A stretch of 64,000 nucleotides of DNA from Buttiauxella sp. B2 (lineage in GTDB: Bacteria; Pseudomonadota; Gammaproteobacteria; Enterobacterales; Enterobacteriaceae), in contig NZ_VEXQ01000013.1 in the NCBI RefSeq assembly GCF_006376615.1, positions 1-64,000 of the forward strand. Direction: 5' to 3'. The position numbers and the translations under genes were made by a program. Below are positions 1 to 64,000 of the stretch, piece by piece; position 1 is the first letter of the stretch, and each line of letters begins with the position of its first letter. Under the pieces are notes generated by a model. The model did not search any database. It was not told the DNA's origin and saw nothing but the letters and a program-made list of their open reading frames with translations.

Positions 1-6
1 AAATAG

Positions 7-82
7 TGGTGCCCGGACTCGGAATCGAACCAAGGACACGGGGATTTTCAATCCCCTGCTCTACCGACTGAGCTATCCGGGC
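7..82 (-). tRNA. pheV: tRNA-Phe (anticodon GAA)
   Basis: Read on the reverse strand, a 76-nt cloverleaf starts GCCCGGATAGCTCAG and ends with an encoded CCA. The acceptor stem GCCCGG pairs with CCGGGC, the T-arm carries GGTTCGATTCC, and the anticodon loop TTGAAAA gives anticodon GAA at positions 47-49, decoding Phe. Its own promoter is visible upstream at 93-121. The neighbour speC matches the position of E. coli pheV, so the symbol is assigned by context. The 3' end faces the left window edge, which is the side where tRNA-Phe-specific integrases insert islands; nothing beyond position 7 can be judged. Confidence 0.97.
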
Positions 83-92
83 AACGGGGCGC

Positions 93-121
93 ATTAAACC
101 GTAAAGGGCGTTTGGCGTCAA
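93..121 (-). promoter_or_regulatory. Sigma-70 promoter of the tRNA-Phe gene
   Basis: On the reverse strand TTGACG (116-121) and TTTAAT (93-98) are separated by exactly 17 bases. A GC-rich GCGCCCCG stretch follows the -10, a discriminator type typical of stringently controlled stable-RNA promoters. The tRNA begins about 10 bases downstream of the -10. Confidence 0.85.
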
Positions 122-363
122 TGATTTTGTATGATTAAGTCGTGCGTTTGCATGAATAGTGTGCTCTACGCGGCAACCCTATCTTGAACCCATGTACAGA
201 AGGTGCCATGATTGCGCGAAATTTCACACATCCAGAACGGGGCGTTTATTGATGTTTATAGTCAATGTTCACCAACATCGCTCGATAACGCTCGTTCACC
301 TCTTTGTAGTTACCCGAAGACCCTTGCTCACCATGCGGTGAGGGCAACGCACGCTCACAGCAG

Positions 364-404
364 GACATCAGTAAAACCAGGTGATGCCTGGTTTTACTGA
401 TGTC
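364..404. repeat. Perfect 18-bp inverted repeat (hairpin) upstream of speC
   Basis: GACATCAGTAAAACCAGG (364-381) and its exact reverse complement (387-404) flank a 5-base loop TGATG. The stem could form in RNA from either strand. No T-run follows in either direction, so it is not a standard intrinsic terminator, and there is no upstream gene that would need one. It lies 114 bases before the speC start and is probably in the leader or promoter region. Function unknown. Confidence 0.85.
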
Positions 405-518
405 TGGCGGTTAGAGTGGGTATCATCCATTAGACCATCAAGACACATTCACCGGGGAATGCTCCCTTTGCCGTGCCACCAGGCACTCACTCATCCTTGA
501 ACTCTGGGATTTGTGCAT

Positions 519-2657
519 ATGAAATCTTTGAAAATTGCTGCCAGCCACGATGTGGTTGCCACACTTGAAACACATCGTGAAATTGTCACGCTTGATAGCA
601 CTGACTTTACTAACATCGCCGCCGTTGTTCTTTCTGTGGCTGATAGCCGTAGTGGTATCCTGGCGTTGCTTAAACGCACGGGGTTTAATCTTCCAGTCTT
701 TTTAGTTTCAGAAACTCAGCCGGATGAACAAGTTGCTTTTACCGGTGTTATAACGGGTAAAGCGCAGGATTATCTAGAGCTGGAAACCGCTGCGACTGAG
801 TATGAAGAGAGCCTGTTACCGCCGTTTTTCAATACGCTGACTAAATATGTGGCGATGGAAAACAGCACGTTTGCCTGTCCTGGCCATCAGCACGGCGAGT
901 TTTTCAAGAAGCATCCGGCAGGGCGTCAGTTTTATGACTTCTTCGGTGAGAATCTGTTTCGGGCTGATATGTGCAACGCCGACGTTAAGCTCGGTGATTT
1001 GTTGATCCACGAAGGTTCAGCAAAACATGCACAGAAGTTTGCCGCCAAAGTCTTTAACGCAGATAAAACCTATTTCGTTTTAAACGGTACGTCGGCTGCG
1101 AACAAAGTCGTGACGAATGCGCTGCTGACTCGCGGTGATCTGGTACTGTTTGACCGTAACAACCATAAATCTAACCATCATGGTGCGTTAATTCAGGCGG
1201 GTGCGACACCGGTTTATCTCGAGGCGGCTCGCAATCCATTTGGTTTTATTGGTGGTATTGATGCCCATTGCTTTGATGAAAATTATCTCCGCGAATTGAT
1301 TGCTGAAGTTGCACCTGAAAGGGCGCAAGAACAACGGCCATTCCGTCTGGCAATTATCCAACTTGGTACTTACGACGGTACGGTATATAACGCCCGCCAG
1401 GTGGTGGATAACATCGGCCATCTTTGCGATTACATTCTGTTTGATTCTGCATGGGTCGGTTATGAGCAATTCATCCCGATGATGGCTGACTGTTCGCCAT
1501 TGCTGCTGGATCTTAATGAAAACGATCCGGGGATATTTGTTACTCAATCGGTACACAAGCAGCAAGCGGGCTTCTCGCAAACTTCTCAGATCCATAAAAA
1601 AGATAACCATCTTCGTGGCCAGGCGCGTTTTTGCCCGCATAAGCGGTTGAACAATGCGTTTATGCTGCATGCTTCGACCAGCCCGTTCTATCCGTTATTT
1701 GCTGCACTTGATGTGAATGCGAAGATCCATGAAGGGGAGAGCGGTCGGCGTCTTTGGGCAGAATGCGTTGTGCAGGGGATTGAAGCGCGTAAAGCGATCA
1801 TTGCCAACTGCAAGATGATCAAACCGTTTATTCCGCCGGTGATTTCTGGCAGGCCGTGGCAGGATCATCCAACGTCGATCATCGCGCAAGAACGTCGTTT
1901 CTTTAGCTTTGAGCCGGGTGAAAAATGGCATGGTTTTGAAGGGTATGCGCAGGATGAATATTTTGTTGATCCTTGCAAGTTGCTGCTGACCACACCAGGT
2001 ATTGATCCACAAACTGGGCAGTACACAGAATTTGGTGTCCCTGCGGCGATCCTCGCAAATTACCTGCGCGAAAACGGTATTGTTCCTGAGAAATCAGATC
2101 TTAACTCGATTCTTTTCTTGCTGACACCTGCTGAAAGCACCGAGAAGATGGCTCATCTGGTGGCGATGCTGGCGCAATTTGAACAGCATATTGAAGATGA
2201 TACTCCGCTGGTGAATGTCCTGCCGACTATCTATCAAAAGTATTCACAGCGCTACAAAGGCTACACGCTGCGTCAACTTTGCCAGGAAATGCATAACCTT
2301 TATGTCAGCTTTGAGGTGAAGGATTTGCAAAAAGCGATGTTCCGTAAAGAGAGCCTGCCTGCGGTTGCGATGAACCCGCAGGATGCTCACAGTGAGTTTA
2401 TTCGTGGCAACGTGGAACTGGTGCGTTTAAGCCAGTCAGAAGGGCGTATTGCTGCTGAAGGTGCACTGCCGTATCCACCGGGTGTGTTGTGTGTAGTACC
2501 AGGAGAAGTATGGGGAAGTGCTGCACTGCGTTATTTCCTCGCTCTTGAGGAGGGCGTGAACATGTTGCCGGGCTTCTCGCCTGAGTTACAGGGTGTTTAT
2601 AGCGAAACGGATGCCGACGGGATTAAGCGGCTTTACGGATATATGGTTAAGGCGTAA
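519..2657 (+). CDS. speC: Ornithine decarboxylase, constitutive (biosynthetic)
   Basis: Decarboxylates ornithine to putrescine with PLP as cofactor, the first step of polyamine synthesis in the cytoplasm. The protein is 712 residues, against 711 for E. coli SpeC, and can be followed end to end. It has the prokaryotic Orn/Lys/Arg decarboxylase layout: an N-terminal wing domain (about 1-105), a PLP-binding core with the Schiff-base lysine in SVHKQ (Lys347), and a C-terminal domain with the ALPYPPGVLCVVPGE signature. The ATG at 519 is preferred over a GTG at 513 because it aligns with the E. coli MKS start and lies 9 bases after a GGGA ribosome binding site; the GTG is only 3 bases from it. SpeC rather than inducible SpeF is indicated by the nupG neighbour and the absence of a potE gene. 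Transcription converges on nupG. Confidence 0.97.
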   Translation: MKSLKIAASHDVVATLETHREIVTLDSTDFTNIAAVVLSVADSRSGILALLKRTGFNLPVFLVSETQPDEQVAFTGVITGKAQDYLELETAATEYEESLLPPFFNTLTKYVAMENSTFACPGHQHGEFFKKHPAGRQFYDFFGENLFRADMCNADVKLGDLLIHEGSAKHAQKFAAKVFNADKTYFVLNGTSAANKVVTNALLTRGDLVLFDRNNHKSNHHGALIQAGATPVYLEAARNPFGFIGGIDAHCFDENYLRELIAEVAPERAQEQRPFRLAIIQLGTYDGTVYNARQVVDNIGHLCDYILFDSAWVGYEQFIPMMADCSPLLLDLNENDPGIFVTQSVHKQQAGFSQTSQIHKKDNHLRGQARFCPHKRLNNAFMLHASTSPFYPLFAALDVNAKIHEGESGRRLWAECVVQGIEARKAIIANCKMIKPFIPPVISGRPWQDHPTSIIAQERRFFSFEPGEKWHGFEGYAQDEYFVDPCKLLLTTPGIDPQTGQYTEFGVPAAILANYLRENGIVPEKSDLNSILFLLTPAESTEKMAHLVAMLAQFEQHIEDDTPLVNVLPTIYQKYSQRYKGYTLRQLCQEMHNLYVSFEVKDLQKAMFRKESLPAVAMNPQDAHSEFIRGNVELVRLSQSEGRIAAEGALPYPPGVLCVVPGEVWGSAALRYFLALEEGVNMLPGFSPELQGVYSETDADGIKRLYGYMVKA

Positions 2658-2660
2658 TAA

Positions 2661-2696
2661 AATGTTCCCCGTTCCTGAACAGAGACGGGGAACATT
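2661..2696. terminator. Bidirectional terminator between speC and nupG
   Basis: A 12-bp perfect stem (2661-2672 with 2685-2696, AATGTTCCCCGT and its complement) with a 12-base loop lies between the convergent stop codons of speC and nupG. A short A/T-rich flank on each side suits use from both strands. Confidence 0.75.
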
Positions 2697-2701
2697 GGTT
2701 A

Positions 2702-3955
2702 TCAGGCAACTGGCTGGATAACAGCTGGTGTTCTGACGTGTTTATATTTGAAGAGTGCGACAAATGCGAAGGCCAGCACCAGCGAGTAGCCGGCGAAAAT
2801 CAGCCAGACGCTTTGCCAGTCAGTGATTCCTTCGACGGTGAATTTTTCCACGACTTTACCGCTGACTATCCCACCGATGATGCAACCAAAACCGTTCGTC
2901 ATCATCAGGAACATGCCCTGTGCACTGGCACGAATCTCTGGTTTCACTTCTTTTTCAACGAATACTGAACCAGAGATGTTGAAGAAGTCGAAAGCGCAAC
3001 CGTAGACGATCATCGACATTACCAGTAACACCGTGCCCATTGGCGACGGGTCGCCAAAGGCAAACAGACCAAAGCGCAGCATCCACGCAACGATACTGAT
3101 AAGCATCACGTTTTTGATGCCATAGCGGATAAGGAAGAACGGGATCGTCAGGATAAACACGGTTTCAGAAATCTGCGAGATAGACATCAGCACTGACGCG
3201 TGTTCGACAATAAAGCTGCTGGCGAATAGGGGATCTTTATCAAAACTGTGCAGGAAGGTGTTACCAAACATATTGGTAATTTGCAGCTCGGCACCCAACA
3301 GCATGGAGAAGATAAAGAAAATTGCCATGCGTTTGTTTTTGAACAGCGCGAACGCATCCAGCCCTAACATCGAAGTCCAGCTTTGGGTTTTCTGCGCGTT
3401 GGCAACTGGAATCGGGGCCAATGTCAGAGTGAACAAAGCTAATACCAGTGACAATGCAGCGCCAATGTAAAGCTGCATGTGGCTTAATTCAAAGCCTGAG
3501 AAACTCACGCCCCACATGGCGAAAATAAAGCCAATGGTTCCCCAGATACGGATTGGTGGGAAGTCGCTTACTATATCCATTCCCGCTGATTGCAGACGAT
3601 AGTAAGAAATCGTATTCACAAGCCCAAGCGTTGGCATATAGGCGAGCGAGTTCAGCAAAATCACGACAAACATGGCACTTGGCGAGGTGACCTGTGCGGC
3701 GAAATACAACGTGATGGCACCTACCAGATGACAGCCCGCATAGAGCCAACGTGCACTGATCCATTTGTCCGCAATAATACCGAGCAGCGTAGGCATAAAC
3801 ACCGCCGCAATACCTAATGAACTGTAGACCGCACCGATGGCTGCGCCATCAAATTTGAGGGTAACGAACATATAGGATCCGAGCGTGGTCAGCCAACTTC
3901 CCCACAGGCAGAACTGCAGAAACGAAAGTATTTTTAGCTGCAGCTTAAGGTTCAT
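2702..3955 (-). CDS. nupG: Nucleoside:H+ symporter NupG
   Basis: Imports purine and pyrimidine nucleosides across the inner membrane in symport with protons. The 417-residue protein is a close full-length match to E. coli NupG (418 residues), with twelve hydrophobic segments of the NHS branch of the major facilitator superfamily and the recognisable stretches MLLGAELQITNMFGNTFL and YGCAFDFFNISGS. The ATG at 3955 has a strong AGGAAA ribosome binding site about 7 bases upstream. A DeoR-type operator lies 31 bases upstream of the start, consistent with the known DeoR/CytR/CRP control of nucleoside uptake. The gene converges with speC and is transcribed divergently from nothing on its left; mltC upstream runs in the same direction behind its own hairpin. 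Confidence 0.97.
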   Translation of the reverse strand: MNLKLQLKILSFLQFCLWGSWLTTLGSYMFVTLKFDGAAIGAVYSSLGIAAVFMPTLLGIIADKWISARWLYAGCHLVGAITLYFAAQVTSPSAMFVVILLNSLAYMPTLGLVNTISYYRLQSAGMDIVSDFPPIRIWGTIGFIFAMWGVSFSGFELSHMQLYIGAALSLVLALFTLTLAPIPVANAQKTQSWTSMLGLDAFALFKNKRMAIFFIFSMLLGAELQITNMFGNTFLHSFDKDPLFASSFIVEHASVLMSISQISETVFILTIPFFLIRYGIKNVMLISIVAWMLRFGLFAFGDPSPMGTVLLVMSMIVYGCAFDFFNISGSVFVEKEVKPEIRASAQGMFLMMTNGFGCIIGGIVSGKVVEKFTVEGITDWQSVWLIFAGYSLVLAFAFVALFKYKHVRTPAVIQPVA

Positions 3956-3985
3956 CTAAATTTCCTCACAGGATTTGAAATCAAA

Positions 3986-4001
3986 TGTTAAATTTCTAAC
4001 A
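3986..4001. promoter_or_regulatory. Candidate DeoR operator upstream of nupG
   Basis: TGTTAAATTTCTAACA matches the DeoR palindrome TGTTAGAATTCTAACA at 14 of 16 positions and lies just upstream of the nupG start. E. coli nupG is repressed by DeoR and CytR and activated by CRP. A weak TGTGA half-site near 4019 could belong to a CRP site, but its other half is poor. Confidence 0.75.
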
Positions 4002-4157
4002 TATATGCTTGGATATGTTGTGATCGTAACATTAGCAGTGCTGTGGAGTTATTTTTGCTACATTCGCCAAATAAATGAAAACATCCTCTGGTTACATTTG
4101 AGAATAGTGACGGTGATTACATTTTCTTTATCAAGAGTGAAGAAAACAGGAAGGATG

Positions 4158-4196
4158 TTGCCTCTCTCATCTTAAAACAGCGGGTGAGAGAGGCAA
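4158..4196 (-). terminator. Hairpin downstream of mltC
   Basis: A 12-bp perfect stem (TTGCCTCTCTCA at 4158-4169, complement at 4185-4196) with a 15-base loop follows the mltC stop on the reverse strand. The downstream U-tract is weak and interrupted, so it may be an imperfect terminator or a stabilising 3' structure for the trailing mutY-yggX-mltC transcript. Confidence 0.55.
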
Positions 4197-4209
4197 TAAA
4201 CAGGGGGAG

Positions 4210-5286
4210 TTAACGCCTGCGATAGCTCTTTTGCGCGGTATTCACTTTGTAGAGATAATTACGTGATTCCGCAGAAGGGTGGCGTGTGGTCAGGGTCTGG
4301 TACACATCCCCCGGTGCCATGCTATTAATAATATTGAATGCACGGTTTTTATCGCTGTTGAACACGCGTAACACGCTACCTGCACCGCCGTTATAAGCCG
4401 TTATCATTGCGTAACGACGTGATGTCGGATTATCAATCCCGTTCAAATAGCTGTTTTGTAAGATTGCCAGGTAGGCAGTACCGGTGTCGATATTACTTTC
4501 TGGATCAAACAAATAGCTGCGGCTTGGCTTGCCCCATTTCCCTTGTGATTTAAAGACATCAACCCCGGCGCTGTGCTGCACAACCTGCATCAGACCTAGT
4601 GCGTCAGCATGGCTGACTGCATACGGGTTAAAGCTCGATTCAGTTTGCATGATTGCCAGAATCAGCGATTCATCGACACCGTATTTTTTCGACGCTTTGC
4701 GCACCATGCCGATATATTTATGAGCACGTTTATCGAGGTGGTTTGGCACCAGATTAATCGTCACGCTATAAACAATTTTAAGCCCAGTGCTACGGCTTTT
4801 CAGGCGAGTTGTCAGCAAATAATCAGCAAACTTCGACGCGCGACCTTCCCAGCGAATAGCCTGACCGGTGTTATCAACAACCTGCCCATACAGGAACGGC
4901 TGTTTGGAGATCAGTACATCATTGGCATCGGAATAAAGATCGATCGAACCTGGATCGTCGCCCATTAGCAAAGTGGTGATGATCGCCTGGCGCAAGTGGG
5001 CCGCAGGATCAGTACCAGCAATGGTTTCAATGGTAATCGTACCGTCGTCAAAGTTGATATGGCTACGGGTCAGATATTGGTCGGTGTATTTTACGTAGTC
5101 TTTTGGACCGGCAATCAACACTTCCTTCATGCCCCAGATATTTTCAATGTTATGAGCAAATTGCCCCATCAAAATATCGAAACCATTGGTGTCCTTAACA
5201 AAAGCCTCGTTATAGGAGTCTTCTTTTTTGCTCGAACATGAGATGAGCAAAGGGACAACCAGAGCTAGCGCGAGAAATTTTTTCAT
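4210..5286 (-). CDS. mltC: Membrane-bound lytic murein transglycosylase C
   Basis: Outer-membrane lipoprotein that cleaves the MurNAc-GlcNAc bond of peptidoglycan, forming 1,6-anhydro-MurNAc. The 358-residue product matches E. coli MltC (359). The N-terminus is a lipoprotein signal ending LLISC, with lipidation expected at Cys17; Ser18 follows at +2, compatible with outer-membrane sorting. A DUF3393 N-terminal domain (about 30-190) precedes the SLT lysozyme-like domain (about 190-358), with catalytic Glu216 in MQTESSFNP and the GLMQV and AYNGG motifs. It is the last gene of the mutY-yggX-mltC series on this strand, 60 bases after yggX. Its 1,6-anhydro products feed the recycling route that includes AmpD, also encoded in this window. 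Confidence 0.97.
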
Positions 5287-5346
5287 CGTTCCATGTATGC
5301 GTTGTGCTTGAAGTTGTTTGCATAAGGGCCGGAGGCCCCTGTGTTT

Positions 5347-5619
5347 TTATTTTTCTGGCGGTGTGTAGCCTTCAATGTGGACTTCTTTGCCTTCGAACAG
5401 GAAATTGACCATTTCAGCTTCCAGTTCTTTGCGGTGCTCAGGGTTCATCATGCTCATTTTACGTTCGTTAATCAGCATGGTTTGTTTGGTCTGCCACAAC
5501 GCCCAAGCTTCTTTAGATATTTCGTTATAAATACGTTTGCCGAGTTCACCTGGATACAGTTGGAAATCCTGGCCTTCTGCATCACGTTGCAGGTATGTAC
5601 AAAAAATAGTTCTGCTCAT
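5347..5619 (-). CDS. yggX: Fe(2+)-trafficking / oxidative damage protection protein YggX
   Basis: Small cytoplasmic protein implicated in iron handling and protection of Fe-S clusters from oxidation. The sequence starts [19 protein letters not shown] and keeps the conserved Cys7 and the [12 protein letters not shown] segment of the family. Two adjacent ATG codons are possible (5622 and 5619); the second gives 90 residues and matches the E. coli MSRTIF start. mutY stops at 5622, so the genes abut or overlap by one base and are translationally coupled. The pairing with MutY, itself an Fe-S protein, is conserved in enterobacteria. Confidence 0.95.
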
Positions 5620-5621
5620 CA

Positions 5622-6707
5622 TTATTCCTCTTCAACAGCTCGGGCGGATTTAAGTACCACCGGCTCGGCGTGTAATTGCTGTAATAGACGTTCTACAGGG
5701 GCGGCCAGTCCCACGGACGGTGGCTGCGCTAAGTTATACCAGAGAGCGGTTCCTTCATCCATGCACCCGCTAAACGAAAGCACCGGTAGCCACATAGGGA
5801 CGATATCCAAATGGAAGTGGCTGAATGTATGACGGAAGGCGGTTAATTGCGTGAGGTTATCCGCAGGGATCTGGCGTTCTGCCAGCCAGCTACGTAACTC
5901 TCCTTCAGTAGTAAACTGTGGGAAGCAGTACAAACCACCCCACAGGCCAACGGCTGGGCGCTGGGCAAGCAGGATACTTTGTTGGTGCTGCATCATCAGG
6001 AAGTAACCGGTGCGTTCGGGTAGCGTCACCTTCGGTTTTTTACCAGGATAGCTGGCCCAACTGTTATTGGCATAAGCCACACAAATATTATTCACCGGGC
6101 AAAGCTCGCATTTTGGTTTTGAACGAGTACAGACCATCGCTCCAAGATCCATCATGGCCTGGTTAAACTGGCTCACACTTTTCGCGGGTGTGACTTGCTC
6201 GCTAATATCCCACAGCTTTTTCTCGACGTCTTTTTTACCAGGCCAGCCTTCGATGGCATAACAACGTGCGAGCACGCGCTTTACATTGCCGTCGAGAATA
6301 GGAAAATGTTTATCGAGAGAAAGTGAGAGAACCGCACCCGCAGTTGAGCGCCCAACGCCTGGCAGTGCTGCGACTTCTTCAAAAGTTTCTGGGAAGACCC
6401 CCCCGTGCAGGCTCGCCACCATTTGCGCGGCTTTATGCAGATTACGGGCACGGGCGTAATAACCCAGGCCAGTCCACAGATGTAGCACTTCATCAAGCGG
6501 GGCGTTGGCAAGGTCGTTTACGGTTGGGAAGCGCGCCATAAAGCGTTCAAAGTAGGGTATGACGGTGGCAACCTGGGTTTGTTGCAACATCACCTCAGAT
6601 AGCCATACTTTATAAGGCGTTTTTTCGAGTTGCCATGGCAGAGTTTTGCGCCCGTATTTTTGGTACCAGCCCAGAACCTGGCGAGAGAATTGCGGCGCTT
6701 GTGTCAT
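5622..6707 (-). CDS. mutY: Adenine DNA glycosylase MutY
   Basis: Removes adenine mispaired with 8-oxoguanine or guanine, preventing G:C to T:A transversions; works with MutT, also encoded here. The protein is 361 residues (E. coli 350). It has the helix-hairpin-helix glycosylase domain with [11 protein letters not shown] and the following catalytic region with [11 protein letters not shown], catalytic Glu38 in [11 protein letters not shown], a C-X6-C-X2-C-X5-C [4Fe-4S] cluster loop ([17 protein letters not shown]), and a C-terminal NUDIX-like 8-oxoG recognition domain containing [11 protein letters not shown]. The extra length is a C-terminal tail of about 10 residues that overlaps no key motif. 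It is first in a tight series with yggX and mltC and is divergent from trmB across about 150 bases. Confidence 0.97.
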
Positions 6708-6858
6708 TGTTGCCAGGCCATCCGATAAATGTGTGAATTAGGGGGCTGATTCCAGCACAGACGACTCCATGCTGTAAACCGGAACTTTCTGGTGCTTGCT
6801 TCTCATCATTAACTTTGGATAATGCCCGTTTCCCAAACACTAACTCAAAGCCTAAACC

Positions 6859-7578
6859 ATGAAAAATGACGTCATCTCACCGGAATTTAATGAAGAAGGC
6901 CGCGCAATGCGCCGGATTCGTAGTTTTGTGCGCCGCCAGGGCCGCCTGACCAAAGGGCAGGAGTTCGCACTGGAAAACTACTGGCCGGTGATGGGCGTTG
7001 AATATGAAACCGCGCCTGTCGATTTTGCTGCCCTGTTTGGCCGCGAAGCGCCAGTGACGCTGGAGATTGGTTTTGGCATGGGAACTTCGCTTGTCGCTAT
7101 GGCGCAGGCTAATCCACAGCAGAACTTTTTGGGCATTGAAGTTCACTCACCAGGCGTGGGTGCATGCCTTGCGACGGCGCATGAAGAAGGTGTCGAAAAC
7201 CTGCGAGTGATGTGTCACGACGCAGTAGAAGTGCTGGAAAAAATGGTTCCTGACAATTCTTTGAGCATGGTTCAGCTATTTTTCCCTGATCCGTGGCACA
7301 AAGCGCGTCATAATAAGCGCCGTATCGTTCAAGTGCCGTTTGCAGAACTTGTAAAAAGCAAACTGAAACTGGGTGGTGTGTTCCATATGGCGACCGATTG
7401 GGAACCTTATGCGGAACATATGCTCGAAGTGATGTCCTCTATTGATGGTTATAAAAACCAGTCAGAGAGTAACGACTACGTACCGCGTCCGGATTCACGT
7501 CCGCTGACCAAATTTGAACAACGTGGCCATCGTCTTGGTCACGGCGTATGGGACTTAATGTTCGAGAGGGTAAAGTAA
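6859..7578 (+). CDS. trmB: tRNA (guanine-N7-)-methyltransferase
   Basis: Uses S-adenosylmethionine to form m7G46 in the variable loop of tRNAs. The 239-residue protein is colinear with E. coli TrmB. Residues about 65-75 hold the SAM-binding [10 protein letters not shown] motif. [15 protein letters not shown] contains the conserved catalytic Asp and basic tRNA-contact residues, and the C-terminus ends [14 protein letters not shown]. It starts 151 bases from divergent mutY, so the two promoters share that interval. Its stop TAA overlaps the start ATG of yggL by one base, indicating coupled translation. Confidence 0.97.
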
Positions 7579-7904
7579 TGGCAATTAATCGTAGCCGTCG
7601 TTTGCGTAAGAAAATGCACATCGAAGAATTCCAGGAAGTAGGGTTCTCAGTGGCATGGCGTTTCCCGGAAGGCACATCCGAAGAACAAATCGATAAAATC
7701 GTTGATGCATTTATTGTTGAAGCTATTGACGCCAACGGTCTGGCTTTTGATGGCGGCGGCCACCTTTCCTGGGAAGGCTTAATCTGCCTGCAGGAAATCG
7801 GAAAATGCACCGAAGAGCATCAGGCTCTGGTGCGTAAATGGCTTGAAGATCACAAGGCTGAAGACGTTCGCACCAGCGATTTGTTTGATGTCTGGTGGGA
7901 TTGA
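7578..7904 (+). CDS. yggL: DUF469 family protein YggL
   Basis: Small cytoplasmic protein of 108 residues. The E. coli homologue has been reported to associate with the 50S ribosomal subunit; the detailed function is not settled. The start is set by overlap with the trmB stop (TAATG at 7576-7580) and by the family start MA-NRSRRLRKK; an in-frame upstream ATG at 7548 lies inside trmB and is rejected. The N-terminus is strongly basic (RSRRLRKKMH), as expected for an RNA-associated protein, and the C-terminus ends LFDVWWD. It is followed by a strong intrinsic terminator, so trmB-yggL form a two-gene unit. Confidence 0.95.
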   Translation: MAINRSRRLRKKMHIEEFQEVGFSVAWRFPEGTSEEQIDKIVDAFIVEAIDANGLAFDGGGHLSWEGLICLQEIGKCTEEHQALVRKWLEDHKAEDVRTSDLFDVWWD

Positions 7905-7918
7905 GTAACGAGTAGCAG

Positions 7919-7944
7919 CGGGCCGGTTTAACCGGCCCGTTTTT
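7919..7944 (+). terminator. Intrinsic terminator after yggL
   Basis: CGGGCCGGT (7919-7927) pairs with ACCGGCCCG (7931-7939) around a TTA loop, followed directly by five T. This is a textbook rho-independent terminator for trmB-yggL. Confidence 0.93.
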
Positions 7945-7965
7945 ATATCAGGATCAGGAGTAACT

Positions 7966-8682
7966 ATGATTCGTAAGGCTCTGATGGGGGTTCTGCTGCT
8001 TACAGCGATGCAGGCACAGGCTGACTATAAATGCAGTGTCACGCCTCGCGATGACGTGGTAATCAGCCCGCAAACCGTTCAGGTTGTTGGCGAAAATGGC
8101 AATCTGGTTATTGCCCCAGATGGCAGCCTGCAATTTAACGGCAAGCCACAAACTTTAAACGCAACGCAACGCCAATTGGCGGTGAACTATCAGAAAGCGT
8201 TGCGTAGCGATCTCCCATGGATTAACAACGGCGCATTGGCCCGCGTTGAAAAAGGGCGTGTTGCACTGGATAAAATCATCGCCCAGGAAGCCGGTGAGAG
8301 CAGCAATATGCGTGGGCGTCTGACTAAACTCGACGCACAGCTTAAAGAGCAGATGAACCGCATCATTGAAACTCGTCAGGATGGCTTAACCTTCCACTAC
8401 AAAGCGATTGATCAGGTGCGTGCCGATGGGCAGCAACTGGTGAATCAGGCAATGGGCGGCATCTTGCAGGACAGCATCAACGAGATGGGTGCTAAAGCCG
8501 TTCTGAAAGGTGGCGGTAATCCACTGCAAAATGTGCTGGGTAGCCTTGGTGGGTTACAGACTGCGATTCAGAAAGAGTGGAAAAATCAGGAACAAGATTT
8601 CGAACAGTTTGGACGCGACGTATGCAGCAAAGTCGTGACGCTGGAAGGCCAGCGCAAAGGGCTGGTTGAGACTCTGAAGTAA
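7966..8682 (+). CDS. yggN: DUF2884 family protein YggN, predicted periplasmic
   Basis: Function unknown. The 238-residue product matches E. coli YggN (239). A cleavable signal peptide is clear: MIRK, a hydrophobic core to about residue 18, then AQA before DYKCSVTPRDD. The mature part contains RLTKLDAQLKEQMNRIIE and a glycine-rich GGGNPLQNVLGSLGGLQ segment. There is a good AGGAG ribosome binding site at 7955-7959. In E. coli this gene neighbours ansB; here the next gene is leuD, so yggN marks the end of one conserved block and the start of another (see findings). Confidence 0.93.
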   Translation: MIRKALMGVLLLTAMQAQADYKCSVTPRDDVVISPQTVQVVGENGNLVIAPDGSLQFNGKPQTLNATQRQLAVNYQKALRSDLPWINNGALARVEKGRVALDKIIAQEAGESSNMRGRLTKLDAQLKEQMNRIIETRQDGLTFHYKAIDQVRADGQQLVNQAMGGILQDSINEMGAKAVLKGGGNPLQNVLGSLGGLQTAIQKEWKNQEQDFEQFGRDVCSKVVTLEGQRKGLVETLK

Positions 8683-8689
8683 TAAAAAT

Positions 8690-8716
8690 GGCGGGTGATG
8701 TCATGCTTCACCCGCC
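8690..8716 (-). terminator. Terminator of the leuABCD operon
   Basis: GGCGGGTGA (8690-8698) pairs perfectly with TCACCCGCC (8708-8716) around a 9-base loop. On the reverse strand it is followed by ATTTTTATT, so it terminates leuD transcription; on the plus strand the U-tract is missing, although it could still help end yggN transcripts. Confidence 0.85.
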
Positions 8717-8723
8717 TCGATAA

Positions 8724-9329
8724 TTAACGCATAAACACGGGTTGTTTCTGCTCGTAAGCAGAAATGGAACCTTCGTGTTGTAGCGTCAGGCCAATGCTAT
8801 CCAGCCCTTCTAACATGCAGTGGCGGCGGAACGTATCGATAGTAAACGAGTAACTTTTCTCACCAGCAATCACGGTTTGCGCTTCCAGGTCGACAACGAA
8901 TTTAATCCCCGGATTTGCCGCGACCAGTTTGAACAGTTCATCCACTTCTTCATCGCTTAACGTAACCGGCAATAACTGGTTGTTGAATGAGTTGCCATAG
9001 AATATATCTGCAAAGCTTGGCGCGATAACCACTTTAAAACCGTAATCGGTTAGTGCCCACGGTGCGTGTTCCCGTGAAGAACCACAGCCAAAGTTTTCAC
9101 GCGCCAGCAAAATAGAGGCACCTGTAAACTCAGGGTAGTTCAGCACAAATTCTGGGTTTGGTTGTTGGCCTGCATCATCCAGAAAACGCCAGTCGTTAAA
9201 CAAGTGTGCGCCAAAACCTGTGCGCGTCACCTTCTGCAAAAACTGCTTCGGAATGATTGCGTCGGTATCAACGTTTGCGGCATCCAGCGGAACGACCAGG
9301 CCGGTATGTTGGATAAATTTCTCTGCCAT
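8724..9329 (-). CDS. leuD: 3-isopropylmalate dehydratase small subunit
   Basis: With LeuC, isomerises 2-isopropylmalate to 3-isopropylmalate in leucine synthesis. The 201-residue protein equals the E. coli length. It shows the aconitase swivel-domain features: [11 protein letters not shown] near the N-terminus, [13 protein letters not shown], and [12 protein letters not shown]. It is last in leuABCD, 10 bases after the leuC stop, and is followed by the operon terminator. It sits at the joint to the yggN block; in E. coli the next genes on this side are setA and sgrS/sgrR. Confidence 0.97.
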
Positions 9330-9339
9330 GGTGTTTCCC

Positions 9340-10740
9340 TTATTTCAACGTGCGGATGTCAGCAAAGTGACCTGATACAGCGGCTGCCGCTGCCATTGCC
9401 GGGCTAACCAGATGCGTGCGGCCACCCCGGCCCTGACGGCCTTCGAAGTTACGATTGCTGGTGGAGGCGCAACGTTCACCTGGTTCCAGTCGGTCGTTGT
9501 TCATCGCCAGGCACATAGAGCAGCCCGGTAAGCGCCATTCAAAGCCCGCTTCGATGAAAATTTTATCCAGACCTTCAGCTTCTGCCTGTGCTTTTACTGG
9601 GCCTGAGCCCGGAACGACTAACGCCTGCACACCTGGTGCGACTTTACGGCCTTTGGCTATTGCCGCCGCAGAGCGTAAATCTTCAATTCGCGAATTGGTG
9701 CATGAGCCGATAAATACTTTGTCGATAGCGACTTCGGTCAACGGAATGCCAGGTTTCAGGCCCATATAGGCCAGAGCTTTTTCAGCAGACGCACGTTCTA
9801 CAGGGTCAGCGAAGGATTCTGGGCTAGGGATATTTTCGGTAATGGGAATAACCTGACCTGGATTAGTACCCCAAGTCACTTGAGGTGCGATTTGTGCCGC
9901 ATCCAGTGTCACAGTGTTATCGAATTTAGCGCCTTCATCGGTGCTGAAGGTTTTCCAGTAGGCAACGGCGTTGTCCCAGTCAGCCTCTTTCGGGGCGTGT
10001 AGACGGCCTTTCACATAGTTGAAAGTGGTTTCGTCTGGCGCAACGATGCCCGCTTTGGCACCCATTTCGATGGCCATGTTACACAGCGTCATGCGGCCTT
10101 CCATCGACAGCGCCTGAATTGCGCTACCACAGAATTCTACTACATGCCCGGTGCCGCCAGCGCTGCCAGTTTTACCGATAATTGCCAGTACGATGTCTTT
10201 TGCCGTAATGCCCGCAGCGGCGGCGCCGGTTACTTCAATCTTCATTGTTTTGGCACGGCCTTGTTTCAGCGTTTGCGTCGCCAGAACATGTTCAACTTCG
10301 GAAGTGCCGATACCAAATGCGAGTGCACCGAATGCGCCGTGTGTCGCGGTGTGGGAATCGCCACAAACAATGGTCATGCCCGGCAAGGTAATGCCTTGTT
10401 CAGGACCCATTACGTGGACGATACCCTGGAGTGGATGGTTCAGGTCATACAACTCAACGCCGAACTCTTTGCAGTTTTTCATCAATTCCTGCATTTGAAT
10501 GCGGGCCATTTCACCAGAAGCATTGATGTCTTTAGTCTGCGTAGAAACGTTGTGATCCATGGTCGCAAACGTTTTGCCAGGCTGGCGCACAGGGCGGTTA
10601 TGTGCACGCAAGCCATCAAATGCCTGCGGGGAGGTGACTTCATGCACCAGATGACGGTCGATATACAGCAGTGGCGTTTCATCCACTGCTTGGTACACGA
10701 CGTGGGCATCGTACAATTTCTGATATAACGTCTTCGCCAT
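9340..10740 (-). CDS. leuC: 3-isopropylmalate dehydratase large subunit
   Basis: Catalytic [4Fe-4S] aconitase-family subunit that works with LeuD. At 466 residues it matches E. coli LeuC. Cluster ligands are visible in IGSCTNSR and in [26 protein letters not shown] and [19 protein letters not shown] are the family's substrate and cofactor signatures. It lies 2 bases after leuB, so the two are closely coupled, and 10 bases before leuD. Confidence 0.97.
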
Positions 10741-10742
10741 GA

Positions 10743-13407
<2,665 letters not shown>

Positions 13408-13449
13408 GTTGTGTTCCTTTCTCGTCTTTGGGGCCGTTGCTACGAGCAT

Positions 13450-13480
13450 AAAAAAACCCGCGCAGTGGCGCGGGTTTTTT
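13450..13480 (-). terminator. leu operon attenuator (terminator hairpin)
   Basis: On the reverse strand CCCGCGC and GCGCGGG (13468-13474 and 13457-13463) form a GC-rich stem around a 4-base loop, followed by seven T. It lies between the leuL stop and the leuA start, exactly where the leu attenuator must be. Ribosome stalling at the Leu codons of leuL would favour the alternative antiterminator fold. Confidence 0.93.
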
Positions 13481-13497
13481 ATATCTGATGGCTTGAA

Positions 13498-13581
13498 TCA
13501 ACGCTTGATGTCGCCCACCAGTCTACCGCGCAATAAAGTTGCGTTTAGTAGTAGTCCTAGTAGGCGGTTGCTGCGAATCAT
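13498..13581 (-). CDS. leuL: leu operon leader peptide
   Basis: 27-codon leader for transcription attenuation of leuABCD. Reading the reverse strand from ATG at 13581, codons 7-8 are CTA CTA and codons 10-12 are CTA CTA CTA, with further Leu codons TTA, TTG and CTG at 16, 17 and 21: eight leucines in 27 residues. The C-terminal part reads RGRLVGDIKR, similar to the RGRPVGGIQH end of the E. coli LeuL peptide. The stop is 18 bases before the attenuator hairpin. When charged Leu-tRNA is scarce, the ribosome stalls in the CTA run and the terminator does not form. CTA is the rarest Leu codon in these bacteria, which makes the sensor sensitive. Confidence 0.93.
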   Translation of the reverse strand: MIRSNRLLGLLLNATLLRGRLVGDIKR

Positions 13582-13616
13582 GTTTCAAGCCCCAAGTGAA
13601 TTTCGTTATGCATTTA

Positions 13617-13645
13617 TTGGTACTTGATCTGTCTTGCTGTGTCAA
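13617..13645 (-). promoter_or_regulatory. Probable leuL-leuABCD promoter
   Basis: On the reverse strand a consensus -35 TTGACA (13640-13645) is followed at 17 bases by TACCAA (13617-13622), a weak -10. It lies about 36 bases upstream of the leuL start. The consensus -35 with poor -10 resembles the E. coli leu promoter. Confidence 0.6.
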
Positions 13646-14247
13646 CACTCGATGCTATCAGACATGGATTTAGTGCTAGTAAAGGATGCGAGCTCGTTAG
13701 TTCTTTATTCTGAGATATGAGAATTTTATAATATATCTAAAAAGTATGAAAAAGGATTGCTTACTTCTTTTTACGGAATTGAAATCGTTAGAAACAATTA
13801 AAAATAATATGCTCCCTATTGGTATCATTCACTGGAATTATGATTCTGGTGCAATAATTACTACTTTTATTCAATTTTAGGAATTTATCATCTTTCTTTA
13901 TTGCTTGGTTATTAGTAGGGCATATGTTTCCGAATGCGAGATGTTATCTATACTTAATATATTATTCACAGGGCGAATTATTGTGCGAGGAGTCATTTTG
14001 TGATTTGATGAGCACGATCCAGTAATCAACTGACGAAAGAATAAAAACATATAGGACTTTTCTTGTTTTACTAGGTTTGTCAGTCGCTGAAGTCGTGTTG
14101 GTATGTTAGTGAACATTAATTAATAGTTAATATTTTGAATGATGTTTTCTATTGTAATAATCAGCATGTTCTGCTTAGCAAATGATAATAGGGGTAGCTC
14201 GCAGGGTTCATCTGCGAAAAGGAATTGCAATCTTAGTGGAGTTAGTC
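13646..14247. other. AT-rich intergenic region between the leu promoter and leuO
   Basis: About 600 bases of strongly AT-rich DNA without a credible gene; a 72-codon reverse frame at 13898-14116 has no recognisable homology. In E. coli and Salmonella the equivalent interval is bound by H-NS and contains silencer elements through which leuO, ilvIH and leuABCD promoters influence one another. The base composition here fits the same role, but I cannot identify individual binding sites. Confidence 0.55.
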
Positions 14248-15192
14248 ATGTCTGATAATTATGTAGAACAACCGGTAGCCAATGAAGGTTTTAAACCTCA
14301 ATTGCGTTCTGTTGATTTAAATTTATTAACTGTATTTGATGCTGTTATGCAGGTGCAGAATATTACCCGTGCGGCTCAGTCTTTAGGAATGTCTCAACCC
14401 GCAGTAAGCAATTCGGTCGCCCGCCTAAAAATTATGTTCAACGATGAGCTCTTTGTTCGCTGTGGCCGCGGTATACAACCTACAGCTCGGGCCTTTCAGC
14501 TGTTTGGTTCTATCCGCCAGGCATTACAGTTGGTGCAAAATGAACTACCTGGTGCCGGTTTTGAGCCGAGCAGCAGCGAAAGGGTATTTAACATTTGTGT
14601 CAGTAGCCCGTTAGACAATTTGTTAACATCCGTCATCTTTAATAATATGAAGCGCTTTGCTCCGGGTATTCAGTTACTCTTTAAATCAGCGTTAAATAAA
14701 GACATTGAACATCAATTGCGATATCAGGAGACAGAGTTTGTTATTAGTTATACTGAATTTCGCCGTCCTGAGTTCACTTGTGTACCGTTGTTTGAAGATG
14801 AAATGGTGCTGGTAGCCAGTAAGAAACATCCGCGTTTAATTAAACCAATTACAGAAGATGATGTTTATAACGAAAAGCATGCTGTCGTGTCGCTTGAGCG
14901 TTTTGCTTCATTTAGTGCACAGTGGTATCAAACTCCGGAAAAACAAGCCTGCGTTGCCTATCAGGGAATGGCGATGACAAGTGTTTTAAATGTCGTATCG
15001 CAAACACAACTGGTTACCATCGCACCGCGTTGGTTAGCCGAAGAGTTTGCTGATTCACTTAACTTACAGACATACACATTACCGCTGAAAGATAATCTAT
15101 TGACCTGCTATTTATCGTGGCACGAAGCTGCCGGGCGCGATAAAGGGCATCAGTGGATGGAAAAACTACTGACGAGTGTTTGTAGTAAATAG
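14248..15192 (+). CDS. leuO: LysR-type transcriptional regulator LeuO
   Basis: Global regulator that antagonises H-NS silencing at many loci. From ATG 14248 the protein has 314 residues, the same length as E. coli LeuO. An N-terminal extension of about 20 residues precedes the LysR winged helix-turn-helix, whose recognition region reads [22 protein letters not shown] (positions about 44-65), then [15 protein letters not shown]. The remainder is the effector-binding domain. The upstream in-frame ATG at 14182 lacks a ribosome binding site, while 14248 has GTGGAG nearby. It is divergent from leuABCD across an AT-rich silencer-like region, and followed by a terminator and then ilvIH. Confidence 0.95.
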
Positions 15193-15216
15193 ATTCATAA
15201 GCTTATCTCGAGTGGG

Positions 15217-15263
15217 CCGGATCGTGAAAAGGATCCGGTTATTCTTCTTTTCTTCTTTTTCTT
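15217..15263 (+). terminator. Terminator after leuO
   Basis: CCGGATC (15217-15223) and GATCCGG (15232-15238) form a 7-bp stem with an 8-base loop, followed by a long T-rich pyrimidine tract to about 15263. Placed 25 bases after the leuO stop. Confidence 0.8.
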
Positions 15264-15604
15264 GGTATTTTACGCTGTAATGGTTTTTAAGTTTTCGTTC
15301 CAGATAATACAATAATTCCTGCCTAAATTAGATTTAACCTGCAAAGTCAGCTTTCATAATATTTTCAATCATAATCTTTACTTATGCTCAGAGCATAACT
15401 CCGCCAGATAAGGGTTTTGTAGTGTTCGTAAGGAAACCCTCTTTTGTAACCTGAAGATTGGCAATTGATTGCCTGATTTTCAACGGTTATGTTAGGCGGA
15501 TTATCAAAAATAAAAAGACATATGCAGGGCGCAACAACCTGCCTCAACGACTAAGCCGAAATGATTTCTGCTGTCGGTCAAACACGTAAGCCGGGAGGCA
15601 AACC
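15264..15604 (+). promoter_or_regulatory. ilvIH upstream regulatory region
   Basis: AT-rich region of about 340 bases ahead of ilvI. In E. coli the matching interval carries multiple Lrp sites that activate ilvIH and are relieved by leucine. A promoter candidate here is TTGATT (15465-15470), 17 bases, TATGTT (15488-15493). It leaves a leader of about 105 bases containing GCAGG/CCTGC inverted segments near 15523-15542. I cannot assign individual Lrp sites by eye because their consensus is degenerate. Confidence 0.45.
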
Positions 15605-17329
15605 ATGGAGATGTTGTCAGGAGCCGAGATGGTCGTCCGATCTCTTATCGATCAGGGCGTTAAACATGTATTCGGTTATCCAGGAGGCGCTGTTCTCGAT
15701 ATTTATGATGCGCTCCATACTATTGGCGGCATTGATCATGTGCTGGTGCGCCATGAACAAGCGGCAGTGCATATGGCTGATGGTCTTGCACGTGCAACGG
15801 GTGAGGTTGGCGTAGTTCTGGTGACTTCAGGGCCTGGTGCTACAAACGCCATTACCGGTATTGCTACGGCTTATATGGATTCCATCCCAATGGTGGTGCT
15901 GTCCGGCCAGGTGGCGACATCCCTCATTGGTTATGATGCATTTCAGGAATGCGACATGGTGGGGATTTCTCGTCCGGTCGTAAAGCACAGCTTTTTAGTC
16001 AAACGAACAGAAGATATTCCTGGCATCATCAAAAAAGCCTTCTGGCTTGCTGCAAGCGGGCGTCCAGGGCCAGTGGTTGTGGATTTGCCTAAAGACATTA
16101 TGAGCCCGGCAAACAAACTTCCATACAGCTACCCTGAATCTGTGAGTATGCGTTCTTATAACCCGACAACACAGGGCCACAAAGGGCAGATTAAACGCGC
16201 GTTGCAAACTTTGCTGGCGGCGAAAAAACCGGTGATGTATGTCGGCGGTGGGGCGATTACTTCTGCTTGTCATGACGAATTGCGCGAACTCGCGCAGAAA
16301 CTGAATATTCCGGTCGTCTCTTCGTTAATGGGATTAGGCGCATTTCCTGGTACACATCGCCAGGCGTTAGGCATGCTGGGAATGCACGGGACTTACGAAG
16401 CCAACATGGTAATGCATAACTCCGACGTTATTTTCGGTGTTGGCGTGCGCTTTGATGACCGTACCACCAACAATCTGGCGAAGTACTGCCCGAATGCGAC
16501 TGTGTTACATATTGATATCGACCCAACCTCCATTTCCAAAACGGTTGGCGCGGATATTCCAATTGTTGGTGACGCACGACAGGTTCTGCAGCAAATGCTG
16601 GAACTGTTGGCTCAAGAAGATACTCAACAGTCTTGTGATGAAATCCGTGACTGGTGGCAGCAGATTGAGCAATGGCGTGCGCGTCAGTGCCTCGAGTTTG
16701 ATCGCACCAGCGATAAAATTAAGCCACAGGCGGTTATCGAAACTATCTATCGACTGACGCAAGGCGAGGCGTACGTTACGTCTGATGTCGGCCAGCACCA
16801 AATGTTTGCTGCCCTCTATTACACCTTTGATAAACCACGCCGTTGGATTAATTCTGGTGGTCTTGGCACGATGGGATTTGGTCTGCCAGCTGCGTTGGGG
16901 GTTAAACTCGCATTACCGGAAGAAACCGTAATTTGCGTTACAGGCGATGGCAGTATTCAGATGAATATTCAGGAGCTTTCTACTGCATTGCAATACGGGT
17001 TGCCGGTGTTGGTGCTTAACCTTAATAACCGCTATCTCGGCATGGTGAAGCAGTGGCAGGATATGATTTATTCTGGTCGTCACTCCCAATCTTATATGGA
17101 GTCTTTGCCTGACTTTGTGCGAGTGGCGGAAGCCTACGGCCACGTTGGGATAAATATTAATACTCCCCAAGAGCTGGAAAGCAAGCTGACTGAGGCTCTG
17201 GAAGCCGTTCGTAATCAGCGTCTGGTATTTGTTGATGTAGCAGTTGATGGCACTGAGCATGTGTACCCGATGCAGATCCGTGGCGGTGGTATGGATGAGA
17301 TGTGGCTAAGTAAAACGGAGAGAACCTGA
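15605..17329 (+). CDS. ilvI: Acetolactate synthase isozyme III large (catalytic) subunit
   Basis: ThDP-dependent condensation of two pyruvates, or pyruvate with 2-ketobutyrate, giving acetohydroxy acids for valine, leucine and isoleucine. The 574-residue protein has the same length as E. coli IlvI. It has the three POX-family domains: N-terminal PYR domain with catalytic Glu51 in [13 protein letters not shown], central FAD-binding domain, and C-terminal PP domain with the ThDP motif beginning GDGSIQMN and ending [10 protein letters not shown] strong GGGAGG ribosome binding site precedes ATG 15605. ilvH follows 2 bases after the stop. Confidence 0.97.
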
Positions 17330-17331
17330 TC

Positions 17332-17823
17332 ATGCGCCGGATATTATCTGTATTACTCGAAAATGAGTCCGGGGCGCTGTCCCGCGTTATTGGTTTGTTC
17401 GCACAACGTGGCTACAACATTGAAAGCCTGACGGTCGCACCAACTGACGATCCCACGCTGTCTCGTATGACTATCCAAACGGTAGGTGACGAAAAAGTGC
17501 TTGAGCAAATTGAAAAGCAACTCCACAAGTTAGTGGATGTTCTGCGTGTCAGTGAGCTAGGGCAGGGCGCGCATGTTGAGCGTGAAATCATGCTGGTGAA
17601 AGTGCAAGCGAGTGGTTATGGGCGTGAGGAAGTGAAGCGCAACGCAGAAATCTTCCGTGGGCAAATCATTGATGTCACACCAACGCTCTACACGGTTCAG
17701 CTAGCAGGAACCAGCGACAAACTGGACGCATTCCTGAATACCATCCGTGAAGTGGCAAAAATTGTCGAGGTGGCACGCTCGGGTATTGTAGGCGTTTCCC
17801 GCGGCGATAAGATCATGCGCTAG
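17332..17823 (+). CDS. ilvH: Acetolactate synthase isozyme III small (regulatory) subunit
   Basis: Regulatory partner of IlvI that stimulates activity and confers valine feedback inhibition. The 163-residue product matches the E. coli length. The N-terminal ACT domain (about 2-78) includes [19 protein letters not shown], where the conserved Gly and neighbouring residues form the valine site, and a C-terminal ferredoxin-like domain follows. It is separated from ilvI by 2 bases and followed by an intrinsic terminator, so ilvIH is a two-gene operon. Confidence 0.97.
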
Positions 17824-17845
17824 CCCTAAAAGACATTTGAAAAGC

Positions 17846-17875
17846 AACCCGGTAACCTGTGCCGGGTTTTTTTTT
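17846..17875 (+). terminator. Intrinsic terminator of ilvIH
   Basis: AACCCGG (17846-17852) pairs with CCGGGTT (17862-17868) around a 9-base loop and runs into nine T. Confidence 0.93.
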
Positions 17876-17994
17876 GCAAATTACGCAACAACTGCCAGCA
17901 AAAGCGGTTGCCCGAGTTATTATTCTGCGCTTAGATGATAAAAATGAAACCATGACCAGGGCATGGTTATGGAAATCCTAAATAAGGGGCTACT

Positions 17995-18999
17995 GTGAAA
18001 TTGGATGAAATCGCGCGCCTGGCTGGAGTTTCGCGCACCACGGCGAGCTACGTCATCAACGGTAAGGCAAAGCAGTATCGCGTCAGCGATAAGACCGTTG
18101 AGAAAGTCATGGCGGTTGTACGCGAACATAACTACCACCCGAACGCGGTGGCCGCAGGATTACGTGCCGGTCGTACGCGCTCTATCGGATTAGTTATTCC
18201 CGATCTTGAGAACACCAGCTATACCCGTATTGCGAACTATCTGGAGAGACAGGCTCGCCAACGCGGATATCAACTGCTGATTGCTTGCTCTGAAGATCAG
18301 CCCGATAACGAAATGCGCTGCGTTGAACATCTGTTACAGCGCCAGGTGGATGCAATTATCGTTTCAACGTCATTGCCACCTGAGCATCCTTTCTATCAGC
18401 GTTGGGCACATGATCCGTTCCCCATCATTGCGCTTGATAGAGCATTAGATCGTGAAAACTTCATCAGCGTAGTGGGTGCTGATCAAGAAGACGCAGAAAT
18501 GTTGGCCAGTGAGTTACGTACTTTCCCAGCCGAAACAGTTCTTTATCTGGGCGCATTACCTGAACTTTCTGTCAGCTATTTGCGTGAACAAGGGTTCCGC
18601 ACGGCCTGGAAAGATGATCCGCGTGAAGTGCATTTTTTATATGCAAACAGCTACGAACGCGAAGCTGCAGCCCAGTTATTTGAGAAGTGGCTTGAAACGC
18701 ATCCGATGCCGCAGGCTTTGTACACCACTTCATTTGCATTGCTACAAGGTGTTATGGATGTAACGTTGCGCCGTGAAGGTCATCTACCGTCTGAGCTGGC
18801 GATTGCCACGTTTGGAGACAATGAACTGCTCGATTTCCTGCAATGCCCAGTATTGGCTGTTGCGCAGCGTCATCGCGATGTCGCTGAGCGTGTGCTGGAA
18901 TTGGTGCTCGCCAGCCTTGATGAGCCACGTAAACCAAAGGCCGGACTAACCCGTATTCGCCGTAATCTATACCGTCGTGGTAGTTTAAGTCGTCACTAA
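17995..18999 (+). CDS. cra: Catabolite repressor/activator Cra (FruR)
   Basis: LacI-family dual regulator of central carbon flow, released from DNA by fructose 1-phosphate; represses glycolytic and activates gluconeogenic genes. The 334-residue protein equals the E. coli length. The N-terminal helix-turn-helix reads [20 protein letters not shown], a hinge follows near residue 50-60, and the periplasmic-binding-protein-like effector domain runs to the end. The start codon is GTG at 17995, as in E. coli, with AAGGGGC upstream. A nine-codon frame at 17952-17981 precedes it (see rejected items). It stands alone between ilvIH and the dcw cluster. Confidence 0.97.
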
Positions 19000-19005
19000 C
19001 AAGAC

Positions 19006-19040
19006 ATGGCAGTTGCGGCTGCCATTCTTAATTAAGAATA
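19006..19040 (+). terminator. Weak hairpin after cra
   Basis: ATGGCAG (19006-19012) pairs with CTGCCAT (19019-19025) around TTGCGG, followed by TTCTTAATTAAGAA, itself a palindrome. There is no clean T-run, so termination may be partial. Confidence 0.5.
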
Positions 19041-19472
19041 TTCCAGTTTTATTTCCCTTATTTATTAAGGTAATTATTTTTCATCAGTAATGGATAATCC
19101 TTTAATTTCTGAATCGATATAATTCCCGTCTTTGTATTATTTTGTTACATAGCAATATGTAAAAATGCCGGATAATTAAACAATAGCGACCTGATGTAAA
19201 TCAAACTTACCCGCCAGCCCGCGTTTCGCCTACATCGGACGCTGTTATCCTGTCGAGAAATACCTTAAAATGCCGACCGCGTCGCAAACTGAACACTTCA
19301 TATTTTACCTGTCAGGTTTTCAGTCGATTTAACGATATTTATGCTTATTGGTCTTTTTTCTTTCAAATATTCATAACGTTAATTTTGCATCGTGGATGTA
19401 GTGCCTTTTCACGTCAGTCATTTATCAATCGCTTAGGAGATGAAAATTATTTCCATCAGCGTTGTAGCTTGC
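19041..19472. other. Intergenic region between cra and the mra promoter
   Basis: About 430 bases, AT-rich in its left and right parts, with a more GC-rich stretch around 19200-19290. I see no credible gene or RNA gene. Its length is similar to the corresponding E. coli interval. Confidence 0.5.
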
Positions 19473-19501
19473 TTGACAAGGTTTTCCTCCGCTCCGTAAA
19501 C
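19473..19501 (+). promoter_or_regulatory. mra promoter of the dcw cluster
   Basis: Consensus -35 TTGACA (19473-19478) and a poor -10 GTAAAC (19496-19501) at 17 bases. The sequence closely follows the E. coli Pmra region, which drives mraZ and the early dcw genes. The -10 abuts the MraZ operator repeats. Confidence 0.75.
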
Positions 19502-19509
19502 TCCTTTAG

Positions 19510-19545
19510 GTGGGATTTTGTGGGTCAAAGTGGTGGAAAGGGGAA
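19510..19545 (+). promoter_or_regulatory. MraZ operator repeats upstream of mraZ
   Basis: TGGGA (19511-19515), TGGGT (19521-19525) and TGGTG (19531-19535) are spaced at exactly 10 bases, with a GGGGA at 19540-19544. MraZ binds TGGGN direct repeats with this helical spacing and represses its own operon, so this is an autoregulatory operator between the promoter and the mraZ start. Confidence 0.8.
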
Positions 19546-19563
19546 TTTAAGGGTGAGGCTGGC

Positions 19564-20022
19564 ATGTTCCGTGGGGCAACATTAGTCAATCTCGACAGCA
19601 AAGGGCGGCTTGCCGTACCTACCCGTTACCGGGAAAAGCTTGTCGAAACTTCTGAAGGTCAGATGGTCTGTACCATCGACATCCATCACCCATGCCTGCT
19701 GCTTTATACCCTTCCCGAGTGGGAAATTATTGAACAAAAGCTAGCTCGTCTGTCGAGTATGAACCCTGTTGAACGTCGCGTGCAGCGATTGTTACTGGGC
19801 CATGCCAGTGAATGTCAGATGGATAGTGCCGGGCGATTGTTGCTTGCACCAGTTTTGCGCCAACACGCTGGGCTAACCAAAGAAGTGATGCTGGTTGGGC
19901 AGTTCAATAAGTTTGAACTGTGGGATGAAACGACCTGGCATCAACGGGTCAAGGAAGACATCGACGCTGAGCAGGCTACGACGACTACGTTGTCGGACCG
20001 TCTGCAGGACTTGTCACTATAA
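19564..20022 (+). CDS. mraZ: Transcriptional regulator MraZ
   Basis: First gene of the dcw cluster and its repressor; RsmH, from the next gene, counteracts it in E. coli. From ATG 19564 the protein has 152 residues, the same as E. coli. It is built from two SpoVT/AbrB-like repeats, each with a DxxxR-type loop: DSKGRLAVP near the N-terminus and [10 protein letters not shown] in the second half. Upstream in-frame starts lie inside the operator repeats and are rejected. The proteins assemble into a ring that reads the spaced TGGGN boxes at 19510-19545. Confidence 0.97.
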
Positions 20023-20025
20023 ATA

Positions 20026-20967
20026 ATGATGGAAAATTTTAAACATACTTCGGTGCTGCTTGATGAGGCCGTGAACGGTCTGAACATACGTCAGGATGGC
20101 ATCTACATTGATGGCACATTTGGTCGCGGTGGCCATTCTCGTTTGATTCTTTCCCAACTGGGACCAGAAGGACGACTGCTGGCTATTGACCGCGATCCAC
20201 AAGCAATTGCGGTGGCGCAGGCCATTGACGACCCACGCTTCTCCATTATTCATGGGCCTTTCTCTGAATTAGCTGAATACGCACGCGAACGCGACTTGCT
20301 GGGAAAAATTGACGGCATCCTGTTGGATCTTGGCGTTTCTTCCCCACAACTTGACGACGCCGAACGTGGTTTCTCATTTATGCGTGACGGCCCGTTGGAT
20401 ATGCGTATGGACCCGACTCGTGGGCAGTCTGCCGCAGAATGGTTGCTCAATGCAGAAGAAGCTGACATCGCCTGGGTGATTAAAACCTTTGGTGAGGAGA
20501 AGTTTGGTAAGCGTATCGCGCGCGCTATTATTGAGCGTAATCGCGAACAACCGATGACCCGCACCAAAGAATTGGCAACAGTTGTGGCTGCGGCAATGCC
20601 GGTAAAAGACAAATTCAAACACCCTGCTACGCGTACATTCCAGGCTATTCGCATCTGGATTAACAGCGAACTTGAAGAAATTGAACAGGCCCTTAAAGGT
20701 TCGATTGAAACACTGTCACCGGGTGGCCGTTTGTCGATTATCAGCTTCCATTCTTTGGAAGACCGCATTGTTAAGCGTTTTATGCGTGAGAACACCCGTG
20801 GGCCACAGGTTCCAGCGGGCATTCCCATGACTGAAGCCCAGTTGAATAAACTCGGCGGCAGGTATTTAAAATCAATTGGCAAAATGATGCCAGGTGATGA
20901 AGAAGTGGCGGAAAACCCACGCGCGCGCAGTTCTGTATTGCGCATTGCTGAAAGGACAAACGCATGA
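20026..20967 (+). CDS. rsmH: 16S rRNA (cytosine(1402)-N4)-methyltransferase
   Basis: Methylates N4 of C1402 in the ribosomal P-site using SAM. At 313 residues it matches E. coli RsmH. The SAM-binding motif is in [14 protein letters not shown] and [32 protein letters not shown] and [13 protein letters not shown] are family signatures. It starts 3 bases after mraZ and its TGA overlaps the ftsL ATG (ATGA), so it is translationally coupled to division genes. Confidence 0.97.
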
Positions 20968-21329
20968 TCAACAAAGTGGCAGAAGCCCTCAGTAAAGTTA
21001 CTGGCCAGCTAAGCAGTGGCGAGCGACATGCACTACCAACAGTGATTGGTGGTGACTTATTGCGTCACGGGAAAATGCCACTGATCTTGTTCGCCGCCAT
21101 TATCATTACCGCCATTTTTGTTGTGACCACCGCGCACCACACCCGCCTGCTTACCGCGCAACGTGAGCAAATGGTGGTGGAGCGTGATGCGTTGGACATC
21201 GAATGGCGCAACCTGATTTTGGAAGAAAACGCACTGGGCGATCATAGCCGAGTGGAGCGGGTCGCGACGGAAAAGCTGCAACTGCAGCATGTCGACCCAT
21301 CGCAGGAAAACATCGTAGTTCAGCAATAA
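20964..21329 (+). CDS. ftsL: Cell division protein FtsL
   Basis: Bitopic inner-membrane protein that forms a complex with FtsB and FtsQ and activates FtsWI septal peptidoglycan synthesis. It has 121 residues, equal to E. coli. The layout is a cytoplasmic tail of about 35 residues, one transmembrane helix (roughly 36-57, [19 protein letters not shown]), then a periplasmic coiled coil with a leucine-zipper-like spacing and [15 protein letters not shown]. It overlaps rsmH by 4 bases and precedes ftsI by 15 bases. Confidence 0.96.
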
Positions 21330-21344
21330 GGAATCGCGTGACAG

Positions 21345-23111
21345 ATGAGAGCAGCGGCCAAAACGCTTAAACCGAAACGCCAGGAAGAACAGGCCAACTT
21401 TGTAAGTTGGCGTTTTGCGTTGCTTTGCGGTTGCATTTTGCTGGCGCTGGTTTTCCTGTTGGGGCGCGTTGCCTGGCTGCAAATCATCGCGCCGGACATG
21501 CTCGTTCGCCAGGGTGATATGCGCTCGTTACGTGTGCAAGAAGTTTCAACTTCCCGCGGCATGATTAGCGACCGTGCAGGCCGTCCACTGGCTGTCAGCG
21601 TGCCGGTAAATGCGATTTGGGCAGACCCGAAAGAACTGCATGATGCAGGTGGCATTACGCTGGATAATCGCTGGAAAGCGTTGGCGGATGCTCTGAAAAT
21701 TCCTCTCGACCAACTTGCTTCCCGTGTTAACAGCAATCCAAAAGGTCGCTTTATTTACCTGGCTCGCCAGGTAAACCCTGATATTGGCGACTACATCAAA
21801 AAACTGAAGCTTCCTGGGATTCACTTACGCCAGGAATCCCGTCGTTATTACCCTTCTGGCGAAGTGACCGCTCACTTGATTGGTTTCACAAACGTGGATA
21901 GCCAGGGTATCGAGGGCGTGGAAAAAAGCTTCGACAAATGGCTAACCGGCCAACCTGGCGAGCGCATTGTGCGTAAAGACCGTTTCGGTCGCGTCATTGA
22001 AGACATTTCATCAACCGATAGCCAGGCTGCTCATAACCTGGCTTTGAGCATTGATGAACGCTTACAGGCTCTGGTTTATCGTGAACTCAACAACGCGGTT
22101 GCTTTCAATAAAGCAGAATCAGGCAGCGCAGTGTTGGTGGATGTCAGCACTGGTGAAGTATTAGCGATGGCGAACAGCCCATCCTACAACCCAAATAATT
22201 TAAGCGGAACCCCGAAAGATGTGATGCGTAACCGCACCATTACGGACGTTTTCGAGCCGGGTTCAACAGTCAAACCGATGGTTGTCATGACAGCGCTGCA
22301 ACGCGGCGTAGTGCGTGAAAATACCGTTCTGAATACCGTGCCGTACCGCATTAATGGTCATGAGATCAAAGATGTGGCGCGCTATAGCGAATTGACCCTT
22401 ACCGGGGTGCTACAGAAGTCGAGTAACGTCGGGGTTTCCAAACTGGCGTTAGCGATGCCCTCCTCAGCGTTGGTAGATACTTACTCACGTTTTGGACTGG
22501 GAAAAGCGACCAATTTGGGGTTGGTCGGAGAACGCAGTGGCTTATATCCGCAAAAACAACGGTGGTCTGACATAGAGAGGGCCACCTTCTCTTTCGGCTA
22601 CGGGCTAATGGTAACCCCGTTACAGTTAGCGCGAGTCTACGCAACGATTGGCAGCTATGGCGTTTATCGCCCGTTGTCGATAACGAAGGTTGATCCACCG
22701 GTTCCAGGTGAGCGTATTTTCCCTGAACCGCTGGTCCGTACCGTCGTTCATATGATGGAAAGTGTGGCATTGCCTGGTGGTGGTGGTGTGAAAGCGGCCA
22801 TCAAAGGCTACCGCATTGCAATTAAGACCGGTACTGCGAAAAAAGTCGGGCCGGATGGAAAATACATCAACAAATACATTGCTTACACAGCAGGCGTTGC
22901 GCCAGCCAGTAACCCGCGTTTCGCGTTGGTTGTGGTAATTAACGATCCGCAAGCAGGTAAATATTACGGTGGTGCCGTCTCTGCACCTGTGTTTGGTGCC
23001 ATCATGGGCGGCGTTCTGCGCACCATGAATATCGAACCGGATGCTCTGGCGACAGGTGAAAAAAGTGAGTTTGTAATTAATCAAAATGAGGGATCAGGTG
23101 GCAGATCGTAA
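21345..23111 (+). CDS. ftsI: Peptidoglycan D,D-transpeptidase FtsI (PBP3)
   Basis: Septal transpeptidase that cross-links new peptidoglycan and is the target of aztreonam-type beta-lactams. The 588-residue protein matches E. coli PBP3. A short cytoplasmic tail and one membrane anchor (about 23-42) precede the non-penicillin-binding module and the transpeptidase domain. The active serine is Ser307 in GSTVKPM (SxxK), followed by SSN in [11 protein letters not shown] and by KTGTAKK. The last 14 bases overlap murE. No insertions are seen next to the KSGTA-type motif region. Confidence 0.97.
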
Positions 23112-24585
23112 TTTGCGCGACCTTCTCGCTCCGTGGGTACCAGCGCTACCCGCGAGAGCTCTGCGAGAAATGACACTCGATAGTCGCGTGGCGGCATCGG
23201 GCGACCTTTTTGTGGCTTTAGTAGGCCATCAGGCAGACGGGCGTCGATATATTCCGCAGGCAATTGCACAAGGCGTAGCTGCGGTCGTAGCTGAAGCTGA
23301 AGGCGAAGCAAATGATGGCGAAATCCGTGAAATGCACGGAGTACCGGTTATTTACCTGAGCCAGCTGCATCAACGTCTCTCAGCTTTGGCAGGGCGTTTT
23401 TACCGCGAGCCTTCAAGTGCATTGCGCCTGGTTGGCGTAACCGGCACTAACGGTAAAACCACCACCGCTCAACTGCTTGCTCAGTGGAGCCAGTTATTAG
23501 GCGAAACCAGTGCTGTGATGGGTACTGTGGGTAATGGTCTGCTCGGGAATGTAAAACCAACCGAAAATACCACGGGTTCCGCCGTCGACGTACAGCAAGT
23601 GCTTGCTAACCTTGCTGAACAAGGCGCGAGCTTTGCCGCGATGGAAGTTTCCTCACATGGTCTGGTTCAGCACCGTGTTTCCGCTTTGAAATTTGCTGCC
23701 AGCGTGTTCACCAACCTTAGCCGTGATCATCTCGATTACCACGGTGATATGGCGGGATACGAGGCCGCAAAATGGCTGCTGTTCTCCGAACATGATTACG
23801 GCCATGCAATCATCAATGCTGATGATGAAGTAGGACGCAATTGGTTAGTGCGTTTACCTGACGCAGTTGCCGTTACGATGGAAGATAATTTGCAGCCTGG
23901 CTGGCGTGGCCGTTGGTTGAAAGCAACCAATGTGCATTATCACGATGGCGGGGCAACCGTTCGCTTCAGTTCTTCCTGGGGCGACGGTGAAATCGAAAGT
24001 CGCCTGATGGGGGCCTTTAACGTCAGCAACTTGCTGTTAGCGTTGGCAACCTTGTTAGTGCTTGATTATCCAATTGAAGAATTGCTGAAAACCGCGCCAA
24101 GCCTGCAACCTGTTTGTGGTCGTATGGAAGTTTTCAGTGCCCCGGGTAAGCCGACAGTAGTGGTGGATTATGCCCACACGCCGGATGCTCTGGAAAAAGC
24201 ATTGCAAGCCGCCCGTTTACATTGCAGCGGTAAGCTGTGGTGTGTCTTCGGTTGCGGTGGCGATCGTGATAAAGGCAAACGCCCAATTATGGGTGGTATC
24301 GCTGAACAATATGCGGATGTGGTGGTAGTCACTGACGACAACCCTCGTACAGAAGAGCCGAAAGCGATTGTTGCCGACATTCTGGTTGGCATGCTGGATG
24401 CGGGTCGTGCACATGTGGTTTCTGGTCGTGCAGAAGCGGTAACCAACGCGATTATGCAGGCAAGTGAAAATGATGTGGTTTTGGTAGCAGGCAAAGGGCA
24501 CGAGGACTATCAGATTGTTGGTACGCGCCGCCTGGACTACTCAGACCGTGTTACTGTCGCCCGCTTGTTGGGGGTTGTTGCATGA
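23098..24585 (+). CDS. murE: UDP-MurNAc-Ala-D-Glu:meso-diaminopimelate ligase
   Basis: Adds meso-diaminopimelate to the peptidoglycan precursor, using ATP. The GTG start at 23098 gives 495 residues, equal to E. coli MurE, which also uses GTG, and has GAGG 6-7 bases upstream; an ATG at 23086 would place the ribosome binding site inside the gene. The central Mur ligase domain has ATP loop [13 protein letters not shown], and the DNPR tetrapeptide in DDNPRTEEP is the diaminopimelate specificity motif, consistent with a Gram-negative wall. It overlaps ftsI by 14 bases and murF by 4 (ATGA). Confidence 0.97.
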
Positions 24586-25940
24586 TCCGCGTTTCATTGA
24601 GCCAACTTGCCACTGTCCTTAATGGCGAGTTGCACGGTGCTGATGCTGATATCAACGATGTCACCACCGACACACGTAAGTTAACGCCGGGTTGCCTGTT
24701 TGTCGCACTGAAAGGTGAACGTTTTGATGCGCATGGTTTTGCGCAAGATGCAGTCAGCGGTGGGGCAGGGGCGTTGCTGGTTAGCCGTAAGCTGGACGTT
24801 AACGTTCCTCAGCTCGTCGTTGCAGATACACATCAGGCCTTCGGTGAACTGGCGGCATGGGTTCGCCAGCAGGTGCCAACGCGAGTTGTCGCACTAACCG
24901 GATCTTCTGGTAAAACCTCTGTTAAAGAGATGACTGCAGCAATTTTGCGCAAGTGCGGTAATACCTTGTATACCGCTGGGAACCTGAATAACGATATTGG
25001 CGTGCCAATGACGTTATTACGCCTGACACCAGAATATGAATATGCGGTCATCGAGCTTGGTGCAAACCATCAAGGTGAAATCGCCTGGACGGTTGGTCTG
25101 ACTCGCCCTGAAGCTGTGTTGGTGAACAACCTGGCGGCTGCACATCTCGAAGGTTTTGGCTCGCTTGCGGGGGTTGCGAAAGCAAAAGGTGAGATTTTCA
25201 CGGGTTTACCGGCAAACGGTATCGCGATTCTCAATGCGGACAATAATGACTGGCTGAACTGGCAAGAAATTATTGGCGATCGCAAAACCTGGCGTTTCTC
25301 CCCGAACGCAACTGGAAGCGATTTTACCGCGACCAATGTGCACATCACCGCTCATGGTACTGATTTCACCATCAAAACGCCGGTTGGCGATATCGATGTG
25401 ACGTTGCCGTTGCCGGGTCGCCATAATATTGCCAATGCTCTGGCTGCAACATCACTTGCGATGGCTGTTGGTGCATCTTTGGAAGTGGTTAAAACAGGTC
25501 TTGCTGACCTTGAAGCTGTTCCCGGTCGTTTGTTCCCGATTCAACTTTCCGAAAACCAACTTCTACTCGACGACAGTTACAACGCCAATGTGGGGTCAAT
25601 GACTGCCGCAGCGCAGGTCTTGTCTGAAATGCCGGGTTTCCGCGTGATGGTTGTTGGGGATATGGCCGAGTTGGGCGCTGAATCTGTTGAGTGCCATCGT
25701 CAGGTCGGCGAAGCAGCAAAAGCGTCAGGCATTGATTGCGTACTGAGTGTGGGCACTCTGAGCGAAATAATCAGTCTTGCTTCTGAAGTTGGTGAACACT
25801 TTACCGATAAGCCTTCTTTAATCGTGCGTCTGAAAGCGCTTATCAAAGAGCATTCAATGATTACCATTTTAGTTAAAGGTTCACGTAGTGCCGCCATGGA
25901 ACAGGTAGTACGCGCATTACAGGAGAATGGAACATGTTAG
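24582..25940 (+). CDS. murF: UDP-MurNAc-tripeptide:D-Ala-D-Ala ligase
   Basis: Completes the soluble UDP-MurNAc-pentapeptide by adding D-Ala-D-Ala. At 452 residues it equals E. coli MurF. Three Mur ligase domains are visible, with ATP loop [13 protein letters not shown], the [10 protein letters not shown] segment, and [13 protein letters not shown] at the start of the C-terminal domain. The start overlaps the murE stop by 4 bases; its end overlaps mraY by 7 bases. Confidence 0.97.
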
Positions 25941-27016
25941 TTTGGCTGGCCGAACACTTGGTCAAATATTATTCCGGCTTTAACGTCTTTTCCTATTTGA
26001 CGTTTCGCGCCATTGTCAGCCTGCTGACTGCTCTGTTTATCTCGTTGTGGATGGGGCCGCGTATGATTGCTCGTTTGCAGCAACTTTCCTTCGGTCAGGT
26101 TGTGCGTAACGACGGCCCTGAATCTCATTTTAGCAAACGTGGAACACCAACGATGGGCGGGATTATGATCCTGACTTCTATCGTTATTTCCGTCTTGATG
26201 TGGGCTTATCCGTCAAATCCATATGTCTGGTGCGTATTGTTCGTACTGGTAGGTTATGGGGCGATTGGCTTTGTCGATGACTACCGCAAGGTCGTCCGCA
26301 AAGACACTAAGGGGTTGATTGCCCGATGGAAATACTTTTGGATGTCTGTCATCGCGCTGGCTGTTGCCTTCACGATGTACAGCGCAGGGAAAGGAACGCC
26401 AGCCACCGAGCTGGTTGTGCCGTTCTTTAAAGACGTGATGCCTCAGCTTGGTCTGTTCTACGTACTGCTGGCGTACTTTGTTATTGTCGGCACCGGTAAT
26501 GCAGTAAACCTGACTGATGGTCTCGACGGCCTGGCGATTATGCCAACCGTGCTGGTTGCATCTGGTTTTGCGCTAGTGGCCTGGGCTACGGGTAACATTA
26601 AATTCGCAGAATACCTGCATATCCCTTATTTGCGTCATGCAGGGGAGTTGGTCATCGTATGTACGGCTATTGTTGGCGCAGGGCTTGGTTTCTTGTGGTT
26701 CAACACCTACCCAGCACAAGTCTTTATGGGCGATGTCGGCTCGCTTGCTCTGGGCGGTGCGCTCGGAACTATCGCTGTGTTGTTACGCCAAGAATTCCTG
26801 TTGGTCATTATGGGCGGGGTGTTTGTGGTTGAAACACTGTCTGTCATCTTGCAGGTTGGCTCCTTCAAATTGCGCGGACAACGCATTTTCCGTATGGCCC
26901 CGATTCATCACCATTATGAATTGAAAGGCTGGCCGGAACCGCGAGTCATCGTGCGCTTCTGGATTATTTCACTGATGCTGGTCCTGATCGGCCTTGCTAC
27001 CCTGAAGGTGCGATAG
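25934..27016 (+). CDS. mraY: Phospho-MurNAc-pentapeptide translocase MraY
   Basis: Inner-membrane enzyme that transfers phospho-MurNAc-pentapeptide to undecaprenyl phosphate, making lipid I. The 360-residue protein has about ten membrane helices, with cytoplasmic loops containing the catalytic aspartates in GFVDDYRK and [10 protein letters not shown] and the histidine cluster [16 protein letters not shown]. It overlaps murF by 7 bases and is 2 bases from murD. Confidence 0.97.
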
Positions 27017-27018
27017 CT

Positions 27019-28335
27019 ATGACTGATTACCAGGGTAAAAAAGTCGTTATTATCGGATTAGGCCTTACTGGCCTGTCTTGCGTGGACTTCTTCCTGGCCC
27101 GTGGTGTTACGCCACGCGTAATGGACACACGCATCTCACCACCGGGCCTGGAAAAACTGCCAGAAGCGGTGGAGCGACATACTGGCTCACTCAACGAAGA
27201 CTGGTTGTTAGCGGCTGACTTGATTATTGCCAGCCCTGGTATTGCTGTAGCCCATCCTGCATTGAGTCGTGCCGCAGATGCTGGTGTTGAAATCATCGGT
27301 GATATCGAACTTTTTTGCCGCGAAGCGCAGGCACCGATTGTGGCGATTACCGGTTCTAACGGTAAAAGTACCGTTACCACATTGGTCGGTGAAATGGCGA
27401 AAGCGGCGGGTGTGAATGTAGGCGTTGGTGGAAACATTGGCCTGCCTGCATTGATGCTGCTTGATCAAAACTGCGAGCTGTATGTTCTTGAGCTATCTAG
27501 CTTCCAGTTGGAGACCACCTTCAGTCTTAAAGCGGCAGCGGCAACCATCCTTAACGTGACTGAAGATCATATGGATCGCTATCCATTTGGTCTGCAGCAG
27601 TATCGTGCGGCAAAACTGCGTGTTTATGAAAACGCTGCGGTTTGCGTTGTGAATGCAGATGACGCGTTAACAATGCCTGTGCGCGGTGCAGACAGCCGCT
27701 GTGTCAGTTTTGGTGTGGACGTCGGCGATTATCATCTGAATAACCAGCAGGGTAGCACCTGGCTGCGGGTGAAAGGCGAGAAGGTACTGAACACTAAAGA
27801 AATGAAAGTGGTGGGGCGTCATAACTACACCAACGCGCTTGCAGCATTGGCGTTGGCTGATGCGGTGAAACTTCCACGCTCCAGCAGTCTCAAAGCGCTC
27901 ACTGCCTTTACCGGTCTTGCTCACCGTTTCCAGCTTTCATGGGAGCGTAATGGTGTGCGTTGGATTAACGATTCCAAAGCGACCAACGTCGGCAGCACTG
28001 AAGCTGCGCTGAACGGTTTGCAGGTCGATGGGACGTTACATCTGCTATTAGGGGGTGATGGCAAATCAGCCGATTTCTCATCATTGGGTCAGTACCTGCA
28101 AGGTTCTGCCATTCGCCTTTACTGCTTTGGCCGTGATGGTGCAGAACTTGCCGCATTGCGCCCGGACGTTGCCGAGCAAACTGAAACTATGGCTCAGGCT
28201 ATGCAACTCATTGCCGCTCGAGTACAGCCTGGTGACCTGGTTCTGCTTTCACCAGCTTGCGCAAGCCTCGATCAGTTCAAAAACTTCGAGCAACGTGGCG
28301 ACCAATTTACCCAACTTGCGAAGGAGCTTGGCTGA
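27019..28335 (+). CDS. murD: UDP-MurNAc-L-alanine:D-glutamate ligase
   Basis: Adds D-glutamate to UDP-MurNAc-L-Ala. The protein has 438 residues as in E. coli. The N-terminal Rossmann-like domain starts [16 protein letters not shown]; the ATP loop is [12 protein letters not shown]; and [13 protein letters not shown] marks the C-terminal domain. Its TGA overlaps the ftsW ATG by one base. Confidence 0.97.
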
Positions 28336-29579
28336 TGCGCTTATCTTTCCCTCGCCTGCGTATGCCTCGCGTGCCTGGATTTGCCATCCTGGGCTGGTTG
28401 GGATCGGCGCTTAAAGGCTGGGTGATGGGCTCCCGGGAAGCGGATTCCAACAACATAGTCATGTACGACCGTACCATGTTATGGCTGACTCTCGGGCTGG
28501 CCGCGGTTGGTTTTATTATGGTGACATCTGCGTCTATGCCTGTAGGGCAGCGCCTGGCAAACGACCCATTCCTGTTTGCGAAACGTGATGGGTTGTACAT
28601 CATTCTGGCGTTTGTATTAGCGATGTTCACATTGCGTTTGCCGATGGATTTCTGGCAGCGCCACAGTACTGCCTTGTTGCTTCTATCTATTGCGATGCTG
28701 TTGATTGTACTGGTTGTGGGTAGCTCGGTTAACGGTGCATCACGTTGGATTGCTTTCGGTCCATTGCGCATTCAGCCTGCTGAATTCACTAAGTTGTCGC
28801 TGTTCTGTTATCTCGCCAACTACCTGGTACGTAAAGTTGATGAGGTGCGTAATAACCTGCGCGGCTTCCTCAAACCGATGGGCGTTATTCTTGTATTAGC
28901 AGTTTTACTGCTGGCGCAGCCTGACCTTGGTACGGTGGTTGTGCTTTTTGTTACTACGCTGGCCATGTTGTTCCTGGCGGGTGCCAAACTCTGGCAGTTC
29001 CTCGCGATTATCGGCATGGGGATCTCCGCCGTTGTGCTGTTGATCCTTGCCGAACCCTACCGTATTCGCCGCGTAACATCCTTCTGGAATCCGTGGGATG
29101 ACCCATTTGGCAGTGGCTACCAGTTAACACAATCTCTGATGGCGTTTGGCCGCGGTGAATTGTGGGGACAGGGGTTGGGTAATTCAGTCCAAAAGCTCGA
29201 GTATTTACCAGAAGCGCACACTGACTTCATCTTCTCAATTATCGGAGAAGAGCTGGGATATATCGGTGTGGTGCTCGCTTTATTGATGGTATTCTTCGTG
29301 GCTTTTCGTGCGATGTCCATCGGTAAACGGGCATTAGAAATGGACCAACGTTTTGCGGGTTTTTTAGGCTGCTCAATCGGGGTTTGGTTTAGTTTCCAGG
29401 CTCTGGTAAACGTAGGGGCTGCGGCGGGTATGCTGCCGACCAAAGGTTTGACATTGCCACTGATCAGTTACGGTGGTTCGAGCCTGTTAATTATGTCTAC
29501 AGCAATCATGATGTTGCTGCGTATTGATTATGAAACACGTCTGGCTAAAGCGCAGGCGTTTACGAAGGGTGTGCGATGA
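28335..29579 (+). CDS. ftsW: Septal peptidoglycan glycosyltransferase FtsW
   Basis: SEDS-family polymerase that partners with FtsI at the septum. The start at 28335 (TGATG with murD) gives 414 residues, the same as E. coli; an earlier in-frame ATG at 28257 lies inside murD and is rejected. Ten hydrophobic segments are visible, with the SEDS signatures [36 protein letters not shown] and the C-terminal [10 protein letters not shown]. It overlaps murG by 4 bases. Confidence 0.97.
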
Positions 29580-30643
29580 GTAACCAATCCCGGCGGTTAA
29601 TGGTGATGGCTGGTGGAACCGGCGGGCATGTGTTCCCGGGTCTGGCAGTAGCACATCACTTAATGGCTCAGGGCTGGCAAGTACGCTGGCTCGGTACCGC
29701 CGATCGTATGGAAGCAGACTTAGTTCCTAAACATGGGATTGAGATCGATTTTATTCGTATTTCAGGTTTGCGTGGTAAAGGCCTGAAAGCGATGTTGCTG
29801 GCGCCAGTACGTATTTTCAATGCCTGGCGTCAGGCGCGAGCCATCATGAAAACCTATCGTCCGGACGTTGTTCTTGGCATGGGTGGGTATGTATCAGGGC
29901 CTGGCGGCCTGGCGGCCTGGTCGCTTGGTATCCCCGTTGTGTTGCATGAGCAAAACGGAATTGCTGGGTTAACCAATAAATGGCTGTCAAAAATTGCGAA
30001 GAAAGTGATGCAGGCATTTCCAGGTGCATTCCCGAATGCTGATGTAGTTGGCAATCCGGTTCGTACCGATGTGTTGGCTCTGCCATTACCTCAAGAACGC
30101 TTTGCAGGACGTGAAGGCCCGGTGCGGGTCTTAGTCGTTGGTGGTTCTCAGGGAGCCCGTGTGCTGAACCAGGCTATGCCGCAAGTTGCTGGTCGTATGG
30201 GCGAAGCGGTCACCATTTGGCACCAATGTGGCAAAGGTGGTCAGGAAGCGGTGCAGCAGGCCTACGTTCAGGCCGCACAGCCTCAGCATAAAGTGACCGA
30301 ATTTATTGATGATATGGCTGCCGCTTATGCGTGGGCCGATGTCGTGGTCTGTCGTTCCGGAGCTTTAACCGTCAGCGAAGTCGCGGCCGCAGGATTACCT
30401 GCACTGTTTGTTCCTTTCCAGCACAAAGATCGGCAGCAATATTGGAATGCGTTGCCACTTGAAAAAGCTGGAGCGGCAAAAATACTGGAGCAACCGCAGT
30501 TTACCGTGGATGCCGTAACCCAAACTCTCGCCGGGTGGGACAGAGCGACGTTATTGGCAATGGCCGAGCGTGCGCGAGCTGCATCCATTCCTGATGCCAC
30601 AGAGCGGGTAGCAAATGAAGTGAGCGCCGCAGCACTAGCGTAA
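29576..30643 (+). CDS. murG: UDP-GlcNAc:lipid I N-acetylglucosaminyltransferase MurG
   Basis: Adds GlcNAc to lipid I at the inner face of the cytoplasmic membrane, forming lipid II. The 355-residue protein is a GT-B, family GT28 enzyme with the N-terminal glycine-rich [16 protein letters not shown] loop for lipid [14 protein letters not shown] in the C-terminal domain, and the UDP-GlcNAc-binding region ending in [13 protein letters not shown]. It starts within the ftsW stop (ATGA). A 73-base gap precedes murC. Confidence 0.97.
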
Positions 30644-30716
30644 TCATGGTGGGTGGCGGTGATGTTGCTGCCCATGAATATTTGAAGTAATGGCGTTTGA
30701 CGCTGTAGGTTAGAAA

Positions 30717-32192
30717 ATGAATACACAACAACTGGCGAAACTGCGTTCTATCGTGCCCGAGATGCGTCGCGTCCGGCACATTCACTTTGTTGGCATCGGC
30801 GGCGCCGGTATGGGCGGTATTGCCGAAGTTTTAGCTAACGAAGGTTACCAGATCAGCGGGTCTGATTTGGCACCGAACCCGGTCACTCAGCAGTTGTCGG
30901 CGCTGGGCGCCACAATTTATTTTAATCATCGCCCTGAAAACGTACTGGATGCGAGCGTAGTGGTGGTTTCTACCGCTATCTCTATGGATAACCCAGAAAT
31001 TGTTGCCGCTCATGAAGCGCGTATACCTGTTATCCGCCGTGCCGAAATGCTGGCTGAATTGATGCGCTTTCGTCATGGCATTGCCATTGCCGGTACGCAT
31101 GGCAAAACGACCACTACAGCGATGGTTTCTAGTATTTATGCAGAAGCAGGTCTCGACCCTACTTTTGTTAACGGTGGTCTTGTTAAAGCGGCTGGAACAC
31201 ATGCGCGCTTAGGTCACAGCCGTTACCTGATTGCAGAAGCTGATGAGAGTGATGCGTCATTCCTCCATTTACAGCCGATGGTTTCTGTGGTGACAAATAT
31301 CGAAGCTGACCACATGGATACCTACCAGGGCGACTTCGAAAACTTAAAGCAGACGTTTATTAACTTCCTGCACAATCTGCCGTTTTATGGTCTGGCGGTG
31401 ATGTGCGTGGACGATCCGGTTATCCGTGAGCTGTTGCCACGTGTAGGCCGCAAAATTACTACTTACGGTTTCAGTGAAGACGCAGACGTTCGCATCGAAA
31501 GTTATCAGCAGAAAGGCCCGCAGGGACATTTTACGATTGTGCGCCAGGACAAACCTGCTTTGCATGTCACGCTGAACGCACCGGGTCGCCACAATGCGTT
31601 AAATGCGGCTGCCGCGGTGTCTGTTGCTACTGAAGAAGGCATTGATGATGCTGACATTCTGAGTGCGTTGGAAAGTTTCCAGGGAACGGGGCGCCGCTTT
31701 GATTTCTTGGGCGAATATCCACTCGCACCTGTGAATGGAAAAGAGGGGTCTGCCATGTTGGTGGATGACTATGGCCACCATCCGACAGAAGTTGATGCCA
31801 CCATTAAAGCTGCACGTGCGGGCTGGCCGGATAAAAACTTGGTCATGATCTTCCAGCCGCACCGTTTCACACGTACCCGCGATTTGTACGATGATTTTGC
31901 TAACGTATTGTCACAAGTGGATTCGTTGCTGATGCTAGATGTTTATTCTGCTGGCGAAGCTGCAATTCCAGGGGCCGATAGCCGTTCGTTGTGCCGTACC
32001 ATTCGTGGCCGCGGAAAAGTCGATCCAATTCTGGTACCAGACGCCAGTCAAATTGCGGACGTTTTAGCACCACTTTTGTCGGGAAATGACTTGATCCTGG
32101 TGCAAGGTGCAGGAAATGTCGGGAAAGTTGCCAGAAACCTGGCTGAATTTAAATTGCAGTCCCACACTAAGGAGGGCGAACAAAATGGTTGA
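30717..32192 (+). CDS. murC: UDP-MurNAc:L-alanine ligase
   Basis: First ATP-dependent ligase of the peptide stem. The 491-residue protein matches E. coli MurC. The N-terminal domain contains [17 protein letters not shown], the ATP loop is [14 protein letters not shown], and the C-terminal domain includes [15 protein letters not shown]. It is preceded by a 73-base spacer and overlaps ddlB by 8 bases. Confidence 0.97.
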
Positions 32193-33105
32193 TAAAATCG
32201 CTGTCCTGCTGGGCGGGACCTCCGCTGAGCGTGAGGTTTCATTGCAATCAGGTGCTGCCGTACTTGCAGGCCTCAGAGAAGCAGGAATTGATGCGCACGA
32301 AGTTGACCCGAAAAATACGCCAGTTACTGAACTGAAAGCACTGGGTTTTGACAAAGTATTTATTGCCTTACACGGTCGCGGCGGAGAAGACGGGACGCTG
32401 CAAGGCTTACTTGAACTCCTAAAGTTGCCTTACACCGGTAGTGACGTGATGTCTTCTGCTGTCACTATGGATAAACTGCGTACCAAATTGCTGTGGAAAG
32501 GTGCGAATTTACCTGTTGCTCCATGGGTTGCGCTAACACGCCGAGATGTAGATGCAGGGATCTCCGGTACAACAGTAGAACATATTGCAAGCTTAGGGCT
32601 TCCAGTCATCGTTAAGCCAAGCCGTGAAGGCTCAAGCGTTGGTATGTCTAAGGTTGATAGCGTTGCAGCACTGCCAGCAGCGCTTGAATTAGCCTTTGAG
32701 CATGACGAAGAAGTGCTGATCGAGAAATGGTTAAACGGCCCTGAATATACCGTTGCGATTCTCGGCGATGAAATTTTACCGTCAATACGTATCCAACCCG
32801 CTGGAATTTTCTATGATTATGAGGCGAAGTATCTCTCTGATGAGACACAATATTTCTGCCCGAGCGGTTTAATCGAGCAGCGCGAGCAAGAATTACAGGC
32901 TTTAGTGCTGGAAGCCTGGCAAGTTTTGGGCTGCAGTGGTTGGGGGCGTGTAGACGTCATGCTGGATAGCGACGGGCAGTTTTATCTGCTGGAAGTGAAT
33001 ACGTCGCCTGGCATGACTAGCCATAGTCTGGTGCCGATGGCGGCACGTCAGGCTGGGATGACCTTCTCTCAACTGGTAGTGCGAATTCTGGAGTTGGCAG
33101 ACTGA
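32185..33105 (+). CDS. ddlB: D-alanine:D-alanine ligase B
   Basis: Makes D-Ala-D-Ala, the MurF substrate. From ATG 32185 (GGAGGG about 9 bases upstream) the protein has 306 residues, the same as E. coli DdlB. It begins [20 protein letters not shown], has the ATP-grasp core with [15 protein letters not shown] and ends in the metal-binding [14 protein letters not shown]. It overlaps murC by 8 bases. In E. coli, promoters for ftsQAZ lie inside this gene; I could not place them here with confidence. Confidence 0.97.
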
Positions 33106-33106
33106 T

Positions 33107-33940
33107 ATGTCGCAAGCAGCTCTGAATACGCGTAATCGCCAGGAAGAAGAGGAAACCAGTTCTCGTCGTAGTAACGGTGGGCGACTGGCCGGGATTATTT
33201 TCCTGAGTGCAGTACTGTTTACGGTATTTATCGGCGGCTGGATAGTGGTTGGCTGGATGGAAGATGCACAGCGTCTGCCACTCTCCAAGTTGGTGGTTAC
33301 TGGTGAACGGCATTACACCCGTAACGATGATATTCGCCAGTCGATTCTGGCTCTTGGGCCGCCAGGTACTTTTATGACCCAGGATGTGAATATCATCCAA
33401 CAGCAAATTGAACGTTTGCCATGGATTAAACAGGCGAGTGTTAGAAAGCAGTGGCCGGACGAATTGAAGATTCATCTGGTTGAATATGTACCCATAGCGC
33501 GCTGGAATGATCAGCACATGATTGATGCGCAAGGAAATTCGTTCAGTGTTCCGGCAGAACGCGCCGCAAAGCAGACTTTACCTATGTTATCCGGGCCTGA
33601 AGGCAGTGAAGGTGAAGTATTGCAAGGCTATCGCGCAATGGGCGAAGTGCTGGCAAAGGATAAATTTACGCTAAAAGAAGCGGCGATGACCGCTCGTCGC
33701 TCCTGGCAATTAACGTTGAATAACGGCATTAAGCTCAATTTGGGCCGAGGCGATACGATGAAACGCTTGAGTCGCTTTGTAGAACTTTACCCTGTTCTGC
33801 AGCAACAAGAGCAAACCGACAATAAAAGGATTAGCTATGTCGATTTGCGTTACGACTCAGGTGCGGCAGTGGGTTGGCAACCTGCTCCGGTAGAGGAACC
33901 TAATCCTAATCAGCAACAGAATCAGGCACAGGCAGAATAA
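33107..33940 (+). CDS. ftsQ: Cell division protein FtsQ
   Basis: Bitopic divisome protein that recruits FtsB and FtsL. It has 277 residues (E. coli 276): a cytoplasmic tail rich in charge (1-25), a membrane helix (about 27-50, with [20 protein letters not shown]), a POTRA domain beginning at [13 protein letters not shown], and a beta domain with [21 protein letters not shown] low-complexity Gln/Asn-rich tail ends the protein ([12 protein letters not shown]). It lies 1 base after ddlB and 2 bases before ftsA. Confidence 0.96.
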
Positions 33941-33942
33941 CA

Positions 33943-35199
33943 ATGATCAAGGCGACGGACAGAAAACTGGTAGTAGGACTGGAGATCGGTACCGCAAAGG
34001 TTGCCGCTTTAGTAGGGGAAGTTCTGCCTGACGGTATGGTCAATATTATTGGCGTGGGCAGCTGCCCATCGCGTGGTATGGACAAGGGTGGCGTAAACGA
34101 TCTCGAGTCAGTCGTAAAATGTGTTCAGCGTGCAATTGATCAGGCTGAATTAATGGCTGATTGCCAGATATCTTCGGTCTACCTTGCGCTGTCAGGTAAG
34201 CATATTAGCTGCCAGAACGAGATTGGCATGGTGCCAATCTCAGAAGAAGAAGTGACGCAGGAAGACGTTGAGAACGTTGTTCACACCGCAAAGTCAGTGC
34301 GTGTACGTGACGAACATCGTGTTTTGCACGTTATCCCGCAAGAATACGCAATTGACTACCAGGAAGGCATCAAAAATCCTGTAGGTTTATCGGGTGTGCG
34401 TATGCAGGCTAAAGTGCACCTGATTACCTGTCACAACGATATGGCGAAAAACATCGTCAAAGCAGTTGAACGTTGTGGCCTTAAAGTTGACCAACTGATC
34501 TTTGCAGGGCTTGCGGCAAGCTACGCAGTATTGACCGAAGATGAGCGTGAATTAGGGGTCTGCGTGGTTGATGTCGGTGGTGGTACTATGGACATCGCGG
34601 TATACACTGGCGGTGCATTGCGCCACACCAAAGTTATCCCTTATGCAGGGAACGTGGTGACCAGTGATATCGCCTATGCCTTCGGCACACCGCCGAGTGA
34701 TGCAGAAGCCATTAAGGTGCGTCATGGTTGTGCGTTGGGTTCGATTGTAGGTAAAGACGAAAACGTTGAAGTGCCAAGTGTGGGGGGGCGCCCACCGCGA
34801 AGCCTGCAACGTCAGACGCTCGCTGAAGTTATCGAGCCCCGTTATACCGAGTTGTTGAACCTGGTAAACGAAGAGATTTTGCAATTACAAGAGCAACTTC
34901 GCCAGCAAGGTGTGAAGCACCACCTGGCCGCGGGGATTGTACTAACGGGTGGCGCGGCGCAAATTGAAGGCCTGGCAGCCTGTGCGCAGCGTGTGTTCCA
35001 TACGCAAGTGCGTATTGGACAACCGCTAAATATTACTGGCCTGACTGATTATGCCCAGGAGTCCTATTACTCCACCGCAGTCGGCCTGCTGCACTACGGG
35101 AAAGAAACACATCTCAGTGGTGAAGCAGAAGTGGAAAAACGAACCTCTGTCGGCTCATGGATTAAACGAATCAACAGCTGGCTGAGAAAAGAGTTTTAA
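33943..35199 (+). CDS. ftsA: Cell division protein FtsA
   Basis: Actin-like ATPase that tethers FtsZ to the membrane. At 418 residues it is two shorter than E. coli FtsA, the difference lying just before the C-terminal helix. Nucleotide-site motifs are LVVGLEIGTAKVAALVGE and CVVDVGGGTMDIAVYTGG, and TGGAAQIEGL is the adenosine motif. The C-terminal GSWIKRINSWLRKEF is the amphipathic membrane-targeting helix. A 63-base gap with a hairpin precedes ftsZ. Confidence 0.97.
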   Translation: MIKATDRKLVVGLEIGTAKVAALVGEVLPDGMVNIIGVGSCPSRGMDKGGVNDLESVVKCVQRAIDQAELMADCQISSVYLALSGKHISCQNEIGMVPISEEEVTQEDVENVVHTAKSVRVRDEHRVLHVIPQEYAIDYQEGIKNPVGLSGVRMQAKVHLITCHNDMAKNIVKAVERCGLKVDQLIFAGLAASYAVLTEDERELGVCVVDVGGGTMDIAVYTGGALRHTKVIPYAGNVVTSDIAYAFGTPPSDAEAIKVRHGCALGSIVGKDENVEVPSVGGRPPRSLQRQTLAEVIEPRYTELLNLVNEEILQLQEQLRQQGVKHHLAAGIVLTGGAAQIEGLAACAQRVFHTQVRIGQPLNITGLTDYAQESYYSTAVGLLHYGKETHLSGEAEVEKRTSVGSWIKRINSWLRKEF

Positions 35200-35208
35200 T
35201 TTTTATAA

Positions 35209-35233
35209 GAGACCAGACAAAATTAGTGGTCTC
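35209..35233 (+). other. Hairpin in the ftsA-ftsZ gap
   Basis: GAGACCA (35209-35215) and TGGTCTC (35227-35233) form a 7-bp perfect stem with an 11-base loop, 29 bases before the ftsZ start and upstream of its GGAGAG ribosome binding site. There is no T-run, so it is unlikely to terminate; it may affect mRNA stability or processing. Confidence 0.6.
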
Positions 35234-35262
35234 AGGCGACAGGCACAAAACGGAGAGAAACT

Positions 35263-36414
35263 ATGTTTGAACCTATGGAACTGACCAACGACGCGGTGAT
35301 TAAAGTCATCGGCGTCGGTGGTGGCGGCGGTAATGCCGTTGAACACATGGTGCGTGAACGCATCGAAGGTGTTGAATTCTTTGCAGTGAATACTGACGCT
35401 CAGGCGTTACGTAAAACTGCGGTAGGCCAGACTATCCAGATTGGTAATGGTATTACCAAAGGTCTGGGAGCTGGAGCGAACCCTGAAGTGGGTCGTACCG
35501 CTGCGGAAGAAGACCGTGACGCGTTACGTGCCGCACTTGAAGGTGCAGACATGGTATTTATCGCCGCAGGTATGGGTGGCGGTACAGGTACAGGTGCAGC
35601 ACCTGTAGTTGCAGAAGTTGCCAAAGATCTGGGCATCCTGACCGTAGCTGTTGTGACTAAGCCTTTCAACTTTGAAGGTAAGAAGCGCATGGCTTTTGCG
35701 GAGCAGGGTATTGCCGAGCTTTCTAAGCATGTTGACTCACTGATCACCATCCCTAACGACAAACTGTTGAAAGTGCTGGGCCGTGGTATTTCTTTGCTAG
35801 ACGCTTTCGGTGCAGCAAATGACGTATTGAAAGGCGCAGTACAGGGTATCGCTGAACTGATCACTCGTCCGGGTCTGATGAACGTCGACTTTGCTGACGT
35901 GCGTACCGTAATGTCAGAAATGGGTTATGCCATGATGGGTTCTGGTGTTGCAAGTGGTGAAGACCGAGCAGAAGAAGCGGCAGAAATGGCAATTTCCAGC
36001 CCACTTTTGGAAGACATCGATCTGTCTGGCGCTCGTGGTGTTCTGGTTAACATCACCGCTGGCTTTGATCTGCGTCTGGATGAGTTCGAAACTGTGGGTA
36101 ACACTATCCGTGCGTTCGCTTCTGATAACGCCACTGTAGTAATCGGTACTTCTCTGGACCCAGAGATGAACGACGAACTACGTGTGACCGTGGTTGCAAC
36201 CGGTATTGGTATGGACAAGCGTCCAGAAATTACTCTGGTGACCAACAAACAAACTCAGCAGCCTGTTATGGATCGCTACCAGCAGCACGGCATGGCTCCG
36301 CTTCAGCAAGAGCAAAAACCTGTTGCTAAAGTAGTGAACGACAATACGCCACAAACGACGAAAGAGCCTGATTATCTGGATATTCCAGCGTTCTTGCGTA
36401 AGCAAGCTGATTAA
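35263..36414 (+). CDS. ftsZ: Cell division protein FtsZ
   Basis: Tubulin-like GTPase that forms the Z ring. At 383 residues it equals the E. coli length. The N-terminal [14 protein letters not shown] and the tubulin signature [13 protein letters not shown] bind GTP. The variable linker (about 317-365) is followed by the conserved C-terminal peptide [15 protein letters not shown], which binds FtsA, ZipA and, from this same window, ZapD. A strong GGAGAG ribosome binding site precedes the start. Confidence 0.98.
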
Positions 36415-36445
36415 GAATAAACCGGAAGTTGGGGATTTTCGCTCT

Positions 36446-36477
36446 TTGTGCTAAACTGGTCCACCGATTGTGATATA
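36446..36477 (+). promoter_or_regulatory. Candidate lpxC promoter
   Basis: TTGTGC (36446-36451), 17 bases, TGTGAT (36469-36474), with an overlapping GATATA alternative -10. It lies in the 100-base ftsZ-lpxC gap where E. coli has an lpxC promoter. Neither hexamer is close to consensus. Confidence 0.4.
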
Positions 36478-36493
36478 CACTTCGGTTGGATAG

Positions 36494-37432
<939 letters not shown>

Positions 37433-37440
37433 CACCAGAA

Positions 37441-37959
37441 TTATTTATTACGACTGGTTTTGTTGGTACTCTCTCCGGCCAATGATGCCAGTCGTTCTAT
37501 TATTGCCTTTAACCTCTCTGGGCTACGTTCCGCCACCATTCTTAATGCCTCTGCACTTTGTTGGCTCAGCACTCTGTTAACCCCTTCAGTTTTAACTTTC
37601 ATTGTCTGAATGCTGTTTTCTTGTACGGATTCTTGCCCAATTGCAGCCAGTGATGGATTAATCCTGATGTCGATTGATGTCAATGATGGTAATATTTGTG
37701 CTCTTAATGCACTCAGTAGCGTGGCTTGTTCGTAGCGTAAACGCATCAGCCAGCTAGCATTTGCAGTTTCAAGTACGAGAATGCCTTGTCGGAAATTTGC
37801 TACCCGGCACCAGGGATGCAGTTGAGCGGGTAATATCCCTTTCACTGCCCTGTTAAGCCGTAGTAGAGCAGTGGCGCGTTGCTGCACGTTTTGCAACACG
37901 CTTTCGGCACCAGCATCATCGAACAAATGCTCTAAAGATTGTGGGCGACTATCACGCAT
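37441..37959 (-). CDS. dciA: DciA-type DUF721 protein (predicted replicative helicase loader/operator)
   Basis: A 172-residue DUF721 protein. Family features seen: [61 protein letters not shown] and a C-terminal helix [16 protein letters not shown]. DciA proteins deliver or regulate the replicative helicase DnaB in most bacteria. In Pseudomonas and Vibrio, as I recall, the gene lies in the same lpxC-secA interval. E. coli K-12 lacks it and uses phage-derived DnaC. Here it is on the reverse strand, converging with lpxC (8-base gap) and divergent from secM (22-base gap), with GGAG 9 bases before the ATG. Whether it still acts on DnaB in an organism that may also have DnaC cannot be told from this window. 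The frame is intact and well conserved in composition, so it is not an obvious pseudogene. Confidence 0.8.
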
Positions 37960-37981
37960 ACATAATGCTCCGGCGGATAAA

Positions 37982-38488
37982 GTGATTGGTATTCTAAATC
38001 GTTGGCGACAGTTTGGCAGACGTTATTTCTGGCCGCATCTCATATTGGGGATGGTCGCGGCGAGTTTTGGCATGCCTGCGCTTAGCCAAAATACTGAGCC
38101 AACAGCCCCGGCGGAAACCTCCACCAGTAGCCACGATTACCTCAATAAGGTTAGCTTTAATAGTCTGGCATTATTGCAGGAAAGTACTCGTCGACCATCA
38201 TTTAGTGTCGATTACTGGCATCAGCATGCTATTCGCACAGTTATTCGTCACCTTTCTTTTGCTATGGCACCTCAAACCCTGCCAGTAGCCCAAGAGAGTT
38301 TGCCTCTTCAGGCACATAAACTCGCATTACTCGATACGCTCAGCGCGCTTCTTACCCAAGAAAGTAAACCGCCTGTTATCGTACGTCGTACCACGCTTTG
38401 GCAGCCACCTGCTGTCGAGGCCTTCAGTCCTGCCATTTGGATTAGCCAGGTCCAGGGTATCCGCGCAGGTCCTCAACGCCTCAGCTAA
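37982..38488 (+). CDS. secM: Secretion monitor SecM (secA translational regulator)
   Basis: Exported regulatory peptide whose translation arrest exposes the secA ribosome binding site when secretion is slow. The GTG start at 37982 gives 168 residues (E. coli 170, also GTG) and begins [19 protein letters not shown]; the longer upstream frame runs back over dciA and is rejected. A signal sequence with [15 protein letters not shown] lies at about 20-37. The arrest motif [17 protein letters not shown] at 148-164 retains every residue of F-x4-WI-x4-GIRAGP, with Pro164 the stalling proline. The stretch just before it, [15 protein letters not shown], differs from E. coli. secA begins 66 bases later. 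Confidence 0.93.
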
Positions 38489-38554
38489 ATCCACTTCCTT
38501 TAATTATAACGTTATTTTAGCTCTGCCCAGATGGTAGGCGTTTGAGAATTTATT

Positions 38555-41260
38555 ATGCTAATCAAATTATTAACTAAAGTTTTCGGTAGTCGTAACGATC
38601 GCACCCTGCGTCGTATGCGTAAAGTTGTCACCCTGATTAACAGCATGGAACCGGAAATTGAAAAACTTTCCGATGATGAGTTGAAAGCAAAAACTGGTGA
38701 GTTCCGCGCGCGTCTTGCGAAAGGCGAAGTGTTGGAAAATCTGATTCCAGAAGCTTTTGCTGTTGTTCGTGAAGCAAGTAAGCGTGTTTTCGGTATGCGT
38801 CACTTCGACGTACAGCTGCTTGGCGGCATGGTACTGAACGATCGTTGTATTGCAGAAATGCGTACCGGTGAAGGTAAAACACTGACTGCGACACTACCTG
38901 CTTATCTGAATGCCTTGAGTGGCCGTGGTGTCCACGTTGTTACTGTGAACGACTACCTGGCGCAGCGCGATGCTGAGAACAACCGCCCTCTGTTCGAATA
39001 CCTGGGATTAAGCGTCGGTATCAACTTACCTAACATGCCAGCATCTGCAAAGCGCGAAGCTTATGCAGCTGACATTACTTACGGCACTAACAACGAATAC
39101 GGTTTTGACTATCTGCGTGACAACATGGCGTTTAGCCCAGAAGAGCGTGTGCAGCGTAAACTTCACTACGCATTGGTGGATGAGGTTGACTCAATTCTTA
39201 TCGATGAAGCGCGCACACCACTTATCATCTCCGGCCCTGCTGAAGACAGCTCCGAGATGTATAAGAAAGTAAACAAAATCATCCCAAGCCTTATCCGCCA
39301 GGAAAAAGAAGATTCTGATACTTTCCAGGGTGAAGGCCACTTCTCCGTGGACGAAAAATCTCGTCAGGTAAACATTACGGAACGCGGTCTGGTGCTGGTT
39401 GAAGAGCTGCTGGTTCGTGAAGGCATCATGGAAGAAGGTGAGTCACTTTATTCACCAACCAATATTATGTTGATGCACCACGTGACTGCCGCGTTGCGCG
39501 CACATGTTCTGTTCACCCGTGACGTTGACTACATCGTGAAAGACGGCGAGGTTATCATCGTTGATGAACATACCGGTCGTACCATGCAAGGTCGTCGTTG
39601 GTCTGATGGCCTGCATCAGGCAGTCGAAGCCAAAGAAGGTGTCGATATTCAGAACGAAAACCAGACTCTGGCATCCATCACCTTCCAGAACTACTTCCGC
39701 CTGTATGAAAAATTAGCAGGTATGACAGGTACTGCGGATACCGAAGCGTTCGAGTTCAGCTCTATCTATAAGCTCGATACCATCGTTGTGCCAACTAACC
39801 GTCCAATGATTCGTAAAGACATGCCTGATTTGGTCTACATGACTGAAGTAGACAAGATTGCTGCGATTATCGAAGACATTAAAGAACGTACTGCCAATGG
39901 TCAGCCAGTGTTGGTGGGTACCATTTCTATCGAGAAATCTGAGGTCGTCTCTGCTGAGTTGACCAAAGCTGGTATCAAACACAACGTTCTGAATGCCAAA
40001 TTCCACGCGAACGAAGCAGGTATTGTTGCTCAAGCGGGTTACCCTGCTGCGGTGACCATTGCGACGAACATGGCAGGTCGTGGTACGGATATCGTATTGG
40101 GTGGTAGTTGGCAGGCAGAAGTTGCTGAGCTTGAAAACCCAACGCCTGAACAAATTGCGCAGATTAAAGCTGACTGGCAAATTCGCCATGACGCGGTTCT
40201 GACGTCTGGTGGTCTGCACATCATCGGTACAGAACGTCACGAATCTCGCCGTATCGATAACCAGTTACGTGGTCGTTCTGGTCGTCAGGGTGACGCGGGT
40301 TCATCTCGCTTCTACCTGTCTATGGAAGATTCCCTGATGCGTATTTTTGCATCGGATCGCGTTTCAGGCATGATGCGTAAACTGGGCATGAAGCCAGGCG
40401 AAGCCATTGAGCACCCATGGGTGACCAAAGCGATTGCTAACGCACAGCGTAAAGTTGAAAGCCGTAACTTTGATATCCGTAAACAGCTTCTTGAATACGA
40501 TGATGTGGCAAACGACCAGCGCCGCGCGATCTACAGCCAGCGTAACGAATTGCTGGATGTGAGCGACGTTAGCGAAACCATCAATAGCATCCGCGAAGAT
40601 GTCTTTAAAGTGACTATCGACGCGCACATTCCACCGCAATCGCTGGAAGAAATGTGGGATGTTGAAGGACTGGAAGAACGTCTGAAAAACGACTTTGACC
40701 TCGAACTGCCAATTAAAGAGTGGCTGGATAAAGAGCCTGAACTGCACGAAGAAACTCTGCGCGAGCGTATTTTGCAAAACGCTATCGAAGTGTATAAGCG
40801 CAAGGAAGAAGTTGTTGGCATTGAAATGATGCGTCATTTCGAAAAAGGCGTCATGCTGCAGACACTGGACTCACTGTGGAAAGAGCACCTGGCAGCAATG
40901 GATTATCTGCGTCAGGGTATCCACTTACGTGGTTATGCACAGAAAGATCCGAAGCAAGAATACAAGCGTGAATCCTTTGCTATGTTTGCATCCATGCTTG
41001 AAGCGCTGAAATATGAAGTGATCAGTACGCTCAGCAAGGTGCAGGTTCGTATGCCTGAAGAAGTCGAAGCAATGGAGCAACAGCGTCGTGAAGAGGCTGA
41101 TCGTCTGGCACAGATGCAACAGCTGAGCCATCAGGATGACGACACGCTTGCTGCTGAAGCATTGGCTGCGGAAACGGGTGAGCGCAAAGTGGGTCGTAAC
41201 GACCCGTGTCCATGCGGTTCTGGTAAGAAATTCAAACAGTGTCATGGTCGTTTGAGCTAA
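38555..41260 (+). CDS. secA: Protein translocase ATPase SecA
   Basis: Motor of Sec-dependent export. The 901-residue protein matches E. coli SecA. Walker A is in [14 protein letters not shown], the DEAD-type motif in [14 protein letters not shown], and the second helicase domain carries [13 protein letters not shown] and [15 protein letters not shown]. The C-terminal zinc domain [14 protein letters not shown] binds SecB and lipid. Expression is coupled to SecM translation immediately upstream. Confidence 0.98.
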
Positions 41261-41280
41261 GAACTTTAATTGTCGACGAA

Positions 41281-41304
41281 GGCGCAGCTTGCTGCGCCTT
41301 TTTT
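41281..41304 (+). terminator. Intrinsic terminator after secA
   Basis: GGCGCAG (41281-41287) pairs with CTGCGCC (41292-41298) around CTTG, followed by six T. It sits 20 bases after the secA stop and before mutT. Confidence 0.92.
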
Positions 41305-41325
41305 CTATGGAGCACCTGAACAAAA

Positions 41326-41715
41326 ATGAAACAATTAGAAATCGCCATTGGCATCATTCGCAACGCGCAGGGTGAGATTTTTATTACTCAACGAGCGGCA
41401 GATGCTCATATGGCAAATAAGCTTGAATTTCCCGGAGGGAAAATTGAGGTAGATGAAACGCCGGAACAGGCGCTAGTTCGTGAGCTTCAGGAAGAGACGG
41501 GCATAACGGCGAATGAGTTTACTTTGTTCGATAAATTGTCTTATGAGTTTCCGGACAGACACGTGACACTGTGGTTTTATATAGTAAAAAGTTGGGAAGG
41601 TGATCCGTGGGGCAAAGAAGGGCAACCGGGGCAGTGGATTGCGCAAAATGCGCTGGTGGCTACAGATTTTCCACCAGCTAATGAACCTATTATTAGCAAA
41701 TTACAGCAACATTAA
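41326..41715 (+). CDS. mutT: 8-oxo-dGTP diphosphatase MutT
   Basis: Hydrolyses 8-oxo-dGTP and 8-oxo-GTP, preventing A:T to C:G changes; complements MutY, encoded earlier in this window. The 129-residue protein equals the E. coli length. The Nudix box spans about residues 37-59, from [12 protein letters not shown] to RELQEETGI, with all catalytic glutamates present. It ends IISKLQQH and overlaps the last 4 bases of reverse-strand yacG. Confidence 0.96.
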
Positions 41716-41909
41716 CGCAGGTCTTCTTCACTCCAGTCGTCGCTTTCAGACAGATCGCCGCTGCTTGGAATTCGTTTTTCCTCGGCGGCCCATTCACCTA
41801 AATCAATCAGTTGGCAGCGCTTGCAGCAAAATGGACGATACGGGCTGGTTTCATTCCAGACAACTATTTTACCGCAGCCTGGGCAGTTTACTTTTGTAAG
41901 TTCAGTCAT
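41712..41909 (-). CDS. yacG: DNA gyrase inhibitor / zinc protein YacG
   Basis: Small zinc-finger protein reported to bind GyrB and inhibit gyrase. The 65-residue product equals the E. coli length. Four zinc-binding cysteines are Cys9, Cys12, Cys28 and Cys32 (VNCPGCGK and FCCKRC), and [19 protein letters not shown] is highly conserved. It is the last gene of the leftward coaE-zapD-yacG series, 9 bases after zapD, and its stop overlaps mutT. Confidence 0.95.
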
Positions 41910-41918
41910 ATTTGCTCC

Positions 41919-42662
41919 TTAACAGCATGCCAGCTCAAAATCGAGACGCTCAGGGATGATTCCGTTTTCGCTGTCGAGTGGTAAGAAACGAATCGCAAAA
42001 CGGCTTTTATGGCCCGAAACCTGAGGGTACAGCTGCGCGGAAAGGTCTAATTGTAGACGCAGCAGATCGGCATCATCTCCGTTGTCCTGATAAAAACCGT
42101 TCAGACTGGTGTGCTTACGTAATGGCGCAGAATTACGAATAATATCCAATACCAGTTCCAATGCGTGTTTTAACGGCTGCAAACTTGCCAACCAATTATT
42201 AATTTGCGCATCACGCTGCGCCTGTGGCGAATACAACCAGATATGTAATGTCGGCAAATCAAAGCTACAGCATCCACCTGGAATGCTAAGACGCTGGCGA
42301 ACCAGCGCGATTAAGCGATCTTCACGTAAGACTTGCCCCAGGCGCGGTGCTGCCATTAAAACACCGCCCCGTTCTTTTAGTTGGTTGCGCAGTGAGTCAA
42401 TTCGCTGCATATCCACACCTGGAACTTCAGACCAGCTCAGTAATTTACGCTGTTGACGTTCCAGTTCTTTGAGAATATCTGTACGAATTTCTCCCCGCTC
42501 AAAGACATCGAGCAGATCACCGACGTTGCGGAAAAAATGAAGTGCTTTGGAGGTTTCATTCACCGGTAGTGAACTTTCGAGTTGTTGGATTAGGAACTCG
42601 ATACGCAACCAGGTACGCATTTTTTCATTCAGTGGGTGCTCAAAAAGAATCTGGGTGCTCAT
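41919..42662 (-). CDS. zapD: Cell division protein ZapD
   Basis: Stabilises and bundles FtsZ filaments by binding the FtsZ C-terminal peptide, seen intact at the end of ftsZ in this window. The 247-residue protein matches E. coli ZapD (YacF), with [19 protein letters not shown] at the N-terminus and [19 protein letters not shown] in the centre, ending RLDFELACC. Its ATG at 42662 overlaps the coaE stop, so the two are coupled. Confidence 0.95.
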
Positions 42663-43282
42663 TATTCGTTTTCCTGCTGTGCGGCCTGGGACGCCAGTTC
42701 AAGATACTGGCAATGCAGACGGTCAACATGTGCGGCCACTTGTGCAGTGCCACCATCATTATTAATTACATCATCGGCAACGGCTAAACGTGCCTCGCGT
42801 GTCACCTGCGCAGCAAGGATTTGTTGCACATGTTGGCGGCTGACTTTATCGCGCGCAATAGTACGTGCGATTTGCACTTCTGGCGAGACATCAACAACCA
42901 GAACGCGATCGGCCTTTTGTTGTAGGTTATTCTCAATTAATAAAGGAACAACCCACAAAACGTAAGGAGAAAGAGCTTGGTTGATTTCAGTTTGGGTTCG
43001 CTGGTGGATAAGTGGGTGTAGCAGTTCATTGAGCCATTGTTTCTGTTCTGGAGAAGAAAAAATTTTTTCACGAAGGACCCGACGATTTAGGGTGCCATCC
43101 TGAAGGAGGATCTCTGTACCAAAATGCTCAGCAATAATGCTAAGTGCGGGCTGTCCGGGCTCAACAATCTGACGCGCTATCACGTCTGCGTCTACAATGG
43201 TAATACCTAAGCGGGAAAAGTTATCAGCGACAGTACTTTTGCCACTTCCTATCCCACCTGTTAATGCCACCGTATAAACCAT
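42662..43282 (-). CDS. coaE: Dephospho-CoA kinase
   Basis: Last step of coenzyme A synthesis, phosphorylating the 3'-OH of dephospho-CoA. The 206-residue protein equals the E. coli length. The P-loop is [31 protein letters not shown] and VVPLLIENN are the CoA-binding family motifs. First in coaE-zapD-yacG, with a one-base overlap to zapD. The upstream gap to guaC is about 275 bases. Confidence 0.97.
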
Positions 43283-43453
43283 AAAAACTAGACCTTAAAT
43301 CTGTGTTTCGTCAAAGAGATAGATAGCTAACTTGCACCAGGCGTATTTCTGGAAAGCATGGCTTCGCTGGGAAAAGTGACACCCAAGTAACAATTTCCTG
43401 TTACACAGGTAAATTTCATCGATTGTAGCGTAAAAAAGACTGTTTTCGCAGTC

Positions 43454-43481
43454 TTGCAGCGGCATTAATAGTGCGTATGAT
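43454..43481 (+). promoter_or_regulatory. guaC promoter
   Basis: TTGCAG (43454-43459), 16 bases, TATGAT (43476-43481). It lies 76 bases before the guaC start with no other good candidate in the gap. Confidence 0.6.
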
Positions 43482-43557
43482 AACACCACTGGAATTGGTG
43501 GTTACTTCGCCAATTGCGTTCACGCGTCCTTCGCCATTCGACCCAGGAATCTGCAAC

Positions 43558-44601
43558 ATGCGTATTGAAGAAGATTTGAAGTTAGGTTTTAAAGACGTTC
43601 TTATTCGTCCAAAACGTTCCACACTGAAAAGCCGCTCTGATGTAGAGCTTGACCGCCAGTTCACTTTCAAACACTCCGGTATTGCATGGTCAGGTGTTCC
43701 GATCATTGCTGCTAACATGGACACCGTTGGCACCTTCGGTATGGCCCAGGCATTGGCCTCGTTTGATATCCTCACCGCAGTTCATAAACACTACTCTGTT
43801 GAAGAGTGGAGCAACTTCGTTAAGTCTGTTTCAGACGACGTACTGAAGTTCGTTATGGTTTCAACGGGCACATCAGATGCTGATTTCCTGAAAACCAAGC
43901 AGATTCTTTCTCTTCATCCTGCACTGCAATTTATCTGTATCGATGTGGCTAATGGCTACTCCGAGCACTTCACTCAGTTCTTGTCAAAAGCGCGTGAAGC
44001 GTGGCCGGATAAAGTTATCTGTGCAGGTAACGTCGTCACCGGTGAAATGTGCGAAGAGCTTATCCTTTCTGGTGCTGACATTGTTAAAGTCGGTATCGGT
44101 CCGGGTTCTGTATGTACCACTCGCGTGAAAACCGGTGTTGGTTACCCGCAGCTTTCTGCTGTTATTGAATGTGCTGATGCGGCTCACGGCCTCGGCGGCC
44201 AGATTGTTAGCGACGGTGGCTGTACTATGCCTGGCGATGTTGCTAAAGCATTCGGCGGCGGCGCTGACTTCGTGATGTTGGGCGGTATGCTGGCAGGTCA
44301 TGAAGAGAGTGGCGGCACAATTGTTGAAGAAAACGGTGAGAAATTCATGCTGTTTTACGGTATGAGCTCTGAGTCTGCAATGACCCGCCACGTTGGTGGT
44401 GTTGCACAATATCGTGCGGCAGAAGGCAAAACGGTGAAACTGCCATTGCGCGGCCCTGTAGAAAACACAACCCGTGACATTCTGGGTGGATTGCGTTCTG
44501 CATGTACCTATGTTGGTGCTTCTCGCCTGAAAGAGTTGACCAAACGTACCACGTTCATTCGTGTTGCTGAGCAGGAAAACCGCGTTTTCAATAGCCTCTA
44601 A
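43558..44601 (+). CDS. guaC: GMP reductase
   Basis: NADPH-dependent deamination of GMP to IMP in purine salvage. From ATG 43558 (AGGAAT upstream) the protein has 347 residues, the same as E. coli GuaC; an ATG at 43471 would add 29 residues without family support. The IMPDH/GMPR barrel contains the active cysteine Cys186 in [12 protein letters not shown] and the conserved [11 protein letters not shown]. It converges with hofC over a bidirectional hairpin. Confidence 0.96.
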
Positions 44602-44611
44602 GCTATCTAAA

Positions 44612-44633
44612 CGGCGTGGCTTAGGCCGCGCCG
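44612..44633. terminator. Bidirectional hairpin between guaC and hofC
   Basis: CGGCGTGGC (44612-44620) pairs with GCCGCGCCG (44625-44633) with one G-U pair around a TTAG loop. It lies between convergent stops. T-runs are weak on both sides. Confidence 0.6.
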
Positions 44634-44645
44634 CTATCTACTTTA

Positions 44646-45851
44646 CTATCCCGTACTCATTGCATCCCCTAGCTGGAAAATAGGCAGATACATTGCGATA
44701 ACCAGCGTTCCAATAATTATTCCGACCACTAGCATCATTATCGGTTCCAGAGCGGCCGCTAGATTATCTGCCAGCTCCTGAGTATTGTTATGATGCCAAC
44801 TCGCCAGCTTCTCCAACATCAAATCCAGAGCGCCAGACTCTTCACCAACACGCACCAACTGACAACATAGTGGTGTGAATCGCCCGCTATCATTAAGGGC
44901 CTGCCAAAGTGGTATTCCCTGAGTAACCTGAACGCTGATTTGTACAATAACCTTCTTCCACAATAGTTGTGTCAGTGTGCTTTCTACTGCCCCAAGTCCC
45001 TGTAGCAGGGGAATTCCTGCCTGTTGGGAAAGTGATAATGTCGTGTAGATTTGGCTGAGGATTTGCCCACGCCACAGTGGTGCAACTAGTGGAATGCGCA
45101 GCATCAGGTTTTGTTCGTATTCTTGCCAGTGAGGTTTTCGTTGTCGTAGAAAATACCCGCAAGTCATTAGCATAATGCCAGCCAATAACCAGCCAAACCC
45201 TTGTGTTGTCACCCAGTTTGAGATTGCCATTACTGCCACCGTAACGGCAGGTAGAGGTGCATTAAAAGAGCGGTAGATATTCGCAAATTCCGGTAATACA
45301 AAACCCATCATCCCGATAGTCACAATTAAGGCGACCACTATGATAAATAATGGGTAACGTAGTGCTTTCATGACTTTTTTACGCAACTGGTGCAGTTTTT
45401 CTTGTTGGTCAGCTAGCCTTTTACAGCATTCATCCAGCTTCCCGGTTAATTCACCAATATGAATCAAGGCAATGAATAAGCCTGGAAATATTCCAGGCCA
45501 TTGCTGCAATGCCGTTGAGAAGGAAGTACCGTTAGAAACACGTTGTTCAATATCTTTTAGCAATACACGCCATTCGCAGAAAGGGTGCTGCTGTGCGATA
45601 AGTGACAATCCGTCGGATAAAGAAATTCCTGCCTGAAGTAATGTCGCTAGCTGGCGGAAGATTTGTATTTTTTGCTGGATATGCCAGCAACCTCGCCGTG
45701 TCAGTGATGTTTTTCGTAGCTGTAATAGTTGAAGATCGGCATTGAACAGTTGATCACTGACGGATATTGCATCGTCCGCCAACATTACACCTTTTTGTAC
45801 TTGGCCGTGCTGATCAATAGCTTTCCAGCGCCAGAGCAAAAACTTAGCCAT
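44646..45851 (-). CDS. hofC: Type IV pilus/type II secretion inner-membrane protein HofC (PilC-like)
   Basis: Polytopic inner-membrane protein of the T2SF family that forms the platform for a type IV pilus-like system. ATG 45851 gives 401 residues (E. coli 400) and starts MAKFLLWRWKAIDQHGQ; the upstream extension to 45884 lies inside hofB. Two T2SF repeats are visible (about 65-190 and 270-390), each with conserved LATLLQAGISLSDGL or LSQQAGIPLLQGL cores, and three hydrophobic segments. It overlaps hofB by 8 bases. In E. coli the ppdD-hofBC cluster is poorly expressed in the laboratory. Confidence 0.93.
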   Translation of the reverse strand: MAKFLLWRWKAIDQHGQVQKGVMLADDAISVSDQLFNADLQLLQLRKTSLTRRGCWHIQQKIQIFRQLATLLQAGISLSDGLSLIAQQHPFCEWRVLLKDIEQRVSNGTSFSTALQQWPGIFPGLFIALIHIGELTGKLDECCKRLADQQEKLHQLRKKVMKALRYPLFIIVVALIVTIGMMGFVLPEFANIYRSFNAPLPAVTVAVMAISNWVTTQGFGWLLAGIMLMTCGYFLRQRKPHWQEYEQNLMLRIPLVAPLWRGQILSQIYTTLSLSQQAGIPLLQGLGAVESTLTQLLWKKVIVQISVQVTQGIPLWQALNDSGRFTPLCCQLVRVGEESGALDLMLEKLASWHHNNTQELADNLAAALEPIMMLVVGIIIGTLVIAMYLPIFQLGDAMSTG

Positions 45852-47223
45852 GAGGAACACCAAGCACACGATATAACTCTTCAAGTGTGGTTAAGCCCTG
45901 TTCAACGGCCAGGCAGCCACTTTCGAATAGCGTCATCATGCCATGCTGTTGTGCAAGAATTTCGAGATCGTGAGCAGCCATACCCTTGATAATGGCGGAT
46001 TGTAGGGTGAAGTCGACCAGCAGGATTTCAAACAATGCACTTCGCCCGTAGAAACCGCCATAACAGCGTTCGCATCCGACTGCCTGCCAGTGAGGTAATG
46101 CACCCGCCCAAAGCTTTGTAGGTAAGCTAATATCGTCGGGGTGCCGCTGTTTGCAGTGAGGACAGAGCTTACGTACTAATCGCTGTGCGACCACCATATT
46201 CAGTGCCGAAGCCAACATCCAGCGTTCGACACCCATTTGCTCAAGGCGGACGACAGTTTCAGCCGTTGAGTTGGTATGTAGAGTTGAAAGTACCAGATGC
46301 CCTGTTTGTGCGGCTTTGATGGCAATTTCTGCCGTATCGCCATCGCGGATTTCACCCACCATGATGATATCCGGGTCCTGGCGCAATAAGGCGCGCAATA
46401 CACTCTGAAAATTCAGCCCTGCTTTAGTGTTAATTTGCGTTTGATTAAGCCCGCGCATGGGGATTTCTATTGGATCTTCAACGCTACAGAGGTTGGTCGA
46501 GACCTGGTTGAGTATCTTCAATGCGCTGTAAAGCGTGATGGTTTTCCCGCTTCCGGTTGGGCCAGTGACCAGAATCATGCCTTGTGGGTTGGTTAAGGAG
46601 TGTTGAAACTTGGCGCAGTCATCAGGCGACATACCTAAATCTGATAACTCAAATGTTTGGGTTGTTTGTGTCATCAGGCGCAAGACAACTTTTTCGCCGT
46701 GATAAACCGGCAACGTCGCTATCCGAAATGAACACATATGTTGTTCGACAGAGATCTCCATTTGCCCATCCTGAGGAAGGCGACGTTCCGCAATATCCAG
46801 ATTCCCCAAAACTTTGAGCCGTGCGGTTAACGGTGCAGCTAAATGAACGGGCAGCAACGGTTGTAATTGCAACACGCCATCGACACGAAAACGAATCTGA
46901 TATCCGTGCTCAACGGGTTCAAAATGAATATCTGACGCACGCAGCTGAATGGCTTTGTAGAGTGTTTCGTGCAGAAGTTGAACCACTGAAGCGCTGCGTT
47001 CGGGTTGTTCATCTGTACCAGCCGATATACGTGAATGCCGAGTTTTTTCCAGTTGTTCGGCTGGCCAGTACTCAATATTTACCGGTTTATCACAGATAAA
47101 ACGCAATGCTTCGAAAAACTCTGCTGGTGGATTTGGCGCAATAGCGATGTGTAGTACGGGGGCTTCACAAAGCAATAGCGCCTGATATTGATTACAAAGC
47201 GCGAGAATCTGCTGATCACTCAT
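45844..47223 (-). CDS. hofB: Type IV pilus assembly ATPase HofB (PilB-like)
   Basis: Cytoplasmic hexameric ATPase powering pilus assembly. The 459-residue protein (E. coli 461) has the GspE/PilB layout: a short N-terminal domain, ASDIHFEPVEHGYQIRFRVDG, Walker A VTGPTGSGKTITLYS, an Asp/His box DPIEIPMRG, Walker B region DIIMVGEIRDGDTAEIA, and a C-terminal zinc motif with CPHCKQR and CERCYGGFYGRSA. It is shorter at the N-terminus than canonical PilB. ppdD lies 3 bases upstream. Confidence 0.94.
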   Translation of the reverse strand: MSDQQILALCNQYQALLLCEAPVLHIAIAPNPPAEFFEALRFICDKPVNIEYWPAEQLEKTRHSRISAGTDEQPERSASVVQLLHETLYKAIQLRASDIHFEPVEHGYQIRFRVDGVLQLQPLLPVHLAAPLTARLKVLGNLDIAERRLPQDGQMEISVEQHMCSFRIATLPVYHGEKVVLRLMTQTTQTFELSDLGMSPDDCAKFQHSLTNPQGMILVTGPTGSGKTITLYSALKILNQVSTNLCSVEDPIEIPMRGLNQTQINTKAGLNFQSVLRALLRQDPDIIMVGEIRDGDTAEIAIKAAQTGHLVLSTLHTNSTAETVVRLEQMGVERWMLASALNMVVAQRLVRKLCPHCKQRHPDDISLPTKLWAGALPHWQAVGCERCYGGFYGRSALFEILLVDFTLQSAIIKGMAAHDLEILAQQHGMMTLFESGCLAVEQGLTTLEELYRVLGVPHG

Positions 47224-47226
47224 GGC

Positions 47227-47676
47227 TTAATTTCCCGCTTGATTGTTATCAAAGCGGAATACTTCTTCACAAGATTGTTGCAGCGAACCATTATCGGTAG
47301 CCGCACATGTTCGTGACCAACCTTCAACACCTTCGCTGTCAGTCCAGCGAGGTGATAAAGAGACGGTGAGTCCATTAAGGCTTTCTTGCCCTGTCAGCGT
47401 GACCACACCTTGTTCAACACTCATCCCACTAACATAACGGGTCGTTTTAGACGATGGGATGCTGTTGCTGCCTGCATCACATCCACTGATTCCACCACGC
47501 TCAATAGCACATAGCTCGACGGCGGTTCGGTAAGGGATAAAGGTTTGTAGCATATCGGTGAGCGCTGCTTTGCGCAGATAGTTTTGGTATGAGGGGATAC
47601 CAATGGCGCTAAGAATCGCAATAATGCCGATGACCACCATCAGCTCAATAAGTGTAAACCCTTGTTGTTTGTTCAT
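47227..47676 (-). CDS. ppdD: Major type IV prepilin PpdD
   Basis: Pilin precursor of the type IV pilus system. The protein has 149 residues (E. coli 146). The leader MNKQQG is cut by prepilin peptidase before Phe7 of GFTLIELMVVIGIIAILS; Glu11 is the conserved Glu5 of the mature pilin. The globular domain has cysteines in ELCAIERGGISGCD and RTCAATDNGSLQQSCEE, expected to form disulfides. It is first in ppdD-hofB-hofC. The other pilus genes and the peptidase are not in this window. Confidence 0.95.
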   Translation of the reverse strand: MNKQQGFTLIELMVVIGIIAILSAIGIPSYQNYLRKAALTDMLQTFIPYRTAVELCAIERGGISGCDAGSNSIPSSKTTRYVSGMSVEQGVVTLTGQESLNGLTVSLSPRWTDSEGVEGWSRTCAATDNGSLQQSCEEVFRFDNNQAGN

Positions 47677-47829
47677 ATGCCGCTCCTGATTGAGATTGCG
47701 GCACTTTGCTCCGTTTAAATGACTCAGGCGAGTGTGAACGAAAGCTTAAGGAAGCCACCTTCCAGGATATTTTTATGGTTTGCACTGAGCTGCAATGAAA
47801 ATGCGAGAGTGGCCGTAACAGAAGGAAAA

Positions 47830-47857
47830 AGGCAGATGAATTTTAGCTCATCTGCCT
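47830..47857 (-). terminator. Terminator after nadC
   Basis: AGGCAGATGA (47830-47839) and TCATCTGCCT (47848-47857) form a 10-bp perfect stem with an 8-base loop; on the reverse strand a run of TTTTTCC follows. Confidence 0.85.
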
Positions 47858-47865
47858 CGCAGGAA

Positions 47866-48795
<930 letters not shown>

Positions 48796-48838
48796 CTACA
48801 TTGATGCGACGTCAAGTACCACTCTAAGGAGACTGCGG

Positions 48839-49402
48839 ATGCAGCTAAAAAACGGCTGGCTGGTGGGTGTAAAGCATGTTCCTTCCCCACATTACGATTG
48901 CCGACCGGAGGATGAAACCCCTTCGCTGCTGGTGGTGCATAACATCAGTTTGCCGCCGGGTGAGTTTGGTGGCCCGTGGATTGATGCGCTATTTACGGGA
49001 ACTTTGGACTCAGAAGCTCATCCGTACTTCGCGGGAATCGCACATTTGCGAGTCTCAGCACATTGCCTTATTCGTCGTGATGGTGAGATTGTTCAGTATG
49101 TTCCCTTCGATAAACGCGCCTGGCATGCCGGAGTTTCTTTGTATCAGGGTCGCGAACGTTGTAACGATTTTTCCATCGGTATTGAGCTGGAGGGCACTGA
49201 TACGCTGCCTTATACTGACGCGCAATATCAAAAGCTTGTTGCGATTGCTGATGTTCTGATTCAGGTTTATCCGGCAATCGCTGACCATATGACGGGACAC
49301 TGCGATATTGCACCGGAACGTAAAACAGACCCAGGTCCAGCATTTGACTGGTCGCGTTTTCGTCATTCGGTTGAGGTAACGTCAAATAAGGAGATGAAAT
49401 GA
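48839..49402 (+). CDS. ampD: 1,6-anhydro-N-acetylmuramyl-L-alanine amidase AmpD
   Basis: Cytoplasmic zinc amidase of peptidoglycan recycling; its loss derepresses AmpC beta-lactamase where ampC/ampR are present. From ATG 48839, with AAGGAG 7 bases upstream, the protein has 187 residues (E. coli 183). Zinc ligands are in [10 protein letters not shown] and [14 protein letters not shown]. Its substrate is generated by lytic transglycosylases such as MltC, encoded at 4.2-5.3 kb. It overlaps ampE by 4 bases. Confidence 0.95.
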
Positions 49403-50253
49403 CGCTGTTTACATTGCTGCTGGTGATGATTTGGGAACGGTTGTTCAAGTTGGGTGAGCACTGGCAATTAGATCACCGCCTGGAAGTCATCTTTCGGCGG
49501 GTAAAAAGTTTTTCGTTGTTACGTACCATTCTGATGACTGCCCTGTGCATGCTGTTGGTTTTCCTATGTATTCGTGCATTACAGGGATTGTTCTTTAATG
49601 TGCCGCTGCTGGTTTTCTGGATTGCACTTGGCGTGTTGTGTATTGGCGCGGGCCAGGTTCGTTTGCATTACCACGCATATTTGCAGGCCGCGAGTCACGA
49701 TGATAGCCACGCTCGTGATGCAATGGCGAATGAACTGACGCTTATCCATGGAGTACCGCCAGATTGTGATGAGCGCGAGTATCTGAAAGAGCTGCAAAAT
49801 GCGTTGCTGTGGATTAACTTTCGTTTCTACCTCGCCCCACTTTTTTGGTTTATCGTCGGTGGCCCTTGGGGACCGGTGACGTTGGCGGGCTATGCTTTCT
49901 TACGTGCATGGCAGACGTGGCTTGCTCGCCATCACACGCCTCAACAGCGTTTACATTCGGGCATTGATACTATTTTACATGTGCTCGACTGGGTGCCAGT
50001 GCGCCTGGTAGGTGTGGCATATGCGCTGCTGGGCCACGGTGAAAGGGCGCTTCCAGCTTGGTTTGCTTCTTTGGCCGATCGCCATTCTTCTCAGTACCAG
50101 GTACTGACCCAACTGGCGCAATACTCTCTGGTACGCGAGCCTCATCTCGATAAAATTAATACCCCGAAAGTTGCGGTTTCCATGGCGAAGAAAACCTCTC
50201 TGGTGATTTTAGTCGTGGTTGCGTTACTGACAATTTACGGCACTCTGGTTTAA
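49399..50253 (+). CDS. ampE: Inner-membrane regulatory protein AmpE
   Basis: Polytopic membrane protein (about four hydrophobic segments) of the CobD/AmpE-type family, implicated in beta-lactamase regulation with AmpD; the mechanism is unclear. At 284 residues it equals E. coli AmpE. It starts [22 protein letters not shown], overlaps ampD by 4 bases and ends with a hydrophobic helix [17 protein letters not shown]. Downstream, the E. coli neighbour aroP is displaced by an inserted GH43/GPH pair. Confidence 0.94.
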
Positions 50254-50285
50254 GTTTGAATATGTAGCCAGAGCACCGTAATCGT

Positions 50286-51242
50286 TTAACGATTATCCGC
50301 AGGCGGTATGCCAAACACTGGCATACCGTTTTCATCCCATTCGAGAGTTTTCAGGCGCGTATGGCGATTTGGGTCATACAGCGGGTCACCTTCAATTTCC
50401 GTATAGTTGCGAGCGTGATAAACCAGTACATCTTTCCCGTCTTTCCTTTTAGTAAAGCTGTTATGACCTGGCCCAAACTGCTTGTTTTCATCGCTGGTGG
50501 TAAAAACGGGTTGCGTAGATTTGTGCCAGTTCTCAGCTTTAGTCGGATCGGCGTTCAAGTCTATCCACAGCAACCCAATACAGTAATTTTCGTCAGTGGC
50601 ACTGGCTGAATAACTGACAAACAGATTATTGCTGTGGACAATCACCGCTGGCCCTTCATTGACCAGAAAACCACGACATTCCCAGTCTAACTCTGGCTTG
50701 CTTAACATCACCGGATGGCCTTTTATTGCCCATGGCGTTTCCAGTTCGGCGAGATAGAGATTGGAGTTGCCTGGAATGTTCGGATCCTTCTGCGCCCATA
50801 AATACCACTGCTTGCCCTGGTGCTTAAAGGTTGTCGCATCAAGGCAGAAGCTATCGAACTGCGTTTTCACCTGGCCTTTTTCTAGCCACTTACCGGTTAA
50901 CGGATCGGCATCCGCACATTCCAGCGCAAACATTCGGTGCTGGAACATATTCAGTTGATCCAGTTCCTTCGTGTGAGTAGCCGCAAAGTAGATGTACCAT
51001 TTCCCGTCAATATGATGCAGTTCCGGGGCCCAGATAAGTTCGCTCATTGGGCCGTGCTTCGGCTTACGCCAGACAACGGCGGGTTTTGCATTTGGTAGTT
51101 CGCTGATTGTCGTCGCGCGGCGGATCTCCAGCCTGTCGTACTCCGGTACTGACGCAATAAAGTAGTAGCAATCTTCATGCAGCAAAATAAACGGGTCGGC
51201 ACGCTGCTCAATAAAAGGATTTGGCCATTGCTCCTGATTCAT
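50286..51242 (-). CDS. Glycoside hydrolase family 43 protein, cytoplasmic
   Basis: Predicted beta-xylosidase or alpha-L-arabinofuranosidase. ATG 51242 (AAGGAA 7 bases upstream, 10 bases after the transporter stop) gives 318 residues; an in-frame start at 51269 overlaps the transporter. The five-bladed propeller family signature is present: Asp16 in ADPFI (general base), WAPELH (residues 71-76), Asp135 in CLDATTF (pKa modulator) and Glu196 in NEGPAV (general acid). There is no signal peptide, so it acts on imported oligosaccharides. It forms an operon with the upstream GPH symporter. The exact substrate cannot be read from sequence; short xylo- or arabino-oligosaccharides are most likely. This pair is not at the ampE-aroP position in E. 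coli K-12. Confidence 0.88.
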   Translation of the reverse strand: MNQEQWPNPFIEQRADPFILLHEDCYYFIASVPEYDRLEIRRATTISELPNAKPAVVWRKPKHGPMSELIWAPELHHIDGKWYIYFAATHTKELDQLNMFQHRMFALECADADPLTGKWLEKGQVKTQFDSFCLDATTFKHQGKQWYLWAQKDPNIPGNSNLYLAELETPWAIKGHPVMLSKPELDWECRGFLVNEGPAVIVHSNNLFVSYSASATDENYCIGLLWIDLNADPTKAENWHKSTQPVFTTSDENKQFGPGHNSFTKRKDGKDVLVYHARNYTEIEGDPLYDPNRHTRLKTLEWDENGMPVFGIPPADNR

Positions 51243-51252
51243 AACGCTTTCC

Positions 51253-52653
51253 TTACAGTTTGGCTTCAATTGGTTTGCTGTCGTGAGACTCGTTCAGTTC
51301 ACGATAGTTGATACGGCGCTTTTCCAGGTCTTGCTGAATGCGTTGCATCAATTCACGGTCAACTTTCAGCATACGCACCACGCCTGCGGTGATCAGATAG
51401 CCGACGCCAGGGATGATGGTAAACAACATCACAATACCGTTAATTGAATCTGGGCTTTGCTGTTTTGCACCAGCGTCGTAACCGTACCAGGAGAGCAAGA
51501 ATCCTACCATTGCGCCAGCAATCGCCAGGCCAAGTTTCAGGAAGAATAAGTTGCCAGAGAAGCTAATACCTGTGATGCGTTTACCGGTTTTCCACTCGCC
51601 GTAATCATCTACGTCGGCCATAAGTGACCAATGCAGCGGGGATGGGATCTGGTGCAGGATATTGAGCAGGAAATACATCACCATAATCAGCGTTGTGGCA
51701 TGTGGGTCGAGGAAGTAGAAACCACAGGAGAAAATCGCCAGTGCTATGTTGCACCAGAAGAATACTTTCAGTTTGCAGATGCGGTCAGTCAGCACTTTAG
51801 CCAGCATGCTGCCGCCCATCATGCCAACCACGCCAAGGCTAATGAATATCGTGGCGAAACTGGTGCTTTGACCCATTACCCATGTGACGTAGTACATCGT
51901 GGCTGCCATGCGAATAAAACCGGGGCAGACGTTGCACAATGTCAGCAGAAGAATGCGTACCCACTGGTCGTTTTTCCAGACATCTTTAAGGTCAGATTTT
52001 AGTGCGTCATTGCTTTGTACTGCCGGGCGAACACGTTCTCTGACAGTCGAGAAGCAGAACAGGAACATGCACATTCCCAGCACCGCCAGGACGCCCATCG
52101 CCATTTGGTAACCTTTCGCTTTGTCGCCGCCGCCAAACCAGTCAACCATTGGTAGCAGGGACAGTGAGAGGATTAACGTGGCAATACCGACCATGACAAA
52201 GCGATATGACTGGCAAGCCACGCGCTCTTTCGGATCATTTGTAATGACGCTTCCCAACGAGCAATAAGGAATGTTGATGGCGGTATAGGTTAAAGAGAGC
52301 AGGAAATAGGTGACAAAGGCATAGATAACTTTGCTGCTATAAGCCCAATCAGGTGTGGTGAACATTAAGTAACTGAAGAAGGCAAAAGGGGCGGCCATCC
52401 ACAAAATCCATGGACGAAAACGCCCCCAGCGAGTCTGCGTTCTATCGGCGATAGCACCCATAATCGGGTCTGTAATTGCATCAATGACCCTAATGGAAAG
52501 TAGCATCACGCCCACTAATGCTGGGGCAAGACCAAAGATGTCCGTATAAAAATAGTTAACAAACAACATAATGGCACCAAAGATGATGTTGCACCCGGCG
52601 TCACCCATGCCGTAGCCGATCTTTTCTTTAATCGATAATTTGCTGCTTTCCAT
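51253..52653 (-). CDS. Glycoside-pentoside-hexuronide (GPH) family sugar:cation symporter
   Basis: Inner-membrane uptake of a glycoside, probably a xylo- or arabinoside. The ORF from 52653 gives 466 residues; the frame extends to 52683 but MESSKLSIKEKIGYGMGD fits the family start. Twelve hydrophobic segments and the GPH signatures GYGMGDAGCNI, DAITDPIMGAIADRT and RWGRFRPW are present. Its closest well-known relatives are the YicJ/YagG/XynT group, which pair with GH43 or GH31 hydrolases. The C-terminus ends ESHDSKPIEAKL, cytoplasmic. It is cotranscribed with the hydrolase and preceded by a 267-base gap containing an ERIC element; no dedicated regulator gene is adjacent. Confidence 0.9.
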   Translation of the reverse strand: MESSKLSIKEKIGYGMGDAGCNIIFGAIMLFVNYFYTDIFGLAPALVGVMLLSIRVIDAITDPIMGAIADRTQTRWGRFRPWILWMAAPFAFFSYLMFTTPDWAYSSKVIYAFVTYFLLSLTYTAINIPYCSLGSVITNDPKERVACQSYRFVMVGIATLILSLSLLPMVDWFGGGDKAKGYQMAMGVLAVLGMCMFLFCFSTVRERVRPAVQSNDALKSDLKDVWKNDQWVRILLLTLCNVCPGFIRMAATMYYVTWVMGQSTSFATIFISLGVVGMMGGSMLAKVLTDRICKLKVFFWCNIALAIFSCGFYFLDPHATTLIMVMYFLLNILHQIPSPLHWSLMADVDDYGEWKTGKRITGISFSGNLFFLKLGLAIAGAMVGFLLSWYGYDAGAKQQSPDSINGIVMLFTIIPGVGYLITAGVVRMLKVDRELMQRIQQDLEKRRINYRELNESHDSKPIEAKL

Positions 52654-52780
52654 AGGAAATGCTCCAGACCAGAATATGGACAAGAGTATTGGGCTGTTAG
52701 GAATAATTTGCGTGCCTGAAAACCGTCACAGAGATGGACAATACTGTCATTGTTAAGGAAGTGTGAAGCAGCTAACAAAG

Positions 52781-52909
52781 CTATGCCCGTCATACTTCAA
52801 GTTGCATCTTTGTTGGCTACGTTCACTCACCCGAATCACTTACTTATGTAAGCTCATCGGGATTCGTTCTCTTGCCGCCGTGATGCACCTCGAATTACTT
52901 AGGGCATAG
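52781..52909. repeat. Full-length ERIC element (enterobacterial repetitive intergenic consensus)
   Basis: About 129 bases bounded by CTATGCCC (52781-52788) and GGGCATAG (52902-52909). Read on the reverse strand it contains the ERIC core GAGCTTACATAAGTAAGTGA and ends CATGCAACTTGAAGTATGAC-like (GATGCAACTTGAAGTATGAC here). ERICs are short non-coding palindromic elements of enterobacterial genomes, probably miniature mobile sequences. It lies between aroP and the GPH symporter gene, both read leftwards, and could fold as a long hairpin in readthrough transcripts. Confidence 0.93.
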
Positions 52910-52920
52910 GTAAATCAAAA

Positions 52921-54279
52921 TTACGCTTTAACGCTTTTCAGATTCTGTTGCTTGATGAAGTAACCAATACCGAGAATCACTACCCATACTGGAATCAGCC
53001 ATACGGAGATGGCCATGCCTGGGGTGATTGCCATGATGACCAGAACTGCGGCCATAAACAGCAGGCAGACATAGTTACCCAATGGATAGAACAGGGCAGG
53101 GAAACGAGTTTTCATGCCTTGTTGCTGTTTTGCACGACGGAACTTGATGTGTGCAAGGCTAATCATCGCCCAGTTGATAACCAGTGCAGAAACCACCAAA
53201 GCCATCAGCAGGCCAAAGGCTTCAGCTGGTGCAAAGTAGTTGATCAAGACACACAAGGCGGTGAACAGGGCAGACACCATAATGGTATTCACCGGTACGC
53301 CACGTTTATCAACTTTCTGCAGTGCTTTCGGTGCGTTGCCTTGCTGAGCCAGACCAAACAGCATTCGGCTGTTGCAGTAAACGCAGCTGTTATAAACAGA
53401 CAGTGCAGCGGTCAAAACAACCACGTTGAGCGCGTTTGCTACAAAGGTATCACCCAGTTCGTGGAAGATCAGTACGAACGGGCTGGTATCAGCGGTAACA
53501 CGAGTCCACGGCATCAGAGACAGCAGAACAGCCAGTGATCCCACATAGAAAATCAGAATACGGTAGATAACCTGGTTAGTCGCTTTAGGGATGCTGACCT
53601 GTGGGTTATCTGCTTCTGCGGCTGTAATACCAACCAACTCCAGCCCGCCGAAGGAGAACATGATAATTGCCATCATCATTACAAGACCGGTCCAGCCATG
53701 TGGCAAGAATCCGCCTTGTTCCCAAAGATTGCGAACGGTCGCTTGTGGGCCTGCGTGGCCGCCAAACAACAACCAAGCGCCAAACACAATCATGGCAACA
53801 ACGGCGATGACTTTAATTATCGCAAACCAAAATTCCATCTCACCAAAGACTTTTACGTTAGTCAGGTTGATGGCATTGATAACAACGAAAAAGACAGCGG
53901 CAGAGGCCCAGGTTGGGATCTCCGGATACCAGAACTGAATGTATTTACCTACTGCGGTCAGTTCTGCCATGGCTACCAGTACATACAGCACCCAGTAGTT
54001 CCAGCCAGAAGCAAAACCTGCAAATCCACCCCAATATTTGTAAGCAAAGTGGCTAAATGAACCTGCTACTGGCTCTTCAACAACCATCTCACCCAGTTGG
54101 CGCATGATCAGAAAGGCAATAAAACCCGCGATCGCGTAGCCAAGAATAATCCCAGGCCCTGCGGACTGGATGACAGACGCACTGCCCAGAAACAGACCTG
54201 TCCCAATAGCTCCACCCAGCGCGATGAGCTGGATATGGCGGTTTTTAAGGCCGCGTTTAAGCGTGTCGCCTTGTTCCAT
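52921..54279 (-). CDS. aroP: Aromatic amino acid permease AroP
   Basis: Inner-membrane uptake of Phe, Tyr and Trp. The 452-residue protein (E. coli 457) is an APC-superfamily transporter with twelve hydrophobic segments and the signature GGAIGTGLFLGSASVI near the N-terminus. The N-terminus is a little shorter than in E. coli, and the C-terminal tail is QQNLKSVKA. The start is followed upstream by a candidate TyrR box. It is divergent from pdhR across about 550 bases. Stop lies 12 bases from the ERIC element. Confidence 0.96.
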   Translation of the reverse strand: MEQGDTLKRGLKNRHIQLIALGGAIGTGLFLGSASVIQSAGPGIILGYAIAGFIAFLIMRQLGEMVVEEPVAGSFSHFAYKYWGGFAGFASGWNYWVLYVLVAMAELTAVGKYIQFWYPEIPTWASAAVFFVVINAINLTNVKVFGEMEFWFAIIKVIAVVAMIVFGAWLLFGGHAGPQATVRNLWEQGGFLPHGWTGLVMMMAIIMFSFGGLELVGITAAEADNPQVSIPKATNQVIYRILIFYVGSLAVLLSLMPWTRVTADTSPFVLIFHELGDTFVANALNVVVLTAALSVYNSCVYCNSRMLFGLAQQGNAPKALQKVDKRGVPVNTIMVSALFTALCVLINYFAPAEAFGLLMALVVSALVINWAMISLAHIKFRRAKQQQGMKTRFPALFYPLGNYVCLLFMAAVLVIMAITPGMAISVWLIPVWVVILGIGYFIKQQNLKSVKA

Positions 54280-54348
54280 CTTTTAACCTCGTGTGTGGTT
54301 ATTTTCAGGGCGTTGATTACGCCTCTGTAAGTTTGTAATTCCGTAATG

Positions 54349-54366
54349 TGTAGTATTTATTTTACG
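54349..54366. promoter_or_regulatory. Candidate TyrR box upstream of aroP
   Basis: TGTAGTATTTATTTTACG matches the TyrR consensus TGTAAA-N6-TTTACA at 9 of 12 defined positions and lies 70 bases upstream of aroP, which TyrR represses in E. coli. It is one site picked by eye in an AT-rich region. Confidence 0.5.
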
Positions 54367-54756
54367 GTTTTAAATTCCAGTATTTTGCGCATTGGACTAC
54401 CGCAGCGAAAAGAATAGTGGTAAGCGAGAATGTTTGCACCTGCTTTCTATTCTTGTCGTGACGAGTTGAATAAAAAGAAACCAGTTGCCAGTCTGCCTGC
54501 GTTATTCCCGCTGATTAATATTTACTCGAATTAAGCGAGTTCGATGAATTAATATTCATATTTTAAACTGATGAATCGGTTCAAATTGCTTTGAAAGGCA
54601 ATTTTACTGTTTCGTAAAAGTTAAATGTGTCGAGGTGCGAGTAAATGTGACATTTGTGCAAAGTTACAACTTTGAAACGTCATTTCTGTAATGTTGTTAA
54701 AATGTGCTGGGTTTAATGATTTCAATCAAAACCAATATGGACAGAAGGTGAATACT
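54367..54756. other. AT-rich intergenic region between aroP and pdhR
   Basis: About 390 bases with no gene or RNA gene that I can support. It must hold the aroP promoter on the left and part of the pdhR promoter region on the right. Several TAAA/TTTA tracts near 54610-54680 could be further weak TyrR or global regulator sites. Confidence 0.5.
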
Positions 54757-54785
54757 TTGTTACTTTAGCGTCAAGAATGTGAAAT
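54757..54785 (+). promoter_or_regulatory. Candidate pdhR promoter
   Basis: TTGTTA (54757-54762), 17 bases, TGAAAT (54780-54785). The -10 overlaps the left end of the PdhR operator, a placement that would let the repressor block RNA polymerase. Confidence 0.5.
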
Positions 54786-54799
54786 TGGTCATACCAATT
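54783..54799. promoter_or_regulatory. PdhR operator of pdhR-aceEF-lpdA
   Basis: AATTGGTCATACCAATT is a perfect 7-bp inverted repeat around CAT and matches the E. coli PdhR box pattern AATTGGT-N3-ACCAATT. It lies 33 bases before the pdhR start. Pyruvate releases PdhR from such sites. Confidence 0.9.
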
Positions 54800-54831
54800 G
54801 ACTACAGGCTAATGGCAGAGACAGGGAATAA

Positions 54832-55596
54832 ATGGCCTACAGCAAAATCCGCCAACCAAAACTATCCGATGTGATTGAGCAGCAGTTGGAGTTTCTCATC
54901 CTCGAGGGAACCTTGCGTCCCGGCGAAAAACTCCCACCAGAGCGCGAATTGGCTAAACAATTCGACGTTTCTCGTCCTTCATTACGCGAGGCCATTCAGC
55001 GTCTCGAAGCGAAAGGGCTCCTGCTTCGTCGTCAAGGCGGCGGTACTTTTGTCCAAAACAGCCTTTGGCAAAGTTTAAGCGACCCGCTGGTCGAACTGCT
55101 GTCTGACCATCCTGAATCCCAGTTTGATCTGCTTGAAACCCGCCACGCACTTGAAGGTATCGCTGCGTATTACGCTGCATTGCGTGGTACGGACGAAGAT
55201 CTCAAACGTATAGGCGACTGCCATTTTGCAATTCAACAAGCGCAAGAGTCCGGCGACCTGGATGCGGAATCTGATGCTGTTATGCAGTATCAAATTGCCG
55301 TAACTGAAGCCGCCCATAATGTTGTGCTACTACACTTGTTGCGCTGTATGTCCCCAATGCTTGAACAAAACGTTCGCCAGAATTTTGAATTGCTCTACGC
55401 GCGCCGCGAAATGTTGGCGCAAGTGAGCAGCCATCGCGCCAGCATTTTTGCGGCGATTATGGCTCGCCAACCGGAGCAGGCGCGCGAAGCGTCGCACCGT
55501 CACCTGGCATTTATCGAAGAAATATTGCTGGACCGCAGCCGCGAACAGAGTCGTCGAGAACGTTCTCTGCGGCGCTTACAGCAACGTAAGGAATAA
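54832..55596 (+). CDS. pdhR: Pyruvate-responsive repressor PdhR
   Basis: GntR-family repressor of the pyruvate dehydrogenase genes and of its own gene; pyruvate is the inducer. It has 254 residues, as in E. coli. The winged helix-turn-helix spans about 8-75, including [20 protein letters not shown] and [15 protein letters not shown]. The FCD effector domain occupies the rest, with metal/ligand histidines near EAAHN and SSHRASIF. The tail is rich in Arg. It is first in pdhR-aceE-aceF-lpdA; the gap to aceE is 148 bases. Confidence 0.97.
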
Positions 55597-55744
55597 GAGT
55601 CTGAAATTCAGACCTCTATAAGCGCCATTTTTTAGAGCGCGGCAACTAAACGCAGAACCTGTCTTATTGTGTTTTTTCAAGGAAAGCGCAATGGGACAGG
55701 TTCCAGATAATCAACGTATTAGACACAGATAAGGAATACCACCC

Positions 55745-58408
55745 ATGTCAGAACGTTTCCCAAATGACGTGGATCCGATCGAAACTCGCGACTGGCAACA
55801 GGCGATCGAATCGGTCATCCGTGAAGAAGGTGTTGAGCGCGCACAGTACCTGATTGATCAGTTATTGAGCGAAGCCCGTAAAGGTGGAGTAAAAATCGCA
55901 GCAGGTTCTGCAGCCCGCCAGTACGTAAACTCCATCGCCGTTGAAGATGAACCGGAATACCCGGGGAATCTGGAGCTGGAACGCCGTATTCGTTCTGCTA
56001 TCCGTTGGAACGCCATCATGACTGTCCTTCGTGCGTCTAAAAAAGACCTCGATCTGGGCGGCCATATGTCCTCTTTCCAATCTTCTGCAACCGTGTATGA
56101 CGTGTGTTTCAACCACTTCTTCCGCGCTCGCAATGAGAAAGATGGCGGCGATCTGGTTTACTTCCAGGGCCACATCTCCCCAGGCGTATACGCACGTGCT
56201 TTCCTTGAAGGCCGCCTGACTGAAGACCAGATGAACAATTTCCGTCAGGAAGTTCACGGTAATGGTCTGTCCTCTTATCCGCACCCGAAACTGATGCCTG
56301 AATTTTGGCAGTTCCCGACTGTATCTATGGGTCTGGGTCCAATCGGTGCTATCTATCAGGCTAAGTTCCAGAAATACCTGGAACACCGTGGTCTGAAAGA
56401 CACCTCCGCACAGCGCGTTTATGCGTTCCTGGGCGACGGTGAAATGGATGAGCCAGAATCCAAAGGTGCGATTACAATCGCTACTCGTGAGAAGCTGGAC
56501 AACCTGTGCTTCATCATCAACTGTAACTTGCAGCGTCTTGATGGCCCGGTAACCGGTAACGGCAAAATCATTAACGAACTGGAAGGTATCTTCGCGGGTG
56601 CTGGCTGGAACGTTATCAAAGTGATTTGGGGCTCTCGTTGGGATGCTCTGCTGCGTAAAGATACCAGCGGTAAATTGCTGCAGTTGATGGGCGAAACCGT
56701 TGATGGTGACTACCAGACCTTCAAATCTAAAAACGGCGCTTACGTACGTGAGCACTTCTTCGGTAAATATCCAGAAACAGCTGCGCTGGTTAAAGATATG
56801 TCCGACGACGAGATTTGGGCTCTGAACCGTGGTGGCCATGATCCGAAGAAAATCTACGCTGCACTGAAAAACGCACAAGAAACCAAAGGCCGTGCAACTG
56901 TAATCCTGGCTCATACCGTTAAAGGTTATGGCATGGGTGAAACTGCCGAAGGTAAAAACATCGCGCACCAGGTTAAGAAAATGAACATGGACGGCGTGCG
57001 TTATGTACGTGACCGTTTCAATGTGCCTGTGACCGATGCTGAAATCGAAAAACTGCCATACATTAAGTTCGAAGAAGGCAGCGAAGAATACAAATATCTG
57101 CATGGCCAGCGTGAGAAACTGAACGGCTACCTGCCGACTCGTCTGCCAAAATTCACCGAGAAACTGGAACTGCCAACGCTGGCTGACTTCAGCTCCTTGT
57201 TAGAAGAGCAGAACAAAGAAATCTCTACCACTATCGCTTTCGTTCGTGCCCTGAATGTGATGCTGAAGAACCCGTCTATCAAAGACCGTTTGGTTCCAAT
57301 CATTGCCGATGAAGCGCGTACTTTCGGTATGGAAGGTCTGTTCCGTCAGATTGGTATTTACAGCCCGAACGGCCAGCAGTACACCCCGCAGGACCGTGAG
57401 CAGGTTGCTTATTATAAAGAAGACGAGAAAGGTCAGATCCTGCAAGAAGGTATCAACGAACTGGGCGCAGGTTCATCCTGGTTGGCCGCAGCGACTTCTT
57501 ACAGCACCAACGATCTGCCAATGATCCCGTTCTACATCTACTACTCCATGTTCGGTTTCCAACGTATTGGCGATCTGTGCTGGGCTGCAGGTGACCAACA
57601 GGCTCGTGGCTTCCTGGTCGGTGGTACTTCCGGTCGTACAACGCTTAACGGCGAAGGTCTGCAGCATGAAGATGGCCACAGCCATATTCAGTCTCTGACT
57701 ATCCCGAACTGTATCTCTTACGACCCGTCTTACGCTTACGAAGTGGCTGTCATCATGCATGATGGTCTGGTGCGTATGTACGGTGAAGCGCAAGAGAACA
57801 TTTACTACTACATCACTACGCTGAACGAAAACTACCACATGCCAGCCATGCCGGAAGGCGCGGAAGAAGGTATCCGTAAAGGTATCTACAAACTGGAAAC
57901 TATTGAAGGTAGCAAAGGTAAAGTTCAGCTGATGGGCTCTGGTTCTATCCTGCGTCACGTACGTGAAGCGGCACAAATCCTGGCTCGCGACTACGGCGTT
58001 GGTTCTGATGTATTCAGCGTAACTTCCTTCACTGAGCTGGCTCGTGATGGCCAGGACTGTGAGCGCTGGAACATGCTGCACCCAACAGCAGAACCACGTG
58101 TACCGTACGTTGCTCAGATTCTGAGTGATGCACCTGCTGTGGCATCTACTGACTATATGAAACTGTTCGCTGAGCAGATCCGTAACTTCATCCCAGCAAG
58201 CGATTACCGCGTACTGGGTACTGATGGCTTCGGTCGTTCAGACAGCCGCGAAAATCTGCGTCACCACTTCGAAGTGGACGCATCTTATGTGGTTGTTGCG
58301 GCACTTGGCGAACTGGCTAAACGTGGCGAAATCGATAAGAAAGTGGTGGCTGACGCTATCACCAAATTCAACATCGATGCAGATAAAGTCAACCCGCGTC
58401 TGGCATAA
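55745..58408 (+). CDS. aceE: Pyruvate dehydrogenase E1 component
   Basis: ThDP-dependent decarboxylation of pyruvate and reductive acetylation of the E2 lipoyl groups. The 887-residue protein equals E. coli AceE. The ThDP/Mg motif is in FLGDGEMDEPESKGA and FIINCNLQRLDGPV (residues about 228-270), and HEDGHSHI in the second half is part of the flexible active-site loop region. The start MSERFPNDVDPIETRDWQ is family-typical. Homodimeric E1 of this type fits a proteobacterial complex. aceF begins 15 bases later. Confidence 0.98.
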   Translation: MSERFPNDVDPIETRDWQQAIESVIREEGVERAQYLIDQLLSEARKGGVKIAAGSAARQYVNSIAVEDEPEYPGNLELERRIRSAIRWNAIMTVLRASKKDLDLGGHMSSFQSSATVYDVCFNHFFRARNEKDGGDLVYFQGHISPGVYARAFLEGRLTEDQMNNFRQEVHGNGLSSYPHPKLMPEFWQFPTVSMGLGPIGAIYQAKFQKYLEHRGLKDTSAQRVYAFLGDGEMDEPESKGAITIATREKLDNLCFIINCNLQRLDGPVTGNGKIINELEGIFAGAGWNVIKVIWGSRWDALLRKDTSGKLLQLMGETVDGDYQTFKSKNGAYVREHFFGKYPETAALVKDMSDDEIWALNRGGHDPKKIYAALKNAQETKGRATVILAHTVKGYGMGETAEGKNIAHQVKKMNMDGVRYVRDRFNVPVTDAEIEKLPYIKFEEGSEEYKYLHGQREKLNGYLPTRLPKFTEKLELPTLADFSSLLEEQNKEISTTIAFVRALNVMLKNPSIKDRLVPIIADEARTFGMEGLFRQIGIYSPNGQQYTPQDREQVAYYKEDEKGQILQEGINELGAGSSWLAAATSYSTNDLPMIPFYIYYSMFGFQRIGDLCWAAGDQQARGFLVGGTSGRTTLNGEGLQHEDGHSHIQSLTIPNCISYDPSYAYEVAVIMHDGLVRMYGEAQENIYYYITTLNENYHMPAMPEGAEEGIRKGIYKLETIEGSKGKVQLMGSGSILRHVREAAQILARDYGVGSDVFSVTSFTELARDGQDCERWNMLHPTAEPRVPYVAQILSDAPAVASTDYMKLFAEQIRNFIPASDYRVLGTDGFGRSDSRENLRHHFEVDASYVVVAALGELAKRGEIDKKVVADAITKFNIDADKVNPRLA

Positions 58409-58423
58409 GAGGTAAAGAATAAA

Positions 58424-60301
58424 ATGGCTATCGAAATCAACGTACCGGACATTGGTGCAGACGAAGTTGAAGTCACCGAGATCATGGTGAAAGTGGGCGA
58501 CAAAGTTGAAGCTGAACAGTCGATCATTTCCGTGGAAGGTGATAAGGCTTCAATGGAAGTTCCTTCTCCGCAAGCAGGCGTGGTCAAAGAGATCAAAGTT
58601 GCGGTGGGTGACAAAGTTGAAACCGGCAAACTGATCATGATTTTCGAATCCGCCGAAGGTGCAGCGCAAGCTGCACCTGCAACGGTCGAAGAGAAGAAAG
58701 AAGCAGCGCCAGCGGCCGCTCCAGCAGCAGCGAGCGCAAAAGAAGTGAACGTGCCAGACATCGGCGGTGACGAAGTAGAAGTTACCGAGGTAATGGTTAA
58801 AGTTGGCGACGTCGTCGAAGCAGAGCAAAGTCTTATCACCGTTGAAGGTGACAAAGCTTCTATGGAAGTTCCAGCACCGTTTGCAGGCGTTGTAAAAGAA
58901 ATCAAAATCAGCACCGGTGACAAAGTGTCTACAGGTTCTCTGATTATGGTCTTTGAAGTAGCAGGTGCTGCACCGGCTGCAACAGAAACCAAAGCTGAAG
59001 CCGCTCCGGCAGCAGCACCAGCGGCATCTGCTGCGAAAGAAGTTAACGTGCCAGACATCGGCGGTGACGAAGTTGAAGTGACTGAAGTGATGGTTAAAGT
59101 GGGCGATAAAGTTGCCGCTGAACAATCACTGATCACCGTAGAAGGCGATAAAGCTTCTATGGAAGTCCCGGCTCCGTTCGCAGGTGTTGTTAAAGAAATC
59201 AAAATCAATACTGGTGACAAAGTGTCTACCGGTTCCTTGATTATGGTCTTCGAAGTTGAAGGCGCAGCACCGGCTCCAGCAGCTAAGCAAGAAGCTCCAG
59301 CTTCTGCACCAGCAGCTCAGAAACCAGCAGCAGCCCCAGCTGCGGCTTCCGGCAAAACTGAATTCGCTGAAAACGACGCTTACGTCCATGCAACTCCACT
59401 GATTCGCCGCCTGGCGCGTGAATTCGGTGTGAATCTGGCGAAAGTGAAAGGGACTGGCCGTAAAGGTCGTATCCTGCGCGAAGACGTTCAGACTTACGTG
59501 AAAGACGCAGTTAAACGTGCTGAAGCGGCACCAGCGGCTGCAACTGGCGGCGGTCTGCCAGGCATGCTGCCATGGCCGAAAATTGATTTCAGCAAGTTCG
59601 GCGAAATCGAAGAAGTTGAACTGGGCCGTATCCAGAAAATCTCGGGTAGCAACCTGAGCCGTAACTGGGTGATGATCCCGCACGTTACGCACTTCGACAA
59701 AACTGATATCACCGATCTCGAAGCGTTCCGTAAGCAGCAGAACGACGAAGCTGCTAAACGCAAGCTGGATGTGAAGTTCACCCCTGTGGTCTTCATCATG
59801 AAAGCCGTTGCGGCTGCTCTGGAGCAAATGCCACGTTTTAACAGCTCTCTGTCCGAAGATGGTCAGAAGCTGACGCTGAAAAAATACATCAACGTCGGTG
59901 TTGCGGTTGATACGCCAAACGGTTTAGTGGTTCCGGTATTCAAAGATGTGAACAAGAAGAGCATCTCTGAACTGTCTCGCGAACTGATGGCTATCTCCAA
60001 GAAAGCTCGTGATGGCAAGCTGACTGCTGGCGAAATGCAGGGCGGTTGCTTCACTATCTCAAGCCTTGGCGGTATCGGGACGACTCACTTTGCGCCAATC
60101 GTTAACGCGCCAGAAGTGGCTATCCTGGGTGTCTCTAAATCTGCTATAGAGCCAGTCTGGAACGGTAAAGAGTTCACTCCGCGTCTGATGATGCCGATGT
60201 CTCTGTCCTTCGACCACCGTGTGATTGACGGTGCTGATGGTGCGCGCTTCATCACCATCATCAACAACATGCTGGCCGATATTCGCCGCCTGGTGATGTA
60301 A
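58424..60301 (+). CDS. aceF: Dihydrolipoyllysine acetyltransferase (E2) of pyruvate dehydrogenase
   Basis: Core of the complex; transfers acetyl groups to CoA. The 625-residue protein (E. coli 630) contains three lipoyl domains with lipoyl-lysines Lys41, Lys144 and Lys243, each in GDKASMEVP, joined by Ala/Pro-rich linkers. A peripheral subunit-binding domain (about 325-360, [20 protein letters not shown]) binds E1/E3, and the catalytic domain ends [12 protein letters not shown] with active His598. Lipoyl domains 2 and 3 are nearly identical, giving direct repeats at the DNA level. Followed by a strong terminator; lpdA then has its own promoter region. Confidence 0.97.
58740..59257 (+). repeat. 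Tandem direct repeats encoding AceF lipoyl domains 2 and 3
   Basis: The stretches from about 58740-58960 and 59040-59257 encode almost the same residues, from [20 protein letters not shown] to [11 protein letters not shown], with only a few changes (DVV/DKV, VEA/VAA, IST/INT). A third, more divergent copy starts the gene at 58424. The repeats are about 300 bases apart, including the linker. Confidence 0.85.
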
Positions 60302-60304
60302 GCC

Positions 60305-60333
60305 AAAAAGCCGGCCTTTCGGTCGGCTTTTTT
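60305..60333 (+). terminator. Intrinsic terminator after aceF
   Basis: AAAAAGCCGGCC pairs with GGTCGGCTTTTTT (one G-U pair) around a TTTC loop, ending in six T, 3 bases after the aceF stop. Readthrough into lpdA is possible as in E. coli. Confidence 0.92.
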
Positions 60334-60395
60334 CTGGTAATCTCATGATGCTGTTTGAGATTATCAGGTGCAAAATACAAATCGTTTGCCGTTTG

Positions 60396-60425
60396 TTGTT
60401 TCAAATTTGTTAACAATTTTGTAAA
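60396..60425 (+). promoter_or_regulatory. Candidate lpdA promoter region
   Basis: TTGTTT (60396-60401) and TTGTAA or TGTAAA (60419-60425) at 17-18 bases. The core TTGTTAACAATTTTGTAAA and following GGCGGATAGAACG resemble the E. coli lpd promoter. The GTTAACAA element also resembles an ArcA half-site; ArcA represses lpd in E. coli under anaerobiosis. Confidence 0.5.
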
Positions 60426-60514
60426 CTGCGGGCGGATAGAACGTCCCGGTGGATGATGGGCGTTAAGACATAAAAATGACGTCAGACCCGCCGGAAATAA
60501 ATTAAGAGGTCATG

Positions 60515-61939
60515 ATGAGTACTGAAATCAAAACTCAGGTCGTGGTACTTGGGGCAGGTCCTGCAGGTTATTCTGCTGCCTTCCGTTGCGCTGATTTAGG
60601 TCTGGAAACTATTATTGTTGAACGTTACAGCACCCTTGGTGGTGTTTGTCTGAACGTTGGCTGTATCCCTTCTAAAGCCCTGTTGCACGTTGCTAAAGTT
60701 ATCGAAGAAGCGAAAGCTTTGGCTGAGCACGGCATCGTTTTCGGCGAGCCGAAAACTGACATCGACAAAATCCGTACCTGGAAAGAAAAGGTTATCAACC
60801 AGTTGACTGGTGGCCTGTCCGGTATGGCAAAAGGTCGTAAAGTTAAAGTGGTGAATGGCCTGGGTAAATTTACCGGTGCTAACACCCTGGTTGTTGAAGG
60901 TGAAAATGGTCCAACTACCATCACCTTTGATAACGCAATTATCGCTGCGGGTTCCCGTCCGATTGAATTGCCGTTTATCCCACATGAAGATCCGCGCGTT
61001 TGGGATTCTACCGACGCACTGGAACTGAAAACCGTACCAAAACGCCTGCTGGTTATGGGTGGCGGTATCATCGGTCTGGAAATGGGTACCGTTTACCATG
61101 CGCTGGGTTCAGAGATTGACGTGGTTGAAATGTTTGACCAGGTTATCCCGGCTGCCGACAAAGACGTGGTGAAAGTCTTCACCAAGCGTATCAGCAAGCA
61201 ATTCAACCTGATGCTGGAAACCAAAGTGACTGCCGTTGAAGCCAAAGAAGATGGCATCTACGTCACAATGGAAGGCAAAAAAGCCCCTGCAGAACCACAG
61301 CGTTATGATGCTGTGCTGGTTGCTATTGGTCGTGTACCTAACGGTAAACTGCTGGATGCAGGTGCTGCTGGCGTTGAAGTTGACGATCGCGGCTTTATCC
61401 GTACCGACAAGCAAATGCGTACTAACGTGCCGCACATCTATGCTATCGGCGATATCGTTGGCCAACCAATGCTGGCACACAAAGGTGTCCACGAAGGCCA
61501 CGTTGCTGCAGAAGTTATCGCGGGTATGAAGCACTACTTCGACCCGAAAGTGATTCCTTCTATCGCGTACACTGAGCCAGAAGTTGCATGGGTAGGGCTT
61601 ACCGAGAAAGAAGCGAAAGAAAAAGGCATCAGCTACGAAACCGCCACCTTCCCGTGGGCTGCTTCTGGCCGTGCTATCGCTTCCGATTGTGCAGAAGGTA
61701 TGACCAAACTGATTTTCGACAAAGAAACTCACCGTGTTATCGGTGGTGCGATTGTCGGTACTAACGGCGGCGAGCTGTTGGGCGAAATCGGTCTGGCTAT
61801 CGAAATGGGTTGTGACGCAGAAGACATCGCTCTCACCATCCACGCGCACCCGACTCTGCATGAGTCTGTAGGTCTGGCTGCTGAGATCTTTGAAGGTAGC
61901 ATCACCGACATGCCAAACCCGAAAGCGAAGAAGAAGTAA
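60515..61939 (+). CDS. lpdA: Dihydrolipoyl dehydrogenase (E3)
   Basis: FAD enzyme that reoxidises dihydrolipoyl groups of the pyruvate and 2-oxoglutarate dehydrogenase complexes and the glycine cleavage system. From ATG 60515 it has 474 residues, as in E. coli; the neighbouring ATG at 60512 sits too close to GAGGT. It has the FAD loop VVVLGAGPAGYSAA, the redox disulfide Cys45-Cys50 in GGVCLNVGCIPSK, the NAD loop MGGGIIGLEMG, and the C-terminal HAHPTLHE active-site pair. A 210-base gap with its own promoter separates it from aceF. Confidence 0.97.
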   Translation: MSTEIKTQVVVLGAGPAGYSAAFRCADLGLETIIVERYSTLGGVCLNVGCIPSKALLHVAKVIEEAKALAEHGIVFGEPKTDIDKIRTWKEKVINQLTGGLSGMAKGRKVKVVNGLGKFTGANTLVVEGENGPTTITFDNAIIAAGSRPIELPFIPHEDPRVWDSTDALELKTVPKRLLVMGGGIIGLEMGTVYHALGSEIDVVEMFDQVIPAADKDVVKVFTKRISKQFNLMLETKVTAVEAKEDGIYVTMEGKKAPAEPQRYDAVLVAIGRVPNGKLLDAGAAGVEVDDRGFIRTDKQMRTNVPHIYAIGDIVGQPMLAHKGVHEGHVAAEVIAGMKHYFDPKVIPSIAYTEPEVAWVGLTEKEAKEKGISYETATFPWAASGRAIASDCAEGMTKLIFDKETHRVIGGAIVGTNGGELLGEIGLAIEMGCDAEDIALTIHAHPTLHESVGLAAEIFEGSITDMPNPKAKKK

Positions 61940-61955
61940 TCGTTTGATGGTTAAG

Positions 61956-61983
61956 AAAAAAGCGGCTTAGGCCGCTTTTTTTT
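61956..61983. terminator. Bidirectional terminator after lpdA
   Basis: Six A, GCGGC (61962-61966), TTAG, GCCGC (61971-61975), eight T. The A-run and T-run on each side let it serve both lpdA and the reverse-strand DUF2950 gene. Confidence 0.92.
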
Positions 61984-61989
61984 ATTTCA

Positions 61990-62838
61990 CTATTGCTGCA
62001 CGTCCTGCCAGCTCTTATCCGGGTTGAACTGTTTTATTGCCTGTACTTTTTCAGCAGTCTGCTCACCCAAATCCTTCTGATAAATCATCCCTTGGTCATT
62101 CACCATAAAGGTAGTGATTCCAGTTTCTCCATACTCAACAGGCCAGGCAATTAACGCAAAGCCATTTGCCATTTTCCCGTCGCTGATATAGCTCTTCTCG
62201 CCACCCGGTGCGGCTGCGCCCTGGGATGTAAGGATACGGAAGTGATAGCCGTGATAACCCATACCCGGTTGTACCGGGCTGAAACTTGGGCCAAGTGGGC
62301 TAGGGGCTTCACCTGGAGAAACGGGCCAGTACAAACCATCTTTCTTACCTTCGCTGCTGGCAAATTTTTGGGCGTACTGCTTATCTAACTGATAGTAATC
62401 CTGTTGCGCGTCAACATAAGCATGGATTGCCTGAATCGCGGAAAGCTCATTCAGGCCAATGGTGCGCGTAAGAATTTCATCAGCAGCACGCTGCATATCG
62501 AAATGCCAGCCTGCATCAGATTTCACCATCGGAATGGGCAACTGCCAATTTTCCTGCCCGACGTTCAAATGCGCAGTATCTCCCTTTTGCTCGATGTTAT
62601 GACTGACTTTCCAGTCACGAATAAAGCGGGCCACGGCTTCTGGGTCGGCTTTTTCATCCGGGAGATACTGTCGCCAGTCATCACCAAGCACCTCGGTAAG
62701 CTCCGCTTCATTCTGGTTAATTACTGCCTTGGCAAATGAAGCCGCCGCTTGCTCAGGTGTGGAGAATTGCTGCTGTGCCTGAACAAAGGCAGGTAGCATC
62801 AGCATTACTAGTGCACTTAACTTCATATAATTTTTCAT
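61990..62838 (-). CDS. DUF2950 family protein, predicted secreted
   Basis: Function unknown. The 282-residue product has a clear signal peptide (MKNYMKLSALVMLMLPAFVQA, cut after about residue 21). The mature part shows the DUF2950 pattern: FSTPEQAAASFAKAV near the N-terminus, LSAIQAIHAYVDAQQDYY in the middle, then GYHGYHFRILTSQG, APGGEKSYISDGKMANGFAL and YGETGITTFMVNDQGM. A strong GGGAGG ribosome binding site lies in the 11-base gap after the DUF3300 gene, so the two are cotranscribed. Not present between lpdA and yacH in E. coli K-12. The pair is seen together in other proteobacteria; a role in the envelope is likely but unproven. Confidence 0.85.
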   Translation of the reverse strand: MKNYMKLSALVMLMLPAFVQAQQQFSTPEQAAASFAKAVINQNEAELTEVLGDDWRQYLPDEKADPEAVARFIRDWKVSHNIEQKGDTAHLNVGQENWQLPIPMVKSDAGWHFDMQRAADEILTRTIGLNELSAIQAIHAYVDAQQDYYQLDKQYAQKFASSEGKKDGLYWPVSPGEAPSPLGPSFSPVQPGMGYHGYHFRILTSQGAAAPGGEKSYISDGKMANGFALIAWPVEYGETGITTFMVNDQGMIYQKDLGEQTAEKVQAIKQFNPDKSWQDVQQ

Positions 62839-62849
62839 GATGCCTCCCT

Positions 62850-64000
62850 TTAGCGACGATGAATTTCACGATGTTCAGAACTACGGGCAGCGGCGCGTGG
62901 CTCGTTACTTCTTGATGAGCGATTAAGACTTTGTTGCCCACGCTGGTTTTGTGCCTGCCAGGACGGAGAGCGACTGTCATTACCGCTTAATGCGTTGGAA
63001 TGTGCCGGTTGCACACGTTGCTGACGCTGCTGCGGATTTTGCTGGTGCGTTTCACGGCGCTGTTGTTGTTGCGCTGTTGGGTGGTTTAACTGATTTTTTG
63101 CCGTATCTCTACGTTGTTGCTGTTGTTGATTGTTGGAACGGTTTACTTGTTCTTTCGCCGTATTCCTACGGGCATCAGTACCTTGCGAATCATAGCCTCG
63201 GTAGTTATTGCGCTGGGCAATCTGATTGAGTTGTTTAGATGAAGCCTGACGTTGAGCATCTCGTGAAGCCAGTTGCGGGGAAGCTGCGTCAATTTTCCCT
63301 TTGTTCTGTTGCAGCTGTGTCGCTGCCGCTTGCCGTTGGGCATTACGATTGACTGGAGCGTTTTGAGTTGCACTCAGGCCACCCGGGACATTGGTCTGAT
63401 GGTAGCGTTGGGCAATGTTGTTGTCGTGGTACGGAACGCCGTTACGGTAAGCCGGATTGTGCTGCCAGGCCACATTGTTATTCTTGAGGTTTTGCCCAGA
63501 AATACGGTTGAAGTTATTCACGTTGTTAATATTGATGTTATTGCCACCGCCGCCGTGATAGCCACCATCGTGATGGTAATCGTCGTCATCGCCCCAATCA
63601 ACGTCACTGAACAGCGCATAAGTGGTGGCGACCCCAAGGCTGAAACCGAGGCCATTCATAAAGCTACTACCAAACTGCTCCCCTGGAGGCGGCGGGAGAT
63701 AAACTGGTGGATAGGCGGTGTTTGGCCAGGTGCCATAAACCGTCGATGGGTTGTAAGTCGGGACATACACCACTTGTGGATCGGTTGGCTCGATTTTAAT
63801 AACCGTTTGCGCAGGTGCCGCAGCGGCGGTGTTTGATGAAGATGAACTGCTGCTGCCGGGAGCGGCTACCGTTGTATTCTGGTTGACCGTCACGGGCGTA
63901 GTGGTCACAGTTTGTTGTTCTGTGGATTTTAAAGAGCCGGTTTGTTGTGCCAGTAAACGCAATTTCTGCACTGAATCCATGACATCTTTCGGTTGTGCTA
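62850..64000 (-). CDS. yacH: DUF3300 domain protein, YacH-type (5' end outside the window)
   Basis: Partial: the frame stays open to the right edge, reading AQPKDV before MDSVQKLRLLAQQTG, so the true start lies beyond 64000. The end of the DUF3300 domain is visible with SVQKLRLLAQQ, TVIKIEPTDPQVVYVPTYNP and YPPVYLPPPPGE. A short hydrophobic stretch (SFMNGLGFSLGVATTYALF) is followed by a His/Gly/Asn-rich segment and a long Gln/Asn/Arg-rich, low-complexity tail ending SSEHREIHRR. Its place next to lpdA is that of E. coli yacH. Function unknown. Confidence 0.85.
   Translation of the reverse strand, partial: AQPKDVMDSVQKLRLLAQQTGSLKSTEQQTVTTTPVTVNQNTTVAAPGSSSSSSSNTAAAAPAQTVIKIEPTDPQVVYVPTYNPSTVYGTWPNTAYPPVYLPPPPGEQFGSSFMNGLGFSLGVATTYALFSDVDWGDDDDYHHDGGYHGGGGNNININNVNNFNRISGQNLKNNNVAWQHNPAYRNGVPYHDNNIAQRYHQTNVPGGLSATQNAPVNRNAQRQAAATQLQQNKGKIDAASPQLASRDAQRQASSKQLNQIAQRNNYRGYDSQGTDARRNTAKEQVNRSNNQQQQQRRDTAKNQLNHPTAQQQQRRETHQQNPQQRQQRVQPAHSNALSGNDSRSPSWQAQNQRGQQSLNRSSRSNEPRAAARSSEHREIHRR

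Follow-up and report, generated by a model that had tools for sequence, protein, structure and literature searches.

The window, a stretch of 64,000 nucleotides from Buttiauxella sp. B2, carries between lpxC and secM-secA a reverse-strand frame that appears to overlap signals of both neighbors (Table 1). The initial annotation had read this frame as a DUF721 protein and thus as DciA, and the profile search bears this out: the DciA family PF05258 scores 62.4 bits against a curated cutoff of 24 (E=4.7e-17), matching residues 20-98 of the protein with positions 12-89 of the 89-position profile. One further Pfam family matches below threshold, and the AAA+ domain of DnaC/DnaI (PF01695) is absent. 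Residues 2-162 can be aligned with V. cholerae DciA (chain C of the DnaB-DciA complex, PDB 8a3v; E=9.4e-17), and the product is basic (pI 10.31; 23 Lys and Arg versus 16 Asp and Glu). The DNA is of Buttiauxella rather than of E. coli: the nearest loci are those of Buttiauxella, which take the top nine places among 80 named relatives (the best 80 of 115 related stretches) at 95-97% identity, and the GGAG upstream of dciA also occurs in 25 loci listed. According to the available text of PMC5109545, the dciA of beta- and gammaproteobacteria is flanked by secA and lpxC; the place that was proposed to be ancestral is the one expected of a gammaproteobacterial dciA. The proposed loss of dciA from E. 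coli K-12 likewise agrees with its lpxC-secM gap, in which nothing is annotated and no dciA fragment was found at E<=0.01. Judged by its sequence, the gene is an ordinary, functional-looking, conserved dciA, and its product belongs to the DciA family. It has in common with the DciA proteins of PMC5109545 and 8a3v the family score, the lpxC-secA locus, the basic character, the predicted KH-like N-domain, and a putative C-terminal helix pair, and, as with them, no resident dnaC was found alongside it. Nothing sets Buttiauxella DciA apart, and as such it is expected from that 2016 publication, whose main text nowhere mentions Buttiauxella, Cedecea, or secM, nor the terms remnant, vestig-, or pseudogene.

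Table 1. Features of the lpxC-secA interval, in window coordinates
Feature	Position	Strand	Remarks
lpxC	36515..37432	+	convergent to dciA; 8 bases between the two stop codons
dciA	37441..37959	-	172 aa; ATG to TAA, frame open; Pfam and PDB matches
lpxC terminator hairpin	37450..37495	+	antisense to last dciA codons; loop ACTCTCTCCG at 37468-37477
Extended -10 TGGTAATAT of likely secM-secA promoter	37687..37695	+	antisense to dciA codons ~88-91 (Gln-Ile-Leu-Pro)
Likely dciA ribosome-binding site GGAG	37968..37971	-	8 bases before ATG
secM	37982..38488	+	GTG start at 37982; divergent; 22 bases separate secM and dciA start codons
Likely dciA promoter CTGCCA-17-TAGAAT	37991..38019	-	within first secM codons; 9/12 matches
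secA	38555..41260	+	
DciA protein parts			predicted KH-like N-domain, residues ~20-102; variable linker, 103-128; predicted C-terminal helix pair, 133-160

In a structure model built from 37 aligned sequences (mean pLDDT 72.7), a predicted KH-like N-domain is followed by a loose linker and then by two predicted C-terminal helices. Block means of pLDDT are 84-92 for residues 21-100 and only 63-70 for the helices at 133-145 and 147-160; the alignment to V. cholerae DciA reaches residue 162. Chains of the 8a3v complex take the first two places among the PDB matches (8a3v_D, E=1.8e-9; the next, 7.6e-9), the whole-model TM being only 0.50 with an rmsd of 11, and Deinococcus DciA ranks fifth with its DUF721 domain (7ykm, E=0.033). 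By analogy with solved relatives, we infer that Buttiauxella DciA binds DNA and DnaB: the KH-like N-domain would contact both, while the C-terminal helix pair would dock on the LH-DH module of DnaB and promote placement of the ring at oriC. In P. aeruginosa, DciA binds DnaB and is essential for initiation (PMC5109545), and the available text of PMC9912922 has both DnaC and DciA binding the LH-DH module.

The last dciA codons coincide with a hairpin on the opposite strand that folds at -22.9 kcal/mol in the window, versus -9.2 for shuffles. Six of the 93 DciA loci compared are second copies of named contigs, leaving as distinct loci 87 with DciA, 47 with DnaC, and two with neither; the loop, ACTCTCTCCGG or a close variant, is found in 133 of these 136 (98 exact), namely, in 87/87, 45/47, and 1/2, respectively, and is absent from L133, L134, and L135. 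It mostly lies 30-51 bases after the lpxC stop and in ten loci farther away, up to 242 bases. When the stems were compared in 44 of the 45 loop-bearing DnaC loci (L091, a near-copy of E. coli, was left out), 97.5% of cells pair and 10 of the 13 pairs have changed on both sides, which 0 of 500 shuffles reach, and sliding the partners by 1-3 columns lowers pairing to 11-48%. A covariance model gives 40.6-83.6 bits in 15 loop-bearing loci and at most 25.5 elsewhere in 0.94 Mb, save on the opposite strand of the same palindrome and at a weak match in L133 (28.3); scores are lower in Yersinia and Photorhabdus (40.6-45.4) than in the window (66.9). Rfam gave no match at the hairpin in the window, its E. 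coli matches lying elsewhere, and a generic terminator scan restricted to loops of 3-8 did not list it. In E. coli the same hairpin (L087:2495-2555) occupies the same place, that of a termination site 3′ of lpxC with ~91% efficiency in the available text of PMC10349824, whereas in Buttiauxella the opposite strand of the hairpin is also part of the dciA coding sequence. Most DnaC genomes have an uninterrupted U-run; interruptions occur in G119, in G126, and in DciA genomes, where the run codes for Glu-Arg. The C/U-rich loop is almost invariant, a degree of conservation well beyond what a simple terminator ought to require; as a speculation, the loop could pair with purine-rich ribosome sites.

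A second opposite-strand element, the extended -10 of the likely secM-secA promoter, lies in mid-gene. Its pattern (TGNTANNATYY) is present 282-301 bases before secM in all 87 distinct DciA loci and 38-119 bases before it in 42 of the 47 DnaC loci, where mononucleotide shuffles lead one to expect 3.9/93 and 1.7/47. A promoter scan found no -35 for this element and did not list the secM promoter itself; a start site before secM is reported for E. coli (PMC10349824, available text). Leu90 is encoded by TTA in the window and by TTA or CTA in all 86 other distinct loci, versus 34% for other Leu codons, and Ile89 by ATA in 59/86, versus 21% for other Ile codons. Synonymous variation in dciA is lowest at codons ~87-103 and 154-172, and the first of these stretches varies as little as the terminator overlap does. 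This dip is wider than the -10 element, which therefore leaves part of it unexplained, and a further signal may lie within these codons. The third element is the likely promoter of dciA itself. The scan returned 2 sites against 0.8 in shuffles, a chance-like rate that makes this promoter weak when taken alone, but TARAAT stands at the -10 spot in 82 of 87 distinct DciA loci versus 2 of 46 DnaC loci (L129 was not evaluable), and the secM Leu codon at that spot is CTA or TTA in 82/87 DciA loci versus CTG in 27 of the 34 DnaC loci that have Leu. Loss of the dciA -10 is seen in the Enterobacteriaceae group, in the Erwiniaceae group, and in G126, and G119 retains the variant of its DciA-bearing Erwinia relatives. 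Since the loci are related, these counts are not independent events.

From these comparative sequence patterns dciA looks interlocked with both neighbors, through a terminator in its 3′ codons, a secM -10 in mid-gene, and its own -10 inside secM, and its own DNA apparently serves the two neighbors as on/off signals as well. The hairpin and the -10 could instead be mere shadows of protein conservation, with no signals on the opposite strand, inasmuch as DciA residues 155-163 and 89-102 are highly conserved. We consider this unlikely: both elements persist in most genomes that lack dciA (the loop in 45/47 and the -10 in 42/47 DnaC loci), the stems show compensatory changes, and synonymous positions within these stretches vary unusually little in DciA genomes, down to the TTA or CTA of Leu90 in 86/86. 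In nearly all dciA-less genomes examined the terminator and the secM -10 persist, whereas the dciA -10 is gone from most.

Among 392 family genomes, DciA was found in 182 and a DnaC match (E<=1e-10) in 212, such that 152 have DciA only, 182 DnaC only, 30 both, and 28 neither; this distribution repeats, on other genomes, the dciA-or-dnaC pattern in Enterobacteriales that PMC5109545, in its available text, published in 2016 for 1,426 proteomes. The genomes with neither loader are 0.2-1.2 Mb in 26 of the 28 cases, the exceptions being G039 (2.4 Mb) and G355 (5.4 Mb). G039, which branches with Serratia, holds a dciA fragment (residues 85-121) in its lpxC-secA gap (L134), where no SecM match was found. 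The 5.34-Mb chromosome of G355 (genus code g125) gave no DciA, DnaC (best E 0.0049), or lambda-P match; the yjj-opgB/dnaTC neighborhood was not found in the stretch followed from 155 to 512 kb, and ~160 kb separates the counterparts of window positions 8666 and 8728.

On a species tree of ftsZ, lpxC, and secA (88 rows), markers that flank dciA, DnaC genomes appear in a large Enterobacteriaceae group, in an Erwiniaceae group, and at G126; the Erwiniaceae DnaC group adjoins DciA-bearing Erwinia, with G119 unresolved beside the other eight. The fewest state changes on this tree are four, and the hypothesis that all DnaC genomes form a single clade is rejected (p-AU 9.5e-6, with three long rows dropped and G355 counted with DnaC); resident DnaC proteins nonetheless form one clade. 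The resident dnaTC adjoins yjjB and/or yjjA-opgB in the 12 Enterobacteriaceae loci examined, a gene that we take to be tag in five Erwiniaceae loci, and genes that are presumably purE and lpxH in G126 (L180, dnaT-dnaC at 9097-10406). Because one domesticated dnaTC lineage thus occupies three kinds of site in three lineages, the swap looks repeated, and a ready-made cassette moving between lineages would account for it more simply than one early gain followed by long coexistence of DciA and DnaC, of which the 392 genomes offer no clear case. We posit that a lineage gains a domesticated dnaT-dnaC cassette, upon which dciA would decay while the terminator and the secM promoter stay. The L180 site was not seen in the other loci examined, and DnaB there has Ser299.

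In G119, an Erwinia-group genome with DnaC, a decayed C-terminal half of dciA lies between lpxC and secM (L124, 2426-2641 on the minus strand; query residues 87-171, 49% identity), and its sequence suggests a loader swap caught late in progress. Weaker fossils occur in L125, L127, L131, and L134. Short dciA-tail "fossils" in many other DnaC genomes were rejected, being the terminator element; only these five loci show more. Neither such fossils in DnaC genomes, nor a repeated cassette swap, nor the interlock of dciA with its neighbors was met in the literature searched, which covered few subscription papers.

The tree also bears on whether DciA was regained in Buttiauxella after an ancestral switch to DnaC. 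Buttiauxella and Cedecea branch near the DnaC-bearing Enterobacteriaceae, and the branch that places them outside that group has moderate support, with an SH-aLRT of only 90 or 77 in two trees. Such a reversal is nevertheless distinctly unlikely, as the place, the strand, and the interlocked signals of dciA match those of the Yersinia, Serratia, Pectobacterium, and Photorhabdus loci, no dnaTC remnant was found between yjjB and yjjA, and DnaB is still of the Ser299 type.

DciA is probably the sole chromosomal DnaB loader of the cell. Buttiauxella seems to have retained this old loader and never to have acquired its phage-derived replacement, DnaC. A PF01695 profile search of the genome returned DnaA as its sole match and no DnaC; E. 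coli DnaC found nothing better than E 0.0049 there and, at a threshold of E<=1e-10, nothing in six congeneric genomes. The genome being a draft of 75 contigs, the absence of dnaC rests partly on the agreement of these six. The yjjB-yjjA interval, which in E. coli is the site of dnaTC, measures 871 bases in Buttiauxella, and a protein search detected no dnaT or dnaC match in it at E<=1; the frame that it holds is, from its look, presumably a TetR-type regulator. The DnaC/DnaT of E. coli K-12 would have the same job as DciA, loading of DnaB, but DciA lacks PF01695 and dnaTC was not found in the Buttiauxella genome. On another contig than dciA, a DnaT-domain gene lies beside a lambda-P-like gene (PF06992) in L085 (G000:C12:229000-247000), a stretch that looks like a prophage and in which we recognized by eye what we take to be terminase, portal, repressor, and recombination genes. 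This pair was rejected as a second chromosomal loader on account of its prophage setting. By its family name the lambda P-type protein is, like DciA, a DnaB loader; it differs in family, in being prophage-borne, and in location, and it could act on DnaB when the prophage is induced. A search for lambda-P loaders that covered 13 of the 28 genomes lacking both DciA and DnaC, with the present genome as a positive, recovered the latter's prophage copy alone.

The initial annotation had raised the possibility of two helicase-loading systems, with DciA retained in a residual or specialized role beside DnaC, and had proposed a search for dnaC and dnaT. As a description of this genome, coexistence of the two is very improbable. 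It could draw on the adjacent lambda-P-like and DnaT-domain genes and on the 30 of 392 family genomes in which DciA occurs with a DnaC-like gene; against it, no DnaC was found in the genome or in the six genus genomes searched, the dnaTC site is empty, and the DnaT-domain gene, with its lambda-P-like partner, sits in the prophage-like stretch. The DnaC matches of the 30 genomes, moreover, share no more than 52% identity with E. coli DnaC, versus 62-99% among the matches listed (weaker ones, E ~1e-96 and worse, include symbionts). In a DnaC tree, 11 of them form, together with L173 from G281, a clade of 12 phage-type copies that stands apart from 23 resident copies (100/100); G281 is without DciA, and its own resident dnaC reads in pieces. 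In a phage collection, 426 of 429 matching records lie below 60% identity, the best of these at 50.6%, and the other three, at 94%, are one 5-kb record and two Salmonella contigs.

A residual or specialized role for DciA is likewise not supported. The dN/dS of dciA is 0.047 over 45 Buttiauxella pairs and, for the window, 0.072 against nine Buttiauxella loci, 0.105 against 10 Cedecea/Dryocola-group loci, and 0.129 against four JGM124/BIGb0407-group loci, a range (0.05-0.13) far below 1; the corresponding values for secM are 0.047, 0.042, 0.091, and 0.115, and those for lpxC, ftsZ, and secA lie at 0.006-0.037. That dciA is a relic under relaxed selection is scarcely conceivable, for although its dN/dS exceeds that of lpxC, ftsZ, and secA, it is near that of secM (0.042-0.115), the N-domain has a dN of 0.007 versus a dS of 0.263 between the window and Buttiauxella, and no frame is broken in the 87 distinct sequences. 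None of the 93 frames has an internal stop, and of the three observations that the initial annotation had named as refuting its reading (no DUF721 match, relaxed selection, and broken frames) none was made.

Position 299 of DnaB (E. coli numbering) is the column that best separates 31 sequences, with Ser in 14/14 DciA genomes, Buttiauxella sp. B2 included, and Gly in 15 of 17 DnaC sequences. The available text of PMC9912922 describes a DH-helix residue, Ser or Gly, that separates DciA from DnaC helicases, and from its place beside Trp294 we infer that column 299 is the residue meant. The misfits among the 17 are G119 (Ala) and G126 (Ser). G119, whose Ala is of neither the DciA nor the DnaC type, holds the best-matching dciA fossil seen among DnaC genomes (E=2e-16), and G126 combines Ser299 with a fossil at E 5.8e-8, as if the swap in these two were young; G086, which already has Gly299 with a fossil at 4.4e-8, speaks against a strict clock of DnaB change. 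The idea that the two misfits are the two best-fossil genomes was rejected, since the fossil of G086 is on par with that of G126, and the case for a late DnaB change thus rests mainly on G119. The docking helix of DnaB would have been altered from Ser299 to Gly, perhaps after the swap. The available text of PMC9912922 also reports that, in vitro, the E. coli helicase can be loaded by V. cholerae DciA and the V. cholerae helicase by E. coli DnaC, so that residue 299 is no absolute bar.

Taking the results jointly, we are confident that the best explanation is a vertically inherited dciA that is probably the sole loader, looks interlocked with its neighbors, and decays elsewhere after a gain of dnaT-dnaC. 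A broader reading, which we advance tentatively and would put slightly below an even chance, adds antisense coupling to the three-way overlap. Because the secM-secA promoter lies in mid-dciA, secM-secA transcription would run antisense through the first half of dciA and could couple the supply of the helicase loader to secretion and envelope genes; a mobile, already domesticated dnaTC cassette would have broken this lock at least three times, the docking residue of DnaB would have adapted afterwards, and the lpxC terminator loop ACTCTCTCCG would have kept a further job after dciA loss. The available text of PMC5109545 treats as an open question what keeps dciA and dnaC from coexisting. With 87% identity, Buttiauxella DnaB is close to the DnaB of E. 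coli K-12, yet it should work with a different loader, and the surrounding lineages display swaps of seemingly different ages, some with fossils; together, similar helicases with different loaders and swaps of various ages make the question testable by loader exchange. Finally, the fossils in L124, L125, L127, and L131 keep the two dciA pieces in which synonymous variation is lowest, and the interlock suggests why the larger fossils retain these same two.
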